Assembly: GCA_944320785.1 (NCBI GenBank)
Contig: CALUIR010000023.1
Location: 1 to 43,258 of the forward strand
Direction of reading: 5' to 3'
Length of the DNA: 43,258 nucleotides
Source: an uncultured Bacteroidaceae bacterium
GTDB lineage: Bacteria; Bacteroidota; Bacteroidia; Bacteroidales; Bacteroidaceae
This document shows, one piece after another, positions 1 to 43,258 of the stretch. The notes under the pieces were generated by a model, which saw only the letters and a list, made by a program, of their open reading frames with translations, did no database searches and was not told the origin of the DNA. Position numbers and translations under genes: made by a program. Numbering within the stretch: position 1 is the first letter of the stretch; each line of letters starts with the position of its first letter.

Positions 1-427
1 GGAGCGCATCCGCAGCGTGTCGTACCCCAACAGCAAGGCGCGCCACCTGGTGGAGGCGGCGCGGATGATCGTGGGACGTTTCCACGGCGAAGTGCCTGCC
101 ACGATGGAGGAACTGCTGAGCCTGCCAGGCGTGGGGCGCAAGACGGCGAACGTCGTGATGTCCGTGGCTTTCGGCCAAGCGGCGATGGCGGTGGACACGC
201 ACGTGTTCCGCGTGAGCCGCCGCATCGGGCTCGTGCCGGAGCGGTGCGCCACGCCGCTGGCCGTGGAGCGGGAACTGGTGCGGCACATCCCCGAAAGCCT
301 CATCCCGAAGGCGCACCACTGGCTCATCCTGCACGGCCGCTACGTCTGCACCGCCCGTTCGCCGCATTGCGCGGCATGCGGGCTGGCCGGCTGGTGCCGC
401 TGGCACGCGGCGCAGGAGCAGCCGTGA
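1..427 (+). CDS. nth: Endonuclease III, 3' part (DNA glycosylase/AP lyase)
   Basis: The gene is cut by the left window edge. The frame is open from base 2, and the GTG at 17 is internal because the residues before it (ERIRSV) continue the family sequence. Endonuclease III removes oxidised pyrimidines in base excision repair and nicks the abasic site. The helix-hairpin-helix motif LPGVGRKTANVV carries the catalytic Lys, followed by VDTHVFRVSRRIG with the catalytic Asp. The C-terminus has the 4Fe-4S cysteine pattern C-x6-C-x2-C-x5-C (CTARSPHCAACGLAGWC). The gene converges on pgm, so its 3' end lies across a repeat-bearing gap from the pgm terminator. Family assignment is firm; only the N-terminus is missing. 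Confidence 0.95.
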   Translation, partial: ERIRSVSYPNSKARHLVEAARMIVGRFHGEVPATMEELLSLPGVGRKTANVVMSVAFGQAAMAVDTHVFRVSRRIGLVPERCATPLAVERELVRHIPESLIPKAHHWLILHGRYVCTARSPHCAACGLAGWCRWHAAQEQP

Positions 428-506
428 CGGGAGGCCGCCGGAAGGCCTCCAGGACCCCTCTCCCGCCCTGTCCCGCCGCTCCCGGGACGGGACAGTAATC
501 CCGTTG

Positions 507-594
507 GAAATAGACACGCATCCATTTTAAACGGATACGCATCCGTTTTTGACGGGACGCGCATCCGTTTTTGACGGGACGCGCATCCGTTTTT
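507..594. repeat. Tandem ~22-bp units with palindromic core (CGCATCCGTTTTT)
   Basis: Four consecutive units of about 22 bp lie between nth and pgm. The last two (551-572 and 573-594) are identical. The unit at 529-550 is a near-palindrome (AAACGGAT-ACGC-ATCCGTTT), and the first (507-528) is degenerate. No ORF is supported here. The period and the palindromic core match the style of arrays at 7.2, 14.6, 29.0 and 40.6 kb, although the sequence differs. Confidence 0.8.
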
Positions 595-617
595 GGCAGC
601 CCTGCGGCGGGGCATGG

Positions 618-653
618 AAAAGGGGCGGACGCGCCTTGCGGCGCGCCCGCCCC
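618..653 (-). terminator. Intrinsic terminator of pgm
   Basis: On the minus strand a GC-rich stem of about 14 bp (622-635 paired with 640-653, loop GCAA) is followed by TTTT. It lies 25 bp beyond the pgm stop codon. Confidence 0.8.
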
Positions 654-677
654 GTATGCGGGAAACGTCCCCCTGCC

Positions 678-2423
678 TCAGATGCCGAGCGAGGCGCGGA
701 CAGCCTTGATTTTCTCCTCGGCGGCCACGTTCACGCGGTCGTAGCACTTCGCGCAGCCCATCGTGTCCTTCACCTCGATGTAGAACTTTATCTTCGGCTC
801 CGTGCCGGAGGGGCGCACGGAAATCTTCGTCCCGTCGGCGGTGAAGTATTGCAACACGTTCGACGGCTCGGGCATCTCCAGCGCCGACGCGCGGCCCTCG
901 CCGTCGGTGGCGCGGAGCGCCTGGTAGTCCTTCACGAGGACCACGGGCGAGCCGCCGATCTCGCGCGGCGGGTTGGCGCGGAAATTGTCCATCATGGCCT
1001 TTATCTCGTCGGCGCCGCTCTTGCCGGGCTTCACCACGTTCACCGTCGTCTCCTTCGAGAAGCCGTATTCCACGTAGATGTCCATCAGCACGTCGAAGAG
1101 CGTCTTGCCCTGGTCCTTCGCCCACGCGCATATCTCGGCCAGCAGGGAGCAGGCGGACACCGCGTCCTTGTCGCGCACGAAGTCCTCGGCCAGGAAGCCG
1201 TAGCTCTCCTCGCCGCCGCCGATGTACTGCTCCTTGCCCTCGCGGAGGCGTATCTCGCGGGCAATCCACTTGAAGCCCGTGTAGCAGTCGAGCATCTTCA
1301 CGCCGTTCTTTTCGGCCACCTTGCGGATGAGTTCCGTGGTGACAATCGTCTTGACGATGAACTCGTTGCCCTGCATCTTCCCGGTGGCAAGGCGGTTCTT
1401 GATGATGTAATAGAGGAAGATGAGGCACGTCTGGTTGCCGTTCACCAGCACCCACTCGCCCTTGCCGTCCTTGCAGGCCATGCCCACGCGGTCGGCGTCC
1501 GGGTCGCTGGCCATCACGATGTCCGCGTCAAGCTTCTTGGCCAGGGCGATGGCGAGCGTCAGCGCCTCGGCGTTCTCCGGGTTGGGCGACACCACGGTAG
1601 GGAAATTGCCGTCCTTCACCATCTGCTCCGGCACGCAATGCACGTTCTCGAAGCCCCACCGCCGGAGCGACTCCGGGATGAGCATCATCCCCGTGCCGTG
1701 GATGGGGGTATAGACGATGCACAAGTCCTTCTGCCGGCGGATGACCTCCGGGTCGATGGAAATGCCCTGCACCTGGCGCAGGTACTCGTCGTCCACCTCC
1801 TTGCCGATGACCTGTATCAAGTCCTTGTTGCCCTCGAAGCGGATATCAGCCACGGACGACACCTTCGCCACCTCCTCGATGATGCCCTTGTCATGCGGCG
1901 CCAGCACCTGCGCACCGTCGTCCCAGTAGGCCTTGTAGCCGTTGTACTCCTTCGGGTTGTGCGAAGCCGTCAGGATGATGCCGCTCTGGCAGCCCAAGTG
2001 GCGGATGGCAAAGGACATCTCCGGCGTGGGGCGCATGTCCTCGAAAAGATACACCTTGATGCCGTTGGCCGAGAAGATGTCCGCCGAAATCTCCGCGAAC
2101 TTGCGGCTGTTGTTGCGGCAGTCGTGGCCCACCACCACGGATATCTGCTCCCGGTCCTTGAAATTCTTGTTCAGGTAGTTCGACAAGCCCTGCGTGGCCG
2201 CCCCCACCGTGTAGATGTTCATGCGGTTCGAGCCAGCGCCCATGATGCCGCGCAGCCCGCCCGTGCCAAACTCCAGGTCCTTGTAGAACGCGTCGATAAG
2301 CTCCGACTTGTCGGGGTTGTCGAGCATGCGCCTTACCTCTGCCTGCGTCTCGGCGTCGTATGCCGGGGCAAGCCATTTCTCTGCTTTCGCAGTCACTTCT
2401 GCAATCAAATCTTTGTTGTCCAT
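678..2423 (-). CDS. pgm: Phosphoglucomutase/phosphomannomutase
   Basis: 581-aa cytoplasmic alpha-D-phosphohexomutase that interconverts hexose 1- and 6-phosphates, feeding glycogen, nucleotide-sugar and envelope sugar synthesis. All four family signatures are present: the phosphoserine loop TASHNP (Ser154), the metal loop DPDADR (307-312), the sugar loop GGGEESYGF (402-410) and the phosphate loop RPSGTEPK (537-544). Length fits the large phosphoglucomutase/phosphopentomutase subgroup common in Bacteroidetes. The ATG at 2423 is preceded by a short AT-rich leader. The gene has its own strong terminator, and the C69 gene upstream ends at 2508. Substrate preference (glucose or mannose) cannot be read from the sequence, so the symbol is tentative. 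Confidence 0.93.
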   Translation of the reverse strand: MDNKDLIAEVTAKAEKWLAPAYDAETQAEVRRMLDNPDKSELIDAFYKDLEFGTGGLRGIMGAGSNRMNIYTVGAATQGLSNYLNKNFKDREQISVVVGHDCRNNSRKFAEISADIFSANGIKVYLFEDMRPTPEMSFAIRHLGCQSGIILTASHNPKEYNGYKAYWDDGAQVLAPHDKGIIEEVAKVSSVADIRFEGNKDLIQVIGKEVDDEYLRQVQGISIDPEVIRRQKDLCIVYTPIHGTGMMLIPESLRRWGFENVHCVPEQMVKDGNFPTVVSPNPENAEALTLAIALAKKLDADIVMASDPDADRVGMACKDGKGEWVLVNGNQTCLIFLYYIIKNRLATGKMQGNEFIVKTIVTTELIRKVAEKNGVKMLDCYTGFKWIAREIRLREGKEQYIGGGEESYGFLAEDFVRDKDAVSACSLLAEICAWAKDQGKTLFDVLMDIYVEYGFSKETTVNVVKPGKSGADEIKAMMDNFRANPPREIGGSPVVLVKDYQALRATDGEGRASALEMPEPSNVLQYFTADGTKISVRPSGTEPKIKFYIEVKDTMGCAKCYDRVNVAAEEKIKAVRASLGI

Positions 2424-2507
2424 ACTATGTAGTTTAAAGTTATCTCATACGTGCCTCCAAATGTAAGAATATCCCACCGAATAAACCAACATGCGGCGGC
2501 ATTTTTT

Positions 2508-4160
2508 TCACTCCCCTTTCGCGGAAGGCACCAAGTAACGGTCGCCCGTAGCCTCCACCACCTGCCGCAGGAAATCCTCCGGGTAGTTGGGCCGCACCAC
2601 CGGCGCTGCCAGCCCCGTCTCCGTGCGCTCGAACTGCCCGTCCTTCATCTTGCGCACCACCATGTCACTGTACTTCACCACCAGGAACTCGCCCAAGCGC
2701 CTCCAAGCGTCAAAGGCAGCCGTGGCCGTCATGTCCGTATAGTTTTCCAAAAAACGGCGCGCATCCGCCGGCGACGAGGCGTGCAGCCCCAAGGCCGCTT
2801 GCTCAATCCCCTGCTGTGCCGCAAAGAACGTGTCCTCCAAACGTTGCTGCTCCGCCCGCACATCACCCATCATCAGGCTGTAACGGGGATACACCATGTT
2901 GGCCACCCAGTTGAACACCCAGAAAGCCGCGTCCCACGAGAAAGTCACATAGTCGCCCTTCCCCTTGGCATAACAGTCCGGCACCCGCGCCGTCCCGCAA
3001 TAGACCGGCGTGTAAACGGTCATGTTGGCATCGTCCGTGCCGAACCAGAACACGCCGCCCACCGCGTCAGGCAAATCCGCCCGCATTTGCGACACAAACG
3101 AAAAGCCCGTCTGCTGCGTGGAGATGGGACGCTCGTTGAAGTACGTCTTCCCGTCCAGCTCGTACGACAAAGGCGAGGGGCGGTACGGCATATGGTAAGG
3201 CCCCGCGCCGGGATCGTTGGAGATGTCCAGGGGAGTACCCTCATAGTGGTCGCGCATGGCCGCCATCACGTCGCGCACCGAGAGCTTCCGCGACGGCTTC
3301 ACGAACAGCGGCATCGGCTCCGCCTCCACGTCTCCCTTGGCGTAAGGCAAATAAGCTTCCATCCCCGGCACGAAGCGGTTGTAGTAACTCCACACGCGGG
3401 CCTCGCAATAACGCAGCGCGTCGAAATTGAGCGGGGCATAAGCGTCGGCGAAACTGAAATCCTTGTTCAGCCCATCGAAGTAGCCCTTCTCGCGGGCAAA
3501 GGATATCACGTCCGGCGAATACAGGCAGTTAGCCTTGTCGTTCAGGTCGAACTGCCGGATGCGGCTCTGGTTGGCGTGGGCCGAGATGCAATCGTCCGGC
3601 ACACGGACCGCCACCCAGACAGCGCCCTTCACGTCCGAGCCTTTGCCAATCATCTCCATAATCCATATCTCGTTGGGGTCGGCAATCGTGAAAGATTCCC
3701 CGCTGCTGTAATAGCCATACTCCTTGACTAAGCTCGTCATCACGTTGATGGCCTCCTTGGCCGTCCGCGAACGTTGCAGGGCAATGTAAATCAGGCTGCC
3801 GTAATCCAGCACGCCCGTAGAGTCCACCAACTCCGGGCGGCCTCCGAACGTGGTTTCGCCGATGGTCACCTGGTATTCATTGATGTTCCCGATGACATTG
3901 TACGTCTTGCGGGCCTGTTCAATCTGCCCAAGGTACTTGCCCGTGTCCCAGTCGTACACGTCAAGCATCGCGCCTTTCGGGTAAGTGGCGGCGGGATAAT
4001 GGCACAAGTAGCCGAACAGGCCATAAGAATCAGCGGAATAAGACACGATAGTAGATCCATCGGCCGAAGCATTCTTGCCGACAATCAAATTCGTGCATGC
4101 CGGGACATGCAGGCATGCCCCGGCCATAAGGAATAATAACAAAAGTCGTTTCATACACAT
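2508..4160 (-). CDS. Secreted family C69 peptidase (dipeptidase-like, Ntn hydrolase)
   Basis: 550 aa. A signal peptide of about 21 residues (MCMKRLLLLFLMAGACLHVP) runs directly into ACTNLIVGKNAS, where Cys22 would be the N-terminal nucleophile after maturation, as in peptidase family C69 (PepD-like dipeptidases). This points to periplasmic or surface hydrolysis of small peptides. Two ATGs are possible, at 4160 and 4154. The first lies 3 bp after the stop of the upstream M23 peptidase gene, so the pair is probably co-transcribed from 5828 leftwards. No frameshift or missing segment is visible. The exact substrate cannot be inferred. Confidence 0.88.
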   Translation of the reverse strand: MCMKRLLLLFLMAGACLHVPACTNLIVGKNASADGSTIVSYSADSYGLFGYLCHYPAATYPKGAMLDVYDWDTGKYLGQIEQARKTYNVIGNINEYQVTIGETTFGGRPELVDSTGVLDYGSLIYIALQRSRTAKEAINVMTSLVKEYGYYSSGESFTIADPNEIWIMEMIGKGSDVKGAVWVAVRVPDDCISAHANQSRIRQFDLNDKANCLYSPDVISFAREKGYFDGLNKDFSFADAYAPLNFDALRYCEARVWSYYNRFVPGMEAYLPYAKGDVEAEPMPLFVKPSRKLSVRDVMAAMRDHYEGTPLDISNDPGAGPYHMPYRPSPLSYELDGKTYFNERPISTQQTGFSFVSQMRADLPDAVGGVFWFGTDDANMTVYTPVYCGTARVPDCYAKGKGDYVTFSWDAAFWVFNWVANMVYPRYSLMMGDVRAEQQRLEDTFFAAQQGIEQAALGLHASSPADARRFLENYTDMTATAAFDAWRRLGEFLVVKYSDMVVRKMKDGQFERTETGLAAPVVRPNYPEDFLRQVVEATGDRYLVPSAKGE

Positions 4161-4163
4161 ATT

Positions 4164-5828
4164 TTATTTAATCAATATTGGTTCTTTTATCTCCACGGCA
4201 TTGCCGCAAGCATCGTTCACGACAAGACGGAACTCATGCCACCCCGGCGGGACACGCCCGCCGCCAAGACGGCAAGCCAGCAAGCGGTCCTTGGCATTGT
4301 AGGCCACAAGGACGAACCGCCCATCCACCGTTCCACGGTAAGATGCCAGCCCGGCGCCTTCTTCCTCCACCTTATATATATAGGTGTAAGGAGACGGGGA
4401 CGGAAGTGCCGTCAGACGGGGAGGGACAGTATCCACCCCGACACTGTACACCCCGCCCGTCCGTACCTCGGCCGACACCCAGCCGTCGCAGAAGCTTCCT
4501 CCCACGCTGGCATAACGCCGCCCGGCACGCTTGCGGATGTAATACTTGCCGGGATCTGCCACCTGATGTCCCCGCACGGCAATGGAAAGCCGCACTTCCC
4601 GACGAAAAGCCAAAGGCTCGTTGCCGACCGTATATTCCAACGAAGCAGCATCGGCACACACCCTACCGCTGACAGGCAAGGCCGTGTCGCAGAACAGGCT
4701 GCCTCGTGGAACGGCCAGTTCCAGTCCCGGCGCCTGCACCATGTGGGCCTCGTCATAACGCAAAAGCGACGCTGCATCAGAAGCTGCCGGGATATCCATG
4801 CGCCGCCCCCGCAAAATGAAAGTGCATACGCTGCGGTTGCGATGGTAATCCTCCAAGACGTATGCACAACGGTAATCCCGTTCCTCATCAACGGTGAAGA
4901 TACCCCTGTCGCCACCGGCCTGCAACATGCGCAAAGAGTTGCCCGGATCGATGAACGACTTCATCACCCACACCCCCTTGCGGCAACGGGCGGCATAATC
5001 CGTCCATGAATCAATGCAAGTGTTCTCATCGAAAGAGAAACGTTCCACTGTGCTTCGGAACACTTCCGCCGAATCCACATACAATACCACGGAACGCACG
5101 CCATACACGTTCCGCGTGCCATCCATGTAGTCGTTGGCACGGATGCCCATGCCCAACCGCCCCCATGCTTCCAACGTGTCCGGGAGACAGAAGCCAGAAG
5201 GGGTGCTACGGACGGCATGCAACCGACTGCCTCCCTCTACCCTGCCGTTGCCAGGCACTGGATAGAAAGCCACGGCATGCACACGGGGAGGACGGGTGTC
5301 ACGCAGGCTTTCCCCAAAGAATGCCATCGGATCCACCGGTTCATTGCCATCTGCTTCCCGGATTTCAAAGTGCAGATGTGGGCCGAAGGAATAACCCGTG
5401 TTCCCGCTCTCGGCAATGACCTCGCCCTGCCGCACCCGGAAACGGCCGGAACCGGGATACAAATCCACCACATACGACTCACAGGCATATTGGCAGGAAT
5501 CCACATAAGCCGACACCGAAGGCATGAAAGCCCGCAAGTGGCCATAGACCGACATGCGCCCATCGGCATGGCGCAAATACAAAGCGTTGCCATATCCTCC
5601 TTCCGAAACGGCCACACGCTCCACCCAGCCATCGGCTACCGCCCGCACAGGCCAGCCCTCCACGCCGCCCGTCTTGAAATCGAGCCCGCCATGGAAATGC
5701 CCCGAACGCAATTCGCCGAAGTTGGCGCTCAACAACAAATCGCCCGCAAAAGGAGGACGGTAATCCACATCACCTGGCCTGACGGCACAGGGCGCAAGAA
5801 GAAGGAGAACCAGCAGGATATATCTCAT
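4164..5828 (-). CDS. Secreted M23 (LytM-type) metallopeptidase
   Basis: 554 aa with an N-terminal signal peptide (MRYILLVLLLLAPCAV). The M23 core is near the N-terminus. The zinc ligands appear as HGGLD (His46, Asp50) and HLHFE (His151 and His153), with GHL (His97) as the extra catalytic-site histidine. Such enzymes cut peptidoglycan cross-links or regulate amidases. The remaining ~380 residues are beta-rich and not recognised; they lack predicted membrane spans and may position the enzyme. The gene precedes the C69 peptidase by 3 bp, giving a two-gene leftward unit of envelope peptidases. Confidence 0.88.
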   Translation of the reverse strand: MRYILLVLLLLAPCAVRPGDVDYRPPFAGDLLLSANFGELRSGHFHGGLDFKTGGVEGWPVRAVADGWVERVAVSEGGYGNALYLRHADGRMSVYGHLRAFMPSVSAYVDSCQYACESYVVDLYPGSGRFRVRQGEVIAESGNTGYSFGPHLHFEIREADGNEPVDPMAFFGESLRDTRPPRVHAVAFYPVPGNGRVEGGSRLHAVRSTPSGFCLPDTLEAWGRLGMGIRANDYMDGTRNVYGVRSVVLYVDSAEVFRSTVERFSFDENTCIDSWTDYAARCRKGVWVMKSFIDPGNSLRMLQAGGDRGIFTVDEERDYRCAYVLEDYHRNRSVCTFILRGRRMDIPAASDAASLLRYDEAHMVQAPGLELAVPRGSLFCDTALPVSGRVCADAASLEYTVGNEPLAFRREVRLSIAVRGHQVADPGKYYIRKRAGRRYASVGGSFCDGWVSAEVRTGGVYSVGVDTVPPRLTALPSPSPYTYIYKVEEEGAGLASYRGTVDGRFVLVAYNAKDRLLACRLGGGRVPPGWHEFRLVVNDACGNAVEIKEPILIK

Positions 5829-5912
5829 GGCAAATGGTCTTGTTCGGCCACAAACTTACGAAAAAGAAACGAAAATGCCACGCGCCTTCATACAAGTTAT
5901 GAAAGTAATCCC

Positions 5913-5920
5913 TATATTTG
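5913..5920 (+). promoter_or_regulatory. Bacteroidetes-type -7 element for ald
   Basis: TATATTTG matches TAnnTTTG and lies 29 bp before the ATG. No good -33 TTTG is seen at the expected distance, so only half of the promoter is supported. Confidence 0.55.
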
Positions 5921-5949
5921 AACCGACTATTTACCTAAAAACCTAATCT

Positions 5950-7053
5950 ATGATTATCGGAGTACCTAAAGAAATCAAGAACAACGAGAGCCGCGTCGCC
6001 GTGACCCCCGCAGGCGCGAAAGAAATGGTGAAAAGGGGACACCAAGTGTTCATACAGCAAAGCGCAGGCAGTGCTTCAGGCTTTGCCGATGCCGAATACG
6101 AGGCCGCCGGAGCCACCCTGCTCCCCACCATCGGTGATGTGTATGCCTGCTCAGAAATGATTGTCAAGGTAAAGGAACCTATCGCGGAGGAATACCCCCT
6201 CGTCCGGCCGGAACAGCTCCTGTTCACGTACTTCCACTTCGCGTCTGACCGGGAACTCACACAGGCCATGACGGACAGCGGCGCCATCTGCCTTGCCTAT
6301 GAGACGGTGACCGGCCACGGCACTCTCCCGTTGCTCGTCCCCATGTCGGAAGTGGCCGGACGCATGGCCGTGCAGGAAGGCGCCCGCTTCCTTGAGAAAC
6401 CCCAAGGAGGGAAAGGACGCCTGCTGGGCGGAGTGCCCGGCGTGAAGCCCGCCCGCGTGCTGATCATCGGCGGCGGAGTAGTCGGTTCGAACGCCGCCCT
6501 CATCGCGGCAGGCATGGGCGCCGATGTGGTGATTGCCGACATTTCCCTGCCGCGCCTCCGGCAACTTGACGAGACCATGCCGCGCAACGTGAAGACGCTC
6601 TTTGCTTCCGCTTACAACATGGAGAAAGAGCTTTCGCGCAGCGACCTGGTCATTGGGGCAGTATTGGTGCCAGGCGCCAAAGCACCCAAACTGGTGACAA
6701 GGGACAACCTGCGCCGCATGAAGCGTGGCACCGTCATCGTGGACGTTGCCATCGACCAAGGCGGATGCTTCGAGACCTCGCACCCCACCACGCATTCAGA
6801 ACCGACCTATGAAGTGGACGGCATCATCCATTATTGTGTGGCCAACATCCCCGGCGCCGTGCCGCAGACCTCCACGCTCGCCCTCACCAACGCCACCCTG
6901 CCCTATGCCTTGGCCTTGGCCGACGGATGGGAGGATGCCTGCCGCCGTTCGCCGGGATTGGCCGACGGGTTGAACATCGTGCGCGGCAAAGTGACGTGCC
7001 GCCCCGTAGCCGAAGCCTTCGGGCTGCCCTACGAGCCTTGGGACAAAGCATAA
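5950..7053 (+). CDS. ald: Alanine dehydrogenase
   Basis: 367-aa NAD-dependent enzyme that interconverts L-alanine and pyruvate plus ammonium, linking amino-acid catabolism and nitrogen balance. The N-terminus [20 protein letters not shown] is the AlaDH/PNT family signature. The substrate Lys lies in IVKVKEP. The NAD site is [14 protein letters not shown] (about residues 174-187), followed by an Asp in ADISLPRL. Near the C-terminus [11 protein letters not shown] completes the family pattern. Length is close to the usual ~370 residues. The gene stands alone, with a -7 element upstream and a terminator at 7096. Confidence 0.95.
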
Positions 7054-7095
7054 GCCACGCTGTTGCGGCAACGCATGCCTTGGCCTCCGCTTCCA

Positions 7096-7127
7096 AACGC
7101 TTCCGCCTTCCGGCGGGGCGTTTTTTT
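7096..7127 (+). terminator. Intrinsic terminator of ald
   Basis: The stem AACGC-T-TCCGCC / GGCGG-G-GCGTT, with a small bulge and loop TTCC, is followed by seven T residues. Confidence 0.8.
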
Positions 7128-7211
7128 GTGCCTCCTCTCCATCCTCCTTCCAAAGCTTCCGCCTGCAAAGCAGGACACAGCAGGGCAAGAAACCCGATTT
7201 GCCCGCATGCC

Positions 7212-7391
7212 AACTTCAACTTGCCCGCGCAAGAACTTCATCTTTAGCCTAAAGATGCATATCCTTAGCCTAAGGATGCACATCCTTAACTTAGAGATAC
7301 ACATCCTTAACCTAAAGATAAAGAAACCGGCCGCATGAAACAAGCTTCTCATACGGGAAAACGGAAGTTTCCACCCGCACAAGCAGAAGTT
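7212..7391. repeat. Composite intergenic repeat, copy A (four tandem palindromic 21-mers with flanking arms)
   Basis: The core (7239-7319) has four ~21-bp units of the type CATCYTTARCCTAARGATG, each close to a perfect palindrome. It is flanked by arms that resemble each other in inverted orientation (AACTTGCCCGCGC on the left; GGAAGTT and GCAGAAGTT on the right). The same layout recurs at 28937-29105. It fills most of the 400-bp gap between the convergent genes ald and tamL. No coding potential is supported, and no separate terminator for tamL is evident, so the hairpins might also act there. Confidence 0.8.
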
Positions 7392-7452
7392 CTCTCTGGC
7401 AGCAACGCAAGCAGATGCAGCCACACTGGGCAAAAGCCGGAAGAATGTGGAA

Positions 7453-9783
7453 TCAGAACGGGTAGCCGATGGCCAGATGGTAGCCCAAGCTGCGCTTGAA
7501 AGAAGGCAGGTTGTAGTAACCCCGCTTCGAGGTCTCGTAAGGCACATGCAGCCCCACGCCCACATCAAAACGCACCACGAGGAACGACAGGTCGTAGCGT
7601 ATGCCCGCCCCCGTGCCTAAAGCGATGTCTTTCCAGAAGCGCGACAGCTTGAACTGTCCGCCCGGACGCGCCGGGTCCTCACGCAGCAGCCAGATGTTGC
7701 CCGCATCCATGAACACCGCGCCGTGAAGGTCGCCGATGATACGGAAACGGTATTCCAGGTTGGCCTCCAGCTTCAGGTCGCCCGTCTGGTCGATATAAGA
7801 ATAACGGGTCTCCACCTCCGGGTGATAGCTACCCGGCCCCACGGCACGCACCGTGAACGCCCGGATACTGTTTGCCCCGCCAATGAAGAACTGCTCGCTG
7901 TAAGGTGCCACGGTCGAGTTGCCGTAAGAGAAGATGGCGCCCGCCATGAGGCGCATGGCCAAACGCTGGTCCGCATCGATGCGGAAATTGTAGCGCACCT
8001 CAGAAGTCAGCTTCAGGAACTGGGCGAAAGGATTGCCCATCAGTTCCTTGTTGCGCGCGCCGAACTTTTGCCCGAAGGCTGCATACACGCAGGAGGTCAG
8101 GTTGCCTGCCGAAGTCACGCTCGTCTCCCACCACAGGTGATGCCGCTTGTCGGCCAAGAGGGCATCATCGTAGGTGTAGGTGTAGGACATGGCAGGGATG
8201 AACTGGTTGTCCAAACTGAGGTAGAGGGCGCGGTTGGCGTTCATGATGGAGTCGAAACGTTCCGTGGTGCTTTGCAGCACGTTGAAGGTCAGCTTGAACG
8301 GGGTCACCGTATGCCGCCGCAAAGGCGTAGGCTGGAAGGTGTACGTGGCATTCCCCCCGAAAGCCAGCATCTTGAAGAAGCCCGCCCGGTTCAGTTGGTC
8401 GCCATAGAGGCGGAACGTGGTCTGCGCCGGAAAGTTGAAGTCGCGCCTGTGCAGCCAAGGGAAGACAATCCAAGGGAGGTCAAGGGAAACGGCTGCCCCC
8501 AACTCGTAGGAGTTAATAGCCGAACCTCCTCCCGCGCCCGACGAATTGGTCTGCCATTCATAAGAGCCGCGCAGCTCCAGCGAGAACGTTTCCCCGCCCC
8601 GGAACACGTTCTTCTTCGACATGTTGAACACCGCGCCGGGTCCCAACTGGTCGTTGCTCTTGGAGGTGACGTTCAGTTCCAACTCTCCATCGTAAGGCAA
8701 GTCCATCGCCGCATTGACGCGGAGGTCCAGCCGGTCGCACGAGGGAAGCGTGTCCTGCGGCGCGTACTGGAACTCCGCGAAACGGAACGTCCCCAAGCGG
8801 TTGAACTGTTCCTGTGTGAACGTCTGCCTGCGCTGCGAATACAAGTCGCCGGGGCGGAAGCGCAGCCTTCGGTACAACACCGAGGGGCGCACCGGCGGTT
8901 TGTCGCCCATGAAGCTGACCTGCATGCCTTTGTACGTCACCGTGTCGCGTTTCAATCCCTTGCCGGTGCCATAGTTCGAGAGGTTGACAGCAATATTGCC
9001 CACGCGCCACTGCTTCTTCGCCATCTCCGGCAAGCCGGGCTTCGGAAGGATTTGCAGATGCACAGCACCCGGCGCAATCAGCGTATCCGCACGGTAGGAG
9101 ATGAAGTCCGGGCGGAAATAGAAATAACCATTGTTGCGGAACAGCGTGTTCAGCCGTTGCCGCTCGGCATCCAAGTCAAGGACGCTGAACTTCTGCCCTT
9201 TCCTTACGAGCCGTTCTTCCCAATCCGCACGTATCAGGCTGTCGGCAAGGAAGGGGAAACCCAAGTAGGCCACCGAGTCCAGCATGAAAGGGTTGCGCAT
9301 GTCGATGCGGTAAGATACTTCCGCCATGCGGGGATTCTTCATCGGCAGCACCTCATAGCCTACCGTCCCATTGAAGTAGCCATAGTCATGCAGGAGGTTC
9401 TCCGCCACCTTGGCGCGCAGTTCCGGGTTGACCGTGGAGATGAATACCGGCTTTGCGGCAAAGCGTTCGAATATCCACTTCCCGACTTTCTTTTCCGCAT
9501 GAATGAAATCGTTGTATATCCACAATCCGATGGGGAAAGGCCACTTCAACGACGAACTGCCGAAGAAAGCGTTGTTGGGCTTGCTGGCCAACGCTGCCTC
9601 GGCCTCGGCCAAAGCCTCCTTTCCTCCCTCTGTCTCGTCGCGGTTCTCCACTTCTATCTTGTCGATGCCCCGGTACAAGACTTCGCCTTCCGGCAAGTTG
9701 CGGGTAATGGAACAGGACGGCAACAGTCCTGCCGCCACCAGCAGCATGCCTGCCAGGATGCCATATAGATGCTTCATTCTCAT
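7453..9783 (-). CDS. tamL: TamL-type lipoprotein Omp85/TamA homologue
   Basis: 776 aa. The N-terminus is a lipoprotein signal (GLLPSC, lipid Cys24), unlike proteobacterial TamA. POTRA-like modules follow (about residues 35-370). The C-terminal half is an Omp85-type beta-barrel ending in aromatic Phe (HLAIGYPF). Omp85 proteins insert barrels into the outer membrane, and the TAM branch works with inner-membrane TamB. The start ATG overlaps the tamB stop by 4 bp (ATGA), indicating translational coupling. A second ATG two codons later is possible. A lipidated TamA form (TamL) next to tamB has been described in Bacteroidetes; the symbol rests on that context. Confidence 0.85.
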   Translation of the reverse strand: MRMKHLYGILAGMLLVAAGLLPSCSITRNLPEGEVLYRGIDKIEVENRDETEGGKEALAEAEAALASKPNNAFFGSSSLKWPFPIGLWIYNDFIHAEKKVGKWIFERFAAKPVFISTVNPELRAKVAENLLHDYGYFNGTVGYEVLPMKNPRMAEVSYRIDMRNPFMLDSVAYLGFPFLADSLIRADWEERLVRKGQKFSVLDLDAERQRLNTLFRNNGYFYFRPDFISYRADTLIAPGAVHLQILPKPGLPEMAKKQWRVGNIAVNLSNYGTGKGLKRDTVTYKGMQVSFMGDKPPVRPSVLYRRLRFRPGDLYSQRRQTFTQEQFNRLGTFRFAEFQYAPQDTLPSCDRLDLRVNAAMDLPYDGELELNVTSKSNDQLGPGAVFNMSKKNVFRGGETFSLELRGSYEWQTNSSGAGGGSAINSYELGAAVSLDLPWIVFPWLHRRDFNFPAQTTFRLYGDQLNRAGFFKMLAFGGNATYTFQPTPLRRHTVTPFKLTFNVLQSTTERFDSIMNANRALYLSLDNQFIPAMSYTYTYDDALLADKRHHLWWETSVTSAGNLTSCVYAAFGQKFGARNKELMGNPFAQFLKLTSEVRYNFRIDADQRLAMRLMAGAIFSYGNSTVAPYSEQFFIGGANSIRAFTVRAVGPGSYHPEVETRYSYIDQTGDLKLEANLEYRFRIIGDLHGAVFMDAGNIWLLREDPARPGGQFKLSRFWKDIALGTGAGIRYDLSFLVVRFDVGVGLHVPYETSKRGYYNLPSFKRSLGYHLAIGYPF

Positions 9784-12700
9784 TCCTTCTTCGCGTTTTT
9801 CTTGTTCCTGCGGAAGATGAACAGTTCGCCCAAACGGCTCATTTTCTTGCGCAACACCACGCCAACGCCCGTTTCCGTTATCTCGCCGTCGAGGATGCTG
9901 TCATAGTTCTTGTCATGGAACAGTTTGATGTAGCGCGTCCCGCTGTCGTCGAGGCGGTATTCAATCGAAATGTTGTCGATGAATGTCTGTTCGCCTTGTT
10001 GCACGTCCTCGCCGGTAGAAATCTTCCCGCCGATGATAATGTTGAAACGGTCGTTCCAGAAGCGTTTCGATATCTGGTACGAATAATCCGTCTTGGTGGT
10101 ACCCGAATTGCCGTCCGTCTCCACGCCCAAGCTGATGTCCACCGCCTTGATGTTGCTCGTGATGCCCTGAATGGCGCTGTTAAGCAACGAGTTCATGCTG
10201 CCGCCCATGTCGAAACCTCCGCCGCTTCCTCCTTGGTAAACGCCTATCACAATCATGGTCACGGCCAAGCGGCTTCGGTCTTCAGCCGACATGGCTGCCA
10301 GTTCGTTCTGTATCGTGGCATCTTCCGGTGCCGCAAGGTCGAAGTTGATGGCCAGGTTCTCCAATGTGTTTTTGATGGCAATGCTGGAATGGAAGGTCAC
10401 CATCCGCTGCTGGTCGTCCTCCGTCACTGAAGTGCGCTTGGTGTAAACCGCCGTGATGTTCAGGCGCGGGTCCATGGCATTCCCCGTGAAGTCCACGTAG
10501 CTGCCGTTCTGCACCGTGAATTCCCGGCTCAACCCCATCATCAAAGAATACTTCAGTTTGCCGCTCGCGAGGGTATATCGCCCGGTGAGTTGCAGCCCTC
10601 CATAGTCCGTGTATTGCAACGAAAGGTCGCCGCCTCCCTCCAAGCGCACGTAATCCGAGCCATCGGCATTCAGCTCGGCATTCACCCGTGCCGCTTGGTC
10701 GATATGCACCACCATCAGCATGTCCATGCCGCCCAAGCGCACATCGGGCATTTCCCGGCTGGCGGCCTGCGCCGTGTCGTTGAAGTTGGTGAACGTCACC
10801 AGTTCGCCTAAACGGTCCTGTGCCGCTGTGAGCGGCGTATCCTTCAATACATACGTGACATCCGTCGTGCCCAACAGGTTGATGTTCCCTCTTATCTGGA
10901 GGGCATCCAGCGGGCCTTTGATGCCGGCGAACAGGTCGGCATACACTTTCCCGAAGAGCAAAGACTCTTTCGTTTTCTTGGCGTTGACCAGTTCATAATT
11001 GCCGGCACGCAGGAACAAATCGGCATTCATCCGCGAAAGGTCGGCAAAATCCACTTCCCCGTTGATGACAAAAGGATTGTCGTTGCGGGCATAGACATTG
11101 TACTTGTCAAACACTAATTTGCTGTCTTCTATTCGAATCGGCTTCTTCTCCATGCGCAGGTGGACACCATATTGCCGCACCGCCACGTCCACCGAGTCGA
11201 AGACCAGTTCACCGTTATAGGCCAGTCTGGAAATAGCACCTTTCACGTTCACCTGCCCGTCCAAATTCCCGCTCAACGCCGCCAGTTGGTCCGGGATGAA
11301 ACCATTCGCCAAATAAAGCGGGATATCCGACAAGCTGACATCGGCATTCAATTGCCCTTCCTCCCTTGCGTCATATTCGCCCTCCACGGCCAGTATGTCT
11401 TTGCCGTCGTGCGACAGGAAAGCGTTCACATAATGGTTGCTCGCGGCATCCATGCCCGGAAGGTACACCGCGCCGAGCGCAACATTGCCGATGCGGTTCT
11501 TCTCATAACGCAGGCTGTCCACCTGCACGTCTGCCGCCAACTGAAGGCTGCCTTCCGTCTGTATCAGGTGGGCTTCCGCGTTGAACATCCCGCCGATGTC
11601 CGGCAAGGAAGGCAAGAGGCCGTGAAGCTCGCCCAATGCCACGCGCCTAATCTCCAAGGCCAGATCCTGCAACACCGTGGTGTCGGCCGGCAACGAATAC
11701 AGCCGGATGCCCATGCCCGCCGAATCCAACAGCGACACATTGGCACGGACACGGCGGTCATTGCCCATGTAGATGTAATTCCGCCGGTTCAGGTGGAAAG
11801 TCTTGTAAGCCAGCACGGGGTCATCGGGAATGAGGTGCAGGGAAATCCCTTCCTTCCGCATCGCCGCGCGAACGCCAAACAGGAGCCCCTCCTTGCCTTC
11901 CGCATCGAAGTATTTCAGGAGCAATTGGAGATGGTCATCGCCGATTTCGCCGTCGGCCAACGCCCGGAACGTCATCCATTCATTCTCCGCCCCGTTGGAC
12001 ACCCCGGCCAGCAACTTCATGCCTTCCGGGCCTTGCGCCAGCCGCAGGCGGACCGTGTCCAGGCGCATGCTGTCCTGCTGCAGGAAATGGACATAGGAAT
12101 CAACGTCCAGCCCTTTGCTGGAAGACATGTCCAACTGCAGCTTCATCTCATCGAAACCCACGTTCGCGAACTTCGACAGCATGTTGCTGAGCGGATTATC
12201 CGTCCGCGCCGCGACTCTTACGCGCAAGTCGGGGAAATGCTTTTTCAATTCGTCCTGGCGGATGTATTTGTCTTCCAGTTGCCTGTTCAATTCCTCCATC
12301 AGCCGGTTGCTGCCATTCACCAGTGTCTCCAGGTTGCCGCCGTGCATGGCCACCGTCAAATCCCCTGCCCGGAGGGCTACGAACGTGGAGTCCATGTCGG
12401 TCATGGCCAGGAGGCCGATGTCCTTCGGGTGGAAAGCTTGCTTCTCCGTCTGCATGCCGATGCCTGTCACGGAGGTCTTCACCCGGTGGCTCTCCTCCAT
12501 GTTGGTGGCGCCATCCACCTTCATATCCAAGGAAAGGTCGAGCGGCGAAGCAACCACGCCAAGGGCATGCAGGTCTAATTTCTCCAGATTCAGGTCAAGG
12601 CCGGCCTTGATGCGCTTTTCGTGCAAGGAAGCCTTCACGCGGGCTTCCATGTCCAACAGGGAGTTGCGCCCCTCCACTGACAGGACGGCGCGGTGGTTGG

Positions 12701-14357
12701 CCAAGCGTGCCGACAGGCCGATGTTGTCCAAATCATGCGATGCATAGCGGAACCTATCGACATCCACCCGCACATTGGCGCGGGTCTCCCCGGAAAAGAT
12801 GTCAAACCCCTTGCCTTGCGCCTTCACGGAAGCGGTCAGCCCGTACAACGAGTCATTGGGAAGGAAGTCGGCCAGCATCAGGCTGTCGATGCCGAGCCGG
12901 GCGGAATACGCCTCCGTCGCGCTGTCGAACCGCCCTTCCACCTTGATGCGGCTTTCATGCTCTTGGTAAAGCAGGTCGGCCATATAAGCGGCACCTTCCA
13001 TCTTCACCTTTCCGCCCAGCGACATATTGCGGGGGATGGCCAGGCTTGACCGCAAAGAGTCGCCCAGCAGGCAAAGAACGAAATCCAAATCCTCTGTGGC
13101 AACCGCCAAATCCATGTTCATTTTGCGGTGCAGGCTGTCTGCCAACGATGCGCCTGAACCGTGCATCGACACCTCTAACGCGCCCGGCAACTGCACGGAG
13201 CAATCCTTCAGGTCGAGCTTCGACAAATTGCCGCCCGCCTCCACGCGCATCACCAAGGGGCGGTAAGGATATTCGCGCCGGAAGTCTTCAGGCATGGCAG
13301 AAAGGAACAGCAACACATCTTCCTTTCCCACGTCCGACCGCAGGGAAAGTGCCATATTCCCCATTTCCGGGTCGGCAATCGTGGCCCAATCCACGGCAGC
13401 CTGGAGCGCAATGCGCGAGAAAGGCGTCTGCAATTGCAGGGAAGGCACCCGGATGGTGGCCGAATCGGCTTCCACAGTTGCCTGCATGGCTGTCAGTTCC
13501 AAGCCGGAACGTTCCCGGAACGACACGTTGCGAAGCACGGCTGACAGGTCTGTCCCGGCATATCTTGCATCGGCCAGTTCCAACGCCAAGCCGTCCACGG
13601 ACAAATCGGACGGGTTGAAGCCTTGCACGCTCCTTTTCGCGCCCACGCGGTACACCGCCTGGCTGCCCGACAGGCTGAAGCGCGACAAGGCATACACTTC
13701 CTTGCCCAAATCCACCGTTGCCGTATCTAACCGCGCCTCGCCGATGGCCGCCTGCAGATGGAGGCTGTCGGCGGGTATGTCCATGCGGAACTTTATGTCT
13801 TTCAGTGCCAGAGACTCCAGCAATATTTTCCAATTCAGCGGCGCAGAGGCTGTAGTGTCCTCCTCCTCTTCCATTTCGCCCAGCCGCAAGGCAACGTCCG
13901 CGCCCTCTATCTCGATGCGGTTCACCACCACGTCCTCGCGGAACAGGTCCACGCCATGCGAGCGCAGGAAGAAACGCCCCAAGCTGCCCTGCAACTCCAT
14001 GCCCGGAACCAGGCCGGCGGTGTTCAGCCGGATGCCGCCGAAAGAGAAGGAATTGACCTCCACCTTGCCTGCAAACAAGGGCAAGAAATCCACATCCAGC
14101 ACCAGTTCACGCGCCACGAGCAGGGAATCCTGGCCGTCAACCACCTCCACGTCCTGCACCAAAAGGTCGAACGGCAGCGACAGGCGGATTTTCCCCACAC
14201 CGACTTCCATGCCGAGCGCCTGCGAAGCCTGCGCCGTCAGTTTCTCCCGCAGCAAGTTCTGCACAGGAGGAAGGTAGAGCAGGAAGAAGGCCAACAGCAC
14301 CAAGGCTATCGGGAACAGGACGATGCCCGCCAACCATTTCGATATTTTTTTCCACAT
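9780..14357 (-). CDS. tamB: TamB-like translocation/assembly protein (AsmA-like, DUF490)
   Basis: 1525 aa. A single N-terminal membrane anchor (about residues 10-30) is followed by a very long repetitive beta-rich region typical of bridge-like AsmA/TamB proteins. The C-terminal ~400 residues match the TamB/DUF490 pattern, for example LRIEDSKLVFDKYNVYA-like beta segments and SEFTVQNGSYVDFTGN-like strands. TamB spans the periplasm and is implicated in outer-membrane protein assembly and lipid transport. The tail (RRNKKNAKKE) is lysine-rich. It is the first gene of a two-gene unit with tamL. The ATG at 14357 gives a sensible anchor sequence (MWKKISKWLAG). Confidence 0.85.
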   Translation of the reverse strand: MWKKISKWLAGIVLFPIALVLLAFFLLYLPPVQNLLREKLTAQASQALGMEVGVGKIRLSLPFDLLVQDVEVVDGQDSLLVARELVLDVDFLPLFAGKVEVNSFSFGGIRLNTAGLVPGMELQGSLGRFFLRSHGVDLFREDVVVNRIEIEGADVALRLGEMEEEEDTTASAPLNWKILLESLALKDIKFRMDIPADSLHLQAAIGEARLDTATVDLGKEVYALSRFSLSGSQAVYRVGAKRSVQGFNPSDLSVDGLALELADARYAGTDLSAVLRNVSFRERSGLELTAMQATVEADSATIRVPSLQLQTPFSRIALQAAVDWATIADPEMGNMALSLRSDVGKEDVLLFLSAMPEDFRREYPYRPLVMRVEAGGNLSKLDLKDCSVQLPGALEVSMHGSGASLADSLHRKMNMDLAVATEDLDFVLCLLGDSLRSSLAIPRNMSLGGKVKMEGAAYMADLLYQEHESRIKVEGRFDSATEAYSARLGIDSLMLADFLPNDSLYGLTASVKAQGKGFDIFSGETRANVRVDVDRFRYASHDLDNIGLSARLANHRAVLSVEGRNSLLDMEARVKASLHEKRIKAGLDLNLEKLDLHALGVVASPLDLSLDMKVDGATNMEESHRVKTSVTGIGMQTEKQAFHPKDIGLLAMTDMDSTFVALRAGDLTVAMHGGNLETLVNGSNRLMEELNRQLEDKYIRQDELKKHFPDLRVRVAARTDNPLSNMLSKFANVGFDEMKLQLDMSSSKGLDVDSYVHFLQQDSMRLDTVRLRLAQGPEGMKLLAGVSNGAENEWMTFRALADGEIGDDHLQLLLKYFDAEGKEGLLFGVRAAMRKEGISLHLIPDDPVLAYKTFHLNRRNYIYMGNDRRVRANVSLLDSAGMGIRLYSLPADTTVLQDLALEIRRVALGELHGLLPSLPDIGGMFNAEAHLIQTEGSLQLAADVQVDSLRYEKNRIGNVALGAVYLPGMDAASNHYVNAFLSHDGKDILAVEGEYDAREEGQLNADVSLSDIPLYLANGFIPDQLAALSGNLDGQVNVKGAISRLAYNGELVFDSVDVAVRQYGVHLRMEKKPIRIEDSKLVFDKYNVYARNDNPFVINGEVDFADLSRMNADLFLRAGNYELVNAKKTKESLLFGKVYADLFAGIKGPLDALQIRGNINLLGTTDVTYVLKDTPLTAAQDRLGELVTFTNFNDTAQAASREMPDVRLGGMDMLMVVHIDQAARVNAELNADGSDYVRLEGGGDLSLQYTDYGGLQLTGRYTLASGKLKYSLMMGLSREFTVQNGSYVDFTGNAMDPRLNITAVYTKRTSVTEDDQQRMVTFHSSIAIKNTLENLAINFDLAAPEDATIQNELAAMSAEDRSRLAVTMIVIGVYQGGSGGGFDMGGSMNSLLNSAIQGITSNIKAVDISLGVETDGNSGTTKTDYSYQISKRFWNDRFNIIIGGKISTGEDVQQGEQTFIDNISIEYRLDDSGTRYIKLFHDKNYDSILDGEITETGVGVVLRKKMSRLGELFIFRRNKKNAKKE

Positions 14358-14608
14358 GACCGGGACTCTGCTTGATAATTCTCACAAAGGAAGCACTTTT
14401 TCTTCAGAAAACGGCATCGGAAAGCTCTTTTTTCTTCCAAAGCCAGAAACAGCCCCGCCAAAAGCTGCCGCGCCGCTCTCCGTCCGCACCTTTCCGCCGG
14501 CGCTTCACCGGGCCACGAAAATTCCATGCAGCAAAATCATGCATTCCATGGATAAAATGCACCGGCTTTTCCCATAAAAAACCGCAACGCCTCACAGAAG
14601 ATTTCCAT

Positions 14609-14671
14609 GACGATTAGTAATCGTATCGCATGACGATTAGTAATCGTATGGCTTGACGATTAGTAATCGTA
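14609..14671. repeat. Three tandem 23-bp units with palindrome ACGATTAGTAATCGT
   Basis: The 17-mer GACGATTAGTAATCGTA starts at 14609, 14632 and 14655, an exact 23-bp period. Each contains the 15-bp palindrome ACGATTA-G-TAATCGT. The same core recurs once inside a 31-bp palindrome at 40590-40620. Confidence 0.9.
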
Positions 14672-14922
14672 CAGGAAATTGTTCCTGTAAGATTCCGCGA
14701 ATCATTAGAAGGCCGGACGCAAATCATTGGAAGGATCTCGCAAAGCCTCCTCAAAGGATTCTCCCAACCGTCCCTCTGAAATTTGGGACCCAAGAAGCTA
14801 AAATCCCGGAAACCTTTGGAAGATTCAAAAAAAAGAAGCACCTTTGCCTTGACAAAAACAGTTATCAAACAGTTGGAAAAGCGTTTCCATTTGGTACTTA
14901 TTAGAAAAAGACATTTGAGCTT

Positions 14923-15069
14923 TTGCTCTTATTCTCTATTCTGAAAACCGCCAATTTGAAAGTCCGGAGAATAAGCAGACGAAGGTTCACGCTCATATGG
15001 GCGTGAACTGTTCGTGCTTATCCATGGACACGGTGCTTGGCGGTACCTCAGAATTAAGATAAGCAACGA
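14923..15069. repeat. Long imperfect inverted repeat (~147 bp, MITE- or hairpin-like)
   Basis: The left arm read forward and the right arm read as reverse complement share, in the same order, TGCT, TTAT, ATTCTGA, ACCGCCAA, GTCC, ATAAGCA, CGAA and GTTCACGC. The apex is at 14985-15008 (GTTCACGC...GCGTGAAC). It ends about 28 bp before the HTH start codon, so it may be part of that gene's leader or a small mobile-element remnant. Confidence 0.75.
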
Positions 15070-15097
15070 ATGGTTCCGCCTTTTTTTGTTTGCCGCC

Positions 15098-15328
15098 ATG
15101 GTACACATCGGGACGCTGATAAAAGAAGAACTCAACCGCCAGGAACGCTCCGTGGCATGGTTTGCCCGCAAGCTGTGCTGCGAACGCACCAATGTGTACT
15201 CCATCTTCAAGCGCGAAAGCATCGACACCGCCCTGCTGCTGCGCATCTCCTGCATCCTGCGCCACAACTTCTTCCAATATTACCTCCAAGAACTCTCAGA
15301 CTGTGATTTTTATTCCACAGAACCGTGA
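15098..15328 (+). CDS. Small XRE-like helix-turn-helix protein
   Basis: 76 aa, starting at the ATG at 15098 (MVHIGTLIKEELNRQ). The frame is open further upstream, but that part lies in the inverted repeat and does not look like protein. The sequence has an XRE/Cro-like HTH: ERSVAWFARKLCC as the first helices, then ERTNVYSIFKRESID as the recognition part, then LLLRISCILRHNFFQYY. Short stand-alone proteins of this form are frequent in Bacteroidetes genomes and are probably DNA-binding regulators; targets are unknown. No operon partner is evident: the next gene begins 85 bp downstream behind its own -7 element. Confidence 0.75.
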   Translation: MVHIGTLIKEELNRQERSVAWFARKLCCERTNVYSIFKRESIDTALLLRISCILRHNFFQYYLQELSDCDFYSTEP

Positions 15329-15372
15329 ATTATAACCACGGGGCAGTTCAACGTTTCCATCCACAGGCATCC

Positions 15373-15380
15373 TATATTTG
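15373..15380 (+). promoter_or_regulatory. Bacteroidetes-type -7 element for the 177-aa protein gene
   Basis: TATATTTG matches TAnnTTTG and lies 33 bp before the ATG at 15414. The -33 element is not clear. Confidence 0.5.
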
Positions 15381-15413
15381 CACTCGTAAATTCACTTTAA
15401 AATTTAAGAACTT

Positions 15414-15947
15414 ATGGGAGTTTGGAATTCATTCAAAGGACAAATCGGACGAGATACCGGTCGTGTATTCTCAAACATCGTTTGGGGAGACAAACATGCA
15501 TCTGTGTACCGTCGCGCAGAAGACAGAAAAAGCAAACGATTGCAATTGGAACAAGAACAATTTGACTTAGCCAAACAAAATGCCATAGATGACAAAATTG
15601 AAGCGTTGTCAGAATATGAAATCACGAACGACAGGAACGAACTTATCAATACCTTGACCCAATTGACAGTGCTTTTAAAAAGCAATCCATACAAAGGGCA
15701 ACTTTCAAATGACGAAGAAAAAGAAAAAGAAATGAAGAACGCTTACTTTGAAGGGATTTTGACCAAATACGAACAAACATTGATAACCCTGGCATCCTTG
15801 TATCCCAATGACACGATGCTGCCATATTATCAGAAAAAATTCAGAAGAGCAAAACGTTCCAAATATCTCGGCAAATACGCCATCCTCATCATCTTGGTGA
15901 TAATCATCTCACTCATGGCCATTATAATCGCACTTACGCCTGACTGA
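15414..15947 (+). CDS. Hypothetical protein with C-terminal membrane anchor
   Basis: 177 aa, function not recognised. The N-terminus MGVWNSFKGQIGRDTGRVFS is followed by a highly charged, probably helical and partly coiled-coil region (about residues 30-145, rich in E, K and Q). A single hydrophobic segment (about 153-174, LGKYAILIILVIIISLMAII) ends four residues before the C-terminus. There is no signal peptide, so it resembles a tail-anchored protein with a cytoplasmic domain. The coding sequence is visibly more AT-rich than neighbouring housekeeping genes, which may indicate recent acquisition. It lies alone behind its own -7 element. Confidence 0.65.
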   Translation: MGVWNSFKGQIGRDTGRVFSNIVWGDKHASVYRRAEDRKSKRLQLEQEQFDLAKQNAIDDKIEALSEYEITNDRNELINTLTQLTVLLKSNPYKGQLSNDEEKEKEMKNAYFEGILTKYEQTLITLASLYPNDTMLPYYQKKFRRAKRSKYLGKYAILIILVIIISLMAIIIALTPD

Positions 15948-16102
15948 TAGCGCGACCACCATTAAGTTGCCGACCCGAAACGAATCCTAACAGAAGAACA
16001 TACAGACATTGCAAACAAAACGTTCATGCAACGTTTGGAGGAAATCCGAAAGATGGCAGCCATGCTTTGAGCGGCCTTTCCATCCTTCTTCCGCTCTTTC
16101 CC

Positions 16103-16516
16103 CTACTCCTCCTCATCGTCAGAATCAAAGTCGCCCAAGAACTCCGGCATCATGAACTCTTCCAAGCTGCGGCGTTCCTTCTTGGTGGGGCGGCCTGTGC
16201 CGCGCGCGCGGTTGACGAAACCGCTGATTTTGTTCATCTCCAGCAGTTCGTATTGGTCGGGCGTAGTGACGTTTTCCATGTATTCGTTCACCAGCTTGGC
16301 GCCCACGCGGTTTTCTATCGGCTGCAACACTTTGAAAGAATACGTGATGGGCGGCTTGCGGACCTGCACCACGTCGCCCGCTTTCACCATCCTCGACGGC
16401 TTCGCCTGCGCACTGTTTATCCACACATGTCCTTTCTTGCAAGCCTCGGCGGCAATCGTGCGCGTCTTGAATATGCGCACCGCCCACATCCATTTGTCAA
16501 TCCTTGCTTCTGCCAT
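16103..16516 (-). CDS. hslR: S4-domain RNA-binding protein, Hsp15-like
   Basis: 137 aa counted from MAEARIDKWMWAVRIFKT; an ATG two codons earlier (16522) would overlap the pth stop by 4 bp and is also possible. The S4 fold covers about residues 3-65 (RIDKWMW, then ACKKGHVWINSAQAKPSRMV, then GDVVQV). Hsp15 binds stalled 50S subunits that carry peptidyl-tRNA. The C-terminus is acidic (GDFDSDDEEE). Its position directly behind pth, which hydrolyses peptidyl-tRNA, fits a shared role in rescue of stalled translation. Confidence 0.85.
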   Translation of the reverse strand: MAEARIDKWMWAVRIFKTRTIAAEACKKGHVWINSAQAKPSRMVKAGDVVQVRKPPITYSFKVLQPIENRVGAKLVNEYMENVTTPDQYELLEMNKISGFVNRARGTGRPTKKERRSLEEFMMPEFLGDFDSDDEEE

Positions 16517-16518
16517 CC

Positions 16519-17082
16519 TCATTTCTTGTTATAAGCATTCATGGTAATGCTGATGCCCGCCAGGCAGAAACTCTTGACGATTTCGCCCGCCTGTGCCAAA
16601 CGTTCCGGCAAAGCAGCCCGTTCCTCGGCAGAGAAAGCCCCCAGCACGTAATCGATTTGCCCGCCCCGCGGGAAATCATTGCCGATGCCGAAGCGCAAAC
16701 GGGCATATTCCTGCGTGCCTAAGGTGGCGGCTATGTGCTTCAACCCGTTGTGGCCGCCGTCGCTGCCTTTCGGCTTCAGCCGCAACGTGCCAAAAGGAAG
16801 CGACAAGTCGTCCACCACCACCAGAAGGTTCTCCAAAGGGATGTTCTCCTTCTGCAGGTAATAACGCACGGCATTCCCGCTCAGGTTCATGTAAGTGGAC
16901 GGTTTCAGGAATACCAGCTGCCGCCCTTTCAACGACAGGGTGGCTGTCGCCCCGTAACGCCCGTCGGAAAAAACAAAATTGGACGCCTTTGCCAAGGCGT
17001 CCAATACGTCGAACCCAATATTATGGCGGGTATCCCGGTATTCGGCACCGATGTTGCCCAAGCCAGCTATCAAGTATTTCAT
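16519..17082 (-). CDS. pth: Peptidyl-tRNA hydrolase
   Basis: 187 aa, the normal length for bacterial Pth. It cleaves the ester bond of peptidyl-tRNA released by drop-off. The N-terminus [15 protein letters not shown] is followed by TRHNIGF with catalytic His20. [10 protein letters not shown] holds the conserved Asp, and [12 protein letters not shown] the substrate-binding glycine loop. The gene sits 10 bp behind rplY and overlaps or abuts hslR, forming a leftward operon rplY-pth-hslR. Confidence 0.95.
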
Positions 17083-17092
17083 TCAAAAAAGC

Positions 17093-17704
17093 TTATTTCC
17101 CTGCGGCAGCTGCGGCACCCCTTGCGGCACGCGTCAACTTCACGGCGCAAACCACGGCATCTTTCGCATTCAACAATTCCAATCCTTCGTAAGAAAGGTC
17201 GCCCACTTTGATGGTCTTGCCCAATCCCAAGTTTGTCACGTCAATAGTCAAACGTTCCGGGATCACATTGTAGTAAGCCTTCACTTTCAGTTTGCGGACC
17301 TGCAATGACAATTTGCCGCCGGCTTTTACGCCTTCCGCCAAACCTTCGGTCACTACCGGCACTTCCATCACAATCGGCTTCTCCTCGTTAATCTGGTAAA
17401 AGTCCACATGAAGGATCGTGTCCTTCACCGGATGGAACTGGATTTCACGCATCACGGCATTCACCAGCTTCCCGTCAATGGTCAAATCCACCACATAAAT
17501 ATGAGGCGTGTAAACCAACTTGCGGAGGCTGTCATAAGGAACTGAAAAATGGGTAGCCACCGGCTTGCCTTCCCCGTCCTTTTCCATGCCATACAACACA
17601 CAGGGAACTTCATTGTTCCTGCGCAACGCTTTCAAATTCCTTTTCTGTTCAGAGGAACGCCCGGCAATGCTTCGCGACGTCCCAGCCAATGCAAATGATT
17701 TCAT
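17093..17704 (-). CDS. rplY: 50S ribosomal protein L25/general stress protein Ctc
   Basis: 203 aa, the long Ctc form. The N-terminal L25 domain binds 5S rRNA (about residues 1-95, with KRNLKALRRNNEVPCVLYG). The C-terminal TL5-like beta domain (about 100-190) includes HVDFYQINEEKPI and EGVKAGGKL. The tail ends in an Ala-rich stretch (ARGAAAAAGK). It is the first gene of the run with pth and hslR. A good promoter lies 87-117 bp upstream of its start. Confidence 0.94.
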   Translation of the reverse strand: MKSFALAGTSRSIAGRSSEQKRNLKALRRNNEVPCVLYGMEKDGEGKPVATHFSVPYDSLRKLVYTPHIYVVDLTIDGKLVNAVMREIQFHPVKDTILHVDFYQINEEKPIVMEVPVVTEGLAEGVKAGGKLSLQVRKLKVKAYYNVIPERLTIDVTNLGLGKTIKVGDLSYEGLELLNAKDAVVCAVKLTRAARGAAAAAGK

Positions 17705-17790
17705 TTTCTAATCCTTTTGTGTTACTCTAAAATTAAGTTTTCATATCACGTTGCTTAATTCACCATCACACGATGCTGCAAAAAGCGGCG

Positions 17791-17821
17791 CAAAATTAGC
17801 AATAATCCGTCAATCCTGCAA
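17791..17821 (-). promoter_or_regulatory. Promoter of rplY-pth-hslR
   Basis: On the minus strand, TTG (17821-17819), a 20-bp spacer and TAATTTTG (17798-17791) match the Bacteroidetes consensus. The predicted leader is about 80 nt. Confidence 0.65.
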
Positions 17822-17850
17822 GCACATGCCTGCCATTCCTTCGCGGGAAC

Positions 17851-18243
17851 TTATTCAAAATCGATATCAATCTTTATCTCGCCGTCTTTTGCCGCCGGTT
17901 CCCCCGATGACGGTTCTTCTTTTCCATCCTTGTCCTCATGCCCTTTGGCAGGAGATTCACCCTGCGCCTCGTTGATGAACCCGATGGCCTGCGTCAAACC
18001 GTCCATGAATTTCTCGAAATCTTCCCTGTACAAAAATATCTTGTGCTTCTCAAATGTCACTTGCGACTCGTCTCCACCCCCCGAAATAATCTTCTTGCTT
18101 TCTGTGATGGCCAAGAACATTTCATCCTTACGGTTCTTTTTCACGTCCAGATAATAGATGCGTTTCCCTGCTTTAATTGATTTGGAGAAAATAATCTCCT
18201 TATCATTCATCTCACCATTGTCTTTCTTTTTGAATTCTTCCAT
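17851..18243 (-). CDS. PUR-alpha-like DNA/RNA-binding protein (DUF3276)
   Basis: 130 aa from the ATG at 18243 (MEEFKKKDNGEMNDKEIIFS). The frame is open upstream, but the extra 36 residues are low-complexity and cross the probable promoter. The DUF3276 core (about residues 14-90) includes FSKSIKAGKRIYYLDVKKNR and DEMFLAITESKK, which form a PUR-type beta-sheet single-strand nucleic-acid binder. The tail is acidic and low in complexity, ending KIDIDFE. The family is nearly universal in Bacteroidetes; its exact cellular role is not settled. Confidence 0.85.
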   Translation of the reverse strand: MEEFKKKDNGEMNDKEIIFSKSIKAGKRIYYLDVKKNRKDEMFLAITESKKIISGGGDESQVTFEKHKIFLYREDFEKFMDGLTQAIGFINEAQGESPAKGHEDKDGKEEPSSGEPAAKDGEIKIDIDFE

Positions 18244-18273
18244 TGTCTTTTCGAATAAGTTTAAAACCGGGGC

Positions 18274-18304
18274 CAAAATTGGACTTTTTTTTTGATTCAT
18301 CAAA
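18274..18304 (-). promoter_or_regulatory. Possible promoter of the DUF3276 gene
   Basis: On the minus strand, TTTG (18304-18301), 19 bp and CAATTTTG (18281-18274). The first base of the -7 box deviates from TAnnTTTG. Confidence 0.45.
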
Positions 18305-18382
18305 AGGAAAACGCATAAAGTTGTGTTTTTAACCCTTATTTTCATCCGCATCCAACAAATATTGCAGAAAAAGCCGGATTTA

Positions 18383-18415
18383 TTTGCCCGTTAACCGCAA
18401 ATTTGACTACTTTTG
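18383..18415 (+). promoter_or_regulatory. Promoter of the nusB operon
   Basis: TTTG (18383-18386), 21 bp and TACTTTTG (18408-18415) give a good Bacteroidetes promoter ending 30 bp before the nusB ATG. Confidence 0.7.
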
Positions 18416-18445
18416 CGCCTCAAATGAATCGATAAACCTAACGAT

Positions 18446-19372
18446 ATGATCAACAGAGTTCTTATCCGTCTTAAAATTGTACAAATCATTTACGCTTATT
18501 ACCAGAATGGCAACAAGAATATAGATACGGCAGAAAAAGAATTGTTCTTCAGTTTATCAAAAGCATACGATTTATACAATTACCTATTATTATTAATCGT
18601 AGAAATAACCCGATATGCGCAAAAAAAGATAGATGCGGCCCAAAACAGGCTCTCGCCCACGAAAGAAGACATGACACCGCACACAAAAATAGCAGGAAAC
18701 AAATTTGCCATGCAATTGGAAAGCAACCGGCAATTGGACGACTTCGTCAACAACCAAAAAAAGAACTGGACGGAGGAGCAAGAGTTCATCAAGAAATTAT
18801 ATGAGGAAATCTTCGCGTCGGACATCTGCAAAGAATACCTGAAGATAGAAGCGCCCACCTACAACGATGACCGCGAACTCTGGCGGAAACTCTACAAGAC
18901 TTTCATATTCAACAATGAAGGATTGGACCAGTTGCTGGAAGAACAAAGCCTTTATTGGAACGACGACAAAGCCATCGTGGATACCTTCGTGCTGAAAACC
19001 ATCAAACGCTTCGATGAAAAGAACGGAGCCGACCAGCCTTTGCTGCCGGAATTCAAAGATGAAGAAGACAAAGATTTCGCACGCAAGCTTTTCCGCCGTT
19101 CCATCCTGAACTGCGACTATTACCGGCACATCATCGGCGAAAGCACACGCAATTGGGATTTAGACCGCGTGGCATTCATGGATGTCATCATCATGCAAAT
19201 CGCTTTGGCCGAAATACTGAGTTTCCCCAACATTCCGGTCAATGTATCGCTGAACGAATATGTGGAAATAGCCAAGAATTACAGCACGCCCAAAAGCGCA
19301 GGATTCGTGAACGGCACATTGGACGGAATTGTTAATCAATTAAAAAAAGAAGGCAAGCTCACAAAAAATTGA
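18446..19372 (+). CDS. nusB: Transcription antitermination factor NusB (long Bacteroidetes form)
   Basis: 308 aa, about twice the length of E. coli NusB. The N-terminal MINRVLIRLKIVQIIYAYYQ and the C-terminal half (about residues 200-300) carry the NusB helical fold. Recognisable parts are RKLFRRSILNCDYY, RVAFMDVIIMQIALAEIL, IPVNVSLNEYVEIAKNYSTP and KSAGFVNGTLDGIV. A Bacteroidetes-typical insertion, charged and helical, lies between them. NusB with S10 promotes rRNA antitermination. It is the first gene of a rightward run with yajC, ybbR and coaE. Confidence 0.92.
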   Translation: MINRVLIRLKIVQIIYAYYQNGNKNIDTAEKELFFSLSKAYDLYNYLLLLIVEITRYAQKKIDAAQNRLSPTKEDMTPHTKIAGNKFAMQLESNRQLDDFVNNQKKNWTEEQEFIKKLYEEIFASDICKEYLKIEAPTYNDDRELWRKLYKTFIFNNEGLDQLLEEQSLYWNDDKAIVDTFVLKTIKRFDEKNGADQPLLPEFKDEEDKDFARKLFRRSILNCDYYRHIIGESTRNWDLDRVAFMDVIIMQIALAEILSFPNIPVNVSLNEYVEIAKNYSTPKSAGFVNGTLDGIVNQLKKEGKLTKN

Positions 19373-19415
19373 TACCTTTGTTAAACATTTGATTCACATT
19401 TAACAATAAAGAACC

Positions 19416-19733
19416 ATGGAATTATTGACAGTCTTATTGCAACAACCTGCAGGCGGAGGAAGCTGGACTTTCTGGATCATGATGATAGCCATCTTCGTCA
19501 TCATGTATTTCTTCATGATCCGCCCGCAAAACAAGAAACAAAAAGAAATCCAGAATTTCCGCAAGAACCTGGAAACAGGGCAAAAGGTGGTCACTGCCGG
19601 GGGCATCTACGGAAAAATAAAAAGCATTGACGACACAACCGTCGTATTGGAAATTGCAGACAACGTGAAAATCACGATTGACAAAAACTCCATTTTTGCT
19701 GCCGCTCCTGACCAAACTGGAACTGCCAGATAA
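19416..19733 (+). CDS. yajC: Preprotein translocase subunit YajC
   Basis: 105 aa. One membrane span (about residues 17-36, WTFWIMMIAIFVIMYFFMI) is followed by the family signature RPQNKKQKE and a small soluble domain (TGQKVVTAGGIYGKI). YajC associates with SecDF at the Sec translocon. A TACCTTTG at 19373-19380 may give an internal promoter, but no -33 box is clear. The ybbR start follows after 5 bp. Confidence 0.95.
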   Translation: MELLTVLLQQPAGGGSWTFWIMMIAIFVIMYFFMIRPQNKKQKEIQNFRKNLETGQKVVTAGGIYGKIKSIDDTTVVLEIADNVKITIDKNSIFAAAPDQTGTAR

Positions 19734-19738
19734 GCAGA

Positions 19739-20746
19739 ATGTTCAACATAAAGGACATAGGGCTTTACTACAAAAAGACAAAGGAAAAGGTTAAGGATTT
19801 CCTGCTTAGCGACAACTGCAAGGAATCCTTAATCTTTTTGTTTTTCTTCATCATCTCTTTCGGGTTCTGGCTGTTGCAAACCTTGAAGAATGACTATGAA
19901 GCAGACTTCCACATCCCTGTACGGCTGAAGAATGTCCCCGACAATGTGGTGTTGACTTCAGGACCTCCCGCCCAACTGGCTGTCCGGCTGAAAGACAAAG
20001 GCACCGTTTTGGTCAATTACATGTTTGCCAACAAGTTCTACCCCGTAAACATTGACTTCAATGCCTACAAAGGCCATAACGGACACGCCCGGATTGCAGG
20101 CAAAGAATTGACAGATCCCATCAACGGGCAACTGAAAAGCTCAACACAATTGGTTTCCATAATGCCAGACACCTTGGAGTTCATCTACACGGAAGGCAAA
20201 GGGAAAAAACTCCCGGTACGCCTTCATGGCAGCCTTTCCACAGACCCTCTGCACTACATCACCGACACGATTTTTACACCGGATTCGGTCATGGTGTATG
20301 CACCGCCACAGATTGGCGACACATTGGAATGGGCTTCCACCGAATTCACGCAGTTCACGAACTTAAGCGACACAGCAGAAAAAGAAGTAAACTTGCGCCC
20401 GATAAAAGGGGTGAAATACGTGCCAGAACTCGTGAGAATGAAACTCCCTACGGACATCATCACAGAAAAGACCGTGGAAGTGCCGCTGAAAGGCGCAGGA
20501 TTCCCTCCCGACAAAATCCTGCGGACATTCCCAGCAAAAGTGACAGTAACCTTCCAAATAGGGCTGAACCGCTTCCGGGATGTCGTCCCCGAAGACTTCA
20601 TCATTGAAATACCCTACAATGAACTTCTGAACGACACGACGGACCGCTACAAAGTGAAAATGAAATCGTACCCTCCCGGAATAAGCCATCTTCGGATTGC
20701 CCCGGAAGAAATAGACTACCTGATTGAACAGACTCATGACCATTAA
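19739..20746 (+). CDS. YbbR-domain membrane-anchored protein
   Basis: 335 aa. A cytoplasmic N-terminus of ~27 residues is followed by one membrane span (about 28-46, SLIFLFFFIISFGFWLLQ) and an extracytoplasmic beta-rich part with YbbR-like repeats (for example VRLKNVPDNVVL, PDTLEFIYTEGKGKKLPVRL and EKTVEVPLKGAGFPPDKI). In Firmicutes the YbbR protein (CdaR) regulates a cyclic-di-AMP synthase. Whether that applies here is unknown, because no cdaA is in the window. The last 11 bp overlap the coaE start. Confidence 0.85.
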   Translation: MFNIKDIGLYYKKTKEKVKDFLLSDNCKESLIFLFFFIISFGFWLLQTLKNDYEADFHIPVRLKNVPDNVVLTSGPPAQLAVRLKDKGTVLVNYMFANKFYPVNIDFNAYKGHNGHARIAGKELTDPINGQLKSSTQLVSIMPDTLEFIYTEGKGKKLPVRLHGSLSTDPLHYITDTIFTPDSVMVYAPPQIGDTLEWASTEFTQFTNLSDTAEKEVNLRPIKGVKYVPELVRMKLPTDIITEKTVEVPLKGAGFPPDKILRTFPAKVTVTFQIGLNRFRDVVPEDFIIEIPYNELLNDTTDRYKVKMKSYPPGISHLRIAPEEIDYLIEQTHDH

Positions 20747-21329
20747 AATAGGAATCACGGGAGGGATAGGCAGCGGGAAATCCGTCGTTGCCCGCCTGCT
20801 GCGCAGCATGGGAATGCCGATATACGACACGGACCTAAGAGCCAAGCAACTGGCTGCAAACGATGCGCAAATCCGACAAAAACTGACACAACTGCTGGGA
20901 AACGAAATCTACAAGGACAATGCCTTGAACCGCCCGTTGCTGGCCGCCTACATTTTCGGCAACCCGCAGCATCTGCAACAGATAAACCGCATCATCCATC
21001 CCCGCGTGAGGGAAGACTTCCGGCTTTGGGCCGCGCAACAAAACGGCAAGGACTTCATCGGAATGGAATCTGCCATATTGATGGAATCCGGGTTCACAAG
21101 CGAGACTGACATCACCCTCATGGTGTATGCGCCGGAAAAACTCCGCTTGCAACGTTGCATGGAAAGAGACCATACGGATGCCGAATCCGTCCGAAAACGG
21201 ATTGCAAGCCAAATGCCGGATGAAGAAAAGCTGAATCATGCCGATTACGTCATCTACAACGATGGCATCCGGGCACTGATCCCACAAATTGAAAACCTCA
21301 TGCGCGCTTTGCGGGAACGCTTTTTCTAA
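20736..21329 (+). CDS. coaE: Dephospho-CoA kinase
   Basis: 197 aa from the ATG at 20736 (MTIKIGITGGIGSGKS); an upstream in-frame ATG would add four residues that are not family-like. The enzyme catalyses the last step of coenzyme A synthesis. The P-loop GGIGSGKS spans residues 9-16. The family pattern YDTDLRAKQL, then RIIHPRVREDF, then RMASQM-like RIASQMPDEEK, then ADYVIYNDG is intact. The start overlaps ybbR, suggesting coupling. The same ybbR-coaE order is common in Bacteroidales. Confidence 0.94.
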   Translation: MTIKIGITGGIGSGKSVVARLLRSMGMPIYDTDLRAKQLAANDAQIRQKLTQLLGNEIYKDNALNRPLLAAYIFGNPQHLQQINRIIHPRVREDFRLWAAQQNGKDFIGMESAILMESGFTSETDITLMVYAPEKLRLQRCMERDHTDAESVRKRIASQMPDEEKLNHADYVIYNDGIRALIPQIENLMRALRERFF

Positions 21330-21355
21330 TATTAATTTAATTTATTGCCGATAGG

Positions 21356-21387
21356 TTTGCCTGTATCAGAGGCGAATATTACTTTTG
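21356..21387 (+). promoter_or_regulatory. Promoter of the DUF5606 gene
   Basis: TTTG (21356-21359), 20 bp and TACTTTTG (21380-21387). Confidence 0.7.
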
Positions 21388-21421
21388 CCGGACAATTTTA
21401 CTAACTTAAACTTTAATGGTC

Positions 21422-21847
21422 ATGTTGAAGAACATTTTATCCATTTCCGGGAAACCCGGATTATATAAATTGGTGTCGCAAGCCAAAAACATGCTGATTG
21501 TGGAAAGCGTCACGCCAGACAAGAAGCGCATGCCGGCATACGGCAATGAAAGAATCACCTCGCTGGCCGACATTGCCATCTACACGGACGATGCGGAAAA
21601 GCCGTTGAAAGAAGTGCTGGAAGCCATCAAGGAAAAGGAAAACGGCGCACCAGCCACCATCGACACAAAAAAAGCCGCTGCTGAAGAACTACGCCAATAC
21701 CTGTCGGAAGTATTGCCCGACTTCGACCGTGACCGCGTTTACCCCAACGACATCAAGAAACTCATCACGTGGTACAACATCCTCGTCAACAACGGAATCA
21801 CCGATTTCATGGATGACGAGGGAAAAGAAGAAGGAAAAGAACAATAA
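21422..21847 (+). CDS. DUF5606 family protein
   Basis: 141 aa from MLKNILSISGKPGLYKLVSQ; an ATG two codons earlier (21416) is also possible. The N-terminal ~55 residues form a small beta domain (SISGKPGLY, then NMLIVESV, then RITSLADIAIYT). The C-terminal part is helical (LPDFDRDRVYPNDIKKLITW) and ends in a charged tail. The family is widespread in Bacteroidetes and usually neighbours clpB or coaE. No biochemical role is known to me. It has its own promoter and converges on clpB. Confidence 0.82.
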   Translation: MLKNILSISGKPGLYKLVSQAKNMLIVESVTPDKKRMPAYGNERITSLADIAIYTDDAEKPLKEVLEAIKEKENGAPATIDTKKAAAEELRQYLSEVLPDFDRDRVYPNDIKKLITWYNILVNNGITDFMDDEGKEEGKEQ

Positions 21848-21858
21848 AATATCCCTCC

Positions 21859-21904
21859 AAAAAACGACCCAGCCCTGCAAACCGGTGAATAAGGTTGCAG
21901 GGCT
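21859..21904 (-). terminator. Terminator hairpin between DUF5606 and clpB
   Basis: The perfect 10-bp stem AGCCCTGCAA (21871-21880) / TTGCAGGGCT (21895-21904) is followed on the minus strand by GGGTCGTTTTTT. It lies 240 bp beyond the clpB stop. It may also stop DUF5606 transcripts, but there is no T-run on the plus strand. A second hairpin at 21998-22044 (AAACAGGAT...ATCCTGTTT) lies between it and clpB and has no T-run. Confidence 0.65.
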
Positions 21905-22143
21905 GTAATCATAATGTCACTTTAGGTATCCGACATGTCATTTGAACGTTGCCTTGACAAATTTACATCTTGATTATGAGTCATTTATGCCTATCTGAAA
22001 ACAGGATCCAGATATAAGAAGAAACTTATAACTGAATCCTGTTTCCATTTACACAATATTTTGGACAGTGTCCCTGCGAATAATGAAAGGGGCAGCCATT
22101 GGCAAGCAAGCCCCTTTGCAATAACGCCGAAGCCCGATCAGAC

Positions 22144-24732
22144 TTAGTTGCGGAAGGTCAACCCATCGGCGTTCCGATCCACGATGATGGGTTTCGTGCG
22201 ATCCACCTCCTGTGCCAACAATTTGCGCGACAAGTCGTTCAGCAAGTAACGCTGGATGGCACGTTTCACCGGACGCGCACCAAACTCCGGGTCGAATCCT
22301 GCGGTGGCAAGGAAGTCAACGGCTTCGTCCGTCATCTGCATCGTCACCCCGTTGCCGGCAAGCATCTTCTGTATGCCATCGATTTGCAGGCGCACGATTT
22401 GCTTGATTTGATCCTTGTCCAAGGGTTGGAACATGATGATTTCGTCAATGCGGTTCAGGAACTCCGGGCGGATTGTTTTCTTCAGCATCTCCATCACCTC
22501 TTTCTTGGTATCCTCCACAATCTGGTCATGGTTCCGTTCGTTGATTTTCTCAAACTGGCTCTGTATGTAGGAGCTTCCCAAATTAGAGGTCATGATGATG
22601 ATGGTGTTCTTGAAGTTCACTGTACGTCCTTTATTATCGGTCAACCGCCCGTCATCCAATACCTGGAGCAGGATGTTGAACACATCGGGGTGCGCTTTCT
22701 CAATTTCATCGAACAACACCACCGAATAAGGCTTGCGCCGCACGGCTTCGGTCAGTTGGCCACCCTCATCATAGCCTACGTATCCCGGAGGCGCACCAAT
22801 CAGACGGGAAACGGTATGCTTCTCCTGGTACTCGCTCATGTCGATGCGCGTCATCAACGTCTCGTCATCAAACAGGTATTCGGCCAATGCCTTTGCCAGT
22901 TCTGTCTTGCCCACACCCGTGGTGCCGAGGAAAATGAACGAACCGATAGGGCGCTTCGGGTCTTGCAACCCTGCACGGCTGCGCCGCACAGCATCTGCCA
23001 CAGCTTCAATGGCTTCATCCTGGCCAATGACACGCTTGTGAAGTTCATCCTCCAAATGGAGCAGCTTGTCGCGCTCGCTTTGCAGCATCTTGCTGACCGG
23101 TATGCCCGTCCAGCGCGATACCACGTCTGCAATGTCTTCGGCGGTCACTTCTTCTTTAATCATCGCATTGTCGCCTTGCGTATGATGCAACTGTTCTTGT
23201 ATGCCCGCAATTTCATCGTTCAATGCCTTCAACTTGCCGTAACGTATCTCGGCAACTTTGCCGTAATCGCCCTCACGCTCTGCCTTTTCAGCCTCAAACT
23301 TCAGTTGCTCTATCTGTTGTTTGTTCTGCTGTATCTTGTTCACCAAAGCCTTCTCGCTTTCCCACTTTGCCTTGAACGAATTTTCCTGCTCCTTCAGTTC
23401 CGCAATTTCTTTGGTGAGTTGTTCCAGCTTCGGTTCATCCTTCTCCCGCTTGATGGCTTCGCGTTCTATCTCCAACTGTTTGATTTTACGGGTAATCTCA
23501 TCCAACTCCTCCGGCACAGAATCACGCTCCATTCGGAGCTTGGCGGCAGCTTCATCCATCAGGTCAATCGCCTTGTCCGGCAGGAAACGGTCGGTAATGT
23601 AACGGTTTGACAACTCCACAGCCGCAATGATGGCATCATCCTTGATGCGCACCTTGTGGTGGTTCTCATAGCGTTCTTTCAACCCACGAAGAATGGATAT
23701 GCTGCTCAACACATCCGGCTCGTTGACAAACACGGTTTGGAAACGGCGTTCCAACGCTTTGTCCTTCTCGAAATACTTCTGGTACTCGTCCAACGTAGTA
23801 GCACCGATGCTCCGCAACTCGCCACGCGCCAACGCCGGTTTCAAGATATTGGCGGCATCCATCGCGCCTTCTCCCTTCCCTGCTCCTACCAGCGTGTGAA
23901 TCTCATCGATGAACAGGATGATGTTGCCCTCAGAGTTCTTCACTTCATTGATAACTGCCTTCAAACGTTCCTCAAACTCACCTTTATATTTGGCACCGGC
24001 AATCAGTGCGCCCATGTCAAGGGAGTAAACCTGCTTGTCCTTCAGATTTTCAGGCACGTCGCCCCGCAAGATACGATGCGCCAAGCCTTCCACGATAGCC
24101 GTCTTGCCCGTTCCCGGCTCGCCAATCAAAATGGGATTGTTCTTTGTACGTCGGCTCAATATCTGAAGCACACGGCGTATCTCCTCGTCACGCCCGATGA
24201 CCGGGTCAAGCTTCCCGCTTCGGGCGGCTTCGTTCAGGTTGATGGCATACTTGTTCAATGCCTGATAAGTATCCTCGCTGGATTGCGAAGTCACTTTCTC
24301 TCCCTTCCGCAGTTCGGTGATAGCCGCCTTCAATTCTTTCTCTGCCATGCCTGCGTCCTTCAATATATTTGAAGCCGTACTGTTCACCTTGCACAATGCC
24401 AAAACAATCTGTTCCAAAGAAACATACTCGTCGCCGTACTCCCTGCTGTAGTCGGCCGCTTTCTGCAACACTTCATTGGCCTCACGGCTGAGATAAGGCT
24501 CACCACCGGAAACCTTGGGCAAGGAAGCTATCTGCCTGTCAATGACAAGAGCCACCTGTTGCGCATTCATGCCCAACTTTTGGAACAGGAAGTTGGTGAT
24601 GTTCTCGCCCACTTTCATGACACCATAAAGCAAATGAACCGGCTCGATGGCTTGCTGCCCCCGTGCTTGCGCCACGTTGACCGCCTCTTGCACAGCCTCT
24701 TGCGATTTGATTGTAAAATTGTTGAAATTCAT
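22144..24732 (-). CDS. clpB: ATP-dependent disaggregase ClpB
   Basis: 862 aa hexameric AAA+ chaperone that extracts proteins from aggregates together with DnaK. The order is: N domain (1-145); NBD1 with Walker A GEPGTGKT (204-211) and Walker B ILFIDE (272-277); coiled-coil M domain (about 405-530); NBD2 with Walker A GTTGVGKT (603-610), pore loop GYVGYDEGG (650-658) and Walker B VVLFDE (671-676). Nothing is missing. A GGGAG stretch just before the ATG looks like a Shine-Dalgarno site, which is unusual in this group. No CIRCE or other heat-shock operator is seen in the 295 bp to the next gene, and the -7 box is unclear. Confidence 0.97.
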
Positions 24733-24972
24733 ATCTTCACTCTCCCTTCTTTATTTCGTTATTTGCTTGGCTTGAGTTTTCTGCCCATGGCCATCTACCA
24801 CAAGCCCACACCTTTCCCATCAAATGCCCTGCCATGCCCCATGGCCAATCTACACCATGCCTAATTGGCACAACATCAAACCATTATACTGAAATTTTGA
24901 CATATTCATGCATGAATTGTCAGCAGAAAATGCAGATATATAAATAAAAAAATAAAATAATGAATAGAACCC

Positions 24973-25003
24973 TTTGCTTTATTAAACATACTTATTACTT
25001 TTG
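24973..25003 (+). promoter_or_regulatory. Promoter of the secreted-protein pair
   Basis: TTTG (24973-24976), 19 bp and TACTTTTG (24996-25003), ending 24 bp before the ATG at 25028. The rest of the clpB-25028 gap (24733-24972) holds no feature I can support. Confidence 0.75.
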
Positions 25004-25027
25004 ATGTTGTTTTTAAATTTACTGTTT

Positions 25028-27031
25028 ATGAGAAAACTTACGCTATTATTAGGACTTGCCCTGATGGCATCGGGGGCAATCGCGCAAAATGCAACAGTTG
25101 TCGAGACACTTCCCTACGTGGAATCGTTTGAAAACGGCGAATGCCAATGGACGCTCAACGACAACAACACCGACCCCAACTCATTCAAAATGCAATTCAA
25201 CGTATTAGGCACAGAGCCATTCCACGGGAACACATACCTCGTTTCCGGCCCCAGCACCATCGAAGCGAGGAATGCATGGGCTTTCTCCGTGCCGGTACGC
25301 TTGGAAGCAGGGACGGACTACTACATCAGCACTTGGTTCTTCGGCGCAGGTGTCTTGAATACCTGTGATGAATTTGAAGTGACCTACGGAACGGAAGCCA
25401 ACGAAGCTGCACAGACCAACGTGCTGCTGGACTATACTGGCGAAAATGCTTTCCAATCTTTTGAATGGACAAAGGTGGAGGACACCTTCCAAGTACCTGA
25501 AAGTGGGGAATACGTGTTCGCCATCCACCACTGCACGCAGGCCATCGGCGTGAGCGGCGTGGGTTTTGACCGCTTCTATATCGGGACAACGGCCGACACC
25601 TATACAAACAACCCGCAAGTGCTTCCTGAACCCGAAGGCGAAAAGGTGGCTTATTCTTCCACCCATACCAATGTGTCCGGGGAAGAACACGAAACACTGG
25701 CCTACATCGTGTACGGCGAAGGCAACACGGTTTACATCAAAGGCTTGGCCCCGGACATGCCCGAAGCATGGGTGCAAGGCGTGGACAGAGGCACGGAAAT
25801 CGCGTTCCCCACGGAACAGTACTTGGGCGAATATGACAACCTGGGCCAGATGTTCGACTTGTGGATGATGGCAGGAAACGACCTCCACCAAGAAATGCAA
25901 GTGATTGACGGCGTGGAATACCCGCGCAACGTTTATACGCCTGCCGCTGAATTTGTCCTGCTGAAAGAGGGCGACCGATTGGTAGCCAAGGATGACAACT
26001 ACGTGGTTGAGCAAAACGGCCAAGGCGGTTTCATCATGAACGGCTACGGCAACATGGCCTTCACGCCCCTCGAATACCCCATCATCACCCCCACGGAAAA
26101 AGGCGACACCTACAGCATCCGCTATGACTCGTCCAACGGGGCGGCCAACACCACCGGCTACGTTTACACAGCGAACGACTCCATCTACATCCAAGGCTTG
26201 TGCCCGAACCTGCCGACGGCATGGGTATATGGCACGGTGAAGGACGGCGTGGCCACTTTCCCCGGCGGGCAATGCATCGGCACCTACTTGCTGGGCGAGC
26301 CGGTGTACTTCTGGGGCTGCCAAGTGACGGAAGGCGCGGAAGGCGATGAGGTGCAGGCCACCGGCGACTACACCATGCAAGTGGACGGCGAGCAAATCAC
26401 CGGCAACGGGCAGTTCGCCTTCATCTATGGCAACACGGATGCCATCTGGGGCGAGAACCTCTACATGGAGAAGATAGAAGTAACCATGGGCAAACCGGCT
26501 CCTGCACAGGACATTGATTTTACCAGCATGCAGGGAATGGATTATATTTATATAGAATATAGTACGGTGGACACCGAAGGCAACCCCTTGCTGAAGGAAA
26601 ACCTCTACTTCCGCATCTATTTGGACAACATGATTTACACGTTCGACCCGTCAATATACATGATGTTAGATGAGGCAATGTCAGACGTGCCGGTCACCTT
26701 CGATGACGGCTTCGACTTCATGACAGGAAACGGCTCCATGACCATCTTCATGTACGAATCGCTCATCAACACCATCGGCGTGGAGATGGTTTACAAAATG
26801 GACGGGCAGGAAACGATTTCCGACCGTGCTTACTGGACGGTGGACCAAGGCTTCATCGGCACGGGGGACGGTTCTTCCATCAGCAACACCACCGCTGGCA
26901 AGACAGTGAAGGAAGTGACCACGGTGAACATGGCCGGGCAAGTAGTGCCTGCCGACACGAAAGGACTCGTGCTGCAAGTCATCACCTACGATGACGGCAC
27001 CCGCGAGACCGTGAAGAAGTGGAACCGATAA
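25028..27031 (+). CDS. Secreted protein with choice-of-anchor-J-like domain and duplicated beta module
   Basis: 667 aa from the ATG at 25028 (MRKLTLLLGLALMASGAIAQ, a clear signal peptide). The nine in-frame codons upstream overlap the promoter region and are excluded. About residues 25-190 resemble the cleaved-adhesin/choice-of-anchor-J jelly-roll (LPYVESFENG, then GNTYLVSGPSTIEARNAWAF). Two copies of a module follow at about 206-270 and 359-421 (VYIKGLAPDMPEAWVQG and IYIQGLCPNLPTAWVYG). The end, VNMAGQVVPADTK...DGTRETVKKWNR, resembles a short sorting domain. Likely surface-exposed or exported; ligand unknown. It forms a unit with the Omp28-like gene 13 bp downstream. Confidence 0.75.
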   Translation: MRKLTLLLGLALMASGAIAQNATVVETLPYVESFENGECQWTLNDNNTDPNSFKMQFNVLGTEPFHGNTYLVSGPSTIEARNAWAFSVPVRLEAGTDYYISTWFFGAGVLNTCDEFEVTYGTEANEAAQTNVLLDYTGENAFQSFEWTKVEDTFQVPESGEYVFAIHHCTQAIGVSGVGFDRFYIGTTADTYTNNPQVLPEPEGEKVAYSSTHTNVSGEEHETLAYIVYGEGNTVYIKGLAPDMPEAWVQGVDRGTEIAFPTEQYLGEYDNLGQMFDLWMMAGNDLHQEMQVIDGVEYPRNVYTPAAEFVLLKEGDRLVAKDDNYVVEQNGQGGFIMNGYGNMAFTPLEYPIITPTEKGDTYSIRYDSSNGAANTTGYVYTANDSIYIQGLCPNLPTAWVYGTVKDGVATFPGGQCIGTYLLGEPVYFWGCQVTEGAEGDEVQATGDYTMQVDGEQITGNGQFAFIYGNTDAIWGENLYMEKIEVTMGKPAPAQDIDFTSMQGMDYIYIEYSTVDTEGNPLLKENLYFRIYLDNMIYTFDPSIYMMLDEAMSDVPVTFDDGFDFMTGNGSMTIFMYESLINTIGVEMVYKMDGQETISDRAYWTVDQGFIGTGDGSSISNTTAGKTVKEVTTVNMAGQVVPADTKGLVLQVITYDDGTRETVKKWNR

Positions 27032-27044
27032 GCACCATTGCGGC

Positions 27045-28841
27045 ATGAAACACTTCGCATGTTTACTATTGGCATTGCTCGCATGGTGGGGCTGGAGCAG
27101 CCCCGCCTGCGGGCAATCCGTCTATTACTATAGCTACTGCGACGGGCTGTGGAGCAGCAGCGGCGTCAACGGGCGAGCCGGAGCAAAGACCGTGGAAGCC
27201 GCCATCTGCATCCCAAAGGAAGAACTTTCCCCGCTGGCCGGAGCCAGCATCACCAGCATACGGTTCGCCCTGTCCACCACCAACTACCTGGGCGGCGTAA
27301 CAGTTTGGGTGCGCGAAGGCAGCCTGCAAGCCGCCAACGCGGCCGAAGCCGCTGCGGGCGGCCTGGCCAGAGGATGGAACGAAGCGCAACTGGCCGTGCC
27401 TTACGCCATCACGGGCAATGAGGATCTCTACTGTGGCTACTCCTTTGAGCAGGAAGGGGAAATCATCAAATGCATCTCTTTGGTGAGCGGCATACAGAAC
27501 GACAACAGTTGCTGGGTGGGCAACGACGGCACATGGGTCAACTATGCCAACCAGGGCGCGTTAAGCCTGGAGGTGGGCATCACGGGCGAGAACCTGCCGC
27601 AGCACGACCTGGTGATTTCCAACTGCGCAGCTGACAACGACGTGCTGTCGAGGAACGAGGACGTCCTCTCCATCCGGGGCGAGGTGGCCAACGCGGGGAT
27701 GCAAACCGTCAACGGCTTCGACATCACTTGCACCGTCAACGGCAAGACGTATTCCGACCATTATGACGACGTGCTGGAATACCGCGACCGCACGGAGTTC
27801 TACTTCGTGATGTTCGCACGGGAGATTGCCGAAGGCTACCAGACACCCGTGGAAATCACCGTGTCCGCCGCCGGCGCCACGGACGAAACACCCGGCGACA
27901 ACACCCAGACCATCACCGTGACCACCTACGACGAGGCGTTCGACCGCACCCTGCTCTTGGAGGAGTTCACCACCGAGAACTGCCAGAACTGCCCGGCAGG
28001 CGCGGAACGGCTGAAAGAAGCCTTGACGGACGAATACGCGGAGCGCGTGGTATGGGTGTGCCACCACGCCGCCTTCGGCACCGACTGGCTCACCATCCCC
28101 GAAAGCGAGCAATACCTGTGGTTCTTCGGCGGGAGCAACTTCGCCCCCTCCGTCATGCTGGACCGCACTCACTTCGACATTGAGGAAAACACCCGCGATT
28201 ATGCCCCGATGAGCATCTTCGAGCCGGACGTGATGCAACGGCTGTTCGACCTTGAGATGGACGAAAAAGCCTTCGCCAGCGTGGAGGCAACCGCCGTGTA
28301 TGACGACAACGGGCGGGCAGAAGTGACCGTCAAAGGGGAGAAAACCCCGGTGTTCGACCAGCAGGCGCCCGGCGCACGGCTCACCGTGTTCCTCTTGGAG
28401 GACGGCATACAGGCACAATACCAGATGACCGAGCCGCCCTATCCCGGCGGCAGCGACTATGTGCATGAGAACGTGGTCCGCGCCGTGCCGACAGGGGCAT
28501 GGGGCGTGCCGGTGGAATGGGACGGCGACACGTTCGAGGCTGCCTTCAACTTCTCCTTGGATGACAACTGGCAGCGCGGCAACCTGAAGGCCGTAGCCTT
28601 CCTGCACACTCTCGATGAAGCCGACCGCAACGCCTGCCGCGTGCTGAACGCCACGCAATGCCCCGTCGAGAAAGGAACAACCGGCATCGAATCTGCCCAT
28701 GCCGGAAGCAAAACCGTCGCCCGCAGGCTCTATTACTCCGCCGAAGGTATCCTCTTGGACCGCCGCCCGGAACGAGGGTTCTACATCGAACGCACCCTCT
28801 ACCGCGACGGCACGGAGGAAACGCGCAAAGCCTTCCGCTAA
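27045..28841 (+). CDS. Omp28-related secreted/outer-membrane protein
   Basis: 598 aa with a signal peptide (MKHFACLLLALLAWWGW...ACGQ). About residues 300-480 carry the Omp28 pattern LLLEEFTTENCQNCPAG, with a CxxC on a thioredoxin-like background, then WVCHHAAFG and PSVMLDRT. P. gingivalis Omp28 is a surface adhesin candidate. The N-terminal ~190 residues form a separate beta-rich domain, and residues ~190-295 look Ig-like. The C-terminal end (YSAEGILLDRRPERGFYIER...EETRKAFR) resembles the tail of the preceding protein (both end ...DGT-ET-K...), suggesting the same export signal. A terminator follows directly. Confidence 0.8.
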   Translation: MKHFACLLLALLAWWGWSSPACGQSVYYYSYCDGLWSSSGVNGRAGAKTVEAAICIPKEELSPLAGASITSIRFALSTTNYLGGVTVWVREGSLQAANAAEAAAGGLARGWNEAQLAVPYAITGNEDLYCGYSFEQEGEIIKCISLVSGIQNDNSCWVGNDGTWVNYANQGALSLEVGITGENLPQHDLVISNCAADNDVLSRNEDVLSIRGEVANAGMQTVNGFDITCTVNGKTYSDHYDDVLEYRDRTEFYFVMFAREIAEGYQTPVEITVSAAGATDETPGDNTQTITVTTYDEAFDRTLLLEEFTTENCQNCPAGAERLKEALTDEYAERVVWVCHHAAFGTDWLTIPESEQYLWFFGGSNFAPSVMLDRTHFDIEENTRDYAPMSIFEPDVMQRLFDLEMDEKAFASVEATAVYDDNGRAEVTVKGEKTPVFDQQAPGARLTVFLLEDGIQAQYQMTEPPYPGGSDYVHENVVRAVPTGAWGVPVEWDGDTFEAAFNFSLDDNWQRGNLKAVAFLHTLDEADRNACRVLNATQCPVEKGTTGIESAHAGSKTVARRLYYSAEGILLDRRPERGFYIERTLYRDGTEETRKAFR

Positions 28842-28863
28842 GCACCCCGCCAGCCAAGGAACA

Positions 28864-28907
28864 CCCGCGCATCCGGCTCTACCGGCCAAGGTGCGCGGGA
28901 TTTTTTT
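28864..28907 (+). terminator. Intrinsic terminator of the secreted-protein pair
   Basis: The stem CCCGCGCA (28864-28871) / TGCGCGGG (28892-28899), with an inner pairing CCGG...CCGG, is followed by ATTTTTTT. Confidence 0.8.
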
Positions 28908-28936
28908 CGCCCCTGCCCGCATGGAAAACTCCAACC

Positions 28937-29105
28937 GCCCGTGCAAGAAACCTCGCCTACCCCGCCAAGAACTTCATCCTTAGGTTAAGGATGTGTATCC
29001 TCAGCCTAAGGATGCATATCTTTAGCCTAAGGATGTGCATCCTTAGGCTAAAGATAAAGAATTTGCACGGGTGAACGGAAGTTCCTGCACGGGCAAGCGG
29101 AAGTT
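28937..29105. repeat. Composite intergenic repeat, copy B
   Basis: Homologous to copy A at 7212-7391. It has the same AAGAACTTCATC entry and four ~21-bp palindromic units (28975-29055; CATCCTTAGGTTAAGGATG and variants). It then has the same exit (TAAAGATAAAGAA) and two 22-bp-spaced GCACGGG...CGGAAGTT units at 29065 and 29087. Units 2-4 differ from copy A by point changes that keep the palindromes. Confidence 0.85.
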
Positions 29106-29122
29106 ATCTCCCCGCAAAAGTG

Positions 29123-29153
29123 TTGAATATGCCACCGTTTCTTCGTACCTTTG
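29123..29153 (+). promoter_or_regulatory. Promoter of the cyclophilin-M16-MATE-kinase operon
   Basis: TTG (29123-29125), 20 bp and TACCTTTG (29146-29153), ending 32 bp before the ATG at 29186. Confidence 0.65.
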
Positions 29154-29185
29154 CCCCGCAAAAAGCAAAACACCGCCAACGAGAA

Positions 29186-30040
29186 ATGAAAAAACAGACA
29201 ATGATAACCCTCTCCTCCATCGCCGCCGCATGCGCCGTGCTGCTGGCCGCCGTGGGCAAAAACAACAAGAACGATATGGAAAACAAACAAGAGACCATGG
29301 TCCTGATTGAGACCACCCTTGGGGACATCAAGGTGAAACTGTATGACGACACCCCGCGCCACCGCGACAACTTCATCAAGCTGGTGGAAGAAGGAACATT
29401 AGACGGCACCCTCTTCCACCGCGTCATCAAAGACTTCATGATACAGGGCGGCGACCCCGAATCCGTCAACGCCCCCGCAGGCAAGCAACTGGGGACGGGC
29501 GACGTGGGCTACACCCTCCCCGCCGAATTCGCCTATCCCAAGCATTTCCACAAGAAAGGCGCGTTGGCCGCCGCCCGCCAAGGCGACCAAGTGAACCCCC
29601 GGAAGGAATCGTCCGGCTGCCAGTTCTACATCGTCACCGGGAAAGTGTATTCCGATTCCGCCCTGCTCGACATGGAGCAACAAATGAACAACGCCCGCCT
29701 CAACAACGCCTTCAACGCATTGGCGCAGAAGCACATGAAGGAAATCTACCAACTGCGCCGCGCCAACGACCAAGACGGCCTCTACGACCTCCAGGAAAAA
29801 CTCGTGGCCGAAGCGCAGGCGCAAGTGGACAGCCTGCCACCTTTCCGCTTCACGCCTGAGCAGGTGGAAGCCTACACCACGGTGGGAGGAACGCCTCACT
29901 TGGACGGCGAATACACTGTGTTCGGCGAAGTGACAGAAGGCATGGACGTGGTGGATGCCATCCAAAAGGCAAAAACCGGGCGAGGTGACCGCCCGGTGGC
30001 CGACATCCGGATGACCCGGCTCACCATCATCAAAGAATAA
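29186..30040 (+). CDS. Cyclophilin-type peptidyl-prolyl isomerase, exported
   Basis: 284 aa from the ATG at 29186 (MKKQTMITLSSIAAACAVLL, hydrophobic export segment); the frame upstream crosses the promoter. The cyclophilin domain starts near residue 40 (ETTLGDIKVKLYDDTPRHRD) with FHRVIKDFMIQGGDP, and ends with TVFGEVTEGMDVVDAI. It has an insertion of about 70 residues between FYIVTGKVYS and the C-terminal strand (helical, NNARLNNAFNALAQKHMKEI), seen in Bacteroidetes paralogues. Expected role: proline isomerisation in the periplasm. First gene of a run with M16, MATE and the kinase (gaps 5, 15 and 10 bp). Confidence 0.88.
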   Translation: MKKQTMITLSSIAAACAVLLAAVGKNNKNDMENKQETMVLIETTLGDIKVKLYDDTPRHRDNFIKLVEEGTLDGTLFHRVIKDFMIQGGDPESVNAPAGKQLGTGDVGYTLPAEFAYPKHFHKKGALAAARQGDQVNPRKESSGCQFYIVTGKVYSDSALLDMEQQMNNARLNNAFNALAQKHMKEIYQLRRANDQDGLYDLQEKLVAEAQAQVDSLPPFRFTPEQVEAYTTVGGTPHLDGEYTVFGEVTEGMDVVDAIQKAKTGRGDRPVADIRMTRLTIIKE

Positions 30041-30045
30041 CTCCC

Positions 30046-31284
30046 ATGATAGGCATCAACCGGCACACCTTGGGCAACGGCCTGCGCATCGTCCACAGCG
30101 AAGACGCCACCACCCAAATGGTGGCGTTGAACCTCCTCTACGATGTAGGCGCCCGCGATGAACACCCGCAGCACACCGGGTTCGCGCACCTGTTCGAACA
30201 CCTCATGTTCGGCGGTTCCAGGCACATCCCCAACTACGACCGCCCCCTGCAGGCAGCCGGAGGCGAAAACAATGCCTGGACCAACAACGATGTGACCAAC
30301 TACTACCTGACCCTCCCGGCACAAAACGCGGAGACAGGCTTCTGGCTAGAATCAGACCGCATGCTGGAACTGGCCTTCACGCCGCAAAGCCTGGAAGTGC
30401 AACGGCAGGTGGTGAGCGAGGAATTCAAGCAACGCTACCTCAACCAGCCCTACGGCGACCTCGCCTTCCTCGTCCGCAGCTTGGCCTACCGCGTGCATCC
30501 CTATCGCTGGCCCACCATCGGGCAATCAATAGAACACATCACCCAAGCCACGCTCGGCGACGTGCGCCGCTTCTTCTTCCGCCATTATGCCCCCAACAAC
30601 GCCATCCTTGCCATCACAGGGAACATCACGGCGGAACGAGCCTTCCAACTATCAGAGAAATGGTTCGGCGGCATTCCCCGGCGCAACGTGCCGCCACGCT
30701 CCCTGCCCGAAGAACCCCGGCAGACGGAAGAACGCCGCCTTCGCGTGGAACGCGACGTGCCAGCCCCGCTCCTCTACCTGACCTTCCACATGCCGGGACG
30801 GTGCCATCCCGACTACCACGCGTTCGACATGCTGACCGACCTGCTGGCCAACGGGCGTTCCAGCCGCCTGATACAGCGCCTTCAAAAAGACCGCCACCTC
30901 TTTGCCTCCATCGACGCTTACGTGTCAGGCTCCATCGATCCCGGCTTGCTGCACATCAACGGCCGCTTGGCGCCGGGCATCTCCATGGCACAGGCGGAAG
31001 AAGCCTTGTGGGGCGAACTGGAAGCATTAAAACAGGAAGACGTCAGCATGGCGGAATTGGAAAAAGTGAAGAACAAGTTTGAAAGCAACCAACTGTTCGC
31101 CAACCTCAACTACTTGGATTTGGCTTCCAACCTGGCTTTCTTCGAACTCATCGGGAAGGCAGAAGACATCAACGGTGAAGTCGCCAGATACCGCGCCGTG
31201 GCTAACGCCGATATCCGGCGCATCGCACAAAACACCTTCATCCGCGAGAACTGCTGCACCATCCATTACATTGCCCGACCATAA
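30046..31284 (+). CDS. M16-family zinc peptidase
   Basis: 412 aa. The inverted zinc motif HLFEH (His48, Glu51, His52) is followed by the distal Glu region in FWLESDRMLEL, as in pitrilysin/processing-peptidase enzymes. The second half (about residues 180-400) is the usual catalytically inert M16 C-terminal domain (RRFFFRHYAPNNAILAITGN). No signal peptide is visible, so a cytoplasmic location is more likely than periplasmic despite the exported neighbour. The length corresponds to a single ~45-kDa M16B unit. Substrate unknown. Confidence 0.88.
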   Translation: MIGINRHTLGNGLRIVHSEDATTQMVALNLLYDVGARDEHPQHTGFAHLFEHLMFGGSRHIPNYDRPLQAAGGENNAWTNNDVTNYYLTLPAQNAETGFWLESDRMLELAFTPQSLEVQRQVVSEEFKQRYLNQPYGDLAFLVRSLAYRVHPYRWPTIGQSIEHITQATLGDVRRFFFRHYAPNNAILAITGNITAERAFQLSEKWFGGIPRRNVPPRSLPEEPRQTEERRLRVERDVPAPLLYLTFHMPGRCHPDYHAFDMLTDLLANGRSSRLIQRLQKDRHLFASIDAYVSGSIDPGLLHINGRLAPGISMAQAEEALWGELEALKQEDVSMAELEKVKNKFESNQLFANLNYLDLASNLAFFELIGKAEDINGEVARYRAVANADIRRIAQNTFIRENCCTIHYIARP

Positions 31285-31299
31285 AACACCATTCCAACG

Positions 31300-32637
31300 A
31301 TGCTCAAACAGTATAAAGACTACTACCGCCAACTGCTCGCCATCGGCATCCCCATCGTCGTCGGGCAAATCGGCGTCATCGTCTTGGGCCTGGCCGACAC
31401 GCTCATGATCGGACACCACAGCACACAGGAACTGGCGGCAGCTTCGTTCGTGAACAACGTGTTCAACTTGGTCATCATCTTCAGCACCGGTTTCGCTTAC
31501 GGGCTGACCCCCGTCGTCGGCGCCCTCTACGGGCAGAACAACTTGGAAGCCACCGGCCGAGTCCTGAAGAACAGCCTGCTGGCCAACATGTTGGTCGCCA
31601 TCGGGCTGATGCTCATAATGAGTGTGCTGTATGCATTCGTGAACCGCCTTGGGCAACCGGAAGAACTGCTCCCGCTCATCCGCCCCTATTACCTCATCCT
31701 GCTGGCCTCGCTCCTGTTCGTCCTGCTGTTCAACGGCTTCAAGCAATTCGCCGACGGGCTGACCGACACCAAAATCTCCATGTGGATACTTTTAGGAGGA
31801 AACGTGCTGAACATCATCGGCAACTACATCCTGATAAACGGCAAGGCAGGCTTCCCTGAATTAGGGTTGGTCGGCGCAGGGCTCAGCACCTTGGTTTCCC
31901 GCATCCTGATGGTGGTGGCATTCGCCTTCATCTTCTTCTGCACCCGCCGCTACGAACCCAGCCGGCAAGGCTACCGGCAAGGGCGCATCAACCAGAGAGA
32001 TTTCCTACGGCTGAACCAATTAGGATTTCCCGTTGCTTTGCAGATGGGCATGGAGACTGCCTCGTTCAGCCTAAGCGCCATCATGATAGGATGGCTAGGC
32101 ACCATCGCGCTCGCCGCCCACCAAATCATGCTGGCCATATCCCAAATCTGCTTCATGATGTACTATGGCATGGGGGCGGCAGTAGCGGTCTTGGTAAGCA
32201 ACCACTACGGGCGCGGCGAAGCAACGGCCATACGCCGTTCGGCAAACGCCGGATTCCACCTCATATTGTTAATGGCCATCGCCACATCCGTACCCATCTT
32301 CCTGCTGCGGAATCACTGGGGAGGGCTGTTCACCGACAATGAAGCCGTCAGCACCATGGTGGCGGCATTGGTCATTCCCTTGCTAGTGTACCAGTTCGGC
32401 GACGGGCTGCAAATCAACTTTGCCAATTCCCTCCGAGGCATCTCAGACGTGCGCCCCATGATGTTCATTGCCTTCATCGCCTATTTCATCGTCTCCCTGC
32501 CGGTTGGCTACATCTGCGGCTTTGTCTTGGATTGGGGCATCACCGGCATCTGGATGGCATTCCCGTTCGGGCTGACCACAGCCGGCATCCTGTACTACCT
32601 GCGGTTCCGCCGGAAGACAAAGCAATTGTTCCTCTAA
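31300..32637 (+). CDS. MATE-family efflux transporter
   Basis: 445 aa with about 12 hydrophobic segments in two six-helix halves. Typical MATE sequences are GIPIVVGQIGVIVLGLADTLMIG at the start (given in part: VLGLADTLMIG) and FPVALQMGMETASFSLSAI at the start of the second half. MATE proteins export cationic or organic compounds in exchange for Na+ or H+. The gene lies 15 bp behind the M16 gene and 10 bp before the hybrid kinase. The transported compound may therefore relate to the signal sensed by the kinase, which is inference from position only. Confidence 0.92.
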   Translation: MLKQYKDYYRQLLAIGIPIVVGQIGVIVLGLADTLMIGHHSTQELAAASFVNNVFNLVIIFSTGFAYGLTPVVGALYGQNNLEATGRVLKNSLLANMLVAIGLMLIMSVLYAFVNRLGQPEELLPLIRPYYLILLASLLFVLLFNGFKQFADGLTDTKISMWILLGGNVLNIIGNYILINGKAGFPELGLVGAGLSTLVSRILMVVAFAFIFFCTRRYEPSRQGYRQGRINQRDFLRLNQLGFPVALQMGMETASFSLSAIMIGWLGTIALAAHQIMLAISQICFMMYYGMGAAVAVLVSNHYGRGEATAIRRSANAGFHLILLMAIATSVPIFLLRNHWGGLFTDNEAVSTMVAALVIPLLVYQFGDGLQINFANSLRGISDVRPMMFIAFIAYFIVSLPVGYICGFVLDWGITGIWMAFPFGLTTAGILYYLRFRRKTKQLFL

Positions 32638-32647
32638 AGCCTTCCTC

Positions 32648-35125
32648 ATGCAAAAGCAAAGCAAATGGATTAAATTTGAAGTGGCCGTGGGCTACATCCT
32701 GCTCATCTCGCTATTGGTGTATTCCGTCCTGTTCGTCTATCAGGAAATGGAACAATTGGCCGAACCTGACGTGTACGAAGAAGAAATGGAAACAAAACGG
32801 AAACTGCTGAACAGCACGCTGGCCCAACTGTACGAGGCAGAAGCCATCGGGCAATCACTCAGCATGGGCAACCTGTCAGACTATCCCACCTACCGGAAAG
32901 CCATGCGCAAGGCATCGGCGCTGATTGACAGCCTGCGCCAACAAACCTCAGATTCCCTGCAATGGCAACGCATGGACAGCATCACCTGGCTGCTGTCAAG
33001 GAAAGAACAAAACATGCTGGGACTGCTGGGAGCGCTCAACGACACAACCTTGGATCATGCCTACCAACAGAACGTGCAGCAAATCATCGAACGGCAAGAC
33101 TCTGTGGTAAAACAAAAACGGGTACAGAAGAAAGTTGTCATGAAACAGGATTCCTACCAAGTGCCACAAGAAAAAAAAGGCTTCTTCAAACGCTTGGCAG
33201 AAGCATTCATACCCCGCAGAAGGGACACCGCCACTGTCACCAACACTTCGCACGAAATCATCACCGACACCCTGACCATGGAATACAACCCGGCCGACAC
33301 CGTGGTCAACATCCTGAGAAGCATACAGATAGTCATCAATGACAAACAGCAGAAACGGGTCAAAATGTTGCAAGCCAAAGCCGCACGCCTCCGCTACGAC
33401 AGCCAGATACTGACTTCCCAAATCAACCAGATACTGAGGGACTTCGAGCAAGAGGAAATCAACCGCTCGCTGGCAAGAATGGAGCAAGTGCAACTCATCC
33501 GGCAAGAATCCATGCAGACCATCGGGAAGATAGCCATCGGATCTGCCGCATTGGCGCTCATATTCTTAATCTTCATCTGGAGGGACATTACCAAAAGCAA
33601 CCGCTACCGGCGTGAATTGGAAAAAGCCAAACAAAAAGCAGAAGACCTGCTGAAAACACGCGAACGGCTGATGCTGACCATCACCCACGACCTCAAAGCA
33701 CCCGTCGGTTCCATCATCGGCTACATCGACCTGCTGCAACGCCTCCTTACCGATGAACGACAGCTGAACTATCTGCGCAACATCAAACTGTCATCTGAGC
33801 ATTTGCTGAAATTAGTGAAAAGCCTGTTGGACTACCACAAATTAGACTCCAACAAGATGGAAACGAACATCCTGCCTTTCAGTCCCAAGCAGTTGTTCGA
33901 TGAAATCAACGCTTCCTTCATCCCAGTCGCCCACAAAAGGGACTTGGAATTCCACTACAGACTGACGCCGGATTTAGGCGAAAGGCTTTACCAAGGAGAC
34001 CCCTTCCGCATCCGCCAGATTGTTGACAACCTGGTTTCCAATGCCATCAAATTCACTTCCGAAGGCAATGTTTCCCTCACCGTGAATTACAATGAAGGGC
34101 AACTCATCATCCTCGTCGGCGACACCGGGAAAGGCATTGCCAAAGAAGAACAGGAAAAAATTTTCCTAGAATTCACACGGCTGAAGAACGCACAAGGCGA
34201 AGAAGGCTTCGGGCTGGGACTTGCCATCGTCCACAAATTGGTGGCATTGCTCAAGGGACACATCACGGTCAACAGCACGATAGGCAAAGGCAGCCTGTTC
34301 ACGGTATGCCTGCCATTGCCTCCCGCCACAGGGACAAAAGAAACAAGCAAGGAAACATCCACCCACCTTGCCCCGTTGCAGATCCTGCTGATTGACGATG
34401 ACCGGCTGCAATTAGACCTCACCGCCGCCATGTTGGAACAATTGAATGCCCAGCCCACATGTTGCCAGCACCCGGACGAACTGATGAAAGAACTGGAACA
34501 GCACCCATTCAACGTCCTCCTCACCGACGTGCAAATGCCCGCCATGGACGGATTCAGCTTGATAAAACGGCTGAAAGAATCCGCCATCCCTTCCGTCGCC
34601 GCCATCCCGGCCATCGCAGTCACAGCCAGGAGCGACATGGAAGAAGCAGACTTCCAGTCAAAAGGATTCATCACCTGCCTGCACAAGCCCTTTTCTTTAG
34701 AAGAACTGAAAACGGCATTGCAAAAAGCCCTGCCGCAACACGCCTTCCCAGCCATGCCATCCCTAAAGCCCGGCATGCGGCCCGCACCCGGCAACGACGC
34801 ATTGGACTTCCAGGCACTTACCGCCTTTTCGGAAGGCGACAGCCAAGCTGCACACGAAATAATAGAAACCTTCATACAAGAAACAGAAACCCACCTGCAA
34901 TCCTTGCAGAAAGCCCTGACAGAAAAGGATGCCGCCTGCATCACCGCCTTAGCCCACAAGATGCTTCCCTTGATGCGCATGCTCCATGCAAAGGAATGCA
35001 TCGCCGCCTTGGCATGGTTAGAGGAACACAGGAACGGCCTCTTCACCGGCAGCATGGAAGAACAAGCCCAATCAGCCATCCTCCATATTGAAAAAATAAT
35101 AAAGGAAGGGAAAACGCTCCTCTAA
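32648..35125 (+). CDS. Hybrid sensor histidine kinase with receiver and Hpt domains
   Basis: 825 aa. Two membrane spans (about 13-31 and 293-311) enclose a ~260-residue periplasmic sensor, predicted helical. The cytoplasmic part has, in order: HisKA with TITHDLKAP (His347); HATPase with VDNLVSNAIKFT (Asn465) and GDTGKGI (491-497); a receiver with LIDDD and LLTDVQMP (Asp627); and an Hpt-like C-terminus with ALAHKML (His770). A full phosphorelay His-Asp-His is thus present, and the next acceptor would be the receiver of the sigma-54 regulator encoded 72 bp downstream. The signal is unknown. Confidence 0.93.
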   Translation: MQKQSKWIKFEVAVGYILLISLLVYSVLFVYQEMEQLAEPDVYEEEMETKRKLLNSTLAQLYEAEAIGQSLSMGNLSDYPTYRKAMRKASALIDSLRQQTSDSLQWQRMDSITWLLSRKEQNMLGLLGALNDTTLDHAYQQNVQQIIERQDSVVKQKRVQKKVVMKQDSYQVPQEKKGFFKRLAEAFIPRRRDTATVTNTSHEIITDTLTMEYNPADTVVNILRSIQIVINDKQQKRVKMLQAKAARLRYDSQILTSQINQILRDFEQEEINRSLARMEQVQLIRQESMQTIGKIAIGSAALALIFLIFIWRDITKSNRYRRELEKAKQKAEDLLKTRERLMLTITHDLKAPVGSIIGYIDLLQRLLTDERQLNYLRNIKLSSEHLLKLVKSLLDYHKLDSNKMETNILPFSPKQLFDEINASFIPVAHKRDLEFHYRLTPDLGERLYQGDPFRIRQIVDNLVSNAIKFTSEGNVSLTVNYNEGQLIILVGDTGKGIAKEEQEKIFLEFTRLKNAQGEEGFGLGLAIVHKLVALLKGHITVNSTIGKGSLFTVCLPLPPATGTKETSKETSTHLAPLQILLIDDDRLQLDLTAAMLEQLNAQPTCCQHPDELMKELEQHPFNVLLTDVQMPAMDGFSLIKRLKESAIPSVAAIPAIAVTARSDMEEADFQSKGFITCLHKPFSLEELKTALQKALPQHAFPAMPSLKPGMRPAPGNDALDFQALTAFSEGDSQAAHEIIETFIQETETHLQSLQKALTEKDAACITALAHKMLPLMRMLHAKECIAALAWLEEHRNGLFTGSMEEQAQSAILHIEKIIKEGKTLL

Positions 35126-35197
35126 ATATAAAAGTTATTAACATACGAATAGGGTAAAGGAAAGAAACGTATTTTTGCAAAAGCAAAGCATATCAAA

Positions 35198-36574
35198 ATG
35201 GCCGCCTCCATACTAATCATAGAAGATGACATTACCTTTGGAATCATGCTGAAAACATGGCTCTCCAAAAAAGGCTTCACGGTGGATACCGCCAGCAGCA
35301 TTGCGCATGCACGCAAGCAGCTCCTGAACCATGCGTATGGGTTGGTGTTGTCAGACCTTCGCCTGCCGGACGGCGATGGCATCCAATTGTTGGAATGGAT
35401 GAACGGAAAGAAGCTGCATCTTCCTCTGATCATCATGACCGGGTACGCGGAAGTGCAGACCGCTGTCACGGCCATCAAGTCCGGGGCAAGCGATTACATA
35501 TCCAAGCCTGTCAACCCGGATGAACTGCTGAAAAAAATCAACGATGCCCTAGCCAATCCACAGCCAGCCACCAACGAAATCCCAAAGAAAAAAACGTCAT
35601 CTCCTGAACATCCTGCCGGAAACCATCACCCCAACCATCAGGCATGGCAAGAAAACTTCTTGGAAGGAAACAGCGAAGCGGCCAAACAATTGTACAACTA
35701 TGTACGCTTAGTGGCGCCGACATCCATGTCGGTGCTGATAAACGGAGCCAGCGGAACCGGGAAAGAATACGTGGCACACCGCATCCACCAGCTAAGCGAC
35801 AGGGCCGACAAGCCTTTCATTGCCATCGATTGCGGCTCCATTCCCAAAGAACTCGCCGCTTCTGAATTCTTCGGCCATGTGAAAGGTTCGTTCACAGGGG
35901 CTTTGACCAACAAGACAGGAGCTTTCGTTGCAGCCAACGGAGGAACCATATTCTTGGACGAAATCGGGAACCTCAGCTACGAAGTGCAGGTGCAGCTGCT
36001 GAGGGCTTTGCAGGAACGCCGCGTGCGTCCCGTCGGGTCCATCGAAGAAATCGAAGTAAACATCCGTTTCATCTCTGCCACCAATGAAGACCTGCAACTA
36101 GCCATCAAAAAAGGAGCTTTCCGGGAAGACCTTTACCACCGCATCAACGAATTCACACTCAAGATGCCAAGCCTGAAAGAACGCAAGGAAGACATCTTGC
36201 TGTTTGCCAATTTCTTCCTCGACCAAGCCAACAAAGAATTAGGCAAACACCTGCTCGGGTTCGACTTCAAAGCAGCTGAAACCATACAAAACTACCAATG
36301 GCCCGGCAACCTAAGGCAACTGAAAAACACGGTAAGGCGCGCCACGTTATTGGCACAAAACGACTATATCGGCATCAGCGACTTAGGGTACGACATGAAA
36401 GAAGAACCCCTCGGCAACGTTTCTTTCCCGTTACGCGACGAGAAAAGGGAAAAAGAGCAGATATTGGAAGCGCTCCAGCAAACCAACAACAACAAGAGCA
36501 AAGCCGCCGTGCTGTTGGGCATAGACAGGAAAACCCTCTACAACAAACTTAAACTTTACAACATAGAAGCATAA
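35198..36574 (+). CDS. Sigma-54-dependent response regulator (NtrC/AtoC type)
   Basis: 458 aa. The receiver (1-120) has IIEDD (9-11 acidic pocket), DLRLPDGDG (Asp53) and ISKPV (Lys103). The AAA+ sigma-54 interaction domain (about 150-380) has Walker A GASGTGKE (183-190), loop GSFTGA in place of the more usual GAFTGA (230-235), and Walker B IFLDEI (251-256). The C-terminal Fis-type HTH is at about 430-452 (KAAVLLGIDRKTLYNKL). It should activate RNA polymerase carrying RpoN. A TATTTTTG at 35170 may be its own -7 box. A consensus sigma-54 promoter lies 118 bp behind its stop codon and is the obvious candidate target. Confidence 0.95.
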   Translation: MAASILIIEDDITFGIMLKTWLSKKGFTVDTASSIAHARKQLLNHAYGLVLSDLRLPDGDGIQLLEWMNGKKLHLPLIIMTGYAEVQTAVTAIKSGASDYISKPVNPDELLKKINDALANPQPATNEIPKKKTSSPEHPAGNHHPNHQAWQENFLEGNSEAAKQLYNYVRLVAPTSMSVLINGASGTGKEYVAHRIHQLSDRADKPFIAIDCGSIPKELAASEFFGHVKGSFTGALTNKTGAFVAANGGTIFLDEIGNLSYEVQVQLLRALQERRVRPVGSIEEIEVNIRFISATNEDLQLAIKKGAFREDLYHRINEFTLKMPSLKERKEDILLFANFFLDQANKELGKHLLGFDFKAAETIQNYQWPGNLRQLKNTVRRATLLAQNDYIGISDLGYDMKEEPLGNVSFPLRDEKREKEQILEALQQTNNNKSKAAVLLGIDRKTLYNKLKLYNIEA

Positions 36575-36598
36575 CAGGGGAATCTTTACACAACACCA

Positions 36599-36624
36599 TC
36601 CACACGTTTCCACACTTTCCACAC
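36599..36624. promoter_or_regulatory. Candidate activator-binding repeats upstream of the sigma-54 promoter
   Basis: Two perfect tandem 9-mers TTTCCACAC (36607-36615 and 36616-36624) are preceded by TCCACAC (36599-36605). They lie about 95-120 bp upstream of the predicted start site, a normal distance for enhancer sites of NtrC-type activators. Binding is inferred. Confidence 0.4.
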
Positions 36625-36692
36625 CCGCAAAGAGGACATCGCATCTTTATGTTTTACTGTATTCCAATGCATTGCAGCATTCATGCCCATAT

Positions 36693-36708
36693 TGGCACGC
36701 TTCTTGCA
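36693..36708 (+). promoter_or_regulatory. Consensus sigma-54 (-24/-12) promoter
   Basis: TGGCACG-CTTC-TTGCA, with a preceding T, matches the RpoN consensus YTGGCACGrNNNTTGCW except for one weakly conserved position. GG (36694-36695) and GC (36706-36707) are exactly 12 bp apart. The predicted transcription start is about 36718-36720, reading rightward away from the sigma-54 regulator gene. Confidence 0.85.
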
Positions 36709-36718
36709 AGTCTTTATG

Positions 36719-36837
36719 TGAACGAATAGGTTGGACCAATACATCCTATTCAATCAGCATAACATTTAAGCACAGACGTTTCTATTTGAGAGAATGGCCG
36801 CTGCCTGTATTAGCGAATACAAGGCAGCGGCTTTTTT
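36719..36837 (+). ncRNA. Candidate sigma-54-dependent small RNA (~120 nt)
   Basis: The segment runs from the predicted sigma-54 start to the last T of a strong terminator. It begins with a stem-loop: GAATAGG (36724-36730) / CCTATTC (36745-36751), with inner TTG/CAA. A single-stranded AU-rich linker follows (about 36752-36796), then the terminator hairpin. No convincing ORF exists; the only ATG (36795) reads into the terminator (18 codons, MAACISEYKAAAFL...). This 5' hairpin, open linker and 3' terminator form typical trans-acting sRNAs. Its place next to a sigma-54 activator and sensor kinase recalls qrr/luxO and glmY/glrR loci. Expression and function are untested here. Confidence 0.65.
36797..36837 (+). 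terminator. Strong intrinsic terminator of the candidate sRNA
   Basis: The stem GCCGCTGCCT / AGGCAGCGGC, extended by GTATT/AATAC with loop AGCG, is followed by six T residues. It lies 8 bp before the stop codon of the convergent pseudouridine synthase gene. Confidence 0.92.
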
Positions 36838-36844
36838 GCCCATT

Positions 36845-37519
36845 TCAGCATAATGGCTCAAATGCCTTCCACAGCCTGTCTTCCGGCAAAGGCGCCTCTA
36901 CCTCTATCTGCTTTTTAGACACAGGATGCACGAAGCTCACCTTCCGCGCCAGCAGGCTGATGCTGCCGTCAGGGTTTGAGCGCGGGAACCCATATTTCAG
37001 GTCCCCTTTGATCGGGCAGCCTATCTTGGCCAGTTGGCAACGGATTTGGTGATGCCTGCCTGTTTTCAGATGGACCTCTAGCAAATAATAGCGGTCTGAA
37101 CGCGCGATGACCTTATAGGAAAGGAGGGCTTTCTTGGAATCCTTCACTTCCTTGTCATAGGCATAGGACTTGTTTTGCTTCTCATTGCGCACCAGGTAAT
37201 GGCACAATTCCGCTTCATCCTGCTTCGGACGGTCTTTCACAATCGCCCAATAAGTTTTCTGCACCTCTCCGTTCCTGAACAGGTCATTCAGGCGCGCCAA
37301 AGCCTTGCTGGTCTTCGCGAACACCACCAAGCCGCTCACCGGGCGGTCCAGCCGATGCACTACGCCGAGAAACACATTCCCAGGCTTGCAATACTCCTCT
37401 TTCAGGTATTCCTTTATCTTTTCCGAAAGAGGAGTATCGCCAGTCTTGTCGCCTTGGACAATCTCTGAACAGTCCTTGTTGACAATGATGATATGGTTGT
37501 CTTCGTAAACAACAGTCAT
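36845..37519 (-). CDS. RluA-family RNA pseudouridine synthase
   Basis: 224 aa. The catalytic motif HRLDRPVSGLVVFAKT carries Asp58. KTGRHHQIRCQLAKIGCPI and the C-terminal strands complete the RluA/YqcB fold. No N-terminal S4 domain is present, so it is a short RluA/TruC-like enzyme that modifies uridines in rRNA or tRNA; the target site cannot be told. The start lies 3 bp behind the fabG stop, so it is the last gene of a leftward tetR-fabG-rluA-like run. Confidence 0.9.
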   Translation of the reverse strand: MTVVYEDNHIIIVNKDCSEIVQGDKTGDTPLSEKIKEYLKEEYCKPGNVFLGVVHRLDRPVSGLVVFAKTSKALARLNDLFRNGEVQKTYWAIVKDRPKQDEAELCHYLVRNEKQNKSYAYDKEVKDSKKALLSYKVIARSDRYYLLEVHLKTGRHHQIRCQLAKIGCPIKGDLKYGFPRSNPDGSISLLARKVSFVHPVSKKQIEVEAPLPEDRLWKAFEPLC

Positions 37520-37522
37520 CGC

Positions 37523-38269
37523 TTACATGTTCATGCCGCCATCCACTTGGATAACCTGTCCGCTGACATAAGAAGACAAGTCCGATGCGAGGAACAAAGC
37601 CACATCAGCCACGTCCTCCGGCGTGCCGCCCCGGCGGAGAGGAATCTTCTTGCACCATTCTTCCTTCACTTCATCTGACAATTTCGCCGTCATGTCCGTG
37701 ATGATGAAGCCCGGAGCAATGGCATTCGCACGGATTCCGCGTGAACCCAACTCCTGAGCGATGGATTTGGCCAACCCTATCATGCCGGCTTTTGAGGCCG
37801 AATAATTGCATTGCCCGGCATTGCCGTGAACGCCTACCACGGAAGCCATATTGATGATGCTCCCCTGCTTTTGGCGCAACATAATCGGGGTGCAGGCATG
37901 GATGAAGTTGAAAGCAGATTTCAGATTGACCGTAAGCACCGCATCCCACTGCGCCTCGCTCATGCGCATCATCAGGCCGTCTTTCGTGATGCCTGCATTG
38001 TTGACCAAGATATCGATGCTGCCAAATTCTTCCTTGACTTGATTCACCACCGTCTGCGTCTCCTCAAAATTGGCGGCATTGGATGCATACCCTTTTGCCT
38101 TTATCCCGAAAGCTTCCAACTCACGAACCGTGTTTTCTGCATTCCCGTCTATCACAAGGTCTGTAAATGCAACGTTTGCGCCTTCAGACGCATACTTCAA
38201 GGCAATGGCTTTTCCAATGCCCCGCGCAGCACCCGTAATCAGCGCTGTCTTACCATTCAATAATCCCAT
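37523..38269 (-). CDS. fabG: 3-oxoacyl-[acyl-carrier-protein] reductase
   Basis: 248 aa from the ATG at 38269 (MGLLNGKTALITGAARGIGK); an upstream TTG would add only two residues. It is a classical short-chain dehydrogenase with NADPH motif TGAARGIG (12-19), NNAG (90-93) and catalytic Ser143, Tyr156 and Lys160 (YSASK). The C-terminus is GQVIQVDGGMNM. It reduces 3-ketoacyl-ACP in fatty-acid elongation. Gene order with tetR upstream (26 bp) suggests local regulation. The 8 nt before the start codon region (mRNA CUGAUUGA) are complementary to the linker of the candidate sRNA; this may be chance. Confidence 0.93.
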   Translation of the reverse strand: MGLLNGKTALITGAARGIGKAIALKYASEGANVAFTDLVIDGNAENTVRELEAFGIKAKGYASNAANFEETQTVVNQVKEEFGSIDILVNNAGITKDGLMMRMSEAQWDAVLTVNLKSAFNFIHACTPIMLRQKQGSIINMASVVGVHGNAGQCNYSASKAGMIGLAKSIAQELGSRGIRANAIAPGFIITDMTAKLSDEVKEEWCKKIPLRRGGTPEDVADVALFLASDLSSYVSGQVIQVDGGMNM

Positions 38270-38295
38270 AATCAATCAGTTTAAATGTATTTGAA

Positions 38296-38886
38296 TCATA
38301 TTGTTTGCCTTTGCAATGCATTGAACACGATGTTGCGCACGTACTGCCGCCGTGTCTTCATGTCCAAGCCCAATTCCAGATGCCCGCGTATGTAGGGCAC
38401 CTCAATCCCTTTCAGGCAATAATGCAGCACCACGGCGGTCAGCTTCGTGTCGTCAATCTTGAAAATGCCTTTCTCTTTCCCTTCCTCCAGCACGGCCTCA
38501 AACAGCAGCACTTCCCGCATGTCAAACTTCTTACGCACCTTTTCCACCTTCCAAATGTCACGGAAGAAAACGGCACGCAACGTGCCGTTGCGGTAAACCA
38601 CCTCCTTCACCATGTCCAAGCGGGTGAAAATCATCTCCAGCAATTTCTCATCCGGCGGCAAGTCCCGGTCCATCACTTCCTGCACTTTCCTCGACAATAC
38701 CTCCAATTCAGACTCCACGACCGCCAGATAAACTTCCTCCTTATTCTTAAAATAAGTGTACAACGTGCGCCTGCCACGCTTGGAAGCAGCGGCAATGCCA
38801 TTCATCGTTGCGTTTTCAACCCCGACTTTCGCAAAAAGTTGCCGGGCGGCATTCACGATTTCCCTTCTTGTCTGCGAAACAGCCAT
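38296..38886 (-). CDS. TetR-family transcriptional regulator
   Basis: 196 aa from the ATG at 38886 (MAVSQTRREIVNAARQLFAK); the open frame upstream is not TetR-like. The N-terminal HTH covers about residues 6-52, with VENATMNGIAAASKRGRRTLYTYF (recognition helix near RRTLYTYF). The C-terminal ~140 residues are helical and would bind a ligand. Its place 26 bp before fabG suggests control of the fabG-rluA-like unit, possibly in response to acyl compounds, by analogy only. Confidence 0.88.
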   Translation of the reverse strand: MAVSQTRREIVNAARQLFAKVGVENATMNGIAAASKRGRRTLYTYFKNKEEVYLAVVESELEVLSRKVQEVMDRDLPPDEKLLEMIFTRLDMVKEVVYRNGTLRAVFFRDIWKVEKVRKKFDMREVLLFEAVLEEGKEKGIFKIDDTKLTAVVLHYCLKGIEVPYIRGHLELGLDMKTRRQYVRNIVFNALQRQTI

Positions 38887-39057
38887 AAGATGCACATTGT
38901 ATGAAAAGATGAGCAAAAATACGGCTTTTCCACCGACCAAACAAATATTCTGCGCCACTTCTGCCAAAAAATCTGCCGGGACAGCATGCATTCCAACACT
39001 TTCCACGCTCTGAATCAGCAAGGAACTTCCTAATCAAAAAAATATTTCATCTTTTGC

Positions 39058-39088
39058 TTGCACAGTTCAATCATAAGCCGTACCTTTG
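39058..39088 (+). promoter_or_regulatory. Promoter of the initiator tRNA gene
   Basis: TTG (39058-39060), 20 bp and TACCTTTG (39081-39088), ending 17 bp before the tRNA 5' end. Confidence 0.7.
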
Positions 39089-39105
39089 CGCCACGAAAAG
39101 AAAAT

Positions 39106-39178
<73 letters not shown>

Positions 39179-39191
39179 CGCTTCTTAAGAG

Positions 39192-39234
39192 ACAGGATGC
39201 ATCCGAAGGAATCTGAAAGTGCATCCTGTTTTGC
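39192..39234 (+). terminator. Terminator of the tRNA-fMet gene
   Basis: The 10-bp stem ACAGGATGCA (39192-39201) / TGCATCCTGT (39220-39229) is followed by TTTTGCTTTT. Confidence 0.8.
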
Positions 39235-39353
39235 TTTTTATTACTTCCGCCAAAGGAAACCGGGCATATCCCGGAAAAACTTCTCCCCGGATTTCCATCC
39301 CACGGCAAATTTCCTTAACTTTGGCTTCATCTACCATTTATCTGTCAAACGCT

Positions 39354-40523
39354 ATGAAAAAAAGGAATTACCACATCACCCCGGAATGGGTGGACAAGCT
39401 GACGAAGTGCGAGATATTCGTGTTCGGCAGCAACCTGCAAGGGCAACATCACGGCGGTGCAGCCAGGATGGCTCACGAAAAGTTCGGCGCCGAATGGGGT
39501 GCAGGCAACGGACGGACAGGCCGGTGCTATGCCATCCCTACCATGCACGGCGGGCTGGAAGACATCCGCCCCTACGTGGAGCAATTCATCGACTATGCTG
39601 CCGCGCATCCCGACAACCGTTTCCTGTTGACACGCATAGGATGCGGCATTGCCGGGTTCACGGACAGGGAGATGGCGCCCCTGTTTGAACGCTGCCTGGA
39701 CTTGCCGAATGTATCTATCCCCAAAGAATGGATTCCATACATCTCCATCGGGCGACAGATTGACGCCGGGGCAGGCGGCCTTATCGAGAAGGGACGCGAC
39801 GAAGCCCCGGAGACCATCACCGAAGAAGTGTTGCGGGAACTTTGCAGGGAATACCGCTACGAAATCGCAACCGGCATCACGAAGAACGCGCCAAGCATCA
39901 CCATCCGCTACGTCATCGGCCGCGACCGATTCGGGTATGCCCGGTTCGGCGACTTCTTTTTCGCAGGCGACGACCTCTATGTGTGGCACACGGAAGACGA
40001 ATGGGCCGATGACCACAACCAAGACATCGTGGAAGACGTGTTTGAAGATGAATGCGAAGGCCGGGGATATGCCGTCCGCAGCATCTTTGCCGGCGCAAAG
40101 ACGAAGCACAAAGACTCGCAAGGGCAATGCATCTTCACGGGCGACGTATTGGAAGTGGTCGAGCAACCGCAATACGCATTAGGGCCGCTTGCCGTGGCAG
40201 CTGCAGGCGCAGGCAACGATGGATTCTACGGTTTCCCCTTGGACAACCATTGCCTGCGGCTGGATGACGGCATGAAAAGCAACCATCTCCTCACCCGCAT
40301 CGGCACGGTGTTCTGCCAATTGGATTGGAACAACGAGCCGGAATCCATCTGGGAACTTGCGTTGCGCTTCAATGCGCCGCAAACGCCCGACGACGACAAA
40401 GGCCTGAAACGGCTGATGGCGAAATTCACGCCCAATTTCGACCAAGAGCCATGGAAATACCAGGCTTTGGAAGTAATTGGCGCGAAGTTCAATTGGGACA
40501 ACTACGGGCAAAAGCCACGCTAA
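39354..40523 (+). CDS. Macro-domain-like protein with C-terminal YopX-like region
   Basis: 389 aa from the ATG at 39354 (MKKRNYHITPEWVDKLTKCE); the open frame upstream crosses a TAACTTTG -7 box (39316-39323) and is excluded. Residues ~20-125 resemble the macro-like family often annotated as A1S_2505-type phage protein: FVFGSNLQG, then HHGGAARMAHEKFGAEWG, then AIPTM, then LLTRIGCGIAGFTDREM. Residues ~180-389 form a second domain with KDSQGQCIFTGDVLEV, which recalls YopX (phage/plasmid) proteins. Function is unknown; the macro fold suggests binding of an ADP-ribose-like ligand. It stands alone next to tRNA-fMet and may be of phage origin. Confidence 0.7.
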   Translation: MKKRNYHITPEWVDKLTKCEIFVFGSNLQGQHHGGAARMAHEKFGAEWGAGNGRTGRCYAIPTMHGGLEDIRPYVEQFIDYAAAHPDNRFLLTRIGCGIAGFTDREMAPLFERCLDLPNVSIPKEWIPYISIGRQIDAGAGGLIEKGRDEAPETITEEVLRELCREYRYEIATGITKNAPSITIRYVIGRDRFGYARFGDFFFAGDDLYVWHTEDEWADDHNQDIVEDVFEDECEGRGYAVRSIFAGAKTKHKDSQGQCIFTGDVLEVVEQPQYALGPLAVAAAGAGNDGFYGFPLDNHCLRLDDGMKSNHLLTRIGTVFCQLDWNNEPESIWELALRFNAPQTPDDDKGLKRLMAKFTPNFDQEPWKYQALEVIGAKFNWDNYGQKPR

Positions 40524-40571
40524 CTCGCGAAATCTTCCTGAAGAGTGAGGCAAAACTTTCCAATGATTTTT

Positions 40572-40679
40572 GAAAACTTCTATGAAGTTTTCCCTGCACG
40601 ATTAGTAATCGTGCAGGGAATCTTTCTTAGTAAAATTCCAAATTTTACCGATAAAATGGGCGCATTTTACCGATAAAAT
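40572..40679. repeat. Cluster of consecutive palindromes
   Basis: Several palindromes stand in a row: GAAAACTTC-TAT-GAAGTTTTC (40572-40592); a perfect 31-bp palindrome with core ACGATTAGTAATCGT (40590-40620); TAAAATT-CC-AAATTTTA (40631-40647); and two ATTTTA-CCGA-TAAAAT units 22 bp apart (40642 and 40664). The ACGATTAGTAATCGT core is shared with 14609-14671. Confidence 0.85.
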
Positions 40680-40689
40680 TTCACGGTTT

Positions 40690-40803
40690 TCAAGAACGGG
40701 CAATGCCAACCCCTCCCGGCGGCACGCCGAACTGCCGCTTGAACGCGCTGGAGAAATGCGAGCGGTTCTTGAAACCTACTGCCACATACACGTCGGATGG
40801 CTT
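40690..40803 (-). pseudogene. C-terminal remnant of an AraC-family regulator
   Basis: About 37 codons ending at the stop 40690-40692 read SDVYVAVGFKNRSHFSS, then AFKRQFGVPPGG, the second HTH of AraC proteins. No start codon or upstream AraC sequence exists. The frame runs into a different gene start at about 40804, so the rest of the gene has been deleted. Confidence 0.8.
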
Positions 40804-40868
40804 GCTGCCACGTGGTTGCCCAGACCTTGTCCGGCGCCAACCACTACGATTGTCTTTTTGTCCATCAT
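40804..40868 (-). pseudogene. N-terminal remnant of a short-chain dehydrogenase-like gene
   Basis: From the ATG at 40868 the minus strand reads MMDKKTIVVVGAGQGLGNHV, the start of a Rossmann-fold SDR-type protein. It then runs directly into the AraC remnant in another frame and stops within ten codons. The junction (about 40803-40815) marks a deletion that joined two genes. Confidence 0.7.
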
Positions 40869-41013
40869 CTGAATGATATTTTCACCGTTGCAAAGGCAAG
40901 GCGGAAATGAACGGGCAGAGTTGCTGTCAAGCTCAAAGAAGTGTTGTCTTGCAGTTCAATGCAAAATCGTGGGGCAGATGGAGACATGCTGGCCAAAAGG
41001 CGGAATGCCTTGG

Positions 41014-41042
41014 CAAAAAAAGCCCGCAGTTTCCTGCGGGCT
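41014..41042 (-). terminator. Terminator of the frameshifted secreted-protein genes
   Basis: The 9-bp stem AGCCCGCAG (41021-41029) / CTGCGGGCT (41034-41042) is followed on the minus strand by a run of seven T. It lies 37 bp beyond the stop at 41079. Confidence 0.85.
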
Positions 41043-41078
41043 GCAAACTCAATCCTGCACAGTGTGCTACAAAACGTT

Positions 41079-41834
41079 TCACTTGGCAGTGACCGGACGC
41101 ACCAATTTGCCCAGATAGCGATAAGTGGCTGTAACAATCCCATCCCTGCCTGCATAATCGCCCGACAGCCAGAACTCGCCTGCGAATGCAAACTGAGCCA
41201 TGAAATTTACAGTCGTGGCCGTCCAATAGTCACACATCGTGCCATAGTCCACCAAATTGGCATCTTGGGCATATCCGTCCGCCGGAAGGAATATTGATGC
41301 ATCTTCATATCCCTCCACCGTGCTTGTCAGGCGCACACCGGCCATTCCGTTCTCAACGGCGGCAAAATCAGCAGTGCAATTACTGATGAGTTCCTTAAAT
41401 TCCGCACGGGTAGGCATCCTCCAGTCGCTGCCCCACAGCACAGTGGCGGCGTCATCCTCCGGCTGCAACACTTCAAGCCCGTCCGTCCTGTTTGTACTTA
41501 TCCATCGAAGACTGGGAGGTTCCATGCTCGTAATAGGACCATGAATAATAGTTTTTCTGCTCCGTCCCGCCCCAGCTGACATAGCAGCCTGTCTCCTCAG
41601 GGCTGTTCGCGCCAACGTTGAGGGAAACCCAATCCACCGAATGTCCAAGGTCAACAATTTCCAGGTTCTCAGGCGTTGTCCCTTCAAATGCCACTTCTTC
41701 CTTAAAGCGCATTTCCTGTATGTCCTCCACATTAATTTCTATTATCTGGCCATCGGTGCGCTCGATTTGCCATACTTGGGCATTGCAGCCATCACCATGC
41801 AGAATGCAAAAGCTGTAATGATGTTCTTTTTCAT
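41079..41834 (-). pseudogene. Secreted Bacteroidales protein gene broken by two frameshifts
   Basis: The protein family is recognisable by VDLGHSVDWVSLNVGA, then GSDWRMPTRAEFKEL, then the end KLVRPVTAK; such proteins carry a C-type-lectin/FISUMP-like fold and are exported. Three frames must be joined. The signal peptide starts at the ATG at 41834 (MKKNIITAFAFCMVMAA) and leaves frame near 41785. There one lost A in GCAAATGCC would restore MAANA-QVWQIERTDGQ. A second shift is at 41480-41487, where the tetranucleotide CGTC is duplicated; removing one copy restores MDKYKQDGLEVLQPEDD. The start overlaps the upstream gene by 4 bp (ATGA). Confidence 0.8.
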
Positions 41835-42333
41835 CTTTTGAATATTTTAATGGTTTGGTTATTGACATTGACAAGATAAATACCCTCGGAAAAACCGCTC
41901 AAGTCAAGGTTCAGCACCGTTTCCGAAGCCTTCGCGCTCCTCACCATGACACCTCCTTGGCTATACACCTTTGCAACCATCCCTTGCGACAAGCCGGAAA
42001 TGTCCACACGGTCGCCGCCGACATACTTGAAAACAATCTCCTTTCCGCCCGCTTCCAAAGATGGCTGGGCGGTCGGCCTTTGCGCGTCAGCAAAGGTGAA
42101 GTTCAGGAATGACGAAAAATCAAAGGAGGCCTCCGCCAAATCCGATGTGATGCGCACCTTCTCTTGTGCGGAGTCAAACGTCACCTGCGGGTCGTCACCG
42201 ATAAGAAAGGAATACGATGTACCGTCGTTCAGGTTGGCGACCAAGGCTTTGGCTCCTCTTCCTCATTGTTTTGGACTACGATTCCCAGGGAAAAGAAAGA
42301 CAGGAAAAGGAATAAAACAGAAGTTCTTTCCAT
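41831..42333 (-). pseudogene. T9SS-cargo-like secreted protein gene with an N-terminal frameshift
   Basis: The main frame reads ALVANLNDGTSYSFLIGDDP, then FDFSSFLNFTFADA. It ends in a clear type A C-terminal sorting domain of type IX secretion (VDISGLSQGMVAKVYSQGG, then LDLSGFSEGIYLVNVN, then KIFKR). This frame has no ATG. A signal peptide in another frame starts at 42333 (MERTSVLFLFLSFFSLGIVV) and enters the low-complexity stretch GAGGAAGAGGAG, after which the frames must switch (42250-42285). Its promoter is intact. The gene would otherwise encode a small surface protein of about 165 residues. Confidence 0.75.
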
Positions 42334-42358
42334 AATGCGCTTTTTATGTTTAGCTATG

Positions 42359-42390
42359 CAAAACTAAACGAGGTATTGTTCTTTTGCAAA
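42359..42390 (-). promoter_or_regulatory. Promoter of the broken secreted-protein pair
   Basis: On the minus strand, TTTG (42390-42387), a 20-bp spacer and TAGTTTTG (42366-42359) match the consensus, 26 bp before the ATG at 42333. Confidence 0.75.
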
Positions 42391-42416
42391 TAAACAACGC
42401 GTTTACATGTCGCATT

Positions 42417-43004
42417 TCATGAATCAGGACACTTTCCCTTGACGTTTTTAATGTATTCCCCGGGCGTTTGCCACATGAAACGCTTAAAAGCAGCGTGAAA
42501 AGTGGCACGGCTCTTGAAACCGACAGAAGCAGCTATCGTTTCAAGCGTCAGATTGCTGAAATCAGAATGCTCGATCCTACGGCGGGCTTCCTCGATGCGG
42601 TAACGGCTGAGCAACAAACTGAAGTTGGACTCATACAACTCATTGATCACTTGCGACACATATTTTGGATTGGAATTGCACAAAGCCGCCAGACGCTCAA
42701 GGTTGAAATCCGCAGCATAAATTTCATCGCCATTGGCAAGAATTTCCTGAATCTTATCCTTCAATTTCTGTTTTGCCGGGACGTCAAGCGTACTTCCTGC
42801 ATATTTCCTGATGCTTTTGGCTTCCGGCAACTTCTTCCGGCGGCGTGCAACGCGGCCGAATAACAAGGCGACAACGGCAACGGTCATCACGAACAGACCT
42901 ATCTTTAAGTAACGGTTATCCCGCCGGTTCCGGGAGAGTTCATACTCGTTCTGCTCTATCTGTTGCAAAAGTCGCATGGCAGCCACCTCGTCAAGCTTGT
43001 CCAC
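42417..43004 (-). pseudogene. 5'-truncated membrane-anchored AraC-family regulator
   Basis: 195 codons are open from a GTG at 43004 (an ATG follows at residue 10). The kept part has a helical stub (EQNEYELSRNRRDNR), one membrane span (33-50, YLKIGLFVMTVAVVALLF) and an intact AraC double HTH: first helix pair ~103-122, second ~153-172 with TIAASVGFKSRATFHAAFKR. Bacteroidetes regulators of this design normally carry a long periplasmic TPR sensor before the span, which is missing here. An in-frame stop lies four codons upstream of the GTG. A short ATG frame at about 43035-43049 may be the original start. It could still make a constitutive protein. Confidence 0.65.
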
Positions 43005-43189
43005 CGACAGCCGTCATACCAGCATCCATCGCAACGGCACAAAAGATGCACCTCAACAGACATCGCCTAAACCACTTACCACACACTGTAAGCATCATAT
43101 CCTACAAACTACCACACAACAGGCAAATATATGGAAAAATTCAAAACAACGCCCGCCCGGGCCGTCACGCAGCCTCCCGATCCTTTCCG

Positions 43190-43230
43190 GGGAAAAAAGA
43201 AGCCCCCCGGCCTTTCTCGGGGCCGGGGGG
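43190..43230 (-). terminator. Terminator of the rRNA operon
   Basis: The 10-bp stem CCCCCCGGCC (43203-43212) / GGCCGGGGGG (43221-43230) is followed on the minus strand by CTTCTTTTTT. It lies 9 bp beyond the 5S rRNA end. Confidence 0.9.
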
Positions 43231-43239
43231 CGGGAAAAC

Positions 43240-43258
43240 GGCGGCGACCTACTCTCCC
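43240..43258 (-). rRNA. rrf: 5S ribosomal RNA, 3' end only
   Basis: The minus strand reads GGGAGAGTAGGTCGCCGCC, the conserved 3' terminal helix of bacterial 5S rRNA as found in Bacteroidetes. The remainder of the gene, and presumably the rRNA operon, lies beyond the window. Confidence 0.88.

Follow-up and report, generated by a model that had tools for sequence, protein, structure and literature searches.

Transcription of glnA is driven by sigma-54 and NtrC. In enterobacteria the 3' UTR of the glnA mRNA is cut to yield a small RNA (sRNA), GlnZ, as described in the available portion of PMC9731577. In the Vibrionaceae the NtrC-type regulator LuxO and a sigma-54 promoter drive the Qrr sRNAs (PMC10162802, available sections), and in Escherichia coli the two-component system QseE/QseF (GlrK/GlrR) acts through upstream activating sites and sigma-54 on the sRNA GlmY (PMC6075780, available sections). 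Within the Bacteroidota, the accessible text of PMC9723704 places a sigma-54 motif at RNA-seq-mapped 5' ends in Flavobacterium psychrophilum and includes Rfp36, a putative regulatory RNA with a mapped 5' end behind a sigma-54-type promoter.

For Bacteroides thetaiotaomicron, GrpE and GroES are described as sigma-54-dependent in PMC12316311, the available part of which contains neither "sRNA" nor "small RNA". The main text of the transcriptome paper on this species (PMC7366714) does not use sigma54, sigma-54, RpoN or NtrC, the RbpB paper (PMC11697453) does not use sigma54, RpoN or NtrC, and in the available part of PMC10434189, also on B. thetaiotaomicron, "sigma-54" and "small RNA" occur only in unrelated places. 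A literature search with supplements outside its scope, and subscription journals mostly so, found no published sigma-54-driven sRNA in Bacteroidales. This agrees with an earlier reading of the present DNA from its letters alone (the sequence-only reading), which knew of no described example in the order, although the phylum already has Rfp36 behind a sigma-54 promoter in the accessible text of PMC9723704.

The locus and its genes

The window, meaning the whole stretch of 43,258 nucleotides analysed here, belongs to the 2.57-Mb, 84% complete genome of an uncultured Bacteroidaceae bacterium in which one rpoN gene was found. A MATE transporter gene is followed by genes for a hybrid kinase and a sigma-54 response regulator, then by a 270-bp gap and a convergent pseudouridine synthase gene. 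The gap contains TTCCACAC repeats (36599-36624), a -24/-12 element and about 119 nt closed by a strong hairpin and six T. The features are as follows.

32648..35125, + strand: hybrid histidine kinase (HisKA, HATPase_c and receiver domain matches; Hpt below its cutoff)
35198..36574, + strand: sigma-54-dependent response regulator (receiver, AAA+ sigma-54 activation domain, Fis-type HTH)
36577..36624, + strand: likely activator sites (degenerate GGGGAATCTTTACACA at 36577-36592; TCCACAC at 36599-36605; TTCCACAC at 36608-36615 and 36617-36624)
36693..36708, + strand: sigma-54 -24/-12 promoter TGGCACGCTTCTTGCA (exact element; position conserved in orthologs)
36719..36837, + strand: predicted sRNA of about 119 nt (start placed from the -12 element)
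36719..36756, + strand: 5' stem-loop (z -3.5; 1/200 shuffles equally good)
36766..36794, + strand: open linker TTAAGCACAGACGTTTCTATTTGAGAGAA (z +0.5, unstructured; 29/29 identical in the sister species)
36797..36837, + strand: intrinsic terminator (9-bp stem, inner stem-loop, six T; z -5.7; 0/200 shuffles equally good)

The domain matches agree with the identities first proposed for kinase and regulator, with the Hpt domain below its cutoff. By hydropathy the kinase has two transmembrane segments with about 260 aa between them. Models for particular regulators were rejected: LuxO (316 bits against a cutoff of 800), GlrR (352 against 763) and NtrC (NR-I) proper (363 against 558.6). A tRNA gene lies at 39106-39178 of the window, and several related loci likewise have a tRNA some 2-3 kb past the regulator; judged from the loci compared, this is a conserved neighbourhood.

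A regulator-site-promoter unit across genera

The exact RpoN promoter reported in the sequence-only reading is present, 118 bp behind the regulator stop (36574). Taken by itself, a -24/-12 match is weak evidence. Genome-wide, TGGCAYGNNNNTTGCW has two exact matches and its reversed control has one, and the second of the two sits inside a coding stretch that is carB-like by our own reading; at up to two mismatches the pattern occurs 16 times in the window against 18.75 expected. Because the pattern alone proves little, the case for the promoter rests on comparison. A further sigma-54-like site, TGGCACGGCTCTTGAA at 42503-42518 of the window, has one mismatch, lies inside an ORF of the other strand and is probably due to chance.

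DNA behind orthologous regulators was taken at 132 loci, of which 118 were distinct and 114 were tested, four shorter than 340 nt being left out. Within 420 nt, 90 of the 114 distinct loci have a -24/-12 element that matches 9 or more of the 10 specified bases and 24 do not, compared with 1.35% of 5700 shuffles, a rate that may be somewhat low since the approximate dinucleotide shuffle used can stop early.

Between regulator stop and promoter the orthologs usually carry TGTGGAA-N3-TTCCACA dyads or TTCCACA repeats, and these are likely activator sites. The exact dyad is absent from the window's genome and the dyad of the window is degenerate; TTTCCACACTTTCCACA at up to two mismatches occurs once in that genome, at the locus behind the regulator. 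Among 399 family genomes the exact dyad, TGTGGAANNNTTCCACA, has 53 sites in 50 genomes, with 34 sites within 250 bp downstream of the regulator, three at 0.7-1.8 kb and 16 elsewhere. The regulator is present in 42 of the 50 dyad-bearing genomes versus 97 of 399 overall, a co-occurrence whose Fisher value overstates the association because the genomes are related. Sixteen of 19 dyads away from the regulator were examined, and a -24/-12 element stands within 450 bp on one strand in 11 of them and in none of the other five, as a raw count without shuffle control. Some dyads lie on a different contig from the regulator match (e.g. L228 and L234), and the promoter is present at L294-L297 and L299, where the approximately 3 kb taken showed no regulator. 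On this comparative evidence, regulator, sites and promoter are linked across genera as one unit. The kinase is the looser part of it because a kinase match lies beside the orthologous regulator at only 22 of 37 named loci, some of which are cut by contig ends. The compact phosphorelay-to-sRNA circuit first proposed is supported as to activator, promoter and RNA, to which likely activator sites are added, and less firmly as to the kinase.

Several dyad-promoter units have other surroundings. At L230 (Bacteroides, G271) and L234 (related genome, G293) a dyad and sigma-54 promoter precede membrane-fusion-like proteins, with weak HlyD / biotin-lipoyl Pfam matches below cutoff (E 0.0081 and 0.0035), which are possible efflux targets of the same regulator. 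At L232 the P. vulgatus genome has another dyad-promoter unit, which precedes a small exported protein of similar kind. At L237, where the dyad lies 777 bp behind the regulator, and at L239, dyad and promoter are followed by transcripts without an evident exported-protein ORF.

The predicted RNA and its conservation

The segment 36719-36838 folds at -40.1 kcal/mol (z -5.6; 0/200 shuffles equally good), most of this strength coming from the 5' hairpin and the terminator. The terminator consists of a hairpin at 36797-36831, which a simple terminator scan missed, and six T at 36832-36837. Inside the predicted RNA the only ATG ORF starts at 36794 and has 19 codons, and no + strand ORF of at least 20 aa starts there. 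Rfam at gathering score found only a tRNA over the window, at E<=5 only two microRNA chance matches over the locus, and over 16 related loci nothing beyond tRNAs and part of a group II intron.

The one congener compared is the uncultured Bacteroides sp. isolate SI.A6, family Bacteroidaceae. Its promoter is kept with TTGT for TTGC (GT in place of the final GC), and the terminator core is identical at 33/33 positions with one insertion. At fourfold sites the two regulator genes agree in only 82/156 cases (52.6%), a rate at which the odds of 29 identical bases, as in the linker, are about 1e-8 by a hand calculation for a place that was not preset. The congener RNA folds at z -6.6, and its 5' part folds alone into a 7-bp stem, unlike that of the window in sequence (z -2.9). 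A two-sequence consensus fold did not recover the 5' hairpin; of its 26 pairs a single one, at the foot of the terminator stem, has changed on both sides. The ATG of the 19-codon ORF is missing in the congener, which has an ORF of at least 20 aa from a TTG at the linker end that reads through the terminator; a one-base insertion puts this TTG frame out of register with the window. At up to three mismatches the linker occurs in two of 399 family genomes, those of the window and the congener, and the window RNA was likewise found in only two genomes (2/101 in one search, 2/399 in another). By this comparison the window RNA is under selection, its 3' half being strongly conserved in the one congener.

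Most of what the sequence-only reading said of this segment is upheld, including about 120 nt without a supported ORF before a terminator (the short ATG ORF is not kept in the congener) and the order of 5' stem-loop, open linker and terminator hairpin, to which the z-scores listed above correspond. It had also singled out beforehand, as a point on which it could fail, conservation in close relatives that keep the regulator; the outcome favours it, in that the congener keeps promoter and terminator and folds a 5' hairpin.

The linker is a candidate functional or seed segment. A search for target sites with the 18-base linker complement, allowing G-U and two mismatches, gave no excess in either genome (25 matches versus 22 for the reversed control, and 20 versus 32 in the other genome, self matches included), and as a search with one 18-base pattern it is weak and uninformative.

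Coding and ORF-less transcripts under one promoter

Transcripts were called protein-coding by a rule of our own, which asks, within about 230 nt, for an ATG ORF that has a signal-like start and 55 aa or more. Among the 90 promoter-bearing loci, 51 carry such a small exported-protein ORF, 23 form one ORF-less family in Phocaeicola and 16 others are ORF-less, namely the window and the congener, 12 loci from Bacteroides, L017, and L199, which a contig end truncates. With window and congener excluded, 51 of 88 have the ORF and 37 lack it by the rule. An sRNA is thus only one outcome of this promoter because 51 of 90 loci carry an exported-protein ORF, which qualifies the first proposal. Judged by these sequences, the window holds an ORF-less form of a unit that more often carries a small exported-protein ORF. 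The exported proteins vary by clade; that of the P. vulgatus type is similar to PepSY_like, though at 21.3 bits it stays under the curated cutoff of 28.3. In B. fragilis-type transcripts (L093-L095) a broken near-duplicate of the small-protein gene start precedes the intact copy.

In a tree of 62 regulators, those of the ORF-less Phocaeicola loci form one clade, and an ORF-bearing Bacteroides row is nested within an ORF-less clade. At least three ORF losses in Bacteroides follow if a lost ORF is never regained; well-supported branches alone force only two changes of the "other ORF-less" label. The window's genus stands at an unresolved fork.

Two 3' RNA modules are shared between coding and ORF-less transcripts. 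The covariance model R2, for which the training set was limited to 20 ORF-less Phocaeicola transcripts, recognises the 3' end of six mRNAs of the P. vulgatus type (E 5e-9 to 1e-7), against a yardstick of E 0.003-0.07 reached by reverse-strand matches on the same terminators; two more protein-type loci, L070 and L099, gave no match. The Bacteroides module, modelled as R1, consists of GCCGAAUAAUAGUAAGCACACU followed by a terminator whose loop is of a conserved UUGUCUAUUC type, and closes 10 ORF-bearing and nine ORF-less transcripts (19 aligned). Paired changes in the Phocaeicola terminator stem lie above at least 499 of 500 shuffles on every measure. Those in the Bacteroides stem, in which 92.4% of cells are paired, lie above all shuffles on three of five measures and above 487 of 500 on a fourth, with the number of pair types no better than shuffles. 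Both modules are near single-copy: R2 was found once in 41 of 60 Phocaeicola genomes and not in 19, and R1 once in 33 of 60 Bacteroides genomes, twice in one and not in 26, counts made with strict filters on genomes many of which are incomplete. The promoter stands upstream in all 20 top-scoring loci of the R1 and R2 searches, 10 of which are training-set loci. Eight places, three of which belong to those 20, were taken with more upstream sequence; the promoter is present in 8/8 and the regulator within about 3 kb in 3/8.

Because ORF-bearing and ORF-less forms share a 3' module in both Phocaeicola and Bacteroides, ORFs were probably lost repeatedly in these genera. Descent of the window RNA from an mRNA is only plausible because neither model fits it: R1 gave a best + strand score of 1.9 bits, and a default-filter search with R2 had no match in the window at E<=1. 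A shared 8-mer, TAAGCACA, suggested that the window RNA might be homologous to the Bacteroides module, but R1 does not support this and the idea was set aside; the 8-mer occurs in 13 of 90 loci including window and congener against 0.87 expected, by a crude shuffle and for a motif chosen after it was seen.

The sequence CCTGTTTATGTTTGTTTGTG, signal-peptide coding in relatives, is kept at the nucleotide level in 10 of the 12 ORF-less Bacteroides loci (L069, L074, L078, L079, L081, L082, L104, L106, L175 and L180) and is absent at L186 and L193. Its retention although no ORF passes the rule suggests RNA-level selection on it in these loci.

Interpretation and rival explanations

There is good reason to think that 36719-36837 is a sigma-54-dependent sRNA gene switched by the adjacent kinase and regulator, most likely trans-acting. 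The linkage of regulator, sites and promoter across genera, and the conservation of the RNA's 3' half in the one congener, come from comparison; transcription, phosphorylation, binding, signal and trans action are what we infer. The membrane hybrid kinase would sense an envelope signal and pass phosphate to the response regulator, which may then oligomerise on the TTCCACA repeats immediately downstream of its gene and, through its AAA+ domain, open sigma-54 holoenzyme on the -24/-12 element. An RNA of about 119 nt, ending at the terminator, would be made, protected presumably by its 5' hairpin and terminator, and would act through the conserved open linker by mRNA pairing or protein binding. 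The exported-protein outputs, the membrane-fusion-like proteins of L230 and L234 and the F. psychrophilum sigma-54 regulon suggest an envelope theme for the circuit.

That the region is simply the end of the kinase-regulator operon, a 3' UTR with its terminator, and the promoter-like site arose by chance, would suit a terminator 222 bp behind the regulator stop and a promoter match that alone is not rare genome-wide. It is nevertheless very unlikely, as regulators from different genera are also followed by promoter and repeats, and promoter/dyad units occur also where no regulator was found (L294-L297, L299) or on another contig (L228, L234). It is most improbable that the transcript serves to encode a short peptide, either the 19-codon ATG ORF at 36794 or a leader peptide. 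In favour of it, the same promoter serves small exported proteins in relatives, and both species have a frame, starting at a TTG and running through the terminator, that stays open until the insertion. Against it, the sister species lacks the ATG, the insertion throws the open frame out of register, and nearly all of the identical linker precedes the ATG ORF.

A role in cis or as a decoy is a minor but real possibility; the RNA would then bind the regulator mRNA or titrate an RNA-binding protein and not pair with mRNAs in trans. The genome holds no excess of complementary sites, and the linker, conserved and unpaired, could serve a protein as its binding site; against this, the target search, made with one 18-base pattern, is weak, and a cis role is disfavoured in relatives because some of their loci have no adjacent regulator. 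Action of the window RNA in trans seems probable.

A broader reading, on which the balance is about even, is that of a Bacteroidales-wide dual-function sigma-54 transcript, a small exported protein with a conserved 3' RNA module, whose ORF would have disappeared in several independent events, at least three of them in Bacteroides and others in Phocaeicola and the window's genus, so that pure regulatory RNAs remain under the same switch. If true, the conversion of mRNA to sRNA could be traced stepwise across living species. The family offers a natural series under one promoter, from mRNA through mRNA with a conserved RNA tail to ORF-less RNA, so that the origin of sRNAs from mRNAs is directly testable, e.g. 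in P. vulgatus ATCC 8482, as is a sigma-54 activator circuit with sRNA output in major gut commensals.

Comparison with known systems

By its sequence the locus has the attributes of a sigma-54-dependent sRNA: the promoter, activator sites with their activator and, in two species, no conserved ORF together with a terminator. The likeness to qrr/luxO or glmY/glrR drawn in the sequence-only reading is therefore fair as to mechanistic class but does not extend to membership, which the regulator and Rfam models failed to support. Like LuxO/Qrr in the available sections of PMC10162802, the window pairs an NtrC-type regulator and sigma-54 promoter with an sRNA; unlike it, the regulator failed the LuxO model, the RNA has no Rfam sRNA match and relatives encode proteins in the unit. 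With GlrR/GlmY, as available in PMC6075780, it shares a two-component system, upstream sites, a sigma-54 promoter, an sRNA and a cell-envelope theme, but the GlrR model failed, no Rfam sRNA match was obtained and the window has a hybrid kinase. Rfp36 is likewise a putative regulatory RNA behind a sigma-54-type promoter in the same phylum, but in the accessible text of PMC9723704 it is a table row with no link to a neighbouring activator seen there, and is likened here by description, not sequence. The Phocaeicola and Bacteroides relatives resemble GlnZ (PMC9731577, available portion) in that a conserved RNA module occupies the 3' UTR of an mRNA; GlnZ is excised from its mRNA, whereas the ORF-less forms here own the promoter alone. 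Thus sigma-54-driven sRNAs are an already known kind, represented by Qrr, GlmY and a putative one in Flavobacterium, while the wider family of coding and noncoding transcripts under one sigma-54 switch looks new.
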